From Cavenderia fasciculata (lineage: Eukaryota > Evosea > Eumycetozoa > Acytosteliales > Cavenderiaceae), in NCBI RefSeq assembly GCF_000203815.1, contig NW_004457635.1, positions 186,001-250,000 of the forward strand: a DNA stretch of 64,000 nucleotides. The letters are read 5' to 3'. The notes under the pieces are model-generated. The model worked only from the letters and a program-made list of their open reading frames with translations. It had not been told where the DNA came from and made no database searches. Numbering within the stretch: the first letter of the stretch is position 1; the number at the start of each line of letters is the position of its first letter. Below are positions 1 to 64,000 of the stretch, piece after piece. The position numbers were made by a program, and so were the translations under genes.

Positions 1-76
1 CCAAAGATAACCCTGCAATTCCTGCACCAATAATAATAATTGGTTTTTCTATTGAAGTAGTAGTAGTAGTTGACAT
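1..76 (-). CDS. FAD-dependent oxidoreductase, N-terminal fragment
   Basis: Only the first 25 codons are inside the window; the gene continues past the left edge. After an ATG and a Thr/Ser-rich stretch the protein reads KPIIIIGAGIAGLSL. This is the beta-alpha-beta dinucleotide-binding start (GxGxxG) used to hold FAD in flavin monooxygenases and amine-oxidase-like enzymes. The start is the only ATG in frame, since the upstream sequence is a run of ATC codons. The substrate cannot be told from this piece. It is transcribed away from the Rrp42 gene, with which it shares a 750-base upstream region. Confidence 0.7.
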   Translation of the reverse strand, partial: MSTTTTTSIEKPIIIIGAGIAGLSL

Positions 77-464
77 GATGATGATGATGATGATTATTAA
101 CTATTTAACTATTTGATTTGATTTGAAGTAGATGTGATAAAAATAATAGTGGTGATCTACCCTACACACACACTCCTCTTTTTATAGTTTTCTTTTACCA
201 TTGATAAATATCCAACAACTCAAAAAAATAAGAGCAATAATAATATGATTACATAAGGGCCATGACATCATACTTTAGTAATTGTTAGTCACCCAAGTAA
301 TCGATACAAAAATAGAAAGTGTTTTGTGTCACCTCAGCATTACAATGTAACGTGGGAGTAAATTGAATTGAACGATTTTCATAAATTTAATTTTAAATTG
401 TTTACACAAATATTTGCTGGATTGGATGATATTTATAAATCATAAATGAAGATATCTGAAAGGA
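77..464. other. AT-rich upstream region, no gene seen
   Basis: This stretch lies upstream of the minus-strand flavoprotein start. It holds GAT/ATC trinucleotide repeats, T- and A-rich runs and TATA-like stretches as expected of a dictyostelid promoter. No open frame or RNA gene was recognised. Confidence 0.5.
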
Positions 465-691
465 TCATTTATAACAATAAACATTGTAATTGAGAAAGAT
501 TCGTTCTCTTTTATCAAAAGGAGAGAGTTTGATGATTCTTGATCCCAAATGACGAGTGGACAAGATCAGCATCTGTGATGATTGGATCTCTGTGATTTTA
601 CTGCAGTAGTCAATGGCCGCTGCTTTCTCTATTTGAGTAGGATTCAAAGGATCGACTTGAGGAGGAGATGGATGTGCGAGTACCGAAGTTT
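465..691 (-). CDS. Possible exon of an unrecognised gene
   Basis: An open minus-strand stretch of about 75 codons ends with a stop at 465. It is richer in GC and in mixed codons than its surroundings, which suggests real coding sequence. Part of it reads QIEKAAAIDYCSKITEIQSS, followed by MLILSTRHLGSRIIKL. No ATG precedes the block, so an upstream exon would be needed between about 690 and 830; I could not find a convincing one. I do not recognise the family. It may also be a decayed gene. Confidence 0.2.
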
Positions 692-831
692 AGTTATATT
701 GGTACTCTGATTGAAAAAATAGTTTCAATCATTCGAAACCATGATTTGTCGTCTTTTTCATTGTTTCAAATCATACCCTTTTATATATATATATACACAT
801 ACATATCCTAGATAGATAGATAGAAAAAGAG

Positions 832-1794
832 ATGGTCATTCAAAGTTTATCACCATCAGAGATATATTTCATTCAACAAGGAGTTGAGAACAACTTGAGG
901 AATGATGGTCGAACAAGATTAGATTATAGACCTTTTGAATTGGATATAGGCGAGATCTCGCATGCTGTCGGGTCAAGTAGAATCATTCTAGCAGATACAC
1001 ATATATTGGTTGGCATCAAAGCTGATATATCAGCTCCCGACCCTTTAACTCCAAATAAAGGTTCTTTAACATTTTCTGTAGATTGGTATGAATGAACTAT
1101 ATGAATGAATCAACATGTCTATCTAGATAGATATAGATGATTAGTAATAGTATACTACAATTAATCTAACAAATACTTGTTTGTTTATATCAATTTTAGT
1201 TGCCCATCAGCATCACCAGAATACGAAGGTAAAGGAGCAGATTATATAAATATAGAATTAGCAAAACAATTGGAACGAGTGATGAAGGATTCAAACTCGA
1301 TGGATTTAGGTGGTTTGTGTATCATGCCAGGTAAATATTGTTGGAACTTGTATATAGACGCAATCGTACTCGACAGTGGCGGTAATCTTTTCGATGCATT
1401 GTCGATCGGTGTCAGAGCGGCACTAGCAAACACCAGACTACCAACCATTAGAATCACACAGGGCGAATACTCGACTGTCGACTTTGAAGTCTCTGACGAT
1501 CCAGAGGCAATGCAATCACTCGATATTGATGGCGTTCCCATCAATGTCACACTCACAACCATTGGCAATCAATTTGTGGTCGATTGTTCAGGCGAAGAGG
1601 AACAATGCATGGACGCTAGAATGACGATTGGCGTCAACAAACGTGGAAATATATGTGGTATTCAAAAGGGTGGAGTGGCTGGCATCGACGCACACACCAT
1701 CAATCAAATGATTTTAGCTGCCAAACAAGTTGGTTCTGAAATATTAAAGACAATGGATAATGTCTTAAAAGATCATCATATTGCTACTAAATAA
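832..1794 (+). CDS. Exosome complex component Rrp42 (EXOSC7)
   Basis: Two exons (832-1085 and 1200-1794) give a protein of about 282 residues, the usual size for this family. It is one of the six RNase PH-like ring subunits of the nuclear and cytoplasmic RNA exosome, which holds RNA for 3'-5' decay and rRNA processing. The start motif NDGRTRLDYRPFELDIGEIS and the joined segment VDCCPSASPEYEGKGADYI match the Rrp42 pattern. The stretch ALSIGVRAALANTRLP is the family's central helix. Like other ring subunits it probably lacks phosphorolytic activity. The intron starts GTATGA and ends TTTTAG and splits a Cys codon. It converges on the histone doublet with only 66 bases between stops. Confidence 0.93.
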
Positions 1795-1860
1795 TAATAA
1801 TAATAATAATAATAAATCAACAACAAATAATAATAATCATAATAATAATAGTATTTATAT

Positions 1861-2709
1861 TTATTGTTTATCTTCGTCAAGTTCAATAGATCCTTCATCT
1901 TGATCTTCAACTTCAACTGTATTATTGTCAAGTACGAAATCAACGTCGTCGTCATTGGAATGGGCAATGGCGTCGGTGGTGTTGATGAATCCAGATTGTG
2001 CCAATTCACTGTCACTGGCAATAGCCAATCTAATGTGATTTGGTGTAATACGCTACATATATGAATATAATATTGGTGAGTACAAATACTGATATACTAC
2101 TACTACTATGATGGATGTGATGTACATACAGTCTTTTCAGCTTGGAAAAGTGCAAGTTGAATTGTTTCAAAAATAACGTATTGCAAAACACCAGCCAAGA
2201 AGAAAGAGGCGTCTCTTGATGCCTTTGTCAATCCATCTCGTTGCATATCCTTTCTATAGGATGATGCGATAAATTGTTTGGTGACAGGTCTAGGTATATT
2301 TCCTTCGGCAGCGGTCGACTTGCTTCTAGTCACCTCTGACGATCCACTATAAGCTGACATTTTAGCGACATCACCATTGAATAATAATATGACTGATGCT
2401 TTAACATCCTCAGCCTTGATTGTAGATCTATTTGATTTGGTCATTTCTTGACGTGATTGATTAATTAATCTTTGTGATGTTTCTCTAAATATATATGTAT
2501 AGTTTCAAAGTGTTATATTGTAGTGTTAATACTCAATAATTCATTTATTTATTGATGACTGATGATCATCAGTATGTTACATACTTGGCAATACCAGCTA
2601 AACAGTTCATACCAGCAACAGAGATGGTTGGCTTATAGGTTAAACCAACCTCCATATTTTTAAGTATATTATTAATTGCATTTACTTCTTTTGGTGTTGT
2701 AGTTGTCAT
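1861..2709 (-). CDS. Fused H2B-H2A histone doublet
   Basis: Three exons (2709-2585, 2484-2130, 2052-1861) join in phase to 223 residues. Residues about 11-98 form an H2B-type histone fold: TISVAGMNCLAGIAKETSQR, then the loop-2 motif STIKAEDVKASVILLFNGDV and the alpha-C helix ending SSEVTRSKS. A roughly 10-residue linker leads to an H2A-type fold: RDASFFLAGVLQYVIFETIQ, then KTRITPNHIRLAIASDSEL. The rest, to residue 223, is an acidic, unstructured tail. There is no H2A docking-domain sequence and no Lys-rich N-tail. Of the six nucleosome acidic-patch positions, three seem kept (E148, D174, E176) and three changed (Q143, Q151, S175). It should act as a tethered dimer in chromatin. A divergent variant role is my inference. 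Confidence 0.85.
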
Positions 2710-3221
2710 TCTTTATCTTATCTACTTTACTTTATATCTATATATCTAATAATTGTCATTCTCTTCTCTACATCGTCTTATATTTATATTAATTAAAAAA
2801 TGAATAATCATCTGCAATGTATTAACAAAATCTATGGATTCTTCGTTTCGTTCTGAAGAATATCTTTTTGGCGGGCTTGACCAAAGATAGTGGGTCTTGA
2901 GAATATAGATATGTATCTTGATGACGATCGTCTAAAGATAGAAAGTTACATAAATGTTTGTTTTATAATGCTGGTAACCAGTAACGAATACACGGCTGGC
3001 ATCAAAGGTGTTCATTCTTCACTACTATCATATTGATTTAAGATGTGGATCTTTAATATTATGAGAGAGAGAGAGAATATAGTTTGAGTGAATAATAATG
3101 TCAAAACAACTGCCCTGCTCTTGAGATATACACTCATCTATCCATGGATAATAATAATATTATTATTTATATTATTTATATTATTTATATTATATTTTTG
3201 TTTATTATTTTATTTATTTAT
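2710..3221. other. Upstream region of the histone doublet
   Basis: No gene is recognised. The stretch 2840-2990 is less AT-rich than its surroundings and contains a short inverted repeat, ATTCTTC/GAAGAAT around 2838-2861 with a 10-base loop. The rest is TTTAT and TTAT repeats running into the TRAP-beta stop codon. Confidence 0.4.
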
Positions 3222-3779
3222 TTATTTGTTCTTCTTGATACCATTTTCATAGTTGACCTTGTAGTAACTCCAGAGGGCGAATGGGAAGGCAACGGAACCA
3301 AAAGATAAAAGGATAAAGGTACCCCATTCCTTCAAGTGGAGGGAGGTTCTCTTGTCAAACTCTTCGACGCTTTCAACGTACATACCAGTGTAGCTGGCAG
3401 CAGAGGTGTGGGAGAGCTCTTCGTTTTGACTCTTACGGTATTCGAGGATGGTTGAAGTGAGTGGGAAAACACCTCCCTTGGATGGGGTGATAGTGATGGT
3501 TTGGGAAACGTTGGTGTTTGGTTCGATGACCTCCCACTTTCCGCTTGATTGTCCCTTTACAACTTCGAAATCGGCAGAGGCACCGAAATCAGTGTCAGCA
3601 AAGGAGATGTCATAGGCAGCTCCTTCACCAACATTGTAGATAATGAATGAAATGTCGAGTTCCTTTCCAACAACTGGTCCATCTGAAATCTTCTTTTGGA
3701 ACAACAAGTCGGCTCCCTTGCTTGATACTGCAACACCGACAAACAAACAAACAACTAATGCTACTAATAATCTACAGTT
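3222..3779 (-). CDS. Translocon-associated protein subunit beta (SSR2)
   Basis: The protein is a type I ER membrane subunit of the TRAP complex beside the Sec61 channel, helping signal sequences to insert. It has a signal-peptide core LLVALVVCLFVGVAVSSKG, a lumenal immunoglobulin-like beta domain with the family features GKELDISFIIYNVGEGAAYD and a PLTSTILEYR strand. A C-terminal membrane helix follows (TFILLSFGSVAFPFALWSYY) with a Lys-rich cytosolic tail. No in-frame ATG exists in this exon. Two splice acceptors fit: one at 3780-3781 gives NCRLLVA after an upstream exon that could be just an ATG at 4142-4144 followed by GTAAAT. The other at 3772-3773 would need a different first exon. The first exon is therefore unresolved. 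Confidence 0.85.
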   Translation of the reverse strand, partial: NCRLLVALVVCLFVGVAVSSKGADLLFQKKISDGPVVGKELDISFIIYNVGEGAAYDISFADTDFGASADFEVVKGQSSGKWEVIEPNTNVSQTITITPSKGGVFPLTSTILEYRKSQNEELSHTSAASYTGMYVESVEEFDKRTSLHLKEWGTFILLSFGSVAFPFALWSYYKVNYENGIKKNK

Positions 3780-4487
3780 CTATATTATATATATGAATAT
3801 GAATGATGTGTTAATAATAATGACTTTTTGTATTGTGTGTAAAGAAAGATATCTCTAGAAATCAATCATCATCATCATCCATATCCACATTATATTCATC
3901 GACTTCCAATCACATTATAAACTTTGTGTAAGATCAACAATGGATTCAATTGTCGATGATATTATTAATAATATGTTGGTTGTTGTTGTTGTTGTTGCTG
4001 ACGAACTTAACCCCATGATGATCTTGTCCTTGTTCCTTATCTTCTTAATCGATGATTGATGATAATGACTGATGATGATTGATCCAGTAGACTGTCTGAT
4101 TGTTGTTGTTGTTGTTTGCATTGCATATGATTGACATTTACCATTTTATCTATTATATATATATATTTCCCTCTACACTAATAATAACTGAAGTTGGGCA
4201 CAACCATCAAATTTTGAGCTCTGACTTTGATCATCACACTCAAAAGAGTTTTAAAAAAAAAAGTCAAGACATTTGACCTTTTTTGATTTTTGACGAACTT
4301 GAACTTCTTTTTTTTGTTTAAAAATATTGTATGAAAAAATTTTCTGCAAAGATTCTTTCTTTGCCAAAGAAGCAATCTTTTAGATTATTATTAGTTTCAT
4401 ATTGTTTCCGAGTTAAAATAAACAATGTGAGAGATGTTGAAGTTTGTTCATTTATTCATTATATATATATAACGTACAGTACGCACA
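3780..4487. other. Probable long first intron of TRAP-beta plus shared promoter
   Basis: The part 3780-4141 would be the first intron if the tiny ATG exon at 4142-4144 is right. It carries GTT/CAA and GAT repeats and short open frames without recognisable similarity, including a 39-codon plus-strand frame from 3940. The part 4145-4487 separates divergent starts and has T-runs, an A-run and a (TA)n stretch near 4461. Confidence 0.4.
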
Positions 4488-6689
4488 ATGACTTCATCAT
4501 CATTAGAAGTATTACTTTTACCTTCAACACCAACAAGGTTATTCTTAATAATATTTAAAAATGTAGTATTAAGAGACAGACTATTTTACTTTGTTAAATG
4601 GATACATCGTTGTTGTAGAATGGATGTTAATACCAAAGTCTACACACAGAATGTCAGAAGAGGTCAGTGTATACCCATTACATTCAAGATGGATGGTAGG
4701 TGCGATCCAAAGCAACCATTCAACTACTTTCTAAATCCTATGAGTGGTCGACAACTCAATGCAATCACAAACCATGAATTGTTGGTCCAGTACAATAGAC
4801 CTGATTTGTTGTCACGAATCCCTTCTTTGGAGATCAAATACTATCATTGGGCGCCTGCTATCAGATCAGGGTGTCACCCAGATATTCTCAAGATCTATGC
4901 TCAGCAGTCTAATCCAAGCTTAAAAGATGTTCCACTCGGTTTGCTCAAATCAAACTTTTACTTTCACTACAAAGACAATCTTCAAAAGGTCATCGGATTG
5001 ATTGATGTCGTCTTTATCCTCCAAGAAAAGAACAAATCAACTCCACTTGCATTTGAATATAGTTCTAAATTCTTTAAGCTATTATTCAAACATTCAATAC
5101 TTTGTCAAACAATCATTAATCATTTTAATCAAATTTATAATATTGATAATAATAATAATTCTTCTTCAAATAATGATCAACAACAATTCATAATATTAAG
5201 AGTATTGGAATTAATTAAACAATATAAAACAATTACAATTAATTGGAAAGATGTCATGTTTAAGGCAATCAAATCTTCAAATGTATTGGTAATTGATTTC
5301 ATTGTTTCAAGTTGCAATACACCTCTTACAAGTGCACATCTAAACTATGCAATTTGGAATGGTAATGTGGGAATGATAGAGTATTTGTTATCACTTGGTG
5401 TACAGCCCAATCAATATACATTACACTCTGCACTCAATCCAAAATCATTATCAAACAATGATTCTTCAAGTAACGAAATAGTCGCAGCATTAGATATTAT
5501 TTCACTTGTATTGGAACGATTGATTTATAAATCGAAATGGGTAGTTGAAGGTATTCATCCAAAATTACAATCAATTAAATTATTGGACCAACTAGTTGCA
5601 TCTGATGAAAAGGTGACACTTCAACCTTTGGGTGATAAGAAACCACTCTTCTCTAGATTATTTGGGTCATTAATCTTTTCAAAGGATAAAGAGTTACTTG
5701 AACACTTTATCAATCAACATTCTAGTCACATCATTGGTCTTCTTCTAGACTACAATTATGCATTTAATTGTGCTCTAAGAATTGGATCGTTGGAAATTGT
5801 TAAATATGTTTTGGAGTGTCAAAAACAATCAAAGTTGGTCAACCCAGATGGATTCACTTATCAAATAGATTATATTGTATCACATGATGCAGATAATGCC
5901 GAGATTCTTAATTATTTAGAGTTGGTACAGTATGCAGTGGAGAACAGTGGAGGTACCAAGTTTTCAATGCCATTATCGACGGTGGCACTATTCCTCCATC
6001 ACCCAAATCCAGAGGCATGGAGATTCTTATGGATCGTAGAGGTAAATAGAAGCAGGTTTGAATGGGTATTTGGCAACTTGGCATTTGGACCGGAAAAGTT
6101 AATGATGGCCGCAGCGACATGCTCCTTTGATATTATTACGAGGGTCAATGAATTACTTGGTAGTCTTAGAAAACCATGTCATGTATGGTTAAAGACATTC
6201 AAACGAAATATCAATCTAGACACTTATGTTTGGTTGACACAAAACAAGATCACACAGCAAGCGGGATACAGACATTTTGGAACAACAATCCTACAACGCC
6301 TTGTCAACATTATCGATATGTGTCACCGGTTGGAATACTCTATTAACAATTCATTGGAATACAATAGTAGTATTCATGATTACGGTCACGATGTAGTTTG
6401 GAATGGAGTTAGTATCAAGACTTGCAAAGAACGTGCTCAACAACTACTATCACACATTGTCAGAAACAAAGACTTTTTCAATTACTATACATCAAACTGT
6501 ACCACCGCCGGTTACATTTACATTCCTCTCACTACATCACTCGTTGAAGATGAAGAAAAAAAGAGAGATCCATCTTTTGAAACTACAATGGATTTAATTG
6601 TCAAATTTATTGCTTACCGAGATCGTCTGCTTCAATTTTTTATCTCACAAACCTACAAATATTATTGTCATAAAACAAATGGTGCATAA
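4488..6689 (+). CDS. Large ankyrin-type protein of a dictyostelid family
   Basis: A single open exon gives 733 residues. The N-terminal segment LFLIIFKNVVLRDRLFYFVK is the hydrophobic lead seen in a large set of dictyostelid ankyrin-repeat proteins. Degenerate ankyrin units follow, for example LNYAIWNGNVGMIEYLLSLG at about residues 285-305 and NCALRIGSLEIVKYVLE near 425-440. Late segments such as MMAAATCSFDIITRVNELLG keep the same helix-turn-helix rhythm. No enzymatic domain is visible, so a binding or scaffold role is all that can be inferred. A poly-Asn/Ser insertion interrupts the chain near residue 222. It lies between divergent TRAP-beta and converging CTC1. Confidence 0.75.
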   Translation: MTSSSLEVLLLPSTPTRLFLIIFKNVVLRDRLFYFVKWIHRCCRMDVNTKVYTQNVRRGQCIPITFKMDGRCDPKQPFNYFLNPMSGRQLNAITNHELLVQYNRPDLLSRIPSLEIKYYHWAPAIRSGCHPDILKIYAQQSNPSLKDVPLGLLKSNFYFHYKDNLQKVIGLIDVVFILQEKNKSTPLAFEYSSKFFKLLFKHSILCQTIINHFNQIYNIDNNNNSSSNNDQQQFIILRVLELIKQYKTITINWKDVMFKAIKSSNVLVIDFIVSSCNTPLTSAHLNYAIWNGNVGMIEYLLSLGVQPNQYTLHSALNPKSLSNNDSSSNEIVAALDIISLVLERLIYKSKWVVEGIHPKLQSIKLLDQLVASDEKVTLQPLGDKKPLFSRLFGSLIFSKDKELLEHFINQHSSHIIGLLLDYNYAFNCALRIGSLEIVKYVLECQKQSKLVNPDGFTYQIDYIVSHDADNAEILNYLELVQYAVENSGGTKFSMPLSTVALFLHHPNPEAWRFLWIVEVNRSRFEWVFGNLAFGPEKLMMAAATCSFDIITRVNELLGSLRKPCHVWLKTFKRNINLDTYVWLTQNKITQQAGYRHFGTTILQRLVNIIDMCHRLEYSINNSLEYNSSIHDYGHDVVWNGVSIKTCKERAQQLLSHIVRNKDFFNYYTSNCTTAGYIYIPLTTSLVEDEEKKRDPSFETTMDLIVKFIAYRDRLLQFFISQTYKYYCHKTNGA

Positions 6690-6761
6690 TAAATTAAATA
6701 ATAAACTATTATAATCTATCTATTTTATAATCTATTTTTTTTCTTTTTCTTTTTTTATTAT

Positions 6762-8417
6762 TTACAAAAATGTGATTGTTGATGAAATGGTATCGACCAA
6801 ATCGGTCAATTGAAGATAGTGACATACCAAAATATCACCTTCTTGTTCCTTCATCACTGTAAAGTCATATGTTTTCCATTCAAATTCTTCATGATTCAAA
6901 TGTGTAATCCATTCAATCAATGATGCTCTTGATGGATTTGTCTTGTCTGTTCTATCATCTGAAAATTTGCTCCATACTACCATCTTTTTCTCTTTTAATA
7001 TAAAAGATTTAATTGCATCAATTTTTCTAGAAAAAAAAAAAGAGTAATGTTAATAAATGAAAATCATGTTTATCAACTATGACCACCACAACTTACGACT
7101 TGTTCATCAAAAGGATTTTAGAAATAAAATTTTCATTTCTAACTACAAGTGTTTTAACTGAACTCCCATCCGATACATTACATTCCAAGGTACCAGTAAA
7201 CTCTAGATTATCTGATAATCCACATTTACATTTTTGAATAGGTCTTTGACACTTGCAACATGCATACGATAGTTCAATATAGCGAATTGAATTAATGTCT
7301 GCAATGGTTCTATAGTATCTACCATATTGTTTAATATCTGACAATGATGAAATATTGAGTTTGCTTGGTAGTGGTATATCATTATAGATTGATTTTGGAT
7401 TGGTTTTGAGTTTTCTAATGGTTGGTTCTACCTTTTTCTTGATTTCAATTTGACTTGTCAATAATGTTTCTTGTTGTTGTTGTCGTTTTTGTTGTTGTTG
7501 TTGTGGTTGTTGTGGTTGTTGTTCTGGTTGTAGTTGTGGTAAAAGTTGTTGTTGAGCCTCTTTTAGTACTTGTTGTGGATGGATTTGTACCCATTCTACA
7601 ATATCAACCTGTGAAGATCTATTGGAATAACAAATATTTTCATTTTCATCTACTTGTTTGATTTTAAAATTGTAAAAGATAGCTTCTACACCACGTACCA
7701 ATCCTAGTTGGAAGTTTTTCAATGCTACACAAATCTTTTTACCATTTACATTATTTGGATCTCTACAAAATAAAATTAATGATAGTTTTCTTTAAAAATA
7801 AATTATATTAATACTATGATCAAAATATTTTAATTTAAAATGATTCTTTTTTTTTTTTTTTTTTTACATACCCATTAACAGATTGAATAAAATGATTTAA
7901 AATTAAACCTTTAAATGATACCAATTGTAGCGACTGTTGTTGATGTTGAGTTTTAATTGGTATATAAATTAAATCATCAATATTGGTAATAGATTTGGTG
8001 GATTCTGTTTGATATTGAATGACACGATAATATATGGAAGAATTTACTTGGATTGATGGGATGTCATAGGTTTCAATCTCTTCGACTGGTGTTGTTAGAT
8101 GGGTTCGACCTCCAGGGTCTGATAGGACAACTTGTTTGAGTGTAGCTCTGTCCTTTTGAGAATAAAAGTTTTCAGTTACTTTGAATTTACGTTGTTGTGA
8201 TTTCGATGCTTTGATTACAACACGATCGATAAAGTAAAGTTGTCCTATCTGAATGATTGGATATAATCGATTTGGTAAATCAATTTTAACAGTTGAAATG
8301 GTCTCCTTTCCAATGATTCCCAATGCTTGAACTGAAAATTGATTTAATCTAATTTGTTTGGTTGTTACTTTAAAATAAATATAATTACTTCTATTATTAT
8401 TATCATTAAAGAATGGA

Positions 8418-8452
<35 letters not shown>

Positions 8453-11252
8453 GATATTTGGTAAAATTAAATTATTATTATTTAACCAAAGATCATTGAA
8501 TAAATATTGATGTGAAATGGTTGGTTGTGGTGTGATTTTATAAGGAGCAATCATATCACAATCCTTGATTGAAAATTCAATATAAAATAGAGTTTGATTT
8601 GATAAATCCTTTTCTTTAAATGTTTCCATATTAATTAAATATCTATTAATTTTCCAAATAAAATTTAAATGGTATTCTTGAATCTAAAAAATAAAAAAAT
8701 AAAGAGATTAATAAACTGTGTACAATTTAATTTAGTTTGTACTTACACCTAAAACATGACAAGATATAAATGAAGAGGAGTCATCATCTTGTAGGATTAA
8801 TTTTCCCCATTCACAATTTTGATTTTGATAATTGAAATGACCAATCAATGTATAGGTTTTACTATTCATATATCTCATTGGTTTTATAATGTTTGGTTTT
8901 GGGATTTGACTAATCTCTACAATCATTGGGAGGGTAGATAGTTTCTTGCTAAAATGACAATCACTTCCATGATTAAAAATAGTATTAAATTGTTCAATCG
9001 TTGTTAATTGAGTTTTAACTGGATAAATTTGAAATGCACTTGCTATTTTTTCAACTAATAAACTATCTTTATACTTTAAAAAAAAATATATTAATAATAA
9101 TGATCACTATATTTGTCTTGTTTGTATCATCGACTTACTTTAACCATAAACGAATCAAAATTTTTAAAAGTATTTGGATATTTTTTTAATAATCTTGTCA
9201 AGATCTTTGGGATCATGAATGAATCGATAATTGTATAATTTGTCCAAACTGAACGATATGGTAATGGATGATAAGGTATAAAACTTCTTAATCTTTGATT
9301 TTGAAATGTTAAGAATTGAATTGAACTACATGTGCACATTCCAAATCCCTAAAGAAAAAAAATTAAATCAATTAATAAATGATTATTATGATCATTATTT
9401 TTTTTAATTCTTTCATACTTGTAATAAATTATCAACATAAATTGGATGAACATTATGTAATTTTAAGATTGTACCACTTCTCATACCACGACCATGAAAT
9501 CCTTTACTATTCAAATGACTGATGAATAATCTCCATTTTTTATCCAATTGATAGACACCTTCCTTTGGGTCAAAATCCGATGTCAAACAACCAATATAGT
9601 TTACAGTGGATGGTAAGATGACTCTGTTTTCTTGCAAATCAGAACTATAGAATGTGTTGGAAAGATGGATGTTGAAAAGATCGTTATTGTTGCTTGTTGG
9701 CTCCTGTGCAGATGGTGAAATGTTGAGTCCAGGATTCGATGTTCTAAAGGTATTGCTGCTGTCAATCACCAATGCTTTTGACAAGAGGACGGCTGGTCTG
9801 AGGGAAAAGATGATAGAGTTTTCTTTAAAGTGGAGAATCGGTCTTTGTTCCTCTGGTATGTTTCTAAATGCCAAATTGTATAGAGTGTTTGAAAAGAGGT
9901 AGTATCCTCCAGGCTCTATCAATTGATGCCATTTTGCATTGTTTCCTTTAAACATCACATAACAAGTGGTAAAACGTTGATCTAATATTTTTGGTATCGA
10001 TGCTGATCTCTTTAATGATGGATTCATTCTAGTACTAGTATTGTTGATGTTGGAGGTATTGAATTTAATGTTGGCAAGTTGAATGAAAAAGAATGATCTA
10101 TTGGTACCATCCTCTGGTTTTGATGCCAATAGTGATGATTTGAGAATAACTTGTCCTATTAAATTGATACCTTCTTTATAATCAATCACTTGGGTGGTTG
10201 AAGAAGAAGAAGAAGAAGAGTTGAATTGAATGATATCATGGATTGAATGAGGTTCTAGTTTTTTAAAGAGATACTCTTCAAATTCGACATCATGACTATA
10301 ATGTGCCAACTTGTCATTCATAAATCGTTGATAGTAATGTGTTGGATCACGATGTAGAACAGTCATTGATTCTATTTCTAAATAGTTGACTATTCCTTCT
10401 TCATCATCTTTGGTTTGATTTGTAGTACCACTGGATGGTGGTACACAAACAAGTCTCCATTTTGAAATAAATACTATACTGTCTAAATAGTAAATGTTGG
10501 TAGACTGTGCGTCCAATCCGTACAGATTACAAGTGATAAGGATGGGTACCTCAGAGACAGAGTCACATAGTACCAATCTGTTGAGGAATTTTGGGTTCTG
10601 TGAGATGGTAATCTTTCCAATGAGAATACGGAACATTTGAAGTGTGTCTTCATCAAATGCAGGTACAATGGTTTGATCCAACGATGCATAGTTGCTCTTT
10701 CTAACAGACACTTCTGCAACCGATGTAATCTTGCTTCGAATGGGACACCAGTCATTCTCTGGGTCTAGATTCTTGATGATGTTTTCCATCTCCTCTAGAC
10801 GATCCCTTTGGAATGGTGTCGTAGGTTCCAGAGGTAATGATTTGTTGGTTGGCGTAGTCTTTAATAATGTCAAAGATGGTGAAGATGGTGGTGGTGTAGT
10901 CGTAGTCGCAGTTGTAGTCCCATGGATGTTTAGTTTGAGTGGCGTGATGATTGGAGTGGTCTGTGGTGGATGATGACTGAATAGATAGGGTGAGGGAATA
11001 GACGACAGGTCAATGGTCGGTGGCAGCATTCTGATCAGTTTTCTTTGTTGCGATGATTGACTATCTTCCTTTTGTTCATTGATCAGAAACACTAGTAGAT
11101 TTCTAAGACACTTGTCAATATCCTTGGCATTCAACAATCCCCCAAGCGAGTTCTTTAGTTCAAACGAAAGATACAGAATCCATTTTGCAATATTTATATC
11201 TATATCAAAATTCTCTACTACATTATTATTTATATCTAATATAATTGGTTGT

Positions 11253-11293
<41 letters not shown>

Positions 11294-11422
11294 TCTTTGT
11301 TGTTTTTGTTGTTGTAATTGTTGATGTTCTCTCTTTTGTAGATAGGTAACGAAATTGATGATTTTCAAAGTAACAGGGTTACTATTGGTATTGTAGAGTT
11401 GGTCTACTTTTCGTTTACTCAT
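6762..11422 (-). CDS. CTC1-like subunit of the CST telomere complex
   Basis: Six exons join in phase (11422-9419, 9348-9139, 9073-8747, 8683-7872, 7762-7097, 7026-6762) to 1,427 residues; animal and plant CTC1 have about 1,200-1,300. CTC1 is the large single-stranded-DNA-binding scaffold of CST (with STN1 and TEN1), which recruits polymerase alpha-primase for telomere C-strand fill-in. The clue segments are KWRLFISHL with GTILKLHNVHPIYV, then GFGMCTCSSIQF, several OB-fold-like blocks, and a zinc-ribbon-like cluster CCKCQRPIQKCKCG near the C-terminus followed by FTGTLECNVSDGSS. Long poly-Asn, poly-Gln and Thr/Pro-rich inserts explain the extra length. Similarity is weak, as usual for this fast-evolving family. 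An RPA1-like protein is the main alternative. Confidence 0.65.
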
Positions 11423-12008
11423 TCCTTCCTTTCCTATTATTATTATCTTTTATCATTCCTCTGGAGTTGTTTGAGTGTTCTCTGTCTTTGTCTTTGTGTT
11501 TATTAATAATAAAAAAAAATGAATGATAATAATAAAAAAATCAAGGATGATGAAAACGTCGAGTTTGTCCTTTTTAATTCTTATTCCTTTTCCCGCCTTC
11601 TCCTCATTTTCAAATTCTTAAACAATGGAATTCTTTTAATCCAAGTTTACTTGAACAGTTTAATGTAATAAAACTGAACTGTAAATAATAAAACTTTATT
11701 AATAAAAGTATTGTAAAGATCTTAACAAGAAAGTTTACCCTAACCAGTCCCTGATTTTTATCCAACAACCATCATGATGAAAATAATAATAATAATAATA
11801 ATTTAGATTATAATGAGTACTATACCTTTAGTTAATAATCAAATATTAAAAATACCCATCATTAATATTTGATAGTTTGCAAAATCGAGCACAAAAATGA
11901 ATCATTAAACTTTGCAGTTTAATTAATTTAGTTTTCAGTGTCTTTTCAATACATTTGTGAATATATATATATATATATAAAAGAGATAATAGAAATAGAA
12001 ATAGAATA
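11423..12008. promoter_or_regulatory. Divergent promoter between CTC1-like and ARFRP1
   Basis: This region separates two divergent start codons. It holds A/T runs, AATAAT repeats, a (TA)n stretch at 11959-11979 about 30 bases before the ARFRP1 ATG, and a small inverted repeat CAGTTT/AAACTG near 11655-11675. No gene is seen. Confidence 0.4.
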
Positions 12009-12864
12009 ATGTTTGGTTTATTTTATGGGTTTTGGAAATACTTCTTTAATAAGAAGGAATACTTTACTTTAATATTAGGGTTAGATGGTGCTGGTAAGAC
12101 TGTATGTTGAAAAGTAGATAGATACATTCTTGTTTGATTGATTGATTGATTGATTCCCTTAACTTAACATATTATTGATTGTATAATAAACAGACACTAT
12201 TAGAAGAGATTAAAACTAAATATACTAAAACACCAGGATTAAAGCATATAATGCCTACTGTAGGCTTAAATAGTATGATAGATTGATGATCGTGATGATA
12301 GATGTTGTTATGACAATATTAATAATATTTTAATTTACTTTTAGTTGGTAGAATCATATATGAAGATGTAAAGTTAATATTTTGGGATTTGGGAGGTCAA
12401 GTAGATCTAAGAAGCATCTGGGACAAATACTATAACAGTGTACATGCGGTCATTTATGTAGTCGATTCAACGGATCAAGAGAGAATGGAAGAATCAAAAT
12501 CAGAACTAGAAAAGATTATGACTAATCCCGATCTAAGAGATGTACCTATACTATTATTTTTCAATAAGCGTGATTTGCCAGATGCTCAATCTACAGATGT
12601 ATTGTCATCTGCCTTTAAAACAGTGATACTAAACTATAAATCAACCGATGTAAATTCAAGAAACGTTCAATTACAACCTTTAATAGCTAATACTGGGTAT
12701 GTCAAACAAAAAGGAGAATGATGATGATGATGATGACGATAATGACTAACAACAATATAATATAATATTAATATAATTTTTTATATAGACAAGGATTAAA
12801 TGAAGGAATGATGTGGTTAACAGATAATTTAAAAAAGAATGCAAGAGTTGTTGAAACTGAATAA
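12009..12864 (+). CDS. Arf-related small GTPase ARFRP1
   Basis: Four exons (12009-12101, 12194-12272, 12345-12696, 12789-12864) give 199 residues; human ARFRP1 has 201. The GTPase acts at the trans-Golgi to recruit Arl1 and golgins. All G motifs are seen: P-loop GLDGAGKT, the switch I threonine in MPTVGLN, switch II WDLGGQ, and NKRD for guanine specificity. The protein starts Met-Phe-Gly, so it lacks the Gly2 needed for myristoylation. It has instead the Met-aromatic start that in this family is N-acetylated. The first-exon segment FWKYFFNKKEYFTLILGLD is the family-specific amphipathic helix. Intron boundaries are all GTATG or GTATGT with AG acceptors. Confidence 0.92.
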
Positions 12865-12900
12865 ATCATTCATGATGATCTCTCTCTCTCTCTCTCTATC

Positions 12901-14195
12901 TTATTTATTATTAGAATCATACTTAAATGCAAGTGATCTTGTAATTCTACCCAAATCCTTTTTAGAACCTACAAATTCAAATCCATTATCAACTACCAAT
13001 TTCTTGACACTCTCTTCTTGAGTGTGTCCAATTTCAAATACCAAAAAAGATGGAATATTGGACAAGGTATTACTATCTTGCGACAATAGATTATGTTTTC
13101 TAATCGATTTTGAAATAATATCATATTCTCTTAATCCATTGTCATTTGCAACCAATGCTGTTATAGGTTCCCATCTATAGACAGAAAGAGAAAAAGAAAG
13201 AAAGAAAGAAAGTTGATCAATTGATTAATATAAAACTATAGTTTGAATTGTAGATTTTCCTTTCATTTAGCTTACTGTTTTACAGTTGGATTTAAAGTTT
13301 GGTATTCATTTTCAGATATATATGGTGGATTTGATATAATCAAGTTATATTTTAATGGTACATTGTTGTGTTGTTGATTTACAATTGAATCTACCCAATT
13401 TGATTGTATAAAAGTAGAACGATTGTCCATTTTTAAAGATATTGAATTCTCCTTTGCAACTTTTAATGCATCCAATGATTGATCTATTCCAACACCTTTA
13501 CTATTTGAAAACTCTTCCAATAGACTTAGTAGTAAACATCCAGTTCCAGTTCCCAAATCCAAAATATTTAATGGTAGTTGTTTTTCATAATTATGTAATT
13601 CTAATATTTGTTCAATTAGCTAACAATAATAACAATACATCATTAGTAATCAATGCAATATTTAATCAACGAATCAATTAATTTGTCATGTACATACAGT
13701 CTCACTATCAGGTCTTGGTATTAGAGTAGAATGATTACATTTAAATTTATGTTTCCAAAAATATTTATGACCAACAATATATGCTATAGGTTCATTATTT
13801 AATCTTCTTTCTATTACCCTACACGTATATTTGATTAGTCATCTCATATAATATTCGATTTTATTCTTTTAATCATACTCTTGAAGATCTTTGTTTTGAG
13901 TAGGGGTCAATTGTAAATCCTTTGGAATCCTAGCATTTTCTTTTAGTCCAACAACATGTTCAAACAATATTCTAGAATCCAACATACTACTATAAGCCAC
14001 ATCTAGATTTTTAGCTTGTTTTAATTGTTTTCTAGTTATATCAAATAGGTCTCTTGCATTGGTCGTAGTATTGAATGCAGAAGTACAATAATAATACTTT
14101 ATACATTTTTCAATGATATCGATGTTGTTTTTGTTTTTGTTGTTGTTGTTGAATAAACATCTCTTTGTAATATTTGGAATGACACTTTTAAACAT
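12901..14195 (-). CDS. HemK/PrmC-type release factor glutamine methyltransferase, mitochondrial
   Basis: Four exons (14195-13879, 13818-13698, 13619-13276, 13174-12901) give 351 residues. The enzyme transfers a methyl group from S-adenosylmethionine to the glutamine of the GGQ motif in class 1 release factors. Visible marks are the N-terminal helical substrate domain with PIAYIVGHKYFWKHKF and LIPRPDSET. The AdoMet site is LDLGTGTGCLLLSLL, and the catalytic NPPY motif lies in LIISNPPYISENEY. The first 35 residues have many Lys, Arg and Asn and no early acidic cluster, fitting a mitochondrial presequence as in HEMK1. It is tail-to-tail with ARFRP1, with 36 bases between stop codons. Confidence 0.93.
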
Positions 14196-14409
14196 TTAAT
14201 ATATCATATACCAACCATATTGGATTTAAATCTGCGATACCAATGAATGATCTTCTTTCGAAGGGCTGTGCTTCATTCGGTTTCCAAAATTAAAAAAAAT
14301 TAAATTAATTAAATTAATTGGTTTTCACTCACAAACACACAGATAGTCGAGCGTTCAATTTGGGTTTATCTATTAGTATAGTATTCTCTCTTTGTATATT
14401 ATAAATACA

Positions 14410-16076
<1,667 letters not shown>

Positions 16077-16212
16077 AGGATTGAAAAAGGAAACAAAAAA
16101 AACAAGAAAATAATAGAAACCTAGACCTAAAAATAATAAATTGTTTATTAGATTTTATAAAATTACACATATAAACTTACTCGTTGTTATCTAATACTTC
16201 TTGATCTGCACA

Positions 16213-16303
16213 ACAACATGTTTACAAGATTGGGTAGGTGGGCCAAGGTTTAAAAGGAATAAGACCCCTTGGCCTACGCGCCCAATCTTTATGAACAAGT
16301 GTT
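16213..16303. ncRNA. Long imperfect foldback hairpin (possible small-RNA precursor)
   Basis: The arm 16226-16248 pairs with 16267-16289 around an 18-base loop: about 23 positions with two mismatches and two G-U-type pairs, and pairing continues outward for roughly ten more bases with a bulge. The arms share the core AGATTGGG and GGCCAAGG. The sequence is far richer in GC than the neighbouring DNA. It lies between the 3' ends of MetAP2 and the converging WD40 gene. It could be a small-RNA precursor, a structured 3' end used by both genes, or a relic inverted repeat of a small DNA element. Confidence 0.4.
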
Positions 16304-16375
16304 CGCAAAGAAGAAGAACTCTTTTTTTTTTTAGTACGACTTTCATGAACCATATATATTTTTATTTATTTTTAT

Positions 16376-19086
16376 TTAATAAAATATATTGCCTTCGGGC
16401 CTAGTACTGTAAATATTGACATGACCATCATCACCGCCACTGACAATAAAGTCACTGTCGCGAGAAATGTCAACAAAATTAACTTGTGATTTATGATTTT
16501 TAAAGCATTTAACATAGGGATCACCCTTTGAAATGTCCCACACTCTAACACAGCAATCGTCGCCACATGTAATTAAAAAGTTTCCTTGTTTTGACCAAGT
16601 AGAATGAGATACCACACCAGATTCCATGTCAAATACATCGTGACTGAGAACTATCAATGGTTTGTCGATATATCTCTTGTCATAAACCAAAGGACAATTA
16701 CCGGAGCCACAATAAACTAAATAGGCTCCACACGGACTCCAACTAATTAGATTAGAGTCGAGTTGGCCTGTCAATATACTACGAGTTGGTTTATCCAAAC
16801 ATCTAATGTCATAGGTCGTAAGATATCCATCGGTTGATCCAACAACAAATTCTGCTGAACTTTTAGGATTCCATGCAACATTTGAAATCTCCTTGTGTGC
16901 TGTATGAAATAATGTATATACTTCTGGTTTGTTAATATTAATTAAACTGCACTAGATAGTTATAAAAATTAAAAGTATTAGTAAAAAAAAGAACTTCTTT
17001 TTCTTTTCTTTTTTTATCTTCTTACAAAAGCATCTTTTCTATCATTTTCATCATCATCACTTGAATTATATAAACCACATAATAGATAATTATTGTAAAC
17101 ACCATTACCAAAACAAAGATCTGAAACTTCAGCAGGCCAATTCTTTTCTGGTTTTTGAGGTGCTGTCAAATCAACGCATACATAGTTTTTGTAGTTGGTC
17201 ATGATGATTGATTTACTATCTTTGTAACCAGTTGCTGCCAATGTCATTTCTGGATGAATTGCAATACGCAGAGCATGGTCATTTGGAAGACCATGTGAAA
17301 ATAATTTTTTGCCATCATGAACGTCCCATACAACCATTGATCCATCACTTCCACAAGTCAATACTTCATTACCATCTATCGAAAAATGACCCTCTGGACA
17401 AAGTGTACCATGATGTTCTAATTTAATCGTTTCATTTGTTAAAAAATCATATAAAGTTGCTTCATTTGGTTTATCTGTTGATAATGCTAAAATCTTATTA
17501 CTACAGAAATAGAAATAGAAATGTTTGTTAATAATCCAAAGATTTGAACTCTTTTTGTTTGTTTGTTGATCTAACATACGTTTTACCAGTTGGATCAATT
17601 TTAACATCAATGACTGGATGACCTGATGGTGAATATGAATGAGTAAATGACATATCATCAATAAGAGATCCAATAATCTTTTTGTTTGATGATCTAGGCT
17701 TTGATATTCCAAATGATTGTTTATATAGACACATTTCAGTTGAAAATTTTTCTATAAACAACAAATTATACAGTTAATATATTTGATTACAGTTATTGTA
17801 TTTGATTATTAATAATATTTTGTTTTCTTCTTTACCTTTTTTAGGAGTATAAACTATAGTTTGGTTTGGATTTGTTGGGATAAATTCTTCAAGACCCAAT
17901 CTAATATCTTCCAAATAGCGATAGACATCTATGGGAACACGACCATAGAGTTGATTTTTACAAAGGTGATAGAGTTGTTGAATCTTTGGGACTTGCCCAG
18001 ATACGAGATTGGGCAAGTGTTGTAAAAGGATATTGATTTCGAGTTGTGAAAATGGTACATGGTAGGTATCGTTTGGACTTGGTAAAATGTTTAGAAAGTG
18101 ATTCGGTTTGGTTGTATATACAGAGTTTGGAAAGAAATGTCTTCTTGTTAGAAATGGCAAGTATGGTCTTAATTCAATCGAGCCATTGTTTGTGAAAAAT
18201 ATGTTATGGTTGCTTTGTCTATCTAAACATGATTGTATCGATTTTGGTAATGCTTTTGTACTATGTAATAATTCTCCAATATTATGTGTTGACTAAATAT
18301 TAAAGTTAGATCAATCAATGATGATTCATTCATTCACTCAAATGATTTGTTTGATACATACATATTCTCCAATTGGTAATGTTGTAGTACCTTTTGAAAG
18401 ACCAATCACTTGTTGAATATATGCAATCGATTGATTCAAATATGCCAATTCCATAACTTTACCATCCTGTTTAAAAAATGAAGGAAAAGAAAGTTAATAT
18501 ATACAATCAATCATCAATCAACAATCAACATTCTGTTACAGTACATACAGGGATAGGATCTAAAGACTTTATATGAGAATGAGGTTCCTTTAATAGAGAT
18601 GATTGAAGTACTTGAGGAGAAAAGGTGTTTGGTCGACCTGATAGATCGTATGGTTGACATATAGAAGGAGCTTGTATTCGAAGAGGTGCCCATTGTTTTA
18701 GTTTGAGAACCTTTGTTGGTTTACTCGGTGCTAGATTCGGACTATAGTTTGAAGTCAATGGTGTCGTAGACTGTGGTGATGCATTTTTAATGATGACACC
18801 TTCTTTTGAAACATTGATCTTGCTTACATCAATCACATCCAACGCTGATTCTTCTACTTCACCTTTCCAAAAAGTCCATAAACATCTATCGATTCTAATA
18901 ATAAATAATAATAGAATAAAGAGATTGATATTAGTACAACTGTTGCTAATGTTGACATATGTATAGTAGCTAGCTGTGTGTAACATACTTTGAGAGAAAT
19001 TCTATACATTGCTCCAATGATTTGTTTTCAAACTCATCAAAGTTGAGCTCTGGTATCTTTCTCTTCATCGACTCTCTTTTTGTCAT
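16376..19086 (-). CDS. WD40-repeat protein of unknown role
   Basis: Seven exons join in phase (19086-18989, 18894-18549, 18466-18362, 18292-17836, 17751-17580, 17500-17026, 16951-16376) to about 742 residues. The N-terminal 370 residues carry no clear domain; they include KIDRCLWTFWKGEVEE and a Ser/Pro/Thr-rich linker. The C-terminal half is a beta propeller. Repeat ends include DGSMVVWDVHDGKK, STDGYLTTYDIRCLDK, DDCCVRVWDISKGDP and GGDDGHVNIYSTRPEG, with the regular GH and WD/YD-type spacing. Such propellers are binding platforms; the partner cannot be told here. The first exon is rich in Lys and Glu. The gene converges on MetAP2 across the hairpin described above. Confidence 0.8.
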
Positions 19087-19440
19087 CCTGTAAAGGATAT
19101 ATATCTGAGGATAGCTTCAAAGGAAGAGGGAAGGAAGGGTTATATAGACTATACAACAATGAATACTATAACATATACTAAAATGAAGTCATCATCAAAG
19201 TCAACAGGGTATGACGATTTTAAAAATAAAATAATTCAAATAATTCGAGAGGGAAGGGTCGGCCAATCCCAATCAGTCTACCACCTTTAGACAATCCTAT
19301 CTAGTCGACCCTGATTCATTCATTGATTCATCAATGTTTAAAAGAAGAGTAAACATTGAATATTTATTATTATTATTATTATCTATATAAACAGAGATAT
19401 AAAACAGTTAATATAGATAGATAGATAGATAGATAGATAA
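19087..19440. promoter_or_regulatory. Divergent promoter with TAGA repeat
   Basis: This stretch lies between the divergent WD40 and aldo/keto reductase starts. A GC-richer patch sits at 19250-19315. A (TAGA)n microsatellite at 19412-19438 directly abuts the reductase start codon. No gene is seen. Confidence 0.4.
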
Positions 19441-20771
19441 ATGGATAGCGCAACAACAACGAATAATAATACTACTACTATCCCTGTAACAACATTAAAT
19501 GATGGATACACATTCCCAAAGATAATAGTTGGATGTTGGCAATTATCTGGTGGGCATGGAAAGATTAATATAAAGAATGCTTTAAATGATGTATGTTGTT
19601 GTTCAACCCATGACAATGATGATGATATCTAATCTTTAGAAACACTGTTTATCAAATGAAATATATCTATAGATGGTAGAATACGCTTCAAAGGGATTAA
19701 ATACGTTTGATCTAGCTGATCATTATGGGCCAGCTGAAGATCTATTTGGTGAAGTTGTAGAACAAATAAGAAAAGGACATGTAAAATTAAATATTGATAA
19801 TTGTATGTTATTGTAATAGCTATGGTTTAACATTACATATATATATCTAACATTTACACAATTCCTTTTGTTTTAAAAGTCAAAGGATTTACTAAATGGT
19901 TTCCAAAACCATCGAAAATAACAGAAGATGTTGTGGCAGCGGCCATTAAAAGATCGATTACAAGAATGAAAGTTAGTAGGATAGATTTACTACAATTCCA
20001 TTGGTGGGATTATGACGATGAATCATATCTATTGGCATTATCACATCTATCTAAACTTCAACAACAAGGTTCAATAAGACATATTGGTGTAAATTTCAAT
20101 AGACTATTAATAGACGACAATCCATTATTAATATTAATCCACAATATATTTATCTAATATAGTTGACCAATTTCGATACTGTAAGATTAAAACAAATTGT
20201 TGACAATGGACACAAGATTGCATGTAATCAAGTTAGTTATTCAATTATTGATCGTCGAGTTGAAAGATCAATGCAAACCTATTGTCAAGAAAATAATATT
20301 AAAATAATTGCCTATGGTGTTTGTTTGGGTGGACTAATAAGTGAAAAGTAAGTATTATATAATAATAATAATCTTCCACAAATATTAATAATTGATTAAA
20401 GATTTTTAGGAGTACCAGAACCATCACAAGTAGCATTAAATACATGGAGTTTATCAAAATATAAAGATTATATTAATAGATGGGGTGGATGGCATTTATT
20501 CCAAGATTTATTAGAGGTATTGAAAAAGATTGGTAATAAGCATGGACAAGTATCGATACCATTGGTTGCCATTCGATATGTTTTGGAACGTCCTGGTGTG
20601 GGTGCTGTCGTTGTTGGATGTCGTCTTGGTATTTCCAGTCATTTGGATGAATTTACCAAACAACTCTATTCATTCTCTTTGGATCAAGAAGATATTCGTA
20701 ATATTAATAGTGTAGCATTAAAAGGTGATTGTTTACTTGGTTGGGGTGATTGTGGTGATGAATTTAGATAA
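19441..20771 (+). CDS. Aldo/keto reductase
   Basis: Five exons (19441-19590, 19673-19802, 19880-20088, 20163-20347, 20402-20771) give 347 residues. The enzyme is a TIM-barrel NADPH-dependent carbonyl reductase. The catalytic four are visible: Asp and Tyr in NTFDLADHYGPAEDLFG, Lys in GFTKWFP, and His in DLLQFHWWDY. Barrel strands are seen in SIRHIGLTNFDTVRLKQIV and KIACNQVSYSIIDRR, and a cofactor-binding end in VSIPLVAIRYVLERPGVGAV. The fourth intron acceptor was chosen because it restores the family motif IGLTNFD. The substrate is unknown. It resembles the fungal and plant oxidoreductases of the YcsN/L-galactose dehydrogenase type more than aldose reductase. Confidence 0.9.
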
Positions 20772-20947
20772 TTTAATTTAAATATTTAACGCTGTAACAC
20801 TCTCCTCATTCCTATCTGTTTCTCTCTCTCACTCACTCCTTTTAAAATAATAATAAACCTCTCTTTATTATTATATTTATTTATTTGTAAAACAATTTAT
20901 TTGTGTTCAACTTAACTCTTTTTATTTAATAGATTCCATATTTCATT

Positions 20948-23900
20948 TTAATTTGATAGGAATGGTTTAACAAATAGGAATTCATTTGTATTTTTAGTCT
21001 TTGGTAATTCCTTGTTGAATCGTTTCGAAGTGATTTTAAAGTGAGGAAGTGGATGTTTACCTGCGACAAGTGGTAGTAGTACATGACGAATCTCATGTGT
21101 TGATTCTGGATGGATAGAGAATGTTCCGACACGGTCGCCTGCAAATAGGAATGGTGCGTCAGAGCCACCATACGAAGCTGGGTTGGTGACCAACAACTCA
21201 AACTCTTGTAAAAAGTTGGTGTTGTTGGTGATCACGATGCTATGAGCCAATGGCACACCAACAACTCCGTACGATGGTACGTTGACATTGGTTATGAACG
21301 GGTTGGTAGTGATACGCATGTGTGGCAGTAAAATAGGTAGTTGAGATACAATTGACTTGTCGTCTTGGTCATTACCCTTGACCTTTCTACGCCAATAAAT
21401 GGTGAGTGATCCCAAAGATAGAGATTCACCAGTGATGAGTGGAATGAGATTAAACCAACAGCTATAGTTGCCGTCACGAGTCAATGTGGATGGCGAGAGA
21501 TTCGAGTTGGACGAGCTGAGTAGATGACCTACGGGCACTGATGATGCGTCGTTGGGTGCCCCCGATTCATCACTGGCACCCATCATCAATGGGTTCAGAG
21601 TAGCCTGACTCACATTGTTGATCTTTAGCGTCGTTTTATCAATGACGACATCGTAGGGAAGATTCATACGGATATCGCAGAGTAAAAGGAGTGGCTCCTT
21701 GGCAACAATGGCGCCATCATACATATCGTTGGGTGTAAAGTTGGTACTAAAGAATTGGAATTGAGTGAGGAACCCAATCTGGACGGGGAAGTTGAATCCC
21801 TTGCTAGAGTGTGATATTTCATTGGACTTGGTCTCGTACGACACATTGATCACCAATCGGTTCTCGTCGATTTGAGATGAGTGCAAGTAAAAGATCTTTT
21901 TAAATGATGCTTTTTCTTGGATATGTGGTAGGGAAAGAGTTGACAATTGTTCAGAGAATGATGGTTTGGGGTAGATTCCTCTTTCTGCTTGTTGTTGGGT
22001 TTGGTGAATTTGGGTGATTGATGGTGAAGATACTAATGGTTTGTTATTAATTTCAATCGTTGGTAATAATAACTCTGTTTGTTGCTGTTGTTGTTGTTGT
22101 TGATTAGTTGCAATATTTGGATTTAAAAGTTCAAAAGTAATAGTACCCTTGGTAATCTCTTTGTCATTGTTTACAAGTTCCAATTCGATTTCATAGAATT
22201 CATTGATGATGGCTGGTGGAGTATGATTACATTTGATTTGAATAAGTGATTCATGATCGAGAATTCTAATTGATGAACGTTCTAAAAACTTTTTATAAGG
22301 ATCTGGTTTTACCAATTGTTGTTGTTGTTGTTGTTGCTGTTGTTGTAGAGTCACTTGATTCTTTTTAACTTGTGGTTGTTGATTATGTTGATCTTTATCA
22401 GAAGATTCTTGATCAGATTTAATTGCCCATTCAGAAATATTCCAACAGAAATTGACAGATGGTGATGACCCCAATTCTAAAATAACAGATTGACATTCTA
22501 GTTCCATCTTTTCCTTGGTTGCCAGAGTGAATGAAAAGAGACGAGATTCATTTGGTAGAAATACAAGATCCTTTCTCTCTTGATTCATCTTTAGAGTCGG
22601 TGAAATGGGATCAACAATTGACAATTGATCACCGTTTAATACCTTGTTGTAAGATGGATCCGAAAATACAGCTCTCAACTTTGAGAAACGAATTGGATCT
22701 GGGAAATGTGATTCAATCACTACAAAAAATTCAGTCTTACTATGTGATGTTGCAATACTATGTGGAAATTGTACTCTACAATTAACTAAAATAAAAAAAT
22801 AAAAAATATATTAATATATATTAAAAAAAAAAAGATATTGATTTACATACTTAGAGGATGAGTATGATCCATTTTAACATCAAGTGGAGCAGTTAAAGAA
22901 ATTGGTGGCGATAATTTACTTGAATCAACCAATACATAAAGTAAAAATTGTTGAATAATTGATCTTTCCTTTTTAGAATTTGTTAAATCTAAATAAAAAG
23001 AAATAGAAAGTTAATATTATTATTATATGTTTTTTTTGTTTTTTTTTTTTCTTACCTGGAGAAAGTAAATCCATAGCATAACCAATATAACTAGTTGGTT
23101 GATTTAAATTATGAACACATTTAAGACACATTGAAAGAGTGTAGGTTAACAACATCCACCATTTCTCTCGACGATAGGTAAGAGCATTGTGGTTAAAGTA
23201 TTGGAGAGCCATATCATATTGATGATCGATAAAGTATTCATTTGCAATTAGTGATTCAATAAATGAAATGATACGAGTGTTTCTATGAATGGTAGCTTGT
23301 TCAAAAGCACGTCCCAAGAGATCGACAATCAAGTTGGTATAGTTGGTTTGCAACTCTATCGAAATGGATCGATAGAAATCATCCATTTCATCGTCGTGTA
23401 ATACTCCAACCATGGCAGGTGTCGAATGATCGAGTGGATGTGAAAGATCTGGAGGTGGCTGACCAATATAGATGCACCCCGTAGTCAGATTAAATCGAGG
23501 CTTAGAGTCTTTGAATTTCTGTACCGACGTTGAATTGGAGTACTTGTCAGACACCCATTTGAAATACTTTCTACGCTCCTCGGTGTATTTGGCAGCGGTT
23601 TGGTAGTAGAATATCGATCCTCCTGGTATAGCATTTCGATTCGTGTTTGTACACATCTCCAACAACTCGGCAAAGATTTGATACTCTCTTGCAATCCATT
23701 GATAATGTCCAAATTGTTTTTCATCAGGTCCATGATAAATCTTGAATAATCTAATATGTCTTTCAAATTGTTGTAATGCTTCATTTGAATTATTTGACCA
23801 TAAATAAAATTTACAAATCTTAAAAAATAAAATAGAAAAGAAAAGAAATTTAATATTTGTCCTCATCTTTTTTTTCTTTTTTTTCTTTTTTACCTTGAAA

Positions 23901-25117
23901 TTTAAAAATGAAGCAATCATTCTTAATTCTTCAAATCTTGAACCTCTTGGATCATTATTTGGTTTCCAATCTTTTAATGAATTGTATGCAAATGTATAAT
24001 ATTTAAGTGAAGAATTCATATCATTTCTAAATTCAGAGTAGAATGCAATCTTGAAATGATATCTAATCACAAGGAATGGATGAGTTGATTTTGCAATTTG
24101 TGATTTTGATGATTGACACTCCTCTTTGTAATGTAAATCTGTTAATTCTAATGCAAGTTTTTCCCATCTAATAAATAAAAAGGTTAATAAATGACTAATA
24201 TAATATATATATATGTATAGGTATATGTATGTCTCATACTTTTTAACAAATATTTTCATTTCACTCTTGTTTAAAAAGATTATATATTTTGGATCAATAT
24301 CAGCTCTTCTTCTAATCATTGAAAATCTTTCATCATATACATCAACTATAATAGAAATTATATATTAGTTCTAATTCATTCTATTTATATTCTATTCTAA
24401 TTCTATTTCTTATTTACCATTTGAAGAATTGGTTACAATGACAATCATTAATTTTACATTTCTTTGTTTGATATTTGCCTTGACAGCATCGATTTGAGAT
24501 AGTAGAGCATCATGTGATTTGGGAGATTTATCTTCTGGCCATTGAAGAAAGAGGGATACTACCGATGGCAGTGATGCAGTGTGTTTATGAATCCAATTGG
24601 CCTTGATGACACCCTGTGGAATGAATGACTCTGAATGATTGGGCTTCTTTTCCTTTTTGTTGGTCAATCCTCCTACCTCGATTGAAACAACCTTTATAAT
24701 GGGTGGTTGTAGTAATTGTACACGCCATCCAGATACTGTGTTAGTGGTTGAACTATTTGGGGATGATGATTGTGATTGTGAGTGTTGTTGCTGTTGGAGT
24801 GCTGGTGATCCACTATTGTTTGGTGTCGATATCAACAAGTCATTGTTTAGTTGTTGTTCAATACGACTTTGATTTGAAGGAGATGATGAAATGGGTGTGT
24901 CTGCACTAACAAGTTTTGGTGATAATGGATCAAGTGATATATGTGATTGTTGTTGCTGTGATGAAGTAGCTATTGGTGAGACTGGATGTAATCTTTGAAA
25001 GTCTACAATCGATCTAGTTGATATATTCTTTTCAATGTAAAAGTGTAGATTTGATATACCAATCAATCCTACCAATGGAATTGGTAATGTAACCAATTCT
25101 TCTGGTAATTCATTCAT
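20948..25117 (-). CDS. TRAPP complex subunit 11 (TRAPPC11, gryzun/foie gras)
   Basis: Six exons join in phase (25117-24418, 24345-24240, 24167-23894, 23818-23056, 22988-22851, 22785-20948) to 1,272 residues; the human protein has 1,133. TRAPPC11 is a subunit of TRAPP III, a Rab exchange complex in ER-Golgi traffic and autophagy. The foie-gras core is marked by RRRADIDPKYIIFLNKSEMK, KWEKLALELTDLHYKEEC, the TPR-like DDFYRSISIELQTNYTNLIV and NHNALTYRREKWWMLLTYTL. The long last exon holds the beta-sandwich gryzun half, with YSCWFNLIPLITGESLSLGS and HPLPHFKITSKRFNKEL near the end. Poly-Gln inserts near residues 135, 195 and in the exon 6 product account for the extra length. Confidence 0.9.
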
Positions 25118-25452
25118 CCTCTTGAATCTCTCTCTTTCTCTCTTCTTCTTCTTCTTCTTCTTTCTATTCGATTATCTGTAGTATCTTTTGAATGTTATAT
25201 TATAAAATAAAAGAAGAATGATGAATGATGAAGATGATAATTAACACATGAAAAAGTCTACTCAATGTTCAAAAAAAAAATATTATATCATGATCTTTTT
25301 TCTTTTTTTTTTTCTTTCATAAATAGTATTTATATAAATATATAATATATTTATCCTATGTTGTATGTATGTTTTAATACTGACAACATACTGGTGGAAC
25401 CACATATACTATATTAAATTTGATTATTTATTATCTAATTTGATATTTCCTC
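25118..25452. promoter_or_regulatory. Upstream region of TRAPPC11
   Basis: This is AT-rich DNA with CTT repeats, an A-run at 25269-25278, a T-run near 25305-25314 and (TA)n stretches. Nothing else is recognised. It also holds the 3' flank of the next minus-strand gene. Confidence 0.4.
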
Positions 25453-25692
25453 TTAACATCTGATGATGTAACGGAGTTCACCAGATTCTGGGAGACCGAT
25501 GGAACCAACAGTGGCAGTCAAGGCAATCTTGGCCCAAACTGGGTTTGGTAGGGAGCAATCAAATTGATCGATTGTGTATTGCTTTGGGAGAGCAGCTTGG
25601 AGACGTTGGACAACTTGTTCGAAAGTTTCGTCTTCCTTGGCTTCGATGATGGTTGGTCCAGACACCATAGACATGAAAGTAATTGCGACCAT
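25453..25692 (-). CDS. Small conserved-looking protein of unknown function
   Basis: An open frame of 79 residues with a clear ATG in an A/T-rich context (ATTTGATTTAGTT region just upstream). Codon use is GC-richer than in the flanks and the frame is clean. It begins MVAITFMSMVSGPTIIEAKE and includes ETFEQVVQRLQAALPKQYTI, then FDCSLPNPVWAKIALTAT and ends GELRYIIRC. The order strand-strand-helix-strand-strand suggests a small beta-grasp-like fold, but that is my inference. No signal peptide or membrane segment is seen. I do not recognise the family. Confidence 0.6.
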   Translation of the reverse strand: MVAITFMSMVSGPTIIEAKEDETFEQVVQRLQAALPKQYTIDQFDCSLPNPVWAKIALTATVGSIGLPESGELRYIIRC

Positions 25693-26103
25693 TTTATTTG
25701 ATTTAGTTATTTGTATAAACTTGTGAATAGAATTATGAATCTAGGTGATGTGGCCTATGTTTAAATATTGAAAAGACGAACATCAAAACGCGAGACTACC
25801 TCGGAAAAAAATTCAAAACGGCTCGGAAGTTGTCATTTTCTGGACACGAGTCCCATCTATGACCTATGTCACGAGGATTTCAATGATCATAACTTCGACG
25901 AACCATTTTTTGACCTCGGGTAACAACGATCATCTCTTATTTCCCATCTTCTCGTTGAAAGAAGTCTCTTTTAAAAAATATCTAGTTATATTTATTTATT
26001 TACTATTTTTGGTTGGTCAAGAACTAATTTAAAAAATTGATAAGAAGAACCCTACTATTCTAGGGGTTTGAACTAATGTACCTGCGATGGTGACTATTTA
26101 GTC
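25693..26103. promoter_or_regulatory. Unusually GC-rich upstream region
   Basis: The upstream DNA of the small protein gene contains a GC-richer patch at 25785-25925. In it CCTCGG appears at 25800 and 25915, CTCGG recurs at 25823, and GTCATT/GACACGAG-like words occur. No open frame spans it. It may hold regulator binding sites. The remainder is AT-rich. Confidence 0.35.
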
Positions 26104-26425
26104 TTGCAAAAGGGTGAATTGATCAGCCATCTGTAAAACATGGCGTGGGATACCACCCCACTTGGAGAATCCATTCTTGACGATTCCCAAGTCTCCAGTG
26201 ATGTTGATCAACCACCAAGTTCTCCTTCTTTCGTCTTGGTGACCATTGATACCAATCCTTTGTAGCATTCACTAATGAAAAAATAAATTGAGCATCAAAA
26301 AACAGAGATTTGTATGAAGACAGATTCGCTTCCTCTCGGTCTTTGATGGTTGTCCAAAAGGAGACAAGTTGCATTAAATCGGGTGGATCTTTTAACGATA
26401 TCTTTGTGCATACGTTGTTGGTTTG
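26104..26425 (-). pseudogene. Crinkler/RHS-type ATPase remnant, later part (fossil)
   Basis: Short open stretches on the minus strand look like the later half of a Crinkler/RHS-type P-loop protein. They include a Trp-rich block with FWTTIKDREEANLSSYKSL and a block with GGIPRHVLQMADQFTLLQD, the GGIPR type of motif found late in this ATPase domain. Crinkler and RHS proteins are linked to effector and mobile-element biology. The copy is broken in a few places and truncated at its start, where it abuts a perilipin shard. It is probably not expressed as a working protein. Confidence 0.4.
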
Positions 26426-26552
26426 GTCAATGATGGTAGAGAGTGGAGGATTGGTCTTTGATATTTGGACTTCTTGGATATAACGTTCAAAAGTGATTCC
26501 TTGTTGATTCTCTTTCTCAACTTTAAGAATAATTTACATCTCTTTTCTAAAT
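26426..26552 (-). pseudogene. Perilipin exon 3 fragment
   Basis: The stretch 26482-26552 matches 27754-27824 of the intact perilipin gene base for base except one position. It encodes the same NLEKRCKLFLKLRKRINKES start of exon 3. The next part keeps only protein-level similarity (VQISKTNPPLSTIID against VQISKTKPLSATVD) and is one frame out relative to the first part. Similarity then ends where the Crinkler-type remnant begins. It is a duplicated, truncated piece in the same orientation as the intact gene. Confidence 0.65.
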
Positions 26553-26640
26553 TATATATTCTACGAGTATTAAAAAGATTGATTTGAATCTTTTCTTTTT
26601 CTCTTTCTTTAAATAAAAGACCCACATGACACCTTTGGAA

Positions 26641-27042
26641 ACTTGGACATCAATCCCCTATCCGGACATATTAATGATACTATTTTGTGTGTTGTTGATT
26701 TGTTAAATAGCTATTATTATCATTATTCCTGTAAGTGAGTGAGTGAGAGATAAAAAAGAAATAATAATTAAATTGACTTTGAAGTAGTTTAATAATAATA
26801 TTATTGAAGGGTCAAATGTTGGTATTAATATTTATTTAATATTTTTAGAAGAAAGATAAGATATGAATCAGATTAATTGATTGATTGGTTGATTGGACGC
26901 GTGATGAATGTGGTTTTAAAACTATACAGAAATTGTTTGAGTGAGAAATATTTCTTTTTTTTTTTTTTAAATAAACAAAACCTTTGTTATTGACTTGATA
27001 CTAGTATCCCTAGGGACGGATGGGTGGATGGTGTGACAATAT
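26641..27042. other. 3' flank of perilipin, no gene seen
   Basis: AT-rich sequence with a GAGT/GTGA repeat near 26730-26745, a T-run at 26953-26966 and an AATAAA-type signal on the minus strand. A short GC-richer piece (26995-27040) precedes the perilipin stop. No open frame is convincing. Confidence 0.4.
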
Positions 27043-28576
27043 TTAGTTGCTAGGAGGAGTGGAAGGAGAGGAACCTGACTCTTGAGCTGGAGTAGAAGAG
27101 GATGAAGTAGCAGTCGAAGAGGAGGAGGTGGGAGCAGAGTTCAAACGAATAGATGGAACAAATTCCTTGGCAACGGTGATGATGCTTTGGGCTGCACTCT
27201 CTAACATATAGATGGAGTTTTTGAACATTGAATCTGGTTTCTTCAAGTCTTCATATTTGGCAAGACCATTGTCAATTTGTTGTTGTAAGATGTGTGCAAC
27301 GTGGCGGAACACCTCAACAGTATCATTCTTTAATTTCTATTATTATTAATTATTATAGAGGAAATAAAAAAATGAGTTAATATAAATAGCTTGGTCAAAA
27401 TATCAAATATCTATTCCATTTATCATATATACCTTGACTTTTTCATTTTCATCTACCATGTTGGCAACATCATCCTTTGAGGCTCTGACCATTTTGGATA
27501 ATTCCTCAAGTGAGGCATATACTTCAGTAGTGTCGAATCTGCTAACCCAGATGGTAAATGATCCGACAGAGGCTGACAAAGTGTTCAAGCCTTTGTAGAC
27601 ATTGTCTATGGCGGATTGGAGTGAAGCTCCCTTTAATGACACAGAGAATGTCATATCTTGAAGCTTTTGAGCAGTTTCCATGAGTAAATCAACGGTGGCA
27701 GAGAGTGGCTTGGTCTTGGAAATTTGAACTACATGATTATAGGAATTGGATGGAACGTTCATAAGTGATTCCTTGTTGATTCTCTTTCTCAACTTTAAGA
27801 ATAATTTACATCTCTTTTCTAAATGATACATTCTAAATATAGTTTAAAGGATTAGATTAGTAAATATATTTCTTTTTCTTTTCATATGATTTAAATGTAG
27901 ACATACTCAGTTTCATTGTCGAGATCTTCATTGGTTGGTGGTGGAAGTACGGTATCAACAACAGAGTCTGCAATACCAACAGTCTTTTGAACAAGATCAT
28001 TAACTTGAGTTCCTTGAATCTTTTCAGAACCATAGTCCAAGACACGATCCAATACACCATCAACACTTGAAACTGCATTGTAAAAGGTATCTTTTGTTCC
28101 TTCAGATGCTCTTGATACAGTGCTTTCAATTTGATCAAGTTTCTTGACACCAAATTGATCAACCGATTGTAATAATGGATCACATTTATCTAGAATTGGT
28201 TTGCCAATAGTTGTAACAACTTGTTCTGTAAGTGCAATAGGTGTCTTTTATACAAAAAAAAAAAAAAAATGTAAGCAAATTAAATATTTAATTAAAAGAA
28301 AGGGAGAGCTGTTTGTTTGTTTCTTTACGAGTAGTTCATCTATAACATTTCCTTATTGTGTGTAAAAGATAGATAGAAAGATAGAAAAGACAGATAATAA
28401 TTTACCTTTAGCAATGAATATTGTTTAGCATAGTTGTAGAGATTGAAAGTTCTATCAACAGTACCTTGAACTAAAGAGTAGTCATAGATACGTGAAAGTG
28501 TTGCATACTTTCCAACAGTAACAACATCTGATGGAGCCGAGGAAGGAGATGGATTTGAAGAAGATGATGATGACAT
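27043..28576 (-). CDS. Perilipin (lipid droplet coat protein)
   Basis: Four exons (28576-28406, 28244-27907, 27832-27433, 27336-27043) give 400 residues. Perilipins coat the lipid droplet surface and control access of lipases. The N-terminal PAT-type segment reads VGKYATLSRIYDYSLVQGTV then FNLYNYAKQYSLLK. Amphipathic repeats follow, including PIALTEQVVTTIGKPILDKC and VSRASEGTKDTFYNAVSSVD. A helical C-terminal part (LEELSKMVRASKDDVANMVD) and a Ser/Thr/Pro-rich tail complete it. The third exon carries a basic stretch KRCKLFLKLRKRINKES. Broken pieces of exons 1 and 3 of the same gene lie on either side. Dictyostelium discoideum has a known perilipin, so a conserved role is likely. Confidence 0.88.
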
Positions 28577-29025
28577 TATTATATTTAAAATGAAACTATT
28601 ATTAATGTATTTGTGTAAGATAAAAAATAGTAATAAACTAATAACTATTATACTAATGATTTCTTCTTTAATGAGTAGCAAAAATTTTCATGAAATAATT
28701 AATGTTGGGGAAAGAAAAAAAATAATAATAAATATTTTTATTGGGGGAAGGGGTTTACTTTTATTTTTTAACAACATCATCAACTACTAAAAATAGTAAT
28801 TTTATTATTAAAATCGTCTTGAAGAGACGCAATAAAAATCTGATTCTTTTCTCTCTCGTTTTTTTGCAACCTTCCCAAAAGCTGCACTTCACCACTTCAT
28901 GACTCATCGCATAACATCTTTGGTTCATTTTTGATGAAGCAACACTTGTAGCTATGTTCGTTCAGGTCAAACGATTTAATTTTTACACAAATAGATGAAA
29001 GATAGATATAATAATAATTATTATT
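28577..29025. other. Upstream region of perilipin
   Basis: AT-rich DNA containing A-runs, (AAT)n and a GC-richer piece around 28860-28980. No gene is recognised; it separates the intact perilipin from its exon 1 shard. Confidence 0.4.
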
Positions 29026-29028
29026 TAC

Positions 29029-29150
29029 CTTGAGCAATGAACAATATTGTTTGGTCGACCAGTCGTAGAGATTAAAAATTCTATGTAGCTTTTGAACCAA
29101 AAGGATAGATACGTAATTAACCTAAACATCATCTGTACATAATCAACAAC
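29029..29150 (-). pseudogene. Perilipin exon 1 fragment
   Basis: The minus strand encodes LVQKLHRIFNLYDWSTKQYC followed by SLLK and a GTAAAT splice donor. This parallels LVQGTVDRTFNLYNYAKQYS plus SLLK|GTAAAT at the end of exon 1 of the intact perilipin gene (28406-28495). The DNA identity is roughly three quarters. An earlier part (ATTACGTATCTAT) also matches but out of frame. No start codon or further exons were found, so it is a decayed copy, older than the exon 3 shard. Confidence 0.6.
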
Positions 29151-29289
29151 CATTGCAATGTCTACCAGTAAATGAAAAATACTAGTAAGTTCACCTCGAG
29201 ATGGCATCTCCAGAGATCATAATAGTAGTAATCTTACTTATTTTGTTGTACAACATTAACAAACCCATGTTTATGGAACAGAGATGATA

Positions 29290-30112
29290 GTTGTGCTTGG
29301 TTAAGTCGGTAGCACCTGCTGCTATGAATTTTGATAGATTAAAACTTTCAGGATCAATGCTTGTTGCTTCACACGCCAAAACATTCGAGTCTATTGCTCA
29401 CCTTATTGTATCAGAAGCTCCAAATGAGAAGAGGTTTAAATTACGACCTGCTTTCTCGAGACCGGCAAAACAAGGTTGGCTTTCCTCTATCCTTTCATGT
29501 TCTCAAAAACATTTGTTCAAGACCCAATTAAACCCTCAACATTAAATGGTAGGTAACTTATTTATTTATTCAAAAATCAAGTCGTGATTCAAATATGAAT
29601 ATTAACATTACCTATGTCTTTTAGAATCTTTGGAAAATAAAACTTGGTTACCAAGTTTTGGAAACTCCTCGTAAATGCTAAACTAGGTGGTGTTCACCCT
29701 GTTGGTCATTTCTCTATTGGAGAATCATCCATTGATGAGAAAACAACAATACCTATTCTCACCCTTCAACCAGGCACATTCTTCCCATCAAAGAAGAGGG
29801 TAGACAACACTGACCCAATATATATTAGAGACTGTTACATTCGACTTTTGGAAAAAATAGATTTGACTCAAAGGGTTGGTATGACTACATTGGTAAAAGG
29901 TAACCCAAGTATTGGTAAATCTATTTTCCTCTTTTTTTATCTATACCAAAAGAGACTTGACCCAAACATAAAGTCAATTTTCTTTGATGTTGCCAATGCA
30001 GCTGAAATGTATCAGTTTACATACACCTCTACTCGGGAACCAGTTGTATACTCTGGTAAAGGGAGTCATTCCAAGACAAGTTAGAAGGTGACGATCCTTC
30101 AAGTTTGTATCT
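29290..30112 (+). pseudogene. Crinkler/RHS-type P-loop protein remnant (fossil)
   Basis: Plus-strand blocks resemble a Crinkler/RHS-type protein. The first block includes MLVASHAKTFESIAHLIVSE and RFKLRPAFSR. After an AT-rich gap a second block has YIRDCYIRLLEKIDLTQRVG and a Walker A-like loop VKGNPSIGKSIFLFFYLYQ, followed by a Walker B-like SLYLVDN. The element is broken in several places and lacks the later half of the ATPase domain. That later half is seen on the other strand at 26104-26425. No intact product is expected. Confidence 0.5.
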
Positions 30113-30222
30113 TGTTGATAATTATGTTTATAAATAATACAAGTTTTGTTGTTGTTGGGTTATATTTTATATTTTTTGATTTAATTATTTCTTTTTTAAT
30201 TTTTTTCTTTCTATTTTTCTGA

Positions 30223-31377
30223 TTATTTTGGTAAAGCATCAATTTCAGATTGTAATTCCTTTGTAGTTGCATCTAATTTTAATTGGATAAATGGAGTGAT
30301 TTTGAGACCTTGAACAATAGACCATTCACCAGCACGACATTGGACGGGGAAGGAAAAGACCAATCCCTTTGGAATGTTGTAAGAGCCGTCAGAGACAACA
30401 GCCATGGATACAGTTTCACCGTCCTTGGTGCCGAGTACCCAATCACGCATATGACCGACGATAGCATTGGCAGCTGATGCAGCCGAGCTGAGCTTACGCG
30501 CAGCAATGACAGCAGCACCTCTATTTTGGACTTGTGGAATAAACGATTCTTCCAACCACTTGTTGTCATTGACGGCAGTCAATACGGGGGTGGTTAACCC
30601 CTTTTCTGGAAAATCTTGAATGACAGCGTTGGTAACGTCTGGCACTTGGGTGAGTGAATGGTTACCCCAGATGGACACATTCTTGACCTTGGCGACTGGT
30701 ACACCTACACGTTCGGCAATCATCGATACAGCACGGTTCTGGTCGAGACGAGTGAGTGCTGAAAAGTTGGTGGAAGGGAGGTCTGCCTTGGCAGCAAGAC
30801 ATGCAATGTAGGCGTTGGTGTTGGCTGGGTTGCCGACGACCAATACCTTGACACCGCGAGCTGCGTATTTGGCAAGTGCTGCACCTTGCTCTTTGAAAAT
30901 GTTGGCGTTCATCTTGAGAAGATCGCTACGTTGCATACCTGGACCACGTGGGAATGCACCAACCATCAAACACACCTGGATGCCCATAAAGGCAGTCTTG
31001 ACGTCGGTGGTGGCGACAGTACCTGCGAGCAATGGGAATGCACCGTCGTTGAGTTCCATCACGACACCATTCAACACTTCTTGCATCTTGGGGATATCCA
31101 AAAGATGGAGGACGACCGGTTGGTATGGACCAAACATCTGTCCACTAGCAATCATAAACACCAATGAATAGGCGATTTGACCGGCAGCACCAGTCACCAA
31201 AACACGAATTGGGTTTGGTTTGGCGTGTGGTGAAGTATTGATCACTGACCATGCCTTTTCTGGGCATGCCAATGGTGCAGTAGACTTTTGTGAGAATGGG
31301 CATTGTCCTCCTCCTCTGACTCCACTTGTTGTCAAGTGACCTGAAATATTATTAATTCTAAGTGTTGCTGATTCCAT
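30223..31377 (-). CDS. Malate dehydrogenase with PTS2 peroxisomal signal
   Basis: A single exon encodes 384 residues. It interconverts malate and oxaloacetate with NAD(H). The core is of the cytosolic MDH type: Rossmann loop [14 protein letters not shown], an Asp choosing NAD in LHLLDIPKM, the substrate-site segment [36 protein letters not shown] and the catalytic His in IWGNHS. Before the core lies a 55-residue extension. Residues 7-15 read RINNISGHL, which fits the PTS2 consensus R-[LVI]-x2-[LVI]-[SGA]-x-[HQ]-[LA] exactly. A Cys follows at residue 26 in GGGQCPFS, where PTS2 proteins are often cut. I therefore infer a peroxisomal enzyme. The ATG at 31377 was chosen because upstream codons are AT-rich leader. 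Confidence 0.9.
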
Positions 31378-32027
31378 TATAATGATTATATATATTCCTC
31401 CTATTTGAATATGAATATTAAATATCAATATCATCAAGTACAATATATATGTATCTATCTAATGCTTTGTGTAACCAATCTATCTATCTATCCATCTATC
31501 AAACTATCGATCTTTCTCTCATCACAATGATCATCATCATAATGAAACAACCCTTCTATCTTCTTTATTCACTTTCTTGCATTCTTTGATAATATAATAC
31601 TTACAACTATTAATGTCTATCTATCTTGTATGTAACAAGCTCAAAGATAAACCGTGAAAGAATGAATGAATGTGGGTAGTTTGCAGAGAGTATTGAAAAA
31701 AATCAAATTTCCTCTTCATGATGATTAAATTAACCTTTTTAGGAATAACCGATCATCCAACTCATAACCATTTATAAAAATGATAAAAAAATATTAAAGA
31801 GAGAATTAATAAAAATAATGTCAATAATATCATTGTTTTATTACTATGAGTTCATTGGTAGATTCTAATCGAAGTTCACAATCGTTCATTCCCACCTTTT
31901 TTTTAAAAAACTCGATTTATTTATTTATTTTCGTAGCCTGAGACGACTATCATGCACAAAAAAAATTAATTAATCTATTTTGAAATATATACAACTTTAA
32001 ATAAATAAAGTAATAGATAGATAGAGA
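31378..32027. promoter_or_regulatory. Divergent promoter between MDH and SUMO
   Basis: This stretch separates divergent starts. It has CTAT/GATA tetranucleotide repeats (31450-31500), T-runs at 31899-31906 and TTTAT repeats before the SUMO ATG. No gene is seen. Confidence 0.4.
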
Positions 32028-32767
32028 ATGTCGACAAAGGAAGAACCAGGAGTCCCACAAGAAAAGAAGGAGGAAGAACAAATTAACTTGCGTGTAGCCA
32101 ACTCTGTATGTGGTGTTCAAGTTGAACAAAACAAAGACTGTTCATATATATAGGTATTAGTTACTAATCATACTATCTCTTTATTTGTTTATAAAGGATG
32201 GCTCAGAAGTTTATTTCAAGATCAAAAAGACTACTCCATTAAAGAAGCTTTGTGACGCTTTTTGTCAAGTATTTATCAATCATTGCGACTTGCGAAAATT
32301 ACACAATAGACTGACATTGCAAACTTATCACTAACCTAACCTCTTCCTAACCTACCCCTTCTATTAGAGACAAGGTATTAACCCAAACTCTGTTCGTTTC
32401 TTGTTTGAAGGTCAAAGAATCAACCCAGATCGTACCCCAAAGGATGTATGTACAACAATAGCAGAAGCAGTATAGACAATGGTTGTTATTCTCATTCTCA
32501 TTCTCATTCTAACCATTGTTTTCTTGCTTTTTTATCAATTCAACAGTACAATATGGAGAATGAAGATCAATTAGGTGAGTAGATTCAATCAATCAATATA
32601 TATTTATTGATTCACAAACTTGAAACTTTAATCATCATCATCATACTTACTAACTTTTTGTATTTATTTTACGAAACAACTCTTTTGGAATGAAACCTAT
32701 CTATTCATACATATATATATATATATATATAGACTGTGCCATTGAACAACAAGGTGGCAGCTTTTAA
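32028..32767 (+). CDS. SUMO (small ubiquitin-like modifier)
   Basis: Five short exons (32028-32105, 32197-32268, 32368-32445, 32547-32574, 32733-32767) give 96 residues. SUMO is joined to lysines of nuclear and other proteins by E1-Ubc9-E3. The core matches: INLRVANSDGSEVYFKIKKT, TPLKKLCDAFCQRQG, NSVRFLFEGQRI, TPKDYNMENEDQLDCAIEQQ, then GGSF. The Gly-Gly is followed by Ser-Phe, so a SUMO protease must remove two residues. No consensus psi-K-x-E sumoylation site is evident in the short N-tail, although EKKEEEQ is Lys-rich. Five exons for so small a protein is notable. Confidence 0.95.
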
Positions 32768-33663
32768 ATTGTCGATTAGTAGATAAACTATAGACAAGAT
32801 ACAACAAAAGGTTTATGATATATTTTTTTTTTTTATATATAATGGACACTATTAATAATAGTGTATTATACATACTCAAATCCAAACAAAGCTCTTGAAA
32901 TGACCAAATTTATGTGAGGCTCAATCAAATTGATTGAATCTCCAAAATAAAGACAAAACAAATAACAATCCAATCAAACCTAATCCAAAGCCCTTATAAA
33001 TGACAATATGTATGAATGTATATTGATCAACAATTTGGATAGTATTTAATTTAAACAATCGAATAGAACTTCGAAAAGCAACCGAAGTTCTGTTCTTTGT
33101 GCCAAGGGACCATATGAAAGTTTTAATAAATCAGGGTTGCCAATCGGTCTTGAGGAATCCACCAAAATCATTGATAATAGCACCAACAAAACTATTATCC
33201 AATATTATATCAATATATCGGTATTGATAGAAGATGATCAAATTAATCAAATATTTAAATAATATTTTTCCTTTTCAAATAAAGATAGATCTTAAGTTTG
33301 AATTGTGTGTAGATCTTTCTTGTTTTATATCCTGAAAGATTAGGATCACCTAGGACTTGGGAAAGGACTTAGGAACTATCTTGTTTTCATTTCCTACGTC
33401 CTAAAACTCATCTTGGTAGGCTAAGTCCTCATTCCCTTTTTGGCTTCGGGCTACTTTGTCACCTACGGAGATGAATCATAGGTTGGGGTGCCATGTCCCT
33501 CTGAGAAAAAATAAAAAACTTAATAATAAAAAAAATATCGTGTTTTCCGGATATTTTTTGAGACTCCTGACTAATAAAAGAGCCATCAATTAAAAAGATA
33601 AATTAATCATTTCAATGTAATACAATTGTATACATCTAACAAATAATAATAATAGTAATAAAA
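32768..33663. other. Intergenic region with inverted repeats
   Basis: No protein gene is recognised. A near-perfect inverted repeat AGAACTTCG/CGAAGTTCT lies at 33066-33092 with a 9-base loop. Around 33350-33450 GC-richer DNA contains repeated CCTAGGAC/GGACTTAGG-type words, some inverted relative to one another (GGACTTAG at 33372 against CTAAGTCC at 33422). This may be a decayed small element or a structured RNA. The last 150 bases form the AT-rich promoter of the ankyrin gene. Confidence 0.35.
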
Positions 33664-34923
33664 ATGACACTAAATTCTCTACCAACTGCATCATCAACTG
33701 AATCATCTGCATCTTCATCGATAGTAGCACCATCGACAAATTACAACCCAATATCATATCAAAATATCACTATTGACAGAGATAATGATGATCCAGATCA
33801 TCCAGAATCTTACATTTCAACAGATACTCAAACACCAAAACCAGAGGAAGAAGAATCAACCAATGCTACAACAAATAATACTACAAATAATACTACCAAC
33901 ACTGTGAATAATAATACAACAAATGTGGCATCACCACAAAGAGTTGGAACTTTAACGATTTTAAGATCGACACCATTGATTAGTGCAATCTTTGATCATC
34001 AATATGAAAAGGCTGAAGAGTTGATCACCACCTCTCCACATATGATCAATGTTGCTGAACCCAATCAAGGTTATACCCCTTTATTATTAGCTAGTATGTA
34101 ATTTAACAAACATATTTATTTTAATAATAATAGATATCAACTTAAGTTTCATTTCTAACATTGACTGTCTTTTTTTGTAGTTGAAAATAAAAACAAAGAG
34201 GTTGCATTGGATATTACTAAAAAGTTGATAGGAGCTGGTGCAATGATCAAGGTAATGACCAAAGGTGGACATACTCCATTTGGACAGGCTTGTTCATTTG
34301 GTAATTTAAAGGCTGCTCAGTATATGGCTGCCGTTGACCAATCACTCATCGATGAAATCCTTCCAGTTCCACCTATATTGTTGGCCGCTGAAAAGGGACA
34401 TTTAAAGGTAGTACAATGGTTGGTAGAAAGTGGAGCCTACATCTATGCACAATAGACCAAGACTTCTATTAAAAATAAGGGTGTCATGGCACTCCACCAA
34501 GCAAGTTGCAATGGTCACTTGGAAGTGGTTCGTTTCTTTGTAGAGCAATGTGGAATGTATATCGAAGATCGTTCAAACTTGTTGGGTGTGACCGCTCTCT
34601 ATATGGCCATTGAACAAAACCATTTAGAGGTTGCCAAATACCTAAGAAAGGCCAACCCTAATGTACCCCGTTCCGATAGTTTCTTTGGTTTGTATATGGC
34701 TGCTCAAGGTGGATTAACTGAAATGGTAAAGTTAATTCTCAGCTATGGAGCCGATCCAAATCAACGTGTATCTGCTGGCAATACTCCATTGGATATTGCA
34801 AGAACCAAAAAATTCCCAGAGATTATTCAAATCTTAACTCCAATAACTTCACAAGCACTGTGTAAAACATCACCATCTGATGGCGCACCAGCATCCAATT
34901 CTTCTGGTTGTATCATTATGTAA
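33664..34923 (+). CDS. Ankyrin-repeat CaaX protein with an in-frame stop
   Basis: Two exons (33664-34093, 34181-34923) join in phase. The N-terminal 100 residues are Ser/Thr/Asn-rich and unstructured. Ankyrin repeats follow: TPLISAIFDHQYEKAEELIT, HTPFGQACSFGNLKAAQYMA, PILLAAEKGHLKVVQWLVES, MALHQASCNGHLEVVRFFVE, ALYMAIEQNHLEVAKYLRKA and TPLDIARTKKFPEIIQILTP. The protein ends CIIM, a CaaX box for prenylation. A TAG stop at 34453-34455 interrupts repeat four where the two paralogs nearby have Cys or Leu. The frame is otherwise open to the end, so this is either a recent nonsense allele or, less likely, read through. Confidence 0.65.
34267..34430 (+). repeat. Near-identical tract shared with 36030-36193
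   Basis: This 164-base stretch of the first ankyrin gene matches 36030-36193 of the second with only four differences, all within five bases (34377-34381). The first 110 bases are identical. Sequence just before and after is only about 70 percent alike. The sharp edges suggest gene conversion. Confidence 0.8.
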
Positions 34924-35583
34924 ACAACAAAAAATAAACATTAATTTTTATTCTTCCTTTTTTAAAAAGAGATATTATATATTATTATTGTTTATACTAT
35001 ACTTACCTCTTGGGAAGAAAACCAATTGATATTAAAGCTAAAACAAATGCAAGTATAGATTGGGCCAACAATACACTTATGAATTATGTCTCTACATATT
35101 TGAAAATCTGTGACCCATTCTGAGAGTGACTACCGTTGCAGTTTTTAAATCAAACTAAATTGAATGAACCTCACTCATATTCTATTTCTTTGATTCTTTT
35201 CTTTCTCTCTCTTTTCATTTTTTATTTTAATTTCATTAAATTGTTTGTTTCTTTTGGTCTTGGTCATTGATCTTGATCACTTCTCACTTTTGTACAGATG
35301 ACGTGTAGGTGATAAGTTTTCGGAAAAAGCGTCTTGTCTTTGAAAGAAAAGATCACTTTTTTTATACGAGTTTTTTGGATCACCTGAAAGATTGGGATAC
35401 TGAAGCCTACTTCTTGTTCTACAAGATTAGTGATCCTCAATATAAATACTCTTTAAATCATGTAAATCATCTACTAGTTAAACAACTACCAACTCAATCT
35501 TGTTATTCGCAATCGAATAAGAAATAGAGAACAACAAGTCAGCAGACATATCTTAGCAACACTATAATATTAATATAATATTT
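34924..35583. other. Intergenic region with possible decayed gene pieces
   Basis: On the minus strand near 35006-35080 there is a hydrophobic stretch SVLLAQSILAFVLALISIG followed by FLPK and a good splice donor AG|GTAAGTA. It looks like a membrane-helix exon, but no start or partner exon was found. On the plus strand 35309-35527 is an open frame of 72 codons with FLDHLKDWDTEAYFLFYKIS, also without context. Both may be relics. The rest is AT-rich promoter DNA of the next ankyrin gene. Confidence 0.25.
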
Positions 35584-36776
35584 ATGATGGCAAAACAAGA
35601 GACAACCCTAAACTATGATGAACATGATGTTCATCCAAGTAATTATCTATTAACTAATCCAACAACACCACCATCCTCTTTGACCAATCAATCATCATAT
35701 GATCTAAAGAAAGGTGGATCTGTTAATATATCATTACCAACTCGATTGATTAGAGCCGTTTACAATAATAACTTTGCAGAGATTGATCAATTATTAAATA
35801 CTCAACCTGATATGGTTAATATTGCTGAGCCTATCAATGGTTATACTCCACTCATGTTGGCTGGTATGTATAAATATAAATAATATAAATAGAAATACTA
35901 CTATGTTACATTTACTAATATTATTTATTTAATTAATTTCTAGCTGAGAATCCAAATGATCAAATATCATATCTTGTTTGTAAAAGATTAATAGAAGCTG
36001 GAGCACTCATTAAAGTGATGACTAAAAGAGGACATACTCCATTTGGACAGGCTTGTTCATTTGGTAATTTAAAGGCTGCTCAGTATATGGCTGCCGTTGA
36101 CCAATCACTCATCGATGAAATCCTTCCAGTTCCACCTATTGTAGTGGCCGCTGAAAAGGGACATTTAAAGGTAGTACAATGGTTGGTAGAAAGCGGTGCC
36201 TATATTAATGCACAATGTGTCAAGGCGTCAATGGGTAACAAAGGTATCACATGTCTACACCAAGCAAGTTGCAAGGGACACCTAGATATTGTACAATTTT
36301 TGGTTGAAAGATACAACTTTCCAATCGAAGACTGTTCCAATAAACTATCGTGTACGTCTCTATACCTTGCCATTGAACAGAATCAACTGGCCATTGCAGA
36401 ATACCTTTTACAAAGAGGTGCCAACCCAAATACACCACGATCCGATGGTGTCTCTGGTTTGGCCATTGCATCATTCAAAGGATACACAGATATGGTACAA
36501 CTCATCATCAAATACAATGCCAACCCAAATCAACAAACCCTCTCTGGTCTAACAGCTTTGGATTATGCCATTAAACAAGGACATCAATCAATTGTACAAT
36601 TATTACTTCCAATTACTAAATCAAATAATACAAATACAACAAACTATACAACAACGACAACAACAACAACACCATTGAAATCAAATAATAATAATAATAA
36701 TAATAACGATACTATATTTGCCAAACCAGCACCAAAAATACCATCCTCTATGATTATGAATAATCATAAGATATAA
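35584..36776 (+). CDS. Ankyrin-repeat protein, second paralog
   Basis: Two exons (35584-35863, 35944-36776) give 370 residues. The intron sits at exactly the same codon as in the two paralogs, after MLAG. About 90 poorly conserved residues lead into ankyrin repeats: LIRAVYNNNFAEIDQLLNTQ, HTPFGQACSFGNLKAAQYMA, CLHQASCKGHLDIVQFLVER, SLYLAIEQNQLAIAEYLLQR, SGLAIASFKGYTDMVQLIIK and TALDYAIKQGHQSIVQLLLP. The C-terminal tail is Thr/Asn-rich and ends SSMIMNNHKI. It lacks the CaaX box found in the other two copies, so it should stay soluble. The role is probably protein binding. Confidence 0.85.
36030..36193 (+). repeat. Near-identical tract shared with 34267-34430
   Basis: Partner of the tract in the upstream ankyrin paralog, in the same orientation and 1,763 bases away. 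It covers two ankyrin repeats, ending inside the VVQWLVES helix. Confidence 0.8.
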
Positions 36777-36965
36777 ATTAATAATAATTAATTAATTATT
36801 ATTATATAAAGGATAGAGAGAGAGAGGCAAAAACACTGTAAATAAAAACACTAATCAAAATGAATCAACAACGGCCGTTGAACAATATATCTGTCTCTCT
36901 TTCTCTCTCTCTTTTAATTTACAACATATATATATGATTTATTATTAATATTATTAATTATTAAT

Positions 36966-37827
36966 TTAAATGATTAATAAATCATAATTTGACCAACCTA
37001 AAACCAAAACACAACACATGAAAACAGTGATATTATCCCAGTCTTCGATGGGAAGTGATTCAACGATGGCACCTATAATGGACACTACAATGAGTGAAGG
37101 TATAAAAGCATACAACGAGAAATGAATGAGATAACCATAGGATTGGATGATAGTGAGAAGCATCAAACTTCCAACGACTGAAAAGATGACAAATGATACA
37201 GAACCAACGATGGTTTTCGAACGATTATAAGGTATTCTTGCACGACCAAACTCACTTCCAATGAGACCTGCAAAGCCATCACCAAAACATAAAAGTGATA
37301 GGGCAGTGATACCAACCGGTGAGTTTGCCCAATAAATGATAGTAGACAATACGAAAATGATACCATATGTAGCTGGTCCAAACAGTAGTTCTCTAGGATT
37401 ACCAGAGCGTGACATGGAATCAACCACCTTTTTATCCTTTAACAATCCCATACCAACCAATGTAAATTGAAATGTAACCAATGCAGGTATAATCGAACAA
37501 TACAATCTAGATGATGGATCATTTATTGGATATAATCCCCATGACATTACATATATTATACCTGTTCCAATGTGTACCTAAAAAATAATGATGATGATGA
37601 AAGATGAAGATGAAGATCAAGATCAAGATCATCATATGACTTGAAATGTTAATGATCAATGATGATCTCTTTTTACTATACTATACTACTACTATCATGA
37701 TACATACTAATTTCCTACATCTTGCTGGTGATACTACTTTATTTGAAGATAAGAATTGAGTGAATAATAACCAAGATAAACATAATAGACCAACTTTAGC
37801 AGTTGGTATAATATTATGATTCATCAT
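36966..37827 (-). CDS. Phytol/polyprenol kinase-like membrane protein
   Basis: Two exons (37827-37708 and 37577-36966) give 243 residues with about six or seven membrane helices. The protein belongs to the CTP-dependent prenol kinase group (plant VTE5 and FOLK, dolichol kinase relatives). Clues are RKLVHIGTGIIYVMSWGLYP across the splice junction and LLFGPATYGIIFVLSTIIYW. The acidic active-site stretch is LLCFGDGFAGLIGSEFGRAR, and the late motif is IVESLPIEDWDNI. The likely reaction is phosphorylation of a long-chain isoprenoid alcohol in the ER. Two adjacent ATG codons open the frame; the first was taken. It converges on the second ankyrin gene across 189 AT-rich bases. Confidence 0.85.
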
Positions 37828-38150
37828 GATGATTGAATATAAATATGAATATAAAAGTGATTATAAATAAATAAATAAATATATATATATATTTAATGCA
37901 TTCAAAGTAGTTTATTATGAACTATAAAAAGATGTAAACAGATAATAAAAAGGTTGATAGAATTATCAAATTGTCAGAAGATTCAAATTATAATAAATTA
38001 AAAATTTAATATTTTAAAAACAATTGGGGAATGTGATTGATTTCATTTGGGATATCCCAAAATCTATAAATAGATATCTATAGATATTATCTATTATCTG
38101 ATTGTTTATATTTGTATAGTAGTTATATTTATTTATTTAGACTATTTTAT
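37828..38150. other. AT-rich spacer
   Basis: The promoter of the prenol kinase-like gene and the 3' flank of the third ankyrin gene. It holds AAAT and (TA)n runs and an imperfect palindrome of ATAGATATC type near 38067-38090. No gene is seen. Confidence 0.4.
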
Positions 38151-39361
38151 TTACATAATAGAACAATCTGAAGAAACAGATACAGGTGTTAATAATTTAA
38201 TGATATCTTTGTGATGGAATTTTTTGGCGATGTCCATTGCTGTATGACCATCGAGTGTTTGTTGATTGGGGTTGGCATTGTATCTTAGTACTAATTTGAC
38301 CATATCAGTGTGTCCTTTTTGAGCTGCCATAAACAACCCGAAAATACCATCTCTTCGAGTGATATTCGGATTGGCACCTTTCCACAAGAGGTACTCTGCC
38401 ACTTCTAATTGATTTTGTTCCATGGCTAGATAGAGAGGTGTGTTTCCACAAGTATTGGATTGTTCGTCGATATAGATTCCGCATTGTTCAACTAAAAATC
38501 TGACCACATGTATTCTACCCATGACAGAGGCTTGATGAATTGCCATCAAACCCTTGTTGGCGACAGCTTCAGTGGTTAGTTGGGCACCTGGAAAGGCACC
38601 ATGTTGTACTAGCCACTGGACAATATGCAAGTGGCCTGACTCTGCCGCAATAATAATCGATGGAACTGGAATGATTTCAGTGATGAGTGTTGGATCAATC
38701 GAGGCCAAATGTTGAGCAGATTTAAAGTTTCCATTTGAACAAGCTTGACTAAATGGTGTAAATCCTCTATGATTCATCACTCTAATAACTGCTCCATTTT
38801 CAATAAGTAATTTTGATAATCTAAATGATATATCATCATTTTGTATTTCATCTTTAAAATATATAAAAAAAAAAAGAAAGAGATAAAAGGTTAGGAATAA
38901 AAATTATTATTTTCACTTCTATGTTTGTACATACTAGCCAAGATTAATGCAGTATAACCATAACCAGATTCAGCATAGTTAATTAAATGTGCATTTTCTT
39001 TGTTGGTGATTAATGATTCGGCCTCTTGGAATTGACGATCTATTAATGCGGTGAGAATTGGTGTTTCTCTTTTGATGGTGACTAATTTCTTGCCTTTTGC
39101 CGCGGTTTTTGGTTGTGGCAAAGGAGGTAATAATGGAAGTCCTGGATGAAGAGGTCCTGATTGTGGAGGATGGTTAGGTTGTGGAGGTTGATGAGGTTGT
39201 GGAGGCTGGTGAGGTTGGTTAGGTTGTTGTGGTGGTGGTGGGTTCGGAGCAATGTCATCGACATCTTCTTCATCAATACCAACATCTACATCTGGTTTTA
39301 TTGGTGCATCTGTAGCACATGATGCTGATGATGATGGTTTAGTTTCTGGTGTTAGTGTCAT
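38151..39361 (-). CDS. Ankyrin-repeat CaaX protein, third paralog
   Basis: Two exons (39361-38935, 38851-38151) give 375 residues. The N-terminal 100 residues include a Pro/Gln/His-rich stretch built from PHQPPQPNHPPQ-like units. Ankyrin repeats follow: TPILTALIDRQFQEAESLIT, TPFSQACSNGNFKSAQHLAS, IIIAAESGHLHIVQWLVQHG, AIHQASVMGRIHVVRFLVEQ, PLYLAMEQNQLEVAEYLLWK, GLFMAAQKGHTDMVKLVLRY and TAMDIAKKFHHKDIIKLLTP. The last four residues are CSIM, a CaaX box ending in Met and thus likely farnesylated. Membrane tethering is inferred. The intron is placed as in the other two copies, but the gene is inverted. Confidence 0.87.
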
Positions 39362-39911
39362 ATTAGTAGTAGTAGTATTATTTAATTGCGTAGTTTGAGT
39401 GATTGATCATTCAACTTGAGTGATCGCTTCGAACCAACGGTTTATAAATAAAAATTGATCGTTTCCCTGGTTCAAAAAAAAAAAAGAAATTAAAAAAAGG
39501 TTCGATCTCCACCCTTGAAGTTGACCACGTCGATTCAGACCATGGGCAGCGGGTTTTGATTCTTGGGATTATAGGGGGGATCTTATCGTAGGTACAACTC
39601 CGACCGAGTATTGCGGTGTGTGTTTAAACAGGGGAGAAAAAAATAACAAGGTGTGATACAATCACTTTTATTATTATTATAACTAATTCTCTCTCTCTTT
39701 ATATATTTGTTGTTGTTGTTTCATATTATTATATTATATATATATTTATATTATGTTGTTGATCGGGTTATATAGTATTTGATACATCAAAGGGGTGTGA
39801 GTTGGTTTTGGTTGGGTTTGGGGAGTATAGGGATTGAATAAATAAATAAATAAATGAGATATAAAGAAATCTTCTTTCTTTTTCTCTTTTTCTCTTTTTC
39901 TTTTGTTGTTT
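39362..39911. promoter_or_regulatory. Promoter of the third ankyrin gene
   Basis: A GC-richer stretch at 39505-39640 contains GTTCGATCTCC, GGGCAGCGGG and CGACCGAGTATTGCGG, followed by AT-rich repeats (TATA)n at 39726-39745 and (AAAT)n at 39838-39855. A tRNA was considered for the GC-rich patch but the arms do not pair. No gene is seen. Confidence 0.35.
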
Positions 39912-42900
39912 CTAAAAAGTATTTGTTAAATATTTTGTAATATCAGTAAAGGAAGGTCTTTTGTTTTGATCCTCTTGCCAACACCAAACAACTAATTTCT
40001 TCCAATTAGGGTCACAATTGTCGGGAAGTTCGGGACGGAGCTCTTTAGAGGCGACAAGGATACCCGCATTCATTGGAGGAATGCCTGCATATGGTTCCTC
40101 GCCAGTCAACAACTCCCAAAGTACAATAGCATAAGAATATACATCTGCCTTTTGATTATAACTATCGTGTCTAAGAATCTCTGGTGCAGTCCATGCAACC
40201 GTTCCAATAGTTGTCATTGTTTGAGTAAATGATGTTTCTCTTGCAATTCCCAAATCTGCAATTTTAATATTAAAATGTTTATCCAATAATAAATTACTTG
40301 ATTTTAAATCTCTATGGATAATATCTAAATGATAAACTCTAATTAATATTTTGGTTGATTGAAATATTTTCTTCATTTTCTTCTTTCTTCCTTCTTCTTT
40401 TTTCTTTTTTCTTTTCTTTTTTTCATTTTTTGTTTTCATACTTCTTGAATGTAAATGTTGCATTCCACGAGCAATATCAAAAGCAAATTGAAGTAAAAGA
40501 GTTGAATCCATTTTGTTTTCACGTGAATGGATAAGATCAAACAGATTACCAGTGGGGAGAAACTCCATAACTATACACATTGGGTTGACACAATATCCAT
40601 AACAATTGACAAGATTTGGATGTTGCAGTGATCCCAATAACTCCACCTCTGCCTTGAATTCGTTCATCATCTCTTCTTTTGGTTTGTCTTTGAGTAGATT
40701 CAATTTCTTGACTGCTACATCCTTGCCTTTCCAAACGCCTCTTAGAACCTTTGAAAAATGACCCTTTCCAATCTCCTTTTCAATTTTAATATCTGGATAA
40801 TTTATCATTGTTACACTTGATGAAATTGGTAAATTTGCTAAATAGAAAAAAATAAAATAAATAAATTAATCCTTTGATTATTCTTTTTGTTTTGTTTTTT
40901 GTTTTTAATTTTACATACTTGTATTTACAAACCAAATATCATCTAAAATATTACCACCTTGACCTTTACCACCAAGAATATAAAGATTTGAACCATTTTT
41001 AATGAGAGCATGATGAGAATGTGGAGTGATTTGGATACCTGTGACCTTTGTCCAAAGCATCTTGTAGGATAATGTCCAAATGTCACGATGTGTTACATTT
41101 TCACGTTTACCACCTACGACGATAAGATTTCTACCGACACGAGTGGCAGCATGAAAAGAACGTTCTGGTGGTATCTCACTACCTTGTACAATTGGTTGAA
41201 TCCATTCATAACTATCCAACTGGAGGATATTAATATCATTCAGGTCTTTGGTACGATTAGAACCACCAAATACAATCAACTTTTCACCTAGAATGGTAGA
41301 AGAATGACCATAACGTTCAGAGGGTGGATTACCAGTAGCTGCAAGTGTCGACCATGTCATTGTCTCTGGATCCAAAAGATGTGTATCATTTAGTATCTTT
41401 TCACCATCGAATCCTCCAAACAAGATAAACCTGTTACCATATCTCGTAAGAGTATGTCCTATACGAGGTGACGGTGAATAACTATTGATACGTGGTTGTG
41501 ACCAATGAACTGTTGAATCATCGATAATAGTAATCACGTACACCTTGTTTGACATTTTACCTCCGACCATACCACCATACAAATAGAATTTATTACCAAT
41601 TCTACACATATCGTGAAGATAGATTGATTCGGGTGCAATCTTTCCTCCTGTCACCTTTGGTGTTGTCGAAAGTCCCTTGTCTGCATCTATAAATTGTACA
41701 ATACTATTAATATCTTTAATTCCTTCTCCACCAATTGATACTAATGACATTCCATAAACTGCTATTGAATTTGACTAAACAAATAAATAAAAGATTAATA
41801 TTTAAACCAACTATATCTATTCTTTTTTTGTTTGCTTACACATCTTGGAGGAGAAATAGTAAATGGAGAAAGTTGCCAATCCAATTTTTCTTCAAGATTT
41901 GAAGATAATTTTGTAAAATGAGTAATATTACTCTTTACTTTTTTAATATTTTCCAATTCTGACAACTCTTCCTTTGTCTCTTTGACAATGGTATCATCTC
42001 CATCTGAATCATGGTTATTGTTATCATCGCTTCCATCAGATGCACCATTTAAATCATCAAAACTACCAACCACCGATGGGTCAGTGTCATTGTCTCCTCC
42101 TCCTCCACCTCTATCGTCCAACTTATTGGATCGATCCTTGTTGTGTTGGTGATTGAGGTGATTATTCTTATAGTTTAAGTTATAGTTTAGATATTGATTG
42201 TAATACCCTGGTGGAAGGGATCTACGATGATTGTCATAGGGTCTAGTACGATAAAATGATCCAGATGAATCACGACCATCATCAAATGAAGAGAATGAAG
42301 AAAACGATGCAAATGTTGGAAGATTGGGAACAGTATTTATAAAATCTGGTTGGAAATGTGATAATTGTGTTGTTTGTTGCATTTGTTGTTGTTGTTGTTG
42401 TGTTTGTGTCTGTTGTTGTTGTTGTTGAAGAGACTGTTGTTGTTGTGATATTTGTTGTTGTTGTTGTTGTAATAATTGATGTTGTTGCATTAACAGTTGA
42501 TGTTGTTGTTGGAGATGTGGTGGAAGGTAATGAGTAAGACTGTTGGCTGATAATGAGGCGGTGGTTGAAGATCCACCTGAATGTGATCGGTTATGATGTT
42601 TTCCATTGGGTGTCATTCTATTGGTTGGTTTTTGGTTCATTGAATGTGTTGCCTCTTCATAAACTCTAATCTTTTCTTTTATCGATAGATCCTTGTTATT
42701 GTCTGACATTTCTTGTTGATGATGATGATTATTTTCTTTGTTGTTACTGTTATTATTATTATTTTTAGTCTCTACAGACAATGTAGAGGATGATGAAGAA
42801 GACAAAGATGATGATGATTGATTATTGGTCGATATTCCACGTCCATGAGATGATATACTATACACGTGATTGTCAATATACATAAATAAATAAAAGGTGG

Positions 42901-43678
42901 CAGCAAACCACACGGGCAAAGGTATGGATTGCTTGAATGTTACATGTAGTCCATGTACAATAAATACGACAACCGCCGATACAAACAGATAATAGTAGCT
43001 GATTGGTATAGTGTTGCCAAGTATTCTCTTTGGTGGACCACTTATCATTGAAAATACAAATACAAATGGTGATAGAATCCAATTTAATAGTCTACCTTTG
43101 AGATTTTTGTTTGTTGCTATTGTTGTTGACGACGTTTTCAATATAACTTGTTCTTCTTGTTCCTCTTCTTCTTGTTCTTCACTTGTTTCTTCATCTCCAT
43201 CTTCTTGTTGTTGTTCATGTTGCTGTTGATTACTGTCATCTTTGTTTGTATTTGATATCATATTATTGGTATCATTAATATTTGAAAGAAGTGGGTCAAA
43301 TGGAATAGGAGAATGGGATGGTGACGTCTTGTTACTATCACTTGACATTGTTGTTGTTGATAGTCTTTCCTTTAATGGTGTCGGTGGACTACCATCATCA
43401 CTATTATTATTACTATTACTATTATTATTGTTTAATAAAGCAAATGTTATTCTTCTTTTTGTGGTTGGTGATAGGTTGGATGACAAATCATCCTTGTTTG
43501 CAACATGTTGATCAACTAGCAGCGATTGACTTCTATTTCTCAATGATGACCCTTGTTGTTGCTGTTGCTGCTGTTGCGGCTGCTGATTAATGGTTGTGAT
43601 TGTCGCCAGTCTTTAAAAATATGAAGAGGAATAGGAATCGACTACTACTATTGCTGCTGTTGGTTGGTATGTTAACAT
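39912..43678 (-). CDS. Membrane-anchored kelch-repeat TKL protein kinase
   Basis: The clear exons are about 43600-41840, 41774-40919, 40837-40442 and 40324-39912, joined in phase. The N-terminal part has poly-Asn and poly-Gln runs around two membrane helices, YYYLFVSAVVVFIVHGLHV and LPVWFAATFYLFMYI. Five or six kelch repeats follow (RIGHTLTRYGNRFILFGGFD, RYGHSSTILGEKLIVFGGSN, SFHAATRVGRNLIVVGGKRE). The kinase shows the loop IGKGHFSKV, VAVKK, the catalytic HRDLKSSNLLL and APEIL; the metal motif is DLG in place of DFG. The acceptor at 40325 was chosen because it restores HSRNIIHRDLK. The first exon is uncertain; an ATG at 43676-43678 is the best candidate. It probably links a kelch-sensed partner to Ser/Thr phosphorylation at a membrane. 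Confidence 0.82.
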
Positions 43679-44295
43679 GTATCTCGATATATAATATATT
43701 GTATGTGTATGTATCTGTATTATTATCTATATTAATCTTTTTCTATTATTGTATTATTGTTTGTCCTGTTGTTGATGATGGCGAAGTGGATGGTTGGTTC
43801 TTTGACACCTTTCCTTTTTACTTTTTTTGTAAAAAATATAAAAAAAAGGCAAAGAATCTGAATCTACCTATTATGTTTGACCTAATATTATAAGTAAAGT
43901 AAAGTAGTGTAGTCTCTTTACTACCTTTTATTATTATTATTATTATTACAAAAATATAATATTATAATAAACAATGAATAATAGATTTTAAACAATTACC
44001 AGAGTACAGTACTAGTGTGTGTTATCGAGTTGACAAATTATCTTTATTTCCCACCCATTCCATCCCATTTGTTAATTTTAGACAAATTTTCAACGATTGT
44101 CGTGAGTGGAAGAGGGACCCAAACCCACTTAATTTTATCGTCTTTATTGTGAACTGTGTACTCGGTTCATTCTTCTACCATTCAATAGAATAATTTAGTA
44201 TATTTTTATTATTCCTAAAAGTAATTATCAATGTCATTGTCTTTCAAAAAAATAGAATAGAATGGAATAGAATAGAGTTTATTTACAATTTTGGA
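43679..44295. other. Upstream region of the kelch kinase
   Basis: AT-rich DNA with (TTAT)n and A-runs. The piece 44035-44180 is somewhat GC-richer, with CCCACCCATTCCATCCCA and GTGAGTGGAAGAGGGACCC words that could be regulatory. No gene is seen. Confidence 0.35.
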
Positions 44296-44939
44296 TTAGA
44301 ATCTAACACTTTTAACAAATAAGGGAGGTTTGGTTGTATTTGCGGAAATGAATCTATAAACAAATAGTAAAGAAAGAAAGAATGAATGAAATCAAAAAAA
44401 GTAAGTATATTAAAGATAATTTTCCAAAATAGGAAGATTAAGAAAAAGCATACCCAAAAGTATAAATTTGTTCTGGTAATATACCATCTTGGAAATCTGG
44501 TAACATTAATTCCAAGGCATCATCATAAAACTTTGCATTCCAAATAGAGTTTGCTTTGAATAATTCCAATCCTGCTGCATGAAGTGTAATTCTTCTAACC
44601 TTTTTATTGGTTAAATTCTTTAATGATCCTTTAAATTGTGCACACTCTGTCCATGCTCCATCAACTGTAATATTGAACTCTATTAATTGTTTTGCTTGAA
44701 CTATTGGTTGATCAACATAAATGATAAATTAAATATTTAGAATTAATTCCAACTTTTAGAAATATTAAATTATATTTAACAAACATACGATTTGGTCTAC
44801 AAATGGCTGTTGACGAATCAGAGATACAAAATAAACCTTTTCTACAACTTCTAGGTCCACATAATTCAACACTATAAGAGAATTGAAATGTTACAATACA
44901 AATAAATATTATAAATATTAAAAAATCAATTTTAATCAT
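44296..44939 (-). CDS. Secreted CBM49-like cellulose-binding protein
   Basis: Three exons (44939-44789, 44700-44454, 44353-44296) give 151 residues. A signal peptide is clear: MIKIDFLIFIIFICIVTFQF then SYS. A small Cys-rich module follows, ELCGPRSCRKGLFCISDSST, of the type seen in dictyostelid extracellular proteins. The rest is a beta-sandwich reading QLIEFNITVDGAWTECAQFK, KNLTNKKVRRITLHAAG, AKFYDDALEL and ILPEQIYTFGFISANTTKPP. This agrees with the CBM49 family that binds cellulose in stalk and spore coats. A role in the matrix or cell wall is inferred from the family. The acceptor at 44701 leaves phase 1, matching the donor after CRPN. Confidence 0.75.
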
Positions 44940-45602
44940 TGTAAGTGTGTAAATAATAAAATAAATAAATAAAATAAATAAATAAAATAAATAAATAGAT
45001 GATTAACTTCTTTAAAAAAAAAAATGAATCAAATCTTTGTTTGTATATTTTAATTCTCTTTATGAAAATCATAATGTACATCAATTATTTACACTAAAAT
45101 CAATTTGGATAAAAGATAGATAGATATCTTTTGTAAAATACTAAATGTGGTGATGATAAGTTGGTTAATACATTAGTGTGTGTGAGTGAGTGTTAAAAGT
45201 GTTCAAATTGGTTGATGGAAAACGGGAATCACAGTATTATTTAAATTGTTGTTTTCGTATAGGGCTATTTATTTGTTTACCAGGCATATTTGTATTATGT
45301 TATCCCAATCGTTTGTTCTTCTTCTTTTGAGTACTGCTATTATTATTATTATTTATAATTATTATTTGTTTAGTTGATGTTATTTATTATTAATACTCTA
45401 TAGTTTGATGAAATTCATTAGATGCTTCTTCTTGTTCTTGTTCCTGATGACTTGATTAATTATTATTATGTACACTACAATGGTAGAGGATGAAAGAGTT
45501 TTTTTGTTTTTTGATGAGGTTTATCTATTATATTATAAATCATTTGCCAAACCCAATCTACGACTACTATTATTAAATTATCTCTTTTGAGAGAGAGAGA
45601 GA
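44940..45602. other. Promoter of the CBM49-like gene, no gene seen
   Basis: AT-rich DNA with AAAT repeats directly upstream of the ATG, TGTGAGTG words near 45175-45190, (ATT)n at 45335-45365 and a GAGAGA run at 45589-45601. No open frame is convincing. Confidence 0.4.
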
Positions 45603-46885
45603 TTATCGTTTAGTTGATTTCATAATTAAATTAAAATCATCTGCTATTTCATTTTCCTTTAATGCAAATACAAGTGGTGGAGCTAAAAGAAATAAATAAT
45701 TAAAAGAGTTAAAAAAAAGAGTTGATCCATCAATTCATCAAAGTATATTGGCAACTTACGAGTAGGCTTTTTCTGTGTTTTAGGTTGTTCTTTTTGTGCT
45801 GGTCTTCTTCTTGGTCTTAATGGTTTAGATTCTCCATCTAGATAAAAAAAAAAATATTAAAATTAAATTAATTAATATATGGATTCATTATTTAATTATT
45901 AATTATTATTTAACTAATTGCTTACCTGTTAATCTTAGTGAATCCTTTTCCTCTGATATTCTTTTTTGTCTATCATTTAACATGCCAACCATTTTTTCTT
46001 TCAAATGTTGGGTTTCCTCATCGTATTCATCATTGAATTGTTGCAATTCGGCAGCAAAAGTGTTCATAATATTCTGTAGTTGATAATTCTTCCAAGTCTC
46101 TGCGACTTGTATTTTCTTTTCCTTTTTGACTTCCAACTCTCTCATTTTGTCTTGATAACTGAGATGGTCACCTAATTATTAAAAAAAAATAAACAAATTA
46201 GTAAATAAAGAATAAACCAAGGGTTACATTGTTTGTTTGTTTGTTCATTGTAATACGTCATTTTTAAAAATGACGATCTATCTCCTCCAATCTAATTATT
46301 AATTTTTTGCTTTTCATTTTTCTTTTTCAATTTTATACATACCAACTTTAATATCATCCATTTCTTTTTTAATTCTGATTTAATTTATCTGTAAAGAATT
46401 TTTCTTTAAGATCTGCAAACTCTTTTTCTATTTTTTCCATGTTTCCCAAGCAATCCAGTCTTCTCTTTGCCTCGATATCGGCCTCTTTGTTGACACTATA
46501 ACTGCTCTTTCCAATGGCTTCACCGACACGGTCCTTGTTAAAGGCCTCTTCATAGTCTGCAAATTCAATGTCTTGATCTCCTCCTCCTCCTCCTCCTGCC
46601 CGAGGCGTCTCTTGTTGTGCTTCCTTTCTTTTCTTGGTCAACTCATCCTCTATCGTTCTTGGATCAATCTCTTCTTCTTCCTGTTCCTCTTCTTGTTGTT
46701 GTTCCTTGATCTCACTGTCTGTACCATTGGTATCCTCGTTGGTTGTGACAGCTGCTGCTGCGGTAGTCGTAGTAGTAGTGCTGGTTGATTCTTCTTCATC
46801 GTTATCATTTTCCATTTTATCTTCTGTTTCTGTCTCTGCTTTTGATTTATCTTGTCCATCTGCATCTACCAATTCTTCGTCTTCC

Positions 46886-46927
<42 letters not shown>

Positions 46928-47454
46928 ATTATTTCGGTTTTACCATTACTACTACTAGGTGAATTGATATTATTATTATTATTATTATTATCTTTCTCTT
47001 TATCCTCTTCTTTGTCCTCTTCTTCCTTTTCTTCTTCTTCTTCTTGTTTTCCATTTTCTGTAGATGTTGTAGAAGTCGTTGGTTTTGGTGAAGGGGATCC
47101 ATCTCCTCTATCTTTTATCTTATTTGTTTGATCATCTCCATTATTATTATTTTTCTCCTTTTCCTTGTCTACTGCCGCGGTTGTATCGTCTTTATTTTCC
47201 TTTGATTGCTCACCACCATTCTCGTCTCCTCCTCCTCCTTCTCCTTCTCCCCCTCCATTACTGCCATTCGGCGATTCTTTAGTTGAAGGTGATAATTTGG
47301 AAGATATTATAGAAGAGGATGATGTTGTACTATTTGAATCAATCTCCATAGAGTTGCTGTCTGCTGCTGCTGTTGCACTGGTTGTTGTAGTTGTTGGTGT
47401 TGTTGTATCTGTTGATTCTTCTTTTGACATTGCTAAAGATTCATCTGATTTCAT
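45603..47454 (-). CDS. Sds3/BRMS1-type subunit of the SIN3-HDAC complex
   Basis: The first exon (47454 to about 46340) begins with some 260 low-complexity residues, then the acidic stretch IDPRTIEDELTKKRKEAQQE and the Sds3 helix EKEFADLKEKFFTDKLNQ. Further exons give GDHLSYQDKMRELEVKKEKK, ETWKNYQLQNIMNTFAAELQ, HLKEKMVGMLNDRQKRISEE, a basic patch RPRRRPAQKEQPK and the end PPPLVFALKENEIADDFNLI. The coiled coil and C-terminal LKxxEIxDDFxxI match Sds3, which holds HDACs in SIN3 corepressors. Directly after LNQ the frame runs into a stop; the next frame carries IKKEMDDIKVG into the splice donor at about 46338. One extra A near 46371 would explain this: a sequence error or a real frameshift. Confidence 0.75.
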
Positions 47455-47814
47455 ATCTATAAATAGTCATAATAATAATAATAATAGTAATAATCGATCG
47501 ATTGATCAAGATTGAAAATACTAGTTAGAAATCATCATCGATTTTAGAGTATAATAGTATAGTATATTGTATAGGTTGATTGAATGAATTGATATGTATA
47601 TATTTTAAAATCGAACAACAAACTTCTTCTTCTTCTTCTTTACTATCCGATCGATGATAATGATGTTTGAATGCTGCTATTCACATGAATGATTGGAATT
47701 GAATGTCTATATTGCTTGCTGTTTTCGAAAAGACTGTTGCTTGCTGCGATGTGTATGTATGTGATAACCTTTCTGTTCTACCAATCTCGCAAAAAGGTTG
47801 TTGCTAAATTAATC

Positions 47815-47839
47815 TTTTTTTTTTTTTTTTTTTTTTTTT
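47815..47839 (+). repeat. Homopolymer of 25 T
   Basis: An uninterrupted T-run, the longest in the window. Confidence 0.9.
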
Positions 47840-48684
47840 GAATTGGAACCAAAATTTGGAAGTTCACCTGTCCGTTGCGACAACAGGCTGGCAAACAAAG
47901 AAAGTATGCACGTAAAAGGGCAATATCACAGTAAATAAGAACAACAATGATAAAGAAACCCACACATCTTTCCTACAACACCTTTTTGCCAAACCCACAC
48001 AACACTCCCTACCTCCACCACATATGATCAAAAATACTTTAACTATTATTATTATTTGTCTGAATATGATGAATTGAAGATGTATAAACTATATATATTT
48101 ATATAGTTCATTCAATTATTGATAGTTGTTGTTGTGAAAGGGTATCTGGTGATTGATCATATGATCTTGTTGACTATTCTTACCATTCATTCGAATACTT
48201 TTTGTTGGTCCGATGTGTTGTAATACTACTACGAGCAAACTGAGATCGATTTACTAACTAACTTTTACTTTACTTTGAGCTACTAATATTTGTTGTTGTT
48301 GTAAAGATATCTATCGACTATTTAGATGTTATAAATCTATCGTATATCTGAAGTGTCAATATTAACTCGTCGTTTTTGTGTTACTAATACTAAACTACTA
48401 CTGCTGAATTCTCTCTCTCTCTCTTTGTTGATGTTGTTGTTCTGTGTATATATATTAAGAGTTGATTGAATTATTTTGATAAATATAATGATTTGAGAAT
48501 GAGATGTAAATATGTAAAATATCGTCAAAGTCGACTATACGTAGGTATCGAATGAATAAACAAGATAAAACAGACAACCAACCAACTTGCTGTGTCTGAT
48601 GACCCACCTCCCCCTCACTTTATTATTTTGATTTTTTTATTCAAGGGTGTTAATTAATTTATTTATTTACATTTTTGCTCGTAA

Positions 48685-48721
<37 letters not shown>
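48685..48721 (+). repeat. GA microsatellite
   Basis: AGAGAGA repeats with one interruption, just beyond the 3' end of the GatC gene. Confidence 0.9.
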
Positions 48722-48779
48722 TATAGATAGAATACAAGACATATAATATATAGTATAATACTTTATGTTATGTTACTAC

Positions 48780-49443
48780 TTAAAATTCTTCATCATCATC
48801 TTCATCTCTATTGTTTGTCTTGTTGTTGTTGGTACTATTACTATTGTTGTTATCCAAAGTTTTAACTCTCTTTGGTACTTTGTAGAAATTGGCAATAGTA
48901 GATGTTGAATGTTGTAAGATTGTCTTTGTTTTCAAGTAGACGTCATCATCATTATTGTCGCTGTCTTTGGAAGAAGTGTCTTCATCGTGCATGATAATAT
49001 GATCATTTTCGAGTACAGAATGCATTGGCTGTACACCTGTTGTATCGACTTGCTGCATCGTATCCATTGCATGTAGTACACCACCCAATTGTTTACAGTA
49101 TGAATCTATATCGCTGTCCTTTAGCTTTAACATTGACAATGATGCCAAATGTTCCAATTGCTCTTTGGTAACTATATGTTGGTGTTGTTGTTCTGCTAAT
49201 TCTCTAATTGACCATTTTTTATCCCAATCCTATAATGAATGTTGTAGTAGAACAATCAATTAGTTAGTTACCAGCCTATAGGTATGTATGTATGTATCAT
49301 ATGACGATCACATGTGGCTTACTTACAATCGTTGCTGTTGTTGAGTAGGAGCAGTAAGAGTATGAAGATGCAAGTACTTGTTGTTGTTGTTGTGATAGTC
49401 TCGATCGAGATACTGCTCCAACTCTATATAATAGTCGATTCAT
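48780..49443 (-). CDS. Glutamyl-tRNA(Gln) amidotransferase subunit C, mitochondrial
   Basis: Two exons (49443-49327, 49229-48780) give 188 residues. GatC links subunits A and B of the amidotransferase that converts Glu-tRNA(Gln) to Gln-tRNA(Gln) in mitochondria. The N-terminus, MNRLLYRVGAVSRSRLSQQQ, is basic and free of acids, as expected of a mitochondrial presequence. The family core is HIVTKEQLEHLASLSMLKLK, then a short helix and VDTTGVQPMHSVLENDHI. The tail after VYLKTKTILQHSTSTIANFYKVPK fits the bacterial ending FFKVPK. A Lys/Asn/Asp-rich extension follows. The first exon ends GCAACGATT before GTAAGT. Confidence 0.9.
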
Positions 49444-50962
49444 GATTATTTAAGTATTTAATATCGTACGTAGATTTACTACTGCAGTCGAGCTTCTGCA
49501 ACAACCGAATTTAATCAAAGATTCACGACTCAAAAACAGACAACTTATTGAAAACCGAGCTTGTGATTACCTTTTTCCAAAGTATCTGTTTTTTTTTAGA
49601 AAGGGCAAATAACAAGCAAAGATATCTTTTTATCTGTAGTCTATCTATCCGTTTCAAAAACAGCGTATGAGATGATTATAATAATTAATTTAGATATTGT
49701 GCTTTGCTGGAGCCACGCAAACAAAACCGAAAGATGTAACCCTAAATGATATCTTTCGTCATCCACGCCGTTTCATTTAACAAATTATCAAAGACCAATT
49801 ATTATTATTATTAAATTCAAGTCGAGGTCTCCCGTGGGTTTTTATCATCAAAATAATGGAGATTAAAAAGATAAATACTACTCTATGCCCAAGTTTGATA
49901 TTTAATACCAAATCCATTAGAAAAATGCGAGGGAAAGAGTGTACTGTCCTTCCATCCATCCATCCACCTACCATGGTTTGATATCTTGGCATTGACCTTG
50001 TGGGGTTGGTTGACAAACGCAGATTAGTGGTGAGATAACCTCTTTTGAAAATTCCGTTGGATAGGGTGTCACTCACTCTCTGTCTCTTTAAGAAAAATAG
50101 ATTGCGCTTTAATTAAATTCTTGCTCGAGCGCAAAGTATCTTTAATATTGTGTTTGCAAATAGTTGGTGATGGCAACACCACAATCTTTCATCTCTTCCC
50201 CATTGAGCTTGAATCTTTTTTTCAATAATCGAAAAACCCAAAAACGAGCAAGATTGATGCCAATCTACAGAGGTAGAGCCCCCCTTGTTTTTTGAATCCA
50301 CTGCGGTTGACGACAAAAAAAAGTTGGGTTGGAATAAGGAAGGGCGAGGGGTGCAAGCGAAGAGTGAAATCGATGAAGGGGAATGAGCACTCAGAGAGTT
50401 GGGCATGGCAGTGCGACGCACTACTCAGATATTTTTCTGTTTCTTTAGCTATTCGGTTTTTTTTAAGGATTTCAGTGTTCGTTTTTTAATTTAGCTTTTA
50501 ATTTATTTTTAAAATTAATTTACTGCTGAAGCAAGAGACTAGCTGTCTGCACTATTGAGAGTAAATTAAAGACATATTGAATATTTTATATTGTACTTTT
50601 TGCTGTTTTTTTTTTTATATTAAATTATTTCCAACCAATAGAAAACGAATCGATTAATTGTTACTCTTTTGTTTCTATTCTATTATACTATTACGAATCT
50701 CGACTACTATCAACAATAGTCTCATCATTTTGTATTACCAACTCTCATACCACCACCATCCCCTTCTCATCCAACCAGGAACAAAAAGACGAATCAGTTT
50801 TAACAAAAGTGTCATTTGACATCACCCAAACCAAACAAACAGCATAATAAGAATATTATTTATTTATTTATTTATTATCAATTCAATCAATCAACCAATA
50901 ATAATCATTCCTTTTCAAAATTACTTTTTTTTTTGATTACGAAATAGAATAATATTATAATA
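49444..50962. promoter_or_regulatory. Divergent upstream region of GatC and the homeobox gene
   Basis: This 1.5-kb stretch separates divergent starts. A GC-richer block at 50100-50440 contains CCCCATTGAGC, GAGCCCCCCTTG and GGGCGAGGGGTGC. Short open frames there look accidental. The last 450 bases are AT-rich and include (TTTA)n at 50855-50875 and a T-run just before the leader. Long upstream regions are common for dictyostelid developmental regulators. Confidence 0.4.
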
Positions 50963-52806
50963 ATGGAAATCATACAAGAGCAAAATTTAATATTTGCAAA
51001 CTATAACAAAAATAAGAATAATGGATTACTATCGTCCTATGTCAAGCCAACGCTAGACGAAAATAACAAATACAAGAGAGTAGCACATTCGATGAATCCC
51101 AGCCTTAAAAATAGCAATAATAGTCTCTCAACATCGCCAATCACCACTCCTCCACAAGAACAACAATTATCATCATCAAATCCAACTTCAGACTATGAAA
51201 ATGATTCATCTTCAGACATTGAATCTTCATCTTCCAAACCCCATGATAATGATGAAAAGTAAGTAAAAAGTTTAAAAATATAATATGTGTCTCCCCCAAT
51301 ATTAAATTATTAATATTGAGAAACGAGACGAGGAGAGGACAAGTCCACAAAAAATATTTTCGTTTACGAAAAAACCTCTCGTTGGAAAAAAAAAAAAAAA
51401 AGTAAGTCAAAGAAACATTCAAAATATTAATTTCTTTTTTTTTTAGGGAAATTGGATTGGTAGCAAATATATTATTAAAAATATCGTCAAAGGAGATTAC
51501 GATTGTGTCGACTAGTAGTAGTACCAGTGCAACCAGTCTTGTCCCAAATAATGACTCGCCAGTACTTGCACCAGCCAAGTTGGCCGACAGCACCAACTGT
51601 GTTCCATTTGGCGCTCTCAATTTAGATACAGAGATGGGTAATACCACGGCCACCGCAACCACAAGCACAGGAGGTAGCAGCGGAAGCCAAGGTAGCAGTC
51701 TCGCCTCCTCAACCTCATCCACACCCGTCCTCAGTGCATCGGCCACTGGTATCAACCCCGTCGTTTCAACCACCACAGCTCCAGTTGTCACTACTACTAC
51801 CACTACTACCACACCGACTTCTTTAACATCATCTTCATCTTCTACACCAACATCTATATCCGTTTCAGCATCCAACTCGTCATTGTCACTCAGTGCATCG
51901 ACCGACGCAGCCGACAAGAAAAAGAAACGTCAAAGAACCAGTCCAGAGCAACTCGCCATTTTAGAGCAAATCTTTGAGACTGACAAGATGCCCTCGCAAC
52001 AGATCCGCCATCGTTTGGCCAACCAGCTGGGCATGTCGTCGAGACGTGTCCAAATCTGGTTCCAAAACAAGCGTGCCAAGGTAAAGAGAGGCGTCTTTGG
52101 CGACAAGGACGGCGGCGACGATACCATGGACGGCGACGAAAACGACGAGCTCGATGACGACGAGTCCAACTTGACCATTGATGACGGAACCAGTATTTCC
52201 TCCTTGATTTCCTCCTCCTCACCACTTGTCCAATCGGCCGACAACATAGTCCCCTCCATCTCACCGTTGATGTTATCGACCAATGGTTCGATTGCAACAT
52301 CACACCCCCTCCTCACCACCCCAACTTCGACACTCGCCACTTTTTCCCTTTCATCTTCGTCGGGTGGAATCAACACCACCACCTTGTCCTCTCTGTCTGG
52401 CCAACCACCACTCAAGAAAAAGATGATGTCTTCATCATCGAGCTCGGTGCCCATCACAGCAAGTCACTCACCACTCTCACATCAAAAGAAGCAACACAAG
52501 TCGCGTCCAACCTCACCCACCCAATTCAATTTCACTCCAGTCTCTTTTCCCTCATCACCTTCTTCTTCCTCCTCCTCATCCCCTGTCATTGGCAGCAATA
52601 TCAAGTTGAATTCCAGTTCAATTGGAATCCCAACCTCTGTCTCTACCGCCTCTGCCTCTAGCTCTGCCTCATCACCCAACAGCAATTTTAAACAATATAA
52701 TTTTTCGTTTGATCATCATACCACCACGGCCAACAACTCGCCTCCACCTCCATCCTCTAATGAACAATACAAGGAGATTCGTTTTCACAATGTTACTTTA
52801 AAGTAA
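50963..52806 (+). CDS. Homeodomain transcription factor
   Basis: Two exons (50963-51258, 51447-52806) give 551 residues. The homeodomain lies near residues 248-306: KKKRQRTSPEQLAILEQIFE, then SQQIRHRLANQLGMSSRRVQ and the recognition helix IWFQNKRAKVKRG. It has the standard three-helix spacing and the WFQNKR core with Asn at the DNA-contact position. It is flanked by long Ser/Thr-rich tracts and an acidic stretch GDENDELDDDESN just after the homeodomain that may act in activation. No Lys at recognition-helix position 50 (a Lys-Arg pair sits further on). Similarity to one named dictyostelid homeobox gene could not be judged. Confidence 0.93.
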
Positions 52807-53767
52807 AGTAACTAAATAATAATAATAATATTAATAACAACAAATAATAATAGTAGAATGCGTGATCATTCGTAAAATAGTAATAGTAGTCGCAATAACC
52901 AAATCCAAACCAAACCAAAACAATTAATTTCCTGATGTGTTTATAAATAACAAATAACAAAGAGAATAACAACAAATAATCCCAAACATCAATCAACATA
53001 TAACTCTTTTTTTTTTCCCATCCATTATCGGCTTCAACTCCTACAACAATACTCACCACCCTCATTTCTCTTTCACAACCAACAACAATAACAACCAATC
53101 ATGTAAATTAAAATCCATTTTTTTTCTTTTTGTAATAATCAAATATACAGTATATATATAACAAAAAACCAACTAGAAGAATCAATAACAACAACAACAA
53201 CAACAACTTGAAAAATTAAATAACAATAATAATAGTAAATAATAACTTTTTAAAACAAAAAAGAGATTGAACAACAAGATTAATATAATTGTAAATAATA
53301 ATAATAGTCTTATTTTTATTCAATCATAATAGTCTTGGTATCAAAAAGAGTCGTCCAGAGTGTCGTAGTAGGTGTAGTGCAGGAGTATCCATTTCAATTT
53401 CCAGAATATAATATATATAAATAATTCCCTCCCCAACCCCTCCCTCCTCCTCCTAATATACTTTTTAACTTATTTTTTCCCTTTTCCCCTCAACAAAACC
53501 AACCCATCGTGGTAGGAAACAAACAATCCACCATAATCCTTTTTACTTTAACAAATAAACTTTTAAAAAACATTATAAACAAAAACTATCAAGGACCTGT
53601 GCATTATCCAATCGATCTCTTTCTCTTTCGTCTTTGGGTGCACCCTTTATTCGTTTTTTCCGAAAAGTAAAAAATTGAAAAAAACGAAGAGTACTCAAAA
53701 GTACTACTTTATTGTTAATTGTTCTTATTCTTGTTTTAATATTACTATATATACATATACATATAAA
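52807..53767. other. Spacer between homeobox and Dim1 genes
   Basis: It contains the 3' flank of the homeobox gene (AAT and CAA repeats to about 53260) and a CT/CCCC-rich strand near 53420-53500. The Dim1 promoter has TATATATAC close to the ATG. No gene is seen. Confidence 0.4.
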
Positions 53768-54954
<1,187 letters not shown>

Positions 54955-55234
54955 ATCAAATCAAAAAAAGAAAAGAAAACAACAACAATACCCTTTTATT
55001 TATATAAACAAAAAAATATATATATTAATTTAATTTAATTTTTGAATCTCTGGGAGACAAGTACTCAAAAACACACTTTTATCGCATTCTACAATTTTCT
55101 ACATTCGTGTGTATATAAAATATATATATATATATATCTCATTCCTCATTTGTATAGTATAGTAATAGTTATTGATTGTAGTAATAGTAGTAGAAGTATC
55201 TTTTGATTTGATTGTAAAGAAGAAGAAGAAGAAG

Positions 55235-57686
55235 ATGTTTGGAGGTAAAAGTAAATCATCATCACCATCAAACAAAAAGAATGGTTTGTATCTAGAGGAA
55301 AAAGAGGAAGAAGAAGAAGAAGATATCTAGTGTTAACTCTTTCTTTTATCTAGATAGTAATAAGTCTCCACCTGGATTGAATGATGGAGGAGGAGGATTA
55401 AATGATTTGATAGAGGATATTGATATGAATCAAATCGATGGTATGCTTAAAAAGGATATCAGGGAAGATGATATTACATTGACTGAAGATGATATGGATG
55501 ATCCTGAATTACTATCACAACTATCACAAATTGAAAGTGGTAGAAATCTTGTAAAGCCACAACAACATCAACAACCACAACAACCACAAGCAGCTGCACC
55601 AAAGAAATTACCAGCTCCACCTCCGCAAGTGGCAAAGAAGAAACAATTAACCAAAGAAGAAGAGGAAGAAAGAATGTTGATGGAATTTGGTGATGGTGAT
55701 GATATGCCAAGTATCGAAGATGACGATGATGTAGATTTTGAAGAACAAATAGCAACTTTAAAAGAAAGAATCGTAAACTATAAACGTGCTGCAATGGCTG
55801 CAAATCAAGGTGGTGATAAAACAAAGGCTGTCAATTTAATGAGATCTGTCAAGTTGTTGGAACAAGCTATCAGTGAATTGGAAGATGGTATACCTGTTGG
55901 TAAGTACTTGAACAAGTAAACACAATTGATACAACCAATCATGCGTTAATATTAACATTGGTTGTATATTATTATATTTGTAGATACAAAATCATTACCA
56001 CCACCAATTGCTGCAACAGTTACAATTGCACCAACTACACCAACAACAAGACCAAGTGGTAATAGTTCACCTACTGCTACTTCATCATCTGCATCATCAA
56101 GTGCATCATCATCTCTAAGATCAACACCTGTTACTTCATTGTCACCACCTGTTAGATCACCACCAAAGGTTGAAACAATGTCAAAGGAAAAGGTAGAACA
56201 AGAGGAAAGATTGGCAACTTGGGAACTATTTGAAGAGGAGTATAAAAAGAAACATCAAAGTTTGACCAGTGAAGCTTTGGTATGTAATTCAAAAGCAAAA
56301 GTAATCAATATATAATTGATAAATGTTTATTATTAATCATCATTTAATTTTGATGTTTGTAGAAATTAAAAACAATTGATAAACATAAAGCAGTTGTTTT
56401 ATACAAGGAGAGTAAGAGTATTCAAGTATTGATAGATCAAATAGAAATATGTAAAAATGCAATTTCAAAACCACCTCCATACCACTACGAAGACAAGGTT
56501 ACACAGACAGAGATTATTGTTCCACATCTCAAAGAGACGGAATTGGAGATTCTGATTGGAAAGATTGAGTTGCCAAAGGCAGCCGGTGCAGTAGACACTT
56601 ATATTCAAGCAGAGCTGCCATATCCATCAGCCGAACAACCAATCAAGTTCCAAACAGGCACTACAAGTGCATCAACGGCCAACTACAACTATAAGACCAT
56701 TGTACAGATTGAAAGAAAAAAGACACTCCAAAGAGTCTTGGAGAAAAAGAAACTATCCCTTACCATCACCTCCTCTAAAATGTTTTTCATGAAATCAGTC
56801 ATCGGTAGATGTGAAGTTAAATTATCAGATCTATTAGATAAATGTGAATATTTTGAAAAGTCTCCTGTAAGTTTAGATTAGAAACAAAAACAAAAAAAAA
56901 AGAAAAAGATAGATTACTAATAATAATATTTATAGATATTAAAAGAAGGATCTAAAAAAGAAATTGGTGGATATGTAGAGGTAATCATTAGAATGAAGAC
57001 ACCATTAAATGGAAAAGAGTACAAGAAATCATCGGAAAGAGTTTTAGTGATTGACGGTGATCTTGGTAATATCGATACTACTGCATCAACAACAACTACC
57101 ACAACGACAAATACATCTTTACCAAAAGATCCTGTAGCTTCTACTACAACTGTACAACCATCACAACCATCTCAACCACCATCACAACCTAAACCTTTAG
57201 CTCCTGCACCTACCACTAGTAAACCCGCTCCTCCTCCAGTTACAGCTCCAGCAGCTGCTGCTGTTGAAGACGATGAGGATGAAGATGTAGAGGATTTAAA
57301 TCATATCATTTCAAATGATGTATTTGAGTTTATGTTAAATTCTGTTAATCAACAAATAGCCCAATCTGGAGCAAAACCAGATTTACTTGATAAGAAACAA
57401 GTAGGTAGTCATAGTGTAGTTTAAAAGATCTTTGTTGTGGTCAATCAAATTGATTTACTTACTCTTTTTTTTTTTTTAGGCATTAGAGATTAAACAAATG
57501 GTTTTGGAAACACAAGTTGATTCAGGAATGTTAACTGTAGAAGGATACATGAAACAATTAGAGGAAGCCATCATTCGTGATAAGAAATGGGCACAAAAAT
57601 TGGTAAAAGAAGGGAAAAAAGAAAAGGCAATGAAGATTATGAGGAGAGTCAAAATTATGGAGGCTGAGGTATCCTCTTCCAATGAG

Positions 57687-57692
<6 letters not shown>
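55235..57692 (+). CDS. CC2D1/Lgd-type coiled-coil and C2 domain protein
   Basis: Six exons (55235-55283, 55354-55899, 55984-56279, 56363-56866, 56936-57400, 57480-57692) give 690 residues. The family (fly Lgd, human CC2D1A/B) binds ESCRT-III CHMP4/Shrub and limits endosomal sorting. DM14-type repeats are seen early, EEQIATLKERIVNYKRAAMA then KAVNLMRSVKLLEQAI, and at the C-terminus, LTVEGYMKQLEEAIIRDKKW. The C2 domain runs across exons 4-5 and begins ELEILIGKIELPKAAG with YIQAELPYPSAEQPIKFQTG and VIGRCEVKLSDLLDKCE. Linkers are rich in Gln, Pro and Thr. The first donor is GTTTGT, weaker than the GTAAG-type donors of the others. Confidence 0.88.
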
Positions 57693-57721
<29 letters not shown>

Positions 57722-60700
57722 TGCCGTTGTTGTGCGTGTGTGGAGATTATTAACAGATACCTAGATGAGTGAATCGACACGGTTTATTTTAGCTATGGGT
57801 TGTCATACAGACAGATCCTGTCAGAAGAAGAAGAAGAAGAAGAAGAAGAAGATTTCAAATAACAAAGATGAATGTGATGGCATTTGTTGTCATTAAATCT
57901 GGAATCCAATCAAAATCAAAATCAAAATGAATGAAAAAGATGAGGGTTGGGGAAACCTTTGAATCTACCCCAATCAGAGACCACACACTCGCTTTCACTG
58001 TGATGGTCATGGGTTGGGGAATCCCATTTATTATTACTCATGAAGTAAGATTTTGAAAACATGAAATCAATCGATGATTATTAAGTAAAAGAAGAAGTTT
58101 GACTCTATTTAAAGTGGTGAGTTCATGGGCAATGAGAAAGATGGTTGGTGTAGTAGTAGATCTACTAACCGACAACTACGAGTAATATAGTTGTGTTCCA
58201 CAATCACCCCTGTCTCCACACACTCACAACATTGGTGTGTTTGTAGAAAAAACCATAGAAGAAATGAAAAAGATTGATTGATGAACATCGTTATATTAAA
58301 AGTTAATAATACAATAAAGAGATAGTAATGTGATCAGACAAAAAAAGAACAGTTGTGGTTGGTATGACGACACGATTGACATTGAATCAATCAACCCAGT
58401 GTAAAATGGATGGGATGGTTTTTTGTGAGGAGAGTCTTTGAGGTCAATGCGTAGATTCGATTAGTATGTTTAAATCGTAGAGTATGATCGTTGTGATAGA
58501 TTAGAGCGAAGGTACGTGCGATGGGTTGGCAAGTGAAAACGTTTGGGGTTGCTTACACTTTTAAAATAGAACCACCCACATTTGTAACAACGGGCGGCAT
58601 GTCGCAAGGGCCGGGGTGAAATTCACATTTTTGGGTTTTGCGAGTGCTCGAGATTTGGGCAGATGCGCTAAAAAAAGTCGTCGTTTTTGATCAGAGCCTT
58701 TTTTTAACACGAGGGGTTCTATTTGCGTCGCTGTTGCTAATTTTGTTGTGGGTGCTGTTTAGGTAAACCTAGGTTGTGGTCTGTCTTTTCGAATTTGTCG
58801 ATTTAAATAAATACCCTGAAATCACCCTTCTGGACAGACGTCATTTGAATAAGTCATCAGCAACCTAAATACACATACACAGACACAGTTGGATAGTATA
58901 TTTTATAGATAGTTTAGCCAAGAGAAGCATTCGATCCTATAATCAATCACCCATCAATCTTCCAACCTACCATCCAACCATCCAGACAACAAAGAATAAT
59001 AATTATTAAATTAAATTATTATATTATATTATTGATCAAAATCTATTTCCAAAATCATTTTCAATATTCAAAGTGATCTATTTTCAGCAACAACAAAAAG
59101 ATAGATCTACACTCACAAGTAACTCGTAATTCAAGTATATATCTATAAACATTTTCCCACACACACACACACTCTTTCACTACACTACACTTTGTTTGAT
59201 CAATCTGATTTTTTGACCAAAAAGGAAATTAGATTCTTTGTTTTTAAATTATCCACATCCACCCATCCCTCCCGATCGTATTTAATTATAGACGATTATC
59301 TTATAAATAATACACTTGTTTAAGTTTTTTTTTTGAGAGCCCGCAATCAAAAAAACCCGTCCATCAATCTTGCAGAATCTTCAGGGCTACTTCACCCACC
59401 AATCCAATTTCATCGACACACCCGCTCACTCTTTGCTCTATCAAATTTTCATTTTTCTTTATACCTCTTGTTTGGAATCCAAATCACCAACTAGACGAGA
59501 CCTAATATTGCCATTGTCTACTTAAATTTGGTGTTTAGATATTTCACCAAGTTACCAAGCATTTGTCAACAACTCTAGAGAATTATTATTATTATTGTAT
59601 TTAGTAACCAAGCAAGGAGGAGGAGGGATGATTTATAAATTAGTAAATAGTCGTAGTGTTTTAACAAAATGTCTTTTTCATAATATTATTTTTTAGGTTT
59701 ACATCATATAATAGATATAGATAATTTTATTTATTTGTAATAATAATAATAATATAATATATGTAAGTTTTTATTTTAAAAAATAATAATAGTAATAATA
59801 TATTATTTTTTTTTGTTTTACTATCCACACATCACATATATATTTTAAAATCTAAAATCTAAAAGTACCTAAATATGTACATTCAATCACAGATAATATT
59901 TTGTGATCGATCCAACTACCTGCCAACCCATTCATCCATTCATCCATCTACCTTTACCCATTTCCAATTTATTATTCAGTCAGTCAGTAACTACTGTAGC
60001 ATTCTGTCAGTCGTCAACCCAATTGATTTTATTAGTGGTCGGATGACAAGATGATAGATAGGTTGTGTTTAATTAATTATTGTCAAAACATCAACAACAG
60101 CAGCAGCAGCAAACAAATAATTATAATGTGATAATTGGTGGTGACAATAAATGAGCAGTACTACTAGCATAGTTACCATTCGGATCGTTGAACTCACCTC
60201 ACTTATCTTCACACCCACACAATGGTAACAGCAACCTCACTTTCAATTCAACACATATCTCACTCACACAGACCCACCCACCCTCACCCACCAACCCATA
60301 TCCAAAACCATATGTTTTTTGTCGACTAGTTGGAAAGGATAGGATAATCACTATTAAATTATATTATGTGGACAGACGGACGGTGAATGGGATGCTAGCC
60401 AGTTGATTCCTTTCCCTTCCCCACCCACAAAGTGATAAATTTTAAAGTTAAACTGTAACCGCCGTCTTTTGACGAATCCGTCCTCCACCTCGATCATCAT
60501 CCTCCTCCTCTCTTCTTTCACCCCCTCTATCGATACGTTACAAATGAACGATCACCATAATCAATGGACATATCTGGAATAGCACCTTTTTCTTTTAATT
60601 TTCATTCCAGCTGGTCTTTCCTTCACCACTCACCCAGAACCAGTACTATACTGCTGCTGCTGTATCTCCTCTATGATGATCTTGTTTAAAAAGGGTTCAT

Positions 60701-60881
60701 TCATTCATTTCAAAAACAATAATTATTTTATTTTTTAAATTACTATGTTTCTATCTTTTAATTATAATTTACAATTATTAATAATACCAAATCTTTTTAT
60801 TTCCAAAAATAAAATTAATAATAATCAAAAAGTAATTAATTAATAATTTTTAAAAAAAAATTAAATCAATAATAATTAATA
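57693..60881. promoter_or_regulatory. Very long upstream region of the winged-helix gene
   Basis: No protein gene was found in 3.2 kb. Parts: (AAT)n after the CC2D1 stop, (GAA)n at 57826-57852, and paired GGTTGGGGAA words (57946 and 58012) with a CCCCAATC word between them. The block 58440-58800 has a GC content far above the surroundings and includes CGGGCGGCATGTCGC and AGGGCCGGGG. CA-rich stretches lie at 58850-59300 and again at 60200-60300, and (CAG)n at 60097-60112. G/T- and C/A-rich words of this kind are known binding sites of developmental regulators in Dictyostelium, but a specific factor cannot be named. A long 5' leader or an unannotated RNA could lie here. Confidence 0.4.
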
Positions 60882-62372
60882 ATGGAATATCAAATCCAAC
60901 AACAACAACAACAACAACAAATGAAACCAATGTCATATTTTGAAAGTGATTTTTATAGAAAGTCACAGACTTATCCTCATCCATTCCAAACTGATCCAAG
61001 TGCCATTCTTGCTAATTTCAAGGGTTACAATCTAGCTTCCTATGGATACTATAGTACTCCATCGCAATCTACTACAGTATCATATCCATCACATTTAAAG
61101 TCATCCAATGACAATAATACTATATTTAACTTTATTGGAAATGCTACCTGCGCCGCCGGCGGTTCTTCTGTACTCCCACCATACCCATTTGAGAACAACA
61201 ACAACAAGTCAAGATCATCATCTTCACCAACTCGTTTCATTGTTCCATCTCCAACTCACCAAACATCTTATAATAGCTATTGTTACCCTTCTGATGCTCA
61301 ATCTGTGCCATCCCCAACCTCATCATATACCTCTTCAAGTGCACCAGCCTCACCAGTATCATCGCCTATCCTCAGCATGCCACAAGAATGCAAGCTTGGA
61401 TCAAAGTGTGTACTCTGTGAGCGTGGCCAACCACCCATTTTGCTCAAGACCCCCACTTGGGCCTCGATCATGAAGGTCGTCTTTTACACGCTGTCTGCAG
61501 CCTACCCAGAGAAGGAATACTTTAGTCTCAAGACCGACGTCTACGAGTTTATGACCTCGCACTGGGACCGTCTCTACATGAACAAGAAAAAGTCAGACAA
61601 CTGGAGAAAGCAAGTACAAGACATGCTCAGTCACTCCAAGAATGTATTCGAGAGTGGCATGGACAAGATCAAACAAAATGGATTCTGGAAACTCAAGACT
61701 TGCACCGACCCATGGCAAATCCGCCAACTACCCTCCTCGTCGCCCGTCCAACAATCTCAAGAGACTCCAAGATCTCCGGAATCCAAAAAGAGATCGGTCG
61801 AAGACTACTCTTCAGAGAGTGATGATTTGTTTGATGAGTCTCGTTTATTATGTTCACCAAAAAAGAGATCCGTCGCCATCGTCGACCAAACTACTAGTGA
61901 ATTTGTACAAACCGCTCAAGAACCATTGGTAGAAGAAATCAAAGTGATGCGTGAACAAGTAGCCAAGTTGTCAAGCCATATTCAAGAGATTCGTCAAAAG
62001 TTAAATGACTCTCCCAATGAAATGCAAGGTGATTCTATCGAATTGGAGTTGATCAATGAACAAGCTCAATTACAATTCAAATTGATCCAAGAGAAACTTT
62101 TGGATATTGACAAGAAGGAAAAGGCACTCAATGATATTGTCAAACAACAACAACAACAACAACAAAGATCGAATTCATCCAACAATTTGTTAATGATGAC
62201 AACTGTCACCATACCATCACCCATTTCACTTCAAGGTCAACAACCATTAAATAGAAGTAGTGGTTCTCTTTTGGATCTTCTCCATACCTCCAACAATGAA
62301 AATAATGATTATACATTTGATCAATCTTTTAATTGGTCAAGTCCAAAACAATCATCTGTTAAATTAAATTAA
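60882..62372 (+). CDS. Forkhead-like winged-helix regulator
   Basis: An open exon gives 496 residues. The first 165 residues are Gln-, Ser- and Pro-rich. A short Cys-containing lead (LGSKCVLCERGQPPILLK) comes before a block of about 80 residues: TPTWASIMKVVFYTLSAAYP, EYFSLKTDVYEFMTSHWDRL, KKSDNWRKQVQDMLSHSKNV and QNGFWKLK. The order helix, helix, Trp-containing recognition helix, wing ending GFWKL follows the forkhead layout, including NWRKQ..DMLSHSK against the forkhead GWKNSIRHNLSLHSK. A basic KKRSVED patch, an acidic SSESDDLFDESR stretch and a coiled coil near residues 350-420 follow. DNA binding is inferred. Confidence 0.65.
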   Translation: MEYQIQQQQQQQQMKPMSYFESDFYRKSQTYPHPFQTDPSAILANFKGYNLASYGYYSTPSQSTTVSYPSHLKSSNDNNTIFNFIGNATCAAGGSSVLPPYPFENNNNKSRSSSSPTRFIVPSPTHQTSYNSYCYPSDAQSVPSPTSSYTSSSAPASPVSSPILSMPQECKLGSKCVLCERGQPPILLKTPTWASIMKVVFYTLSAAYPEKEYFSLKTDVYEFMTSHWDRLYMNKKKSDNWRKQVQDMLSHSKNVFESGMDKIKQNGFWKLKTCTDPWQIRQLPSSSPVQQSQETPRSPESKKRSVEDYSSESDDLFDESRLLCSPKKRSVAIVDQTTSEFVQTAQEPLVEEIKVMREQVAKLSSHIQEIRQKLNDSPNEMQGDSIELELINEQAQLQFKLIQEKLLDIDKKEKALNDIVKQQQQQQQRSNSSNNLLMMTTVTIPSPISLQGQQPLNRSSGSLLDLLHTSNNENNDYTFDQSFNWSSPKQSSVKLN

Positions 62373-63028
62373 ACATTGTAACAATCAAAAAATAACATCA
62401 ACAACAATAATAACAACAACAAAACCATTTTACATGTATAAAATATCTTTATACAAAGTTCAACAATCCTCCCCCAACTCCTTCAATCAACTACTAATAT
62501 AATAATAATAATAATATAAATGGAAACATATAATCCAACCAACCAACCAATCAAACTCTCTTCAACATAATATTTATAAATCATAAATATTTTCATTATC
62601 TTAATGGTGGATCATAATATCCACCAAACAACCCTATTTAAAACATTATTAACTTTTAATTAATTAATAAAGTATATACCCAAAACTACCAATATTGTAA
62701 ATTACCAAACTAAAACATCCAAAGTTGTACTTTGATATTTTTTTTGATCGAACTTTGAAAATTTGAATTGTTTTGAGCAACCGAAACAAGGGAGGTCAAC
62801 GGATAAATTTCGATGACAGGGCGTGTTGGGGCATCAATTGGTAGCTACGTAGTCAAAGTCACCTTTTGTTTCTTTTGGTCTCTTGCTTTTGTCCTTCCTC
62901 TCCTCTCTCCTCTCTCTACCCTTGGATCACTCCTCTTATCACTTACACAAATCAATACAATGTAGATAGTTACACCTTCAGATGATATTAATCAAACCTT
63001 TGTAAATAGTAATAAATAGTAATAAATA
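62373..63028. other. Spacer with GC-richer patch
   Basis: AT- and CAA-rich 3' flank, then a patch at 62770-62900 containing GCAACCGAAACAAGGGAGG, GGGCGTGTTGGGG and CTCTCC repeats. This is probably the promoter of the gene at the right edge. No gene is seen. Confidence 0.35.
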
Positions 63029-63249
63029 ATGACATATATATATAATAGTAGTAGCAGTAGGCGAAGGAGGAAGAGTAGGATTTATAATAATAATAATAAT
63101 AGTAATAATAATATATTAATCACATTGATCACACTGATCACTTTAATATTATTGTCAACAACAATAACATTGATCAGTGCTACAACCACAACTAATACAC
63201 GTATACAATCATGTACTTCTAATTTAATTGATATAAATAACAACAACGA

Positions 63250-63290
<41 letters not shown>

Positions 63291-64000
63291 TTGATAGTAA
63301 TAGTAATAACATAAATAATAATAATAATAATGTAAATAATAATAATAATAGGGATGAAAATGGTCATCTGAAATTTAAAATATCATCTTTTAAAAGAGAA
63401 GTGTATTCTTTAAGTAGAGTATTACTTGCTCAGGAACAAGATGAAGATAAAGAAGGAAATGAACTAGAACTAGAACTAGAAGAAGAAGAACAACTAGAAC
63501 AAGAGGATAGTTGGAGTTTAACACCAACACCATTCTTGAAACAAAAAAGAAAAGTACCATCACAGAAATTAGAGATGTTTGAAACTAAATCAACACCTAG
63601 AGGTAGTAGTATTAGTGCAGTGATTAGAGGTGTAGTTTATATAGACTATACGTTTGAAAACTTTTTCTACAAGGATCTACCGGTTGTTGAGGGAGTCAAG
63701 GTGACATTGGGTAACTCGGCCAACCCAGCTATACAGACGGTTATAACAGACTCGGGTGGAAGATACACACTGTCATCAAATATAATGTCACCTGGCAACT
63801 ATAGTGTATCCGTCTCGTTGAACGACAAGTTTATAGCCAAGTACTTTTCACCGTTCCCTTATCATCAAGTGAGTATCCCACCATCATCACATGTCTACAA
63901 CTTGGATATCCCAGTACAACGTAGATCAGATGCACAATGTATGGGTGTATTGGTAGGTCAAGACGACGAGAGTCAGATGATCATCCAATTTGGTACGTCG
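63029..64000 (+). CDS. Secreted or type II membrane protein, 5' part
   Basis: The frame stays open from an ATG at 63029 to the end of the window, 324 codons, so the gene is cut by the right edge. A basic stretch SSSRRRRKSRIY comes before a hydrophobic segment ILITLITLITLILLSTTITL, which would be a signal anchor or signal peptide. A tract of 13 Asn and an acidic Glu/Leu-rich piece follow. Then a beta-domain reads VIRGVVYIDYTFENFFYKDL, VVEGVKVTLGNSANPAIQTV, ITDSGGRYTLSSNIM and GNYSVSVSLNDKF. This is the pattern of SdrD-B/Cna-B or carboxypeptidase-regulatory folds, as found in dictyostelid colossin-type cell-surface proteins. The family assignment is tentative. Confidence 0.65.

What the first reader, a model, noticed from the sequence alone, without database searches (positions are those of the whole stretch)
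1861..2709. Histone doublet: H2B and H2A folds in one chain
Three exons join into one frame holding an H2B-type fold followed by an H2A-type fold. The sequence shows an H2B alpha-C end (SSEVTRSKS) and, after a short linker, the H2A signature KTRITPNHIRLAIASDSEL. H2B-H2A doublets are known from Marseilleviridae nucleosomes; cellular examples are rare. The order matches the viral one. The H2A docking domain is missing and half of the nucleosome acidic-patch residues are changed (Q143, Q151, S175), which should weaken binding of remodellers. A special chromatin role, for example in spores, is my inference.
Basis: partly seen in the sequence, partly recalled or inferred. Interest (0 to 1): 0.75.

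Follow-up and report, generated by a model that had tools for sequence, protein, structure and literature searches.

The report
Slime-mould histone with two fused halves
A social amoeba carries genes that join two histones (the DNA-packing proteins H2B and H2A) into one chain, an arrangement best known from giant viruses, and these fusions look home-grown in the amoebae rather than borrowed from a virus.

Summary
Window 2709-1861 (minus strand, 3 exons) encodes a 223-residue protein identical to the Cavenderia fasciculata prediction DFA_10936. It is an H2B fold followed by an H2A fold; best sequence and structure matches are engineered single-chain H2B-H2A dimers. The H2B/H2A join lies inside exon 2, so mis-spliced neighbouring genes cannot explain it.

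New here: it is one of 8 H2B-H2A doublet loci on 4 contigs of this genome (5 with intact doublet frames), sharing introns at the same alignment columns and phases. A second dictyostelid, Acytostelium subglobosum, has one. One C. fasciculata doublet is fused in frame to a PNKP-type DNA 3'-phosphatase. Trees place the doublets with the amoeba's own histones (98/99) and reject a clade with metagenomic, viral-type doublets (AU p=0.0027), though the H2A half alone does not decide (p=0.18).

So this is a eukaryote-born doublet family, against published statements that histone fusions are unobserved or unconfirmed in eukaryotes. The window's copy is highly diverged: no docking domain, altered acidic patch, acidic tail. 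Function is untested, no expression data were seen, and the spore idea has no support here.

The parts
2585..2709 (-). Exon 1: start codon and first part of the H2B fold (residues 1 to first two bases of codon 42)
   Evidence: exon join; identical public protein; helix 6-22, start of helix 31-58
2485..2584 (-). Intron 1, 100 nt, GTATGT..TAG, phase 2, at the same alignment column (77) as an intron in 4 of 4 other intact doublet genes of this genome
2130..2484 (-). Exon 2: rest of the H2B fold (to about residue 101, window 2484-2307), linker (102-114, about 2306-2268) and H2A alpha-1/alpha-2 (115-160, about 2267-2130) in one uninterrupted exon
2053..2129 (-). Intron 2, 77 nt, GTATGT..TAG, phase 0, at the same alignment column (224) as an intron in 3 of 4 other intact doublet genes
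1861..2052 (-). Exon 3: H2A alpha-3 and following helix (161-179), no recognisable docking domain, acidic low-confidence tail (192-223), stop 1863-1861

Best explanation
The gene makes a single-chain H2B-H2A 'doublet' histone. Shown by sequence and model: both folds lie in one open chain, joined inside one exon, and are predicted to fold on each other as a built-in H2A-H2B dimer. Supported by trees, shared introns and shared residues: the doublets arose within the dictyostelids from the host's own H2B and H2A genes and multiplied into a fast-changing family; the window's gene has the longest branch in it. Inferred mechanism: the chain acts as an obligate, tail-less H2A-H2B unit that binds DNA through its basic fold (pI 9.6 for residues 1-180). 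With no docking domain and a changed H2B face towards H4, it sits only weakly or briefly on H3-H4, making open or partly wrapped particles, and its acidic tail limits how long it stays. My estimates: 0.9 that it is a doublet histone, 0.85 for dictyostelid origin, 0.4 for the weak-docking chromatin role.
Against: No expression or protein evidence was seen. The window copy lacks HAIVQGM itself (GDVAKMSAYSGSSEV), is below Pfam cut-offs, and has an end branch of 5.28 changes per column; long branches make its exact place unsure, and the bootstrap had not fully settled. H2A alone neither supports nor excludes the viral grouping (p=0.18) and gives only 44/87 for one doublet group. Three of 8 sibling loci have broken frames, so decay is possible. 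The gene structure of the Acytostelium doublet was not seen. H4-facing and DNA-contact site roles are recalled.
Confidence: 0.7

Rival explanations
1. A histone pseudodimer that has left chromatin and serves as a protein-binding or regulatory module, like the H domain of SOS or the ABTB2/Cca3 proteins.
Confidence: 0.35
2. A decaying gene: the locus is a remnant of the doublet family without function.
For: Very long branch; two C15 copies and C2A have broken frames; no ortholog found.
Against: Intact 223-codon frame, two good introns, codon preference in frame, and a confident two-fold model. A neutral sequence this diverged would hardly keep the frame (inference).
Confidence: 0.12
3. A doublet taken from a giant virus (Nucleocytoviricota).
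For: Same H2B-H2A order as the Marseilleviridae doublets; amoebae are hosts of such viruses (recalled); the H2A half alone does not exclude it (p=0.18).
Against: AU p=0.0027 for both halves and 0.0004 for H2B; spliceosomal introns; dictyostelid H2B residues in siblings; no IMG/VR relative confirmed (only two short patterns, so weak) and 8 of 8 HAIVQGM matches there not histones by eye. No named giant-virus doublet was put in the tree; the 14 rows are metagenomic or transcript proteins of unproved origin.
Confidence: 0.05
4. Mis-annotation: neighbouring separate H2B and H2A genes wrongly spliced together.
For: This explained the fish and bat fusions that Talbert et al. examined (PMC9145170 section 16). 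In C7, C2B and C2C an intron does separate the halves.
Against: In the window gene and in C15_1 the join lies inside one exon with no stop between the halves.
Confidence: 0.03

Closest known systems
Marseilleviridae H2B-H2A doublet histones (Melbournevirus, PDB 7n8n chain B; mini variant 9cvt)
   Different: Weaker sequence match (E 9.4e-5 against 2.2e-13 for cellular H2B-H2A), spliceosomal introns, grouping with dictyostelid histones. Melbournevirus itself was not in the tree.
SOS H domain (PDB 1q9c), ABTB2/Cca3 and SPT3 double histone folds of eukaryotes
   Different: Lower similarity, extra domains in SOS and ABTB2 that are absent here; ABTB2/Cca3 sequences not compared.
Animal 'HSIH' double-histone-fold proteins (Miyake et al. 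2026, seen only through the review PMC13088155)
   Same: Single-domain H2B-H2A (or H2A-H2B) chains in eukaryotes.
   Different: Those share 60% or more identity with nucleosome histones and are from animals; here 24-26% over the aligned structure matches and 40-42% for the sibling C7 (top rows).
H2A variants without docking domain (H2A.B/Bbd)
   Different: Here both halves are one chain, without tails, with an acidic C-terminus.

Membership tests
Double histone fold (two histone folds in one chain forming a pseudodimer) | Two consecutive histone folds in one polypeptide | tested here: met
   (predicted model, not a solved structure)
Double histone fold (two histone folds in one chain forming a pseudodimer) | Folds pack on each other like an H2A-H2B dimer | tested here: met
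Marseilleviridae-type viral doublets | H2B then H2A order | tested here: met
Marseilleviridae-type viral doublets | Descent shared with viral doublets | tested here: inconclusive
   Clade with 14 metagenomic doublets rejected, p=0.0027 and 0.0004 for H2B, but 0.18 for H2A alone; no named Marseilleviridae row in the tree
Core histone family (Pfam PF00125) | Score above the curated cut-off | tested here: not met
   P0001 13.5 bits against 26.4; siblings C7 54.6, C2B 41.6, C2C 56.2 and Acytostelium 49.7 are above, C15_1 has no match
Canonical H2A | C-terminal docking domain | tested here: not met
   No residues aligned to it and no PF16211 match up to E 1; the Acytostelium doublet has PF16211 at 26 bits
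Canonical H2A/H2B | Acidic patch (8 sites) | tested here: not met
   QEQDSE + DS for EEEDEE + EE (sites recalled)
Canonical H2A/H2B | Assembly into nucleosomes with H3-H4 | not testable with these tools
   needs reconstitution or chromatin fractionation
SOS-type H domain | Fused to DH-PH and RasGEF domains | tested here: not met
   223-aa chain with no other Pfam domain
Animal HSIH double-histone-fold proteins | 60% or more identity to nucleosome histones | tested here: not met
   24-26% in the H2B-H2A structure matches
SPT3 (SAGA) double histone fold | SPT3-type fold with long central helix | tested here: inconclusive

The most novel reading that the evidence does not exclude
Dictyostelids build nucleosomes or nucleosome-like particles with eukaryote-born single-chain H2B-H2A histones made by fusing their own genes, against the idea of a pre-LECA ratchet that locked histones into separate proteins; and in one case such a doublet carries a DNA-end repair enzyme (PNKP) into chromatin as part of the same chain.
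Probability: 0.25. Interest if true: 0.92.

Novelty: new variant of a known kind. Interest (0 to 1): 0.72.

Why it matters
Recent accounts of nucleosome origins rest partly on the absence of fused histones in living eukaryotes. [quoted passage not shown] Talbert et al. 2022 (PMC9145170, section 16) write that none has been confirmed, without excluding that some are real. Here fused H2B-H2A genes occur in two genera of one eukaryotic group and look host-derived, so fusion would not be forbidden after LECA and doublets could arise anew without a virus. The intact members read here lack the long basic tails, as a tail-based barrier would predict (by eye from the sequences). C. fasciculata and A. 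subglobosum are both among the species in which a CRISPR protocol was applied (PMC13046832, passages; the result per species was not seen), so the question can be put to test.

Tried and rejected
Mis-spliced separate genes: rejected for this gene because the join is inside exon 2. Viral transfer: disfavoured by the trees on both halves and on H2B; not decided by H2A alone. The C3:281298 match (E 0.028): taken as chance, because the reading frames there show no histone. HAIVQGM back-translated in IMG/VR: 8 contigs, 8 of 8 read, none histone-like by eye. Scan of IMG/VR with dictyostelid doublets: 50 stretches matched one of two short patterns, none confirmed by tblastn; a weak test. Protein searches with P0001: only itself, 1 of 137 and 1 of 62 candidates. 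These need shared 5-residue words, so they show divergence, not absence. In one search (candidates about 200-637 aa) the only hits bearing dictyostelid names were C. fasciculata and A. subglobosum; absence from Dictyostelium discoideum or other dictyostelids is not shown. NCBIfam: nothing over cut-off. tRNA scan of the window (bacterial code): none. Spore role: no evidence either way.

[quoted passage not shown] fasciculatum time courses are listed as a supplement of PMC4931340, but supplements could not be opened; ABTB2/Cca3 sequences were not compared; dN/dS was not possible without close orthologs; the DNA of the Acytostelium gene was not seen.

Papers: PMC9145170 section 16 in full plus passages; PMC13088155 parts 1-2 of 5, section 12 and passages; PMC11222145, PMC10919886, PMC5333086, PMC3380720, PMC8616412, PMC8758696, PMC8094536, PMC12297534, PMC13046832 and PMC4931340 passages only. 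Miyake et al. 2026 not seen. I found no paper describing a dictyostelid or amoebozoan histone doublet among the rows listed (20 of 58; 20 of 20; 20 of 85; 1 of 1; 8 of 8; 10 of 80,893; 10 of 36,035, badly aimed; 10 of 180; 0) and 94 (5 of 5). These are listings of titles and abstract starts, in an openly licensed PMC library only; this is not proof that none exists.

Full report
What is there. On the minus strand of the window, three exons (2709-2585, 2484-2130, 2052-1861) with GTATGT..TAG introns of 100 and 77 nt join into one 223-residue frame. The product is identical to a public predicted protein, DFA_10936 of Cavenderia fasciculata, which UniRef calls 'Histone H2A'. The window lies at C20:186001-250000 of a 31.0-Mb, 21-contig genome that the tools hold; C20 is 378,254 bases, the length of the contig given for DFA_10936. 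Codon preference learned from three other open frames of the window is highest in the gene's reading frame: 0.238 per codon, the other five frames -0.076 to 0.093.

The join is in one exon. Exon 2 holds the end of H2B, the linker (about 102-114) and H2A alpha-1/alpha-2 without a stop. The reason given for doubting animal fusions, mis-predicted splicing between intact neighbouring histone genes (PMC9145170 section 16), therefore does not apply to this gene.

It is one of a family. I searched the same genome with the Pfam Histone model (19 matches), P0001 (12), the C7 doublet (14) and the C15_1 doublet (15) (lower bounds by the tool's own note) and read the loci. This gives 8 H2B-H2A doublet loci on 4 contigs: C20 (window); C7:777864-778717, my model being identical to DFA_07149; C15, three in tandem from 218403; and C2, three starting at 1068164, 1069270 and 1077200. 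Five have an intact doublet frame (C20, C7, C15_1, C2B, C2C). C15_2, C15_3 and C2A have broken frames, by decay or by sequence errors. C15_1, like the window gene, has the join inside one exon; in C7, C2B and C2C a phase-1 intron separates the halves. All 5 intact genes have a phase-2 intron at the same alignment column (77) in the H2B fold, and 4 of 5 a phase-0 intron at the same column (224) before H2A alpha-3; C7 lacks the latter. The junction intron falls in the same column (138) in C7 and C2B and in another (164), within the gapped linker, in C2C. The two singlet H2B frames and one singlet H2A frame read here run uninterrupted from Met to stop; the H2A.Z-like one appears to begin in an upstream exon. 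Introns shared by the doublets and absent from those singlets argue for a common doublet ancestor of the five.

A second genus. With the C7 doublet as bait, 35 proteins were returned of 669 candidates. One is C7 itself; one is a 251-aa Acytostelium subglobosum protein, SAMD00019534_041970, with two Histone stretches and an H2A C-terminal domain over the Pfam cut-offs. The other 33 are metagenomic or transcript proteins without a species name; most look like doublets or longer histone chains, one (P0030) like an H2A alone (by eye). Many may be viral (inference).

Origin. In a tree of concatenated H2B+H2A (25 rows: 6 dictyostelid doublets, 2 C. fasciculata singlet pairs, 3 human/yeast pairs, 14 of those 33), the six doublets form one group (94/93) and join the singlet pairs at 98/99; the bootstrap was not fully settled. 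Forcing the doublets together with the 14 metagenomic ones costs 27.3 log units, AU p 0.0027. Without the two longest branches the remaining four doublets hold at 98/93. Split by half, H2B gives 100/99 for doublets plus dictyostelid H2B and rejects the metagenomic grouping at p 0.0004, but groups the doublets among themselves only at 82/21. H2A alone is unresolved: doublets 44/87; clade with the metagenomic set not rejected (p 0.18; 0.21 without the two long branches); doublets with the canonical C. fasciculata H2A 48/72 (not rejected, p 0.45, without the long branches); doublets with both singlets rejected at p 0.026, which I put down to one singlet being an H2A.Z type that groups with human H2A.Z at 99/92. 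The H2B alpha-C sequence HAIVQGM is in 2 of 2 C. fasciculata H2B singlets and 3 of 6 doublets (C7, C2B, Acytostelium; C2C differs by one residue, C15_1 and the window copy have lost it). It is in 0 of 14 metagenomic rows, 11 of which have HAVSEGT or HGVSEGT, and in 0 of 3 human/yeast rows. In 5 of 6 dictyostelid doublets the H2A alpha-1 arginine (R29) is Tyr or Trp; in P0001 it is Ser. The simplest reading is fusion of host H2B and H2A genes within the dictyostelids, with the intergenic gap perhaps first kept as the junction intron and later lost in the C20 and C15 genes (the order is inference).

How it may work. A basic fold remains (pI 9.6 for residues 1-180; 4.05 for the rest). H2B R86-S87-T88 and H2A R77 are kept, while H2A R29, R32, R35 and R42 read S, K, Q, K (roles recalled). 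The window copy has no recognisable docking domain, acidic patch QEQDSE for EEEDEE with D and S on the H2B side, and at H4-facing H2B sites L80E, Y83K and R99I. R99 is kept in all five other doublets and L80 is F, L, L, M, L there; Y83 is K in the C. fasciculata singlets too. A viral doublet lacking part of its docking domain still assembles but wraps only about 90 bp (PMC12297534, passages). I therefore infer a tail-less, self-contained H2A-H2B unit that binds DNA and sits weakly or briefly on H3-H4. A role away from chromatin, as for SOS, is the main rival. Nothing here speaks for spores.

A striking sibling. The C2B gene continues in frame from H2A alpha-3 through an acidic, Asn-rich stretch into a polynucleotide kinase 3'-phosphatase domain (PF08645, 123.6 bits) in one open stretch (1069992-1070894). 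A kinase-like part with GLPASGKST (by eye) follows downstream. C2C has the same order with a frame break in the repeat. The PNKP parts of C2B and C2C are 167 of 169 residues identical, their doublets only 87 of 194. DNA identity of 94.6% over 1,456 columns begins at the Asn-repeat side of PNKP, which suggests a recent recombination or conversion that placed one PNKP behind two already different doublets. A third PNKP gene (C7:241.7 kb) shows no histone frame in its 3.4-kb locus.

Against what is known. [quoted passage not shown] 'as a rule' current eukaryotes have no fused histones (PMC10919886). A 2026 review (PMC13088155) lists eukaryotic double histone folds: SOS, ABTB2, SPT3 (protists included), and animal proteins with 60% or more identity to histones. 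I saw no amoebozoan H2B-H2A doublet in the parts read. So the kind is known; the dictyostelid lineage, its host origin and the PNKP fusion appear new within my searches.

Limits. No expression or protein data. Only one dictyostelid genome was searched as DNA; the others only through a word-limited protein search. The window's copy sits on the longest branch. Gene names other than those printed by calls, and site roles, are recalled or by eye.

Noticed in passing
L031/L037/L032, G000:C2:1069270-1071793 and C2:1077200-1079458: H2B-H2A doublets followed by a PNKP-type DNA 3'-phosphatase (PF08645) and a kinase-like part; in frame in C2B, with a frame break in the Asn/Glu-rich linker in C2C. PNKP parts 167/169 aa identical, doublets only 87/194.
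   Followed up: partly
L034, G000:C15:218403-221230: Three doublet genes in tandem; the second and third have a broken frame at about the same place (H2B loop 2), by decay or sequence error.
   Followed up: partly
L030, G000:C7:777864-778717: DFA_07149, the least diverged C. fasciculata doublet, with an intron exactly at the H2B/H2A join.
   Followed up: yes
L076, G000:C7:240862-242770 (minus): Ordinary PNKP gene with a SAP-like N-terminus (by eye) and no histone frame.
   Followed up: partly
P0014 (EukProt transcript c3919_g1_i1.p1): Complete 244-aa H2B-H2A doublet in a eukaryote transcriptome of unknown species; not dictyostelid-like, could be viral.
   Followed up: no
P0004, P0009, P0010, P0021, P0026, P0029, P0031, P0032: Metagenomic histone chains of odd make-up: FG-rich stretches beside or between H2B and H2A (P0004, P0009, P0010), a ubiquitin domain in front of H2B-H2A (P0021, PF00240), and four-histone chains (P0026, P0029, P0031, P0032; by eye).
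   Followed up: no
window 836-1794 (+) and 3222-3779 (-): Neighbouring genes resemble an exosome RNase PH subunit and a translocon-associated protein beta subunit (by eye, untested), so the locus is ordinary amoeba genome.
   Followed up: no
window 51457-52806 (+): Open frame with a homeobox-like stretch (by eye).
   Followed up: no
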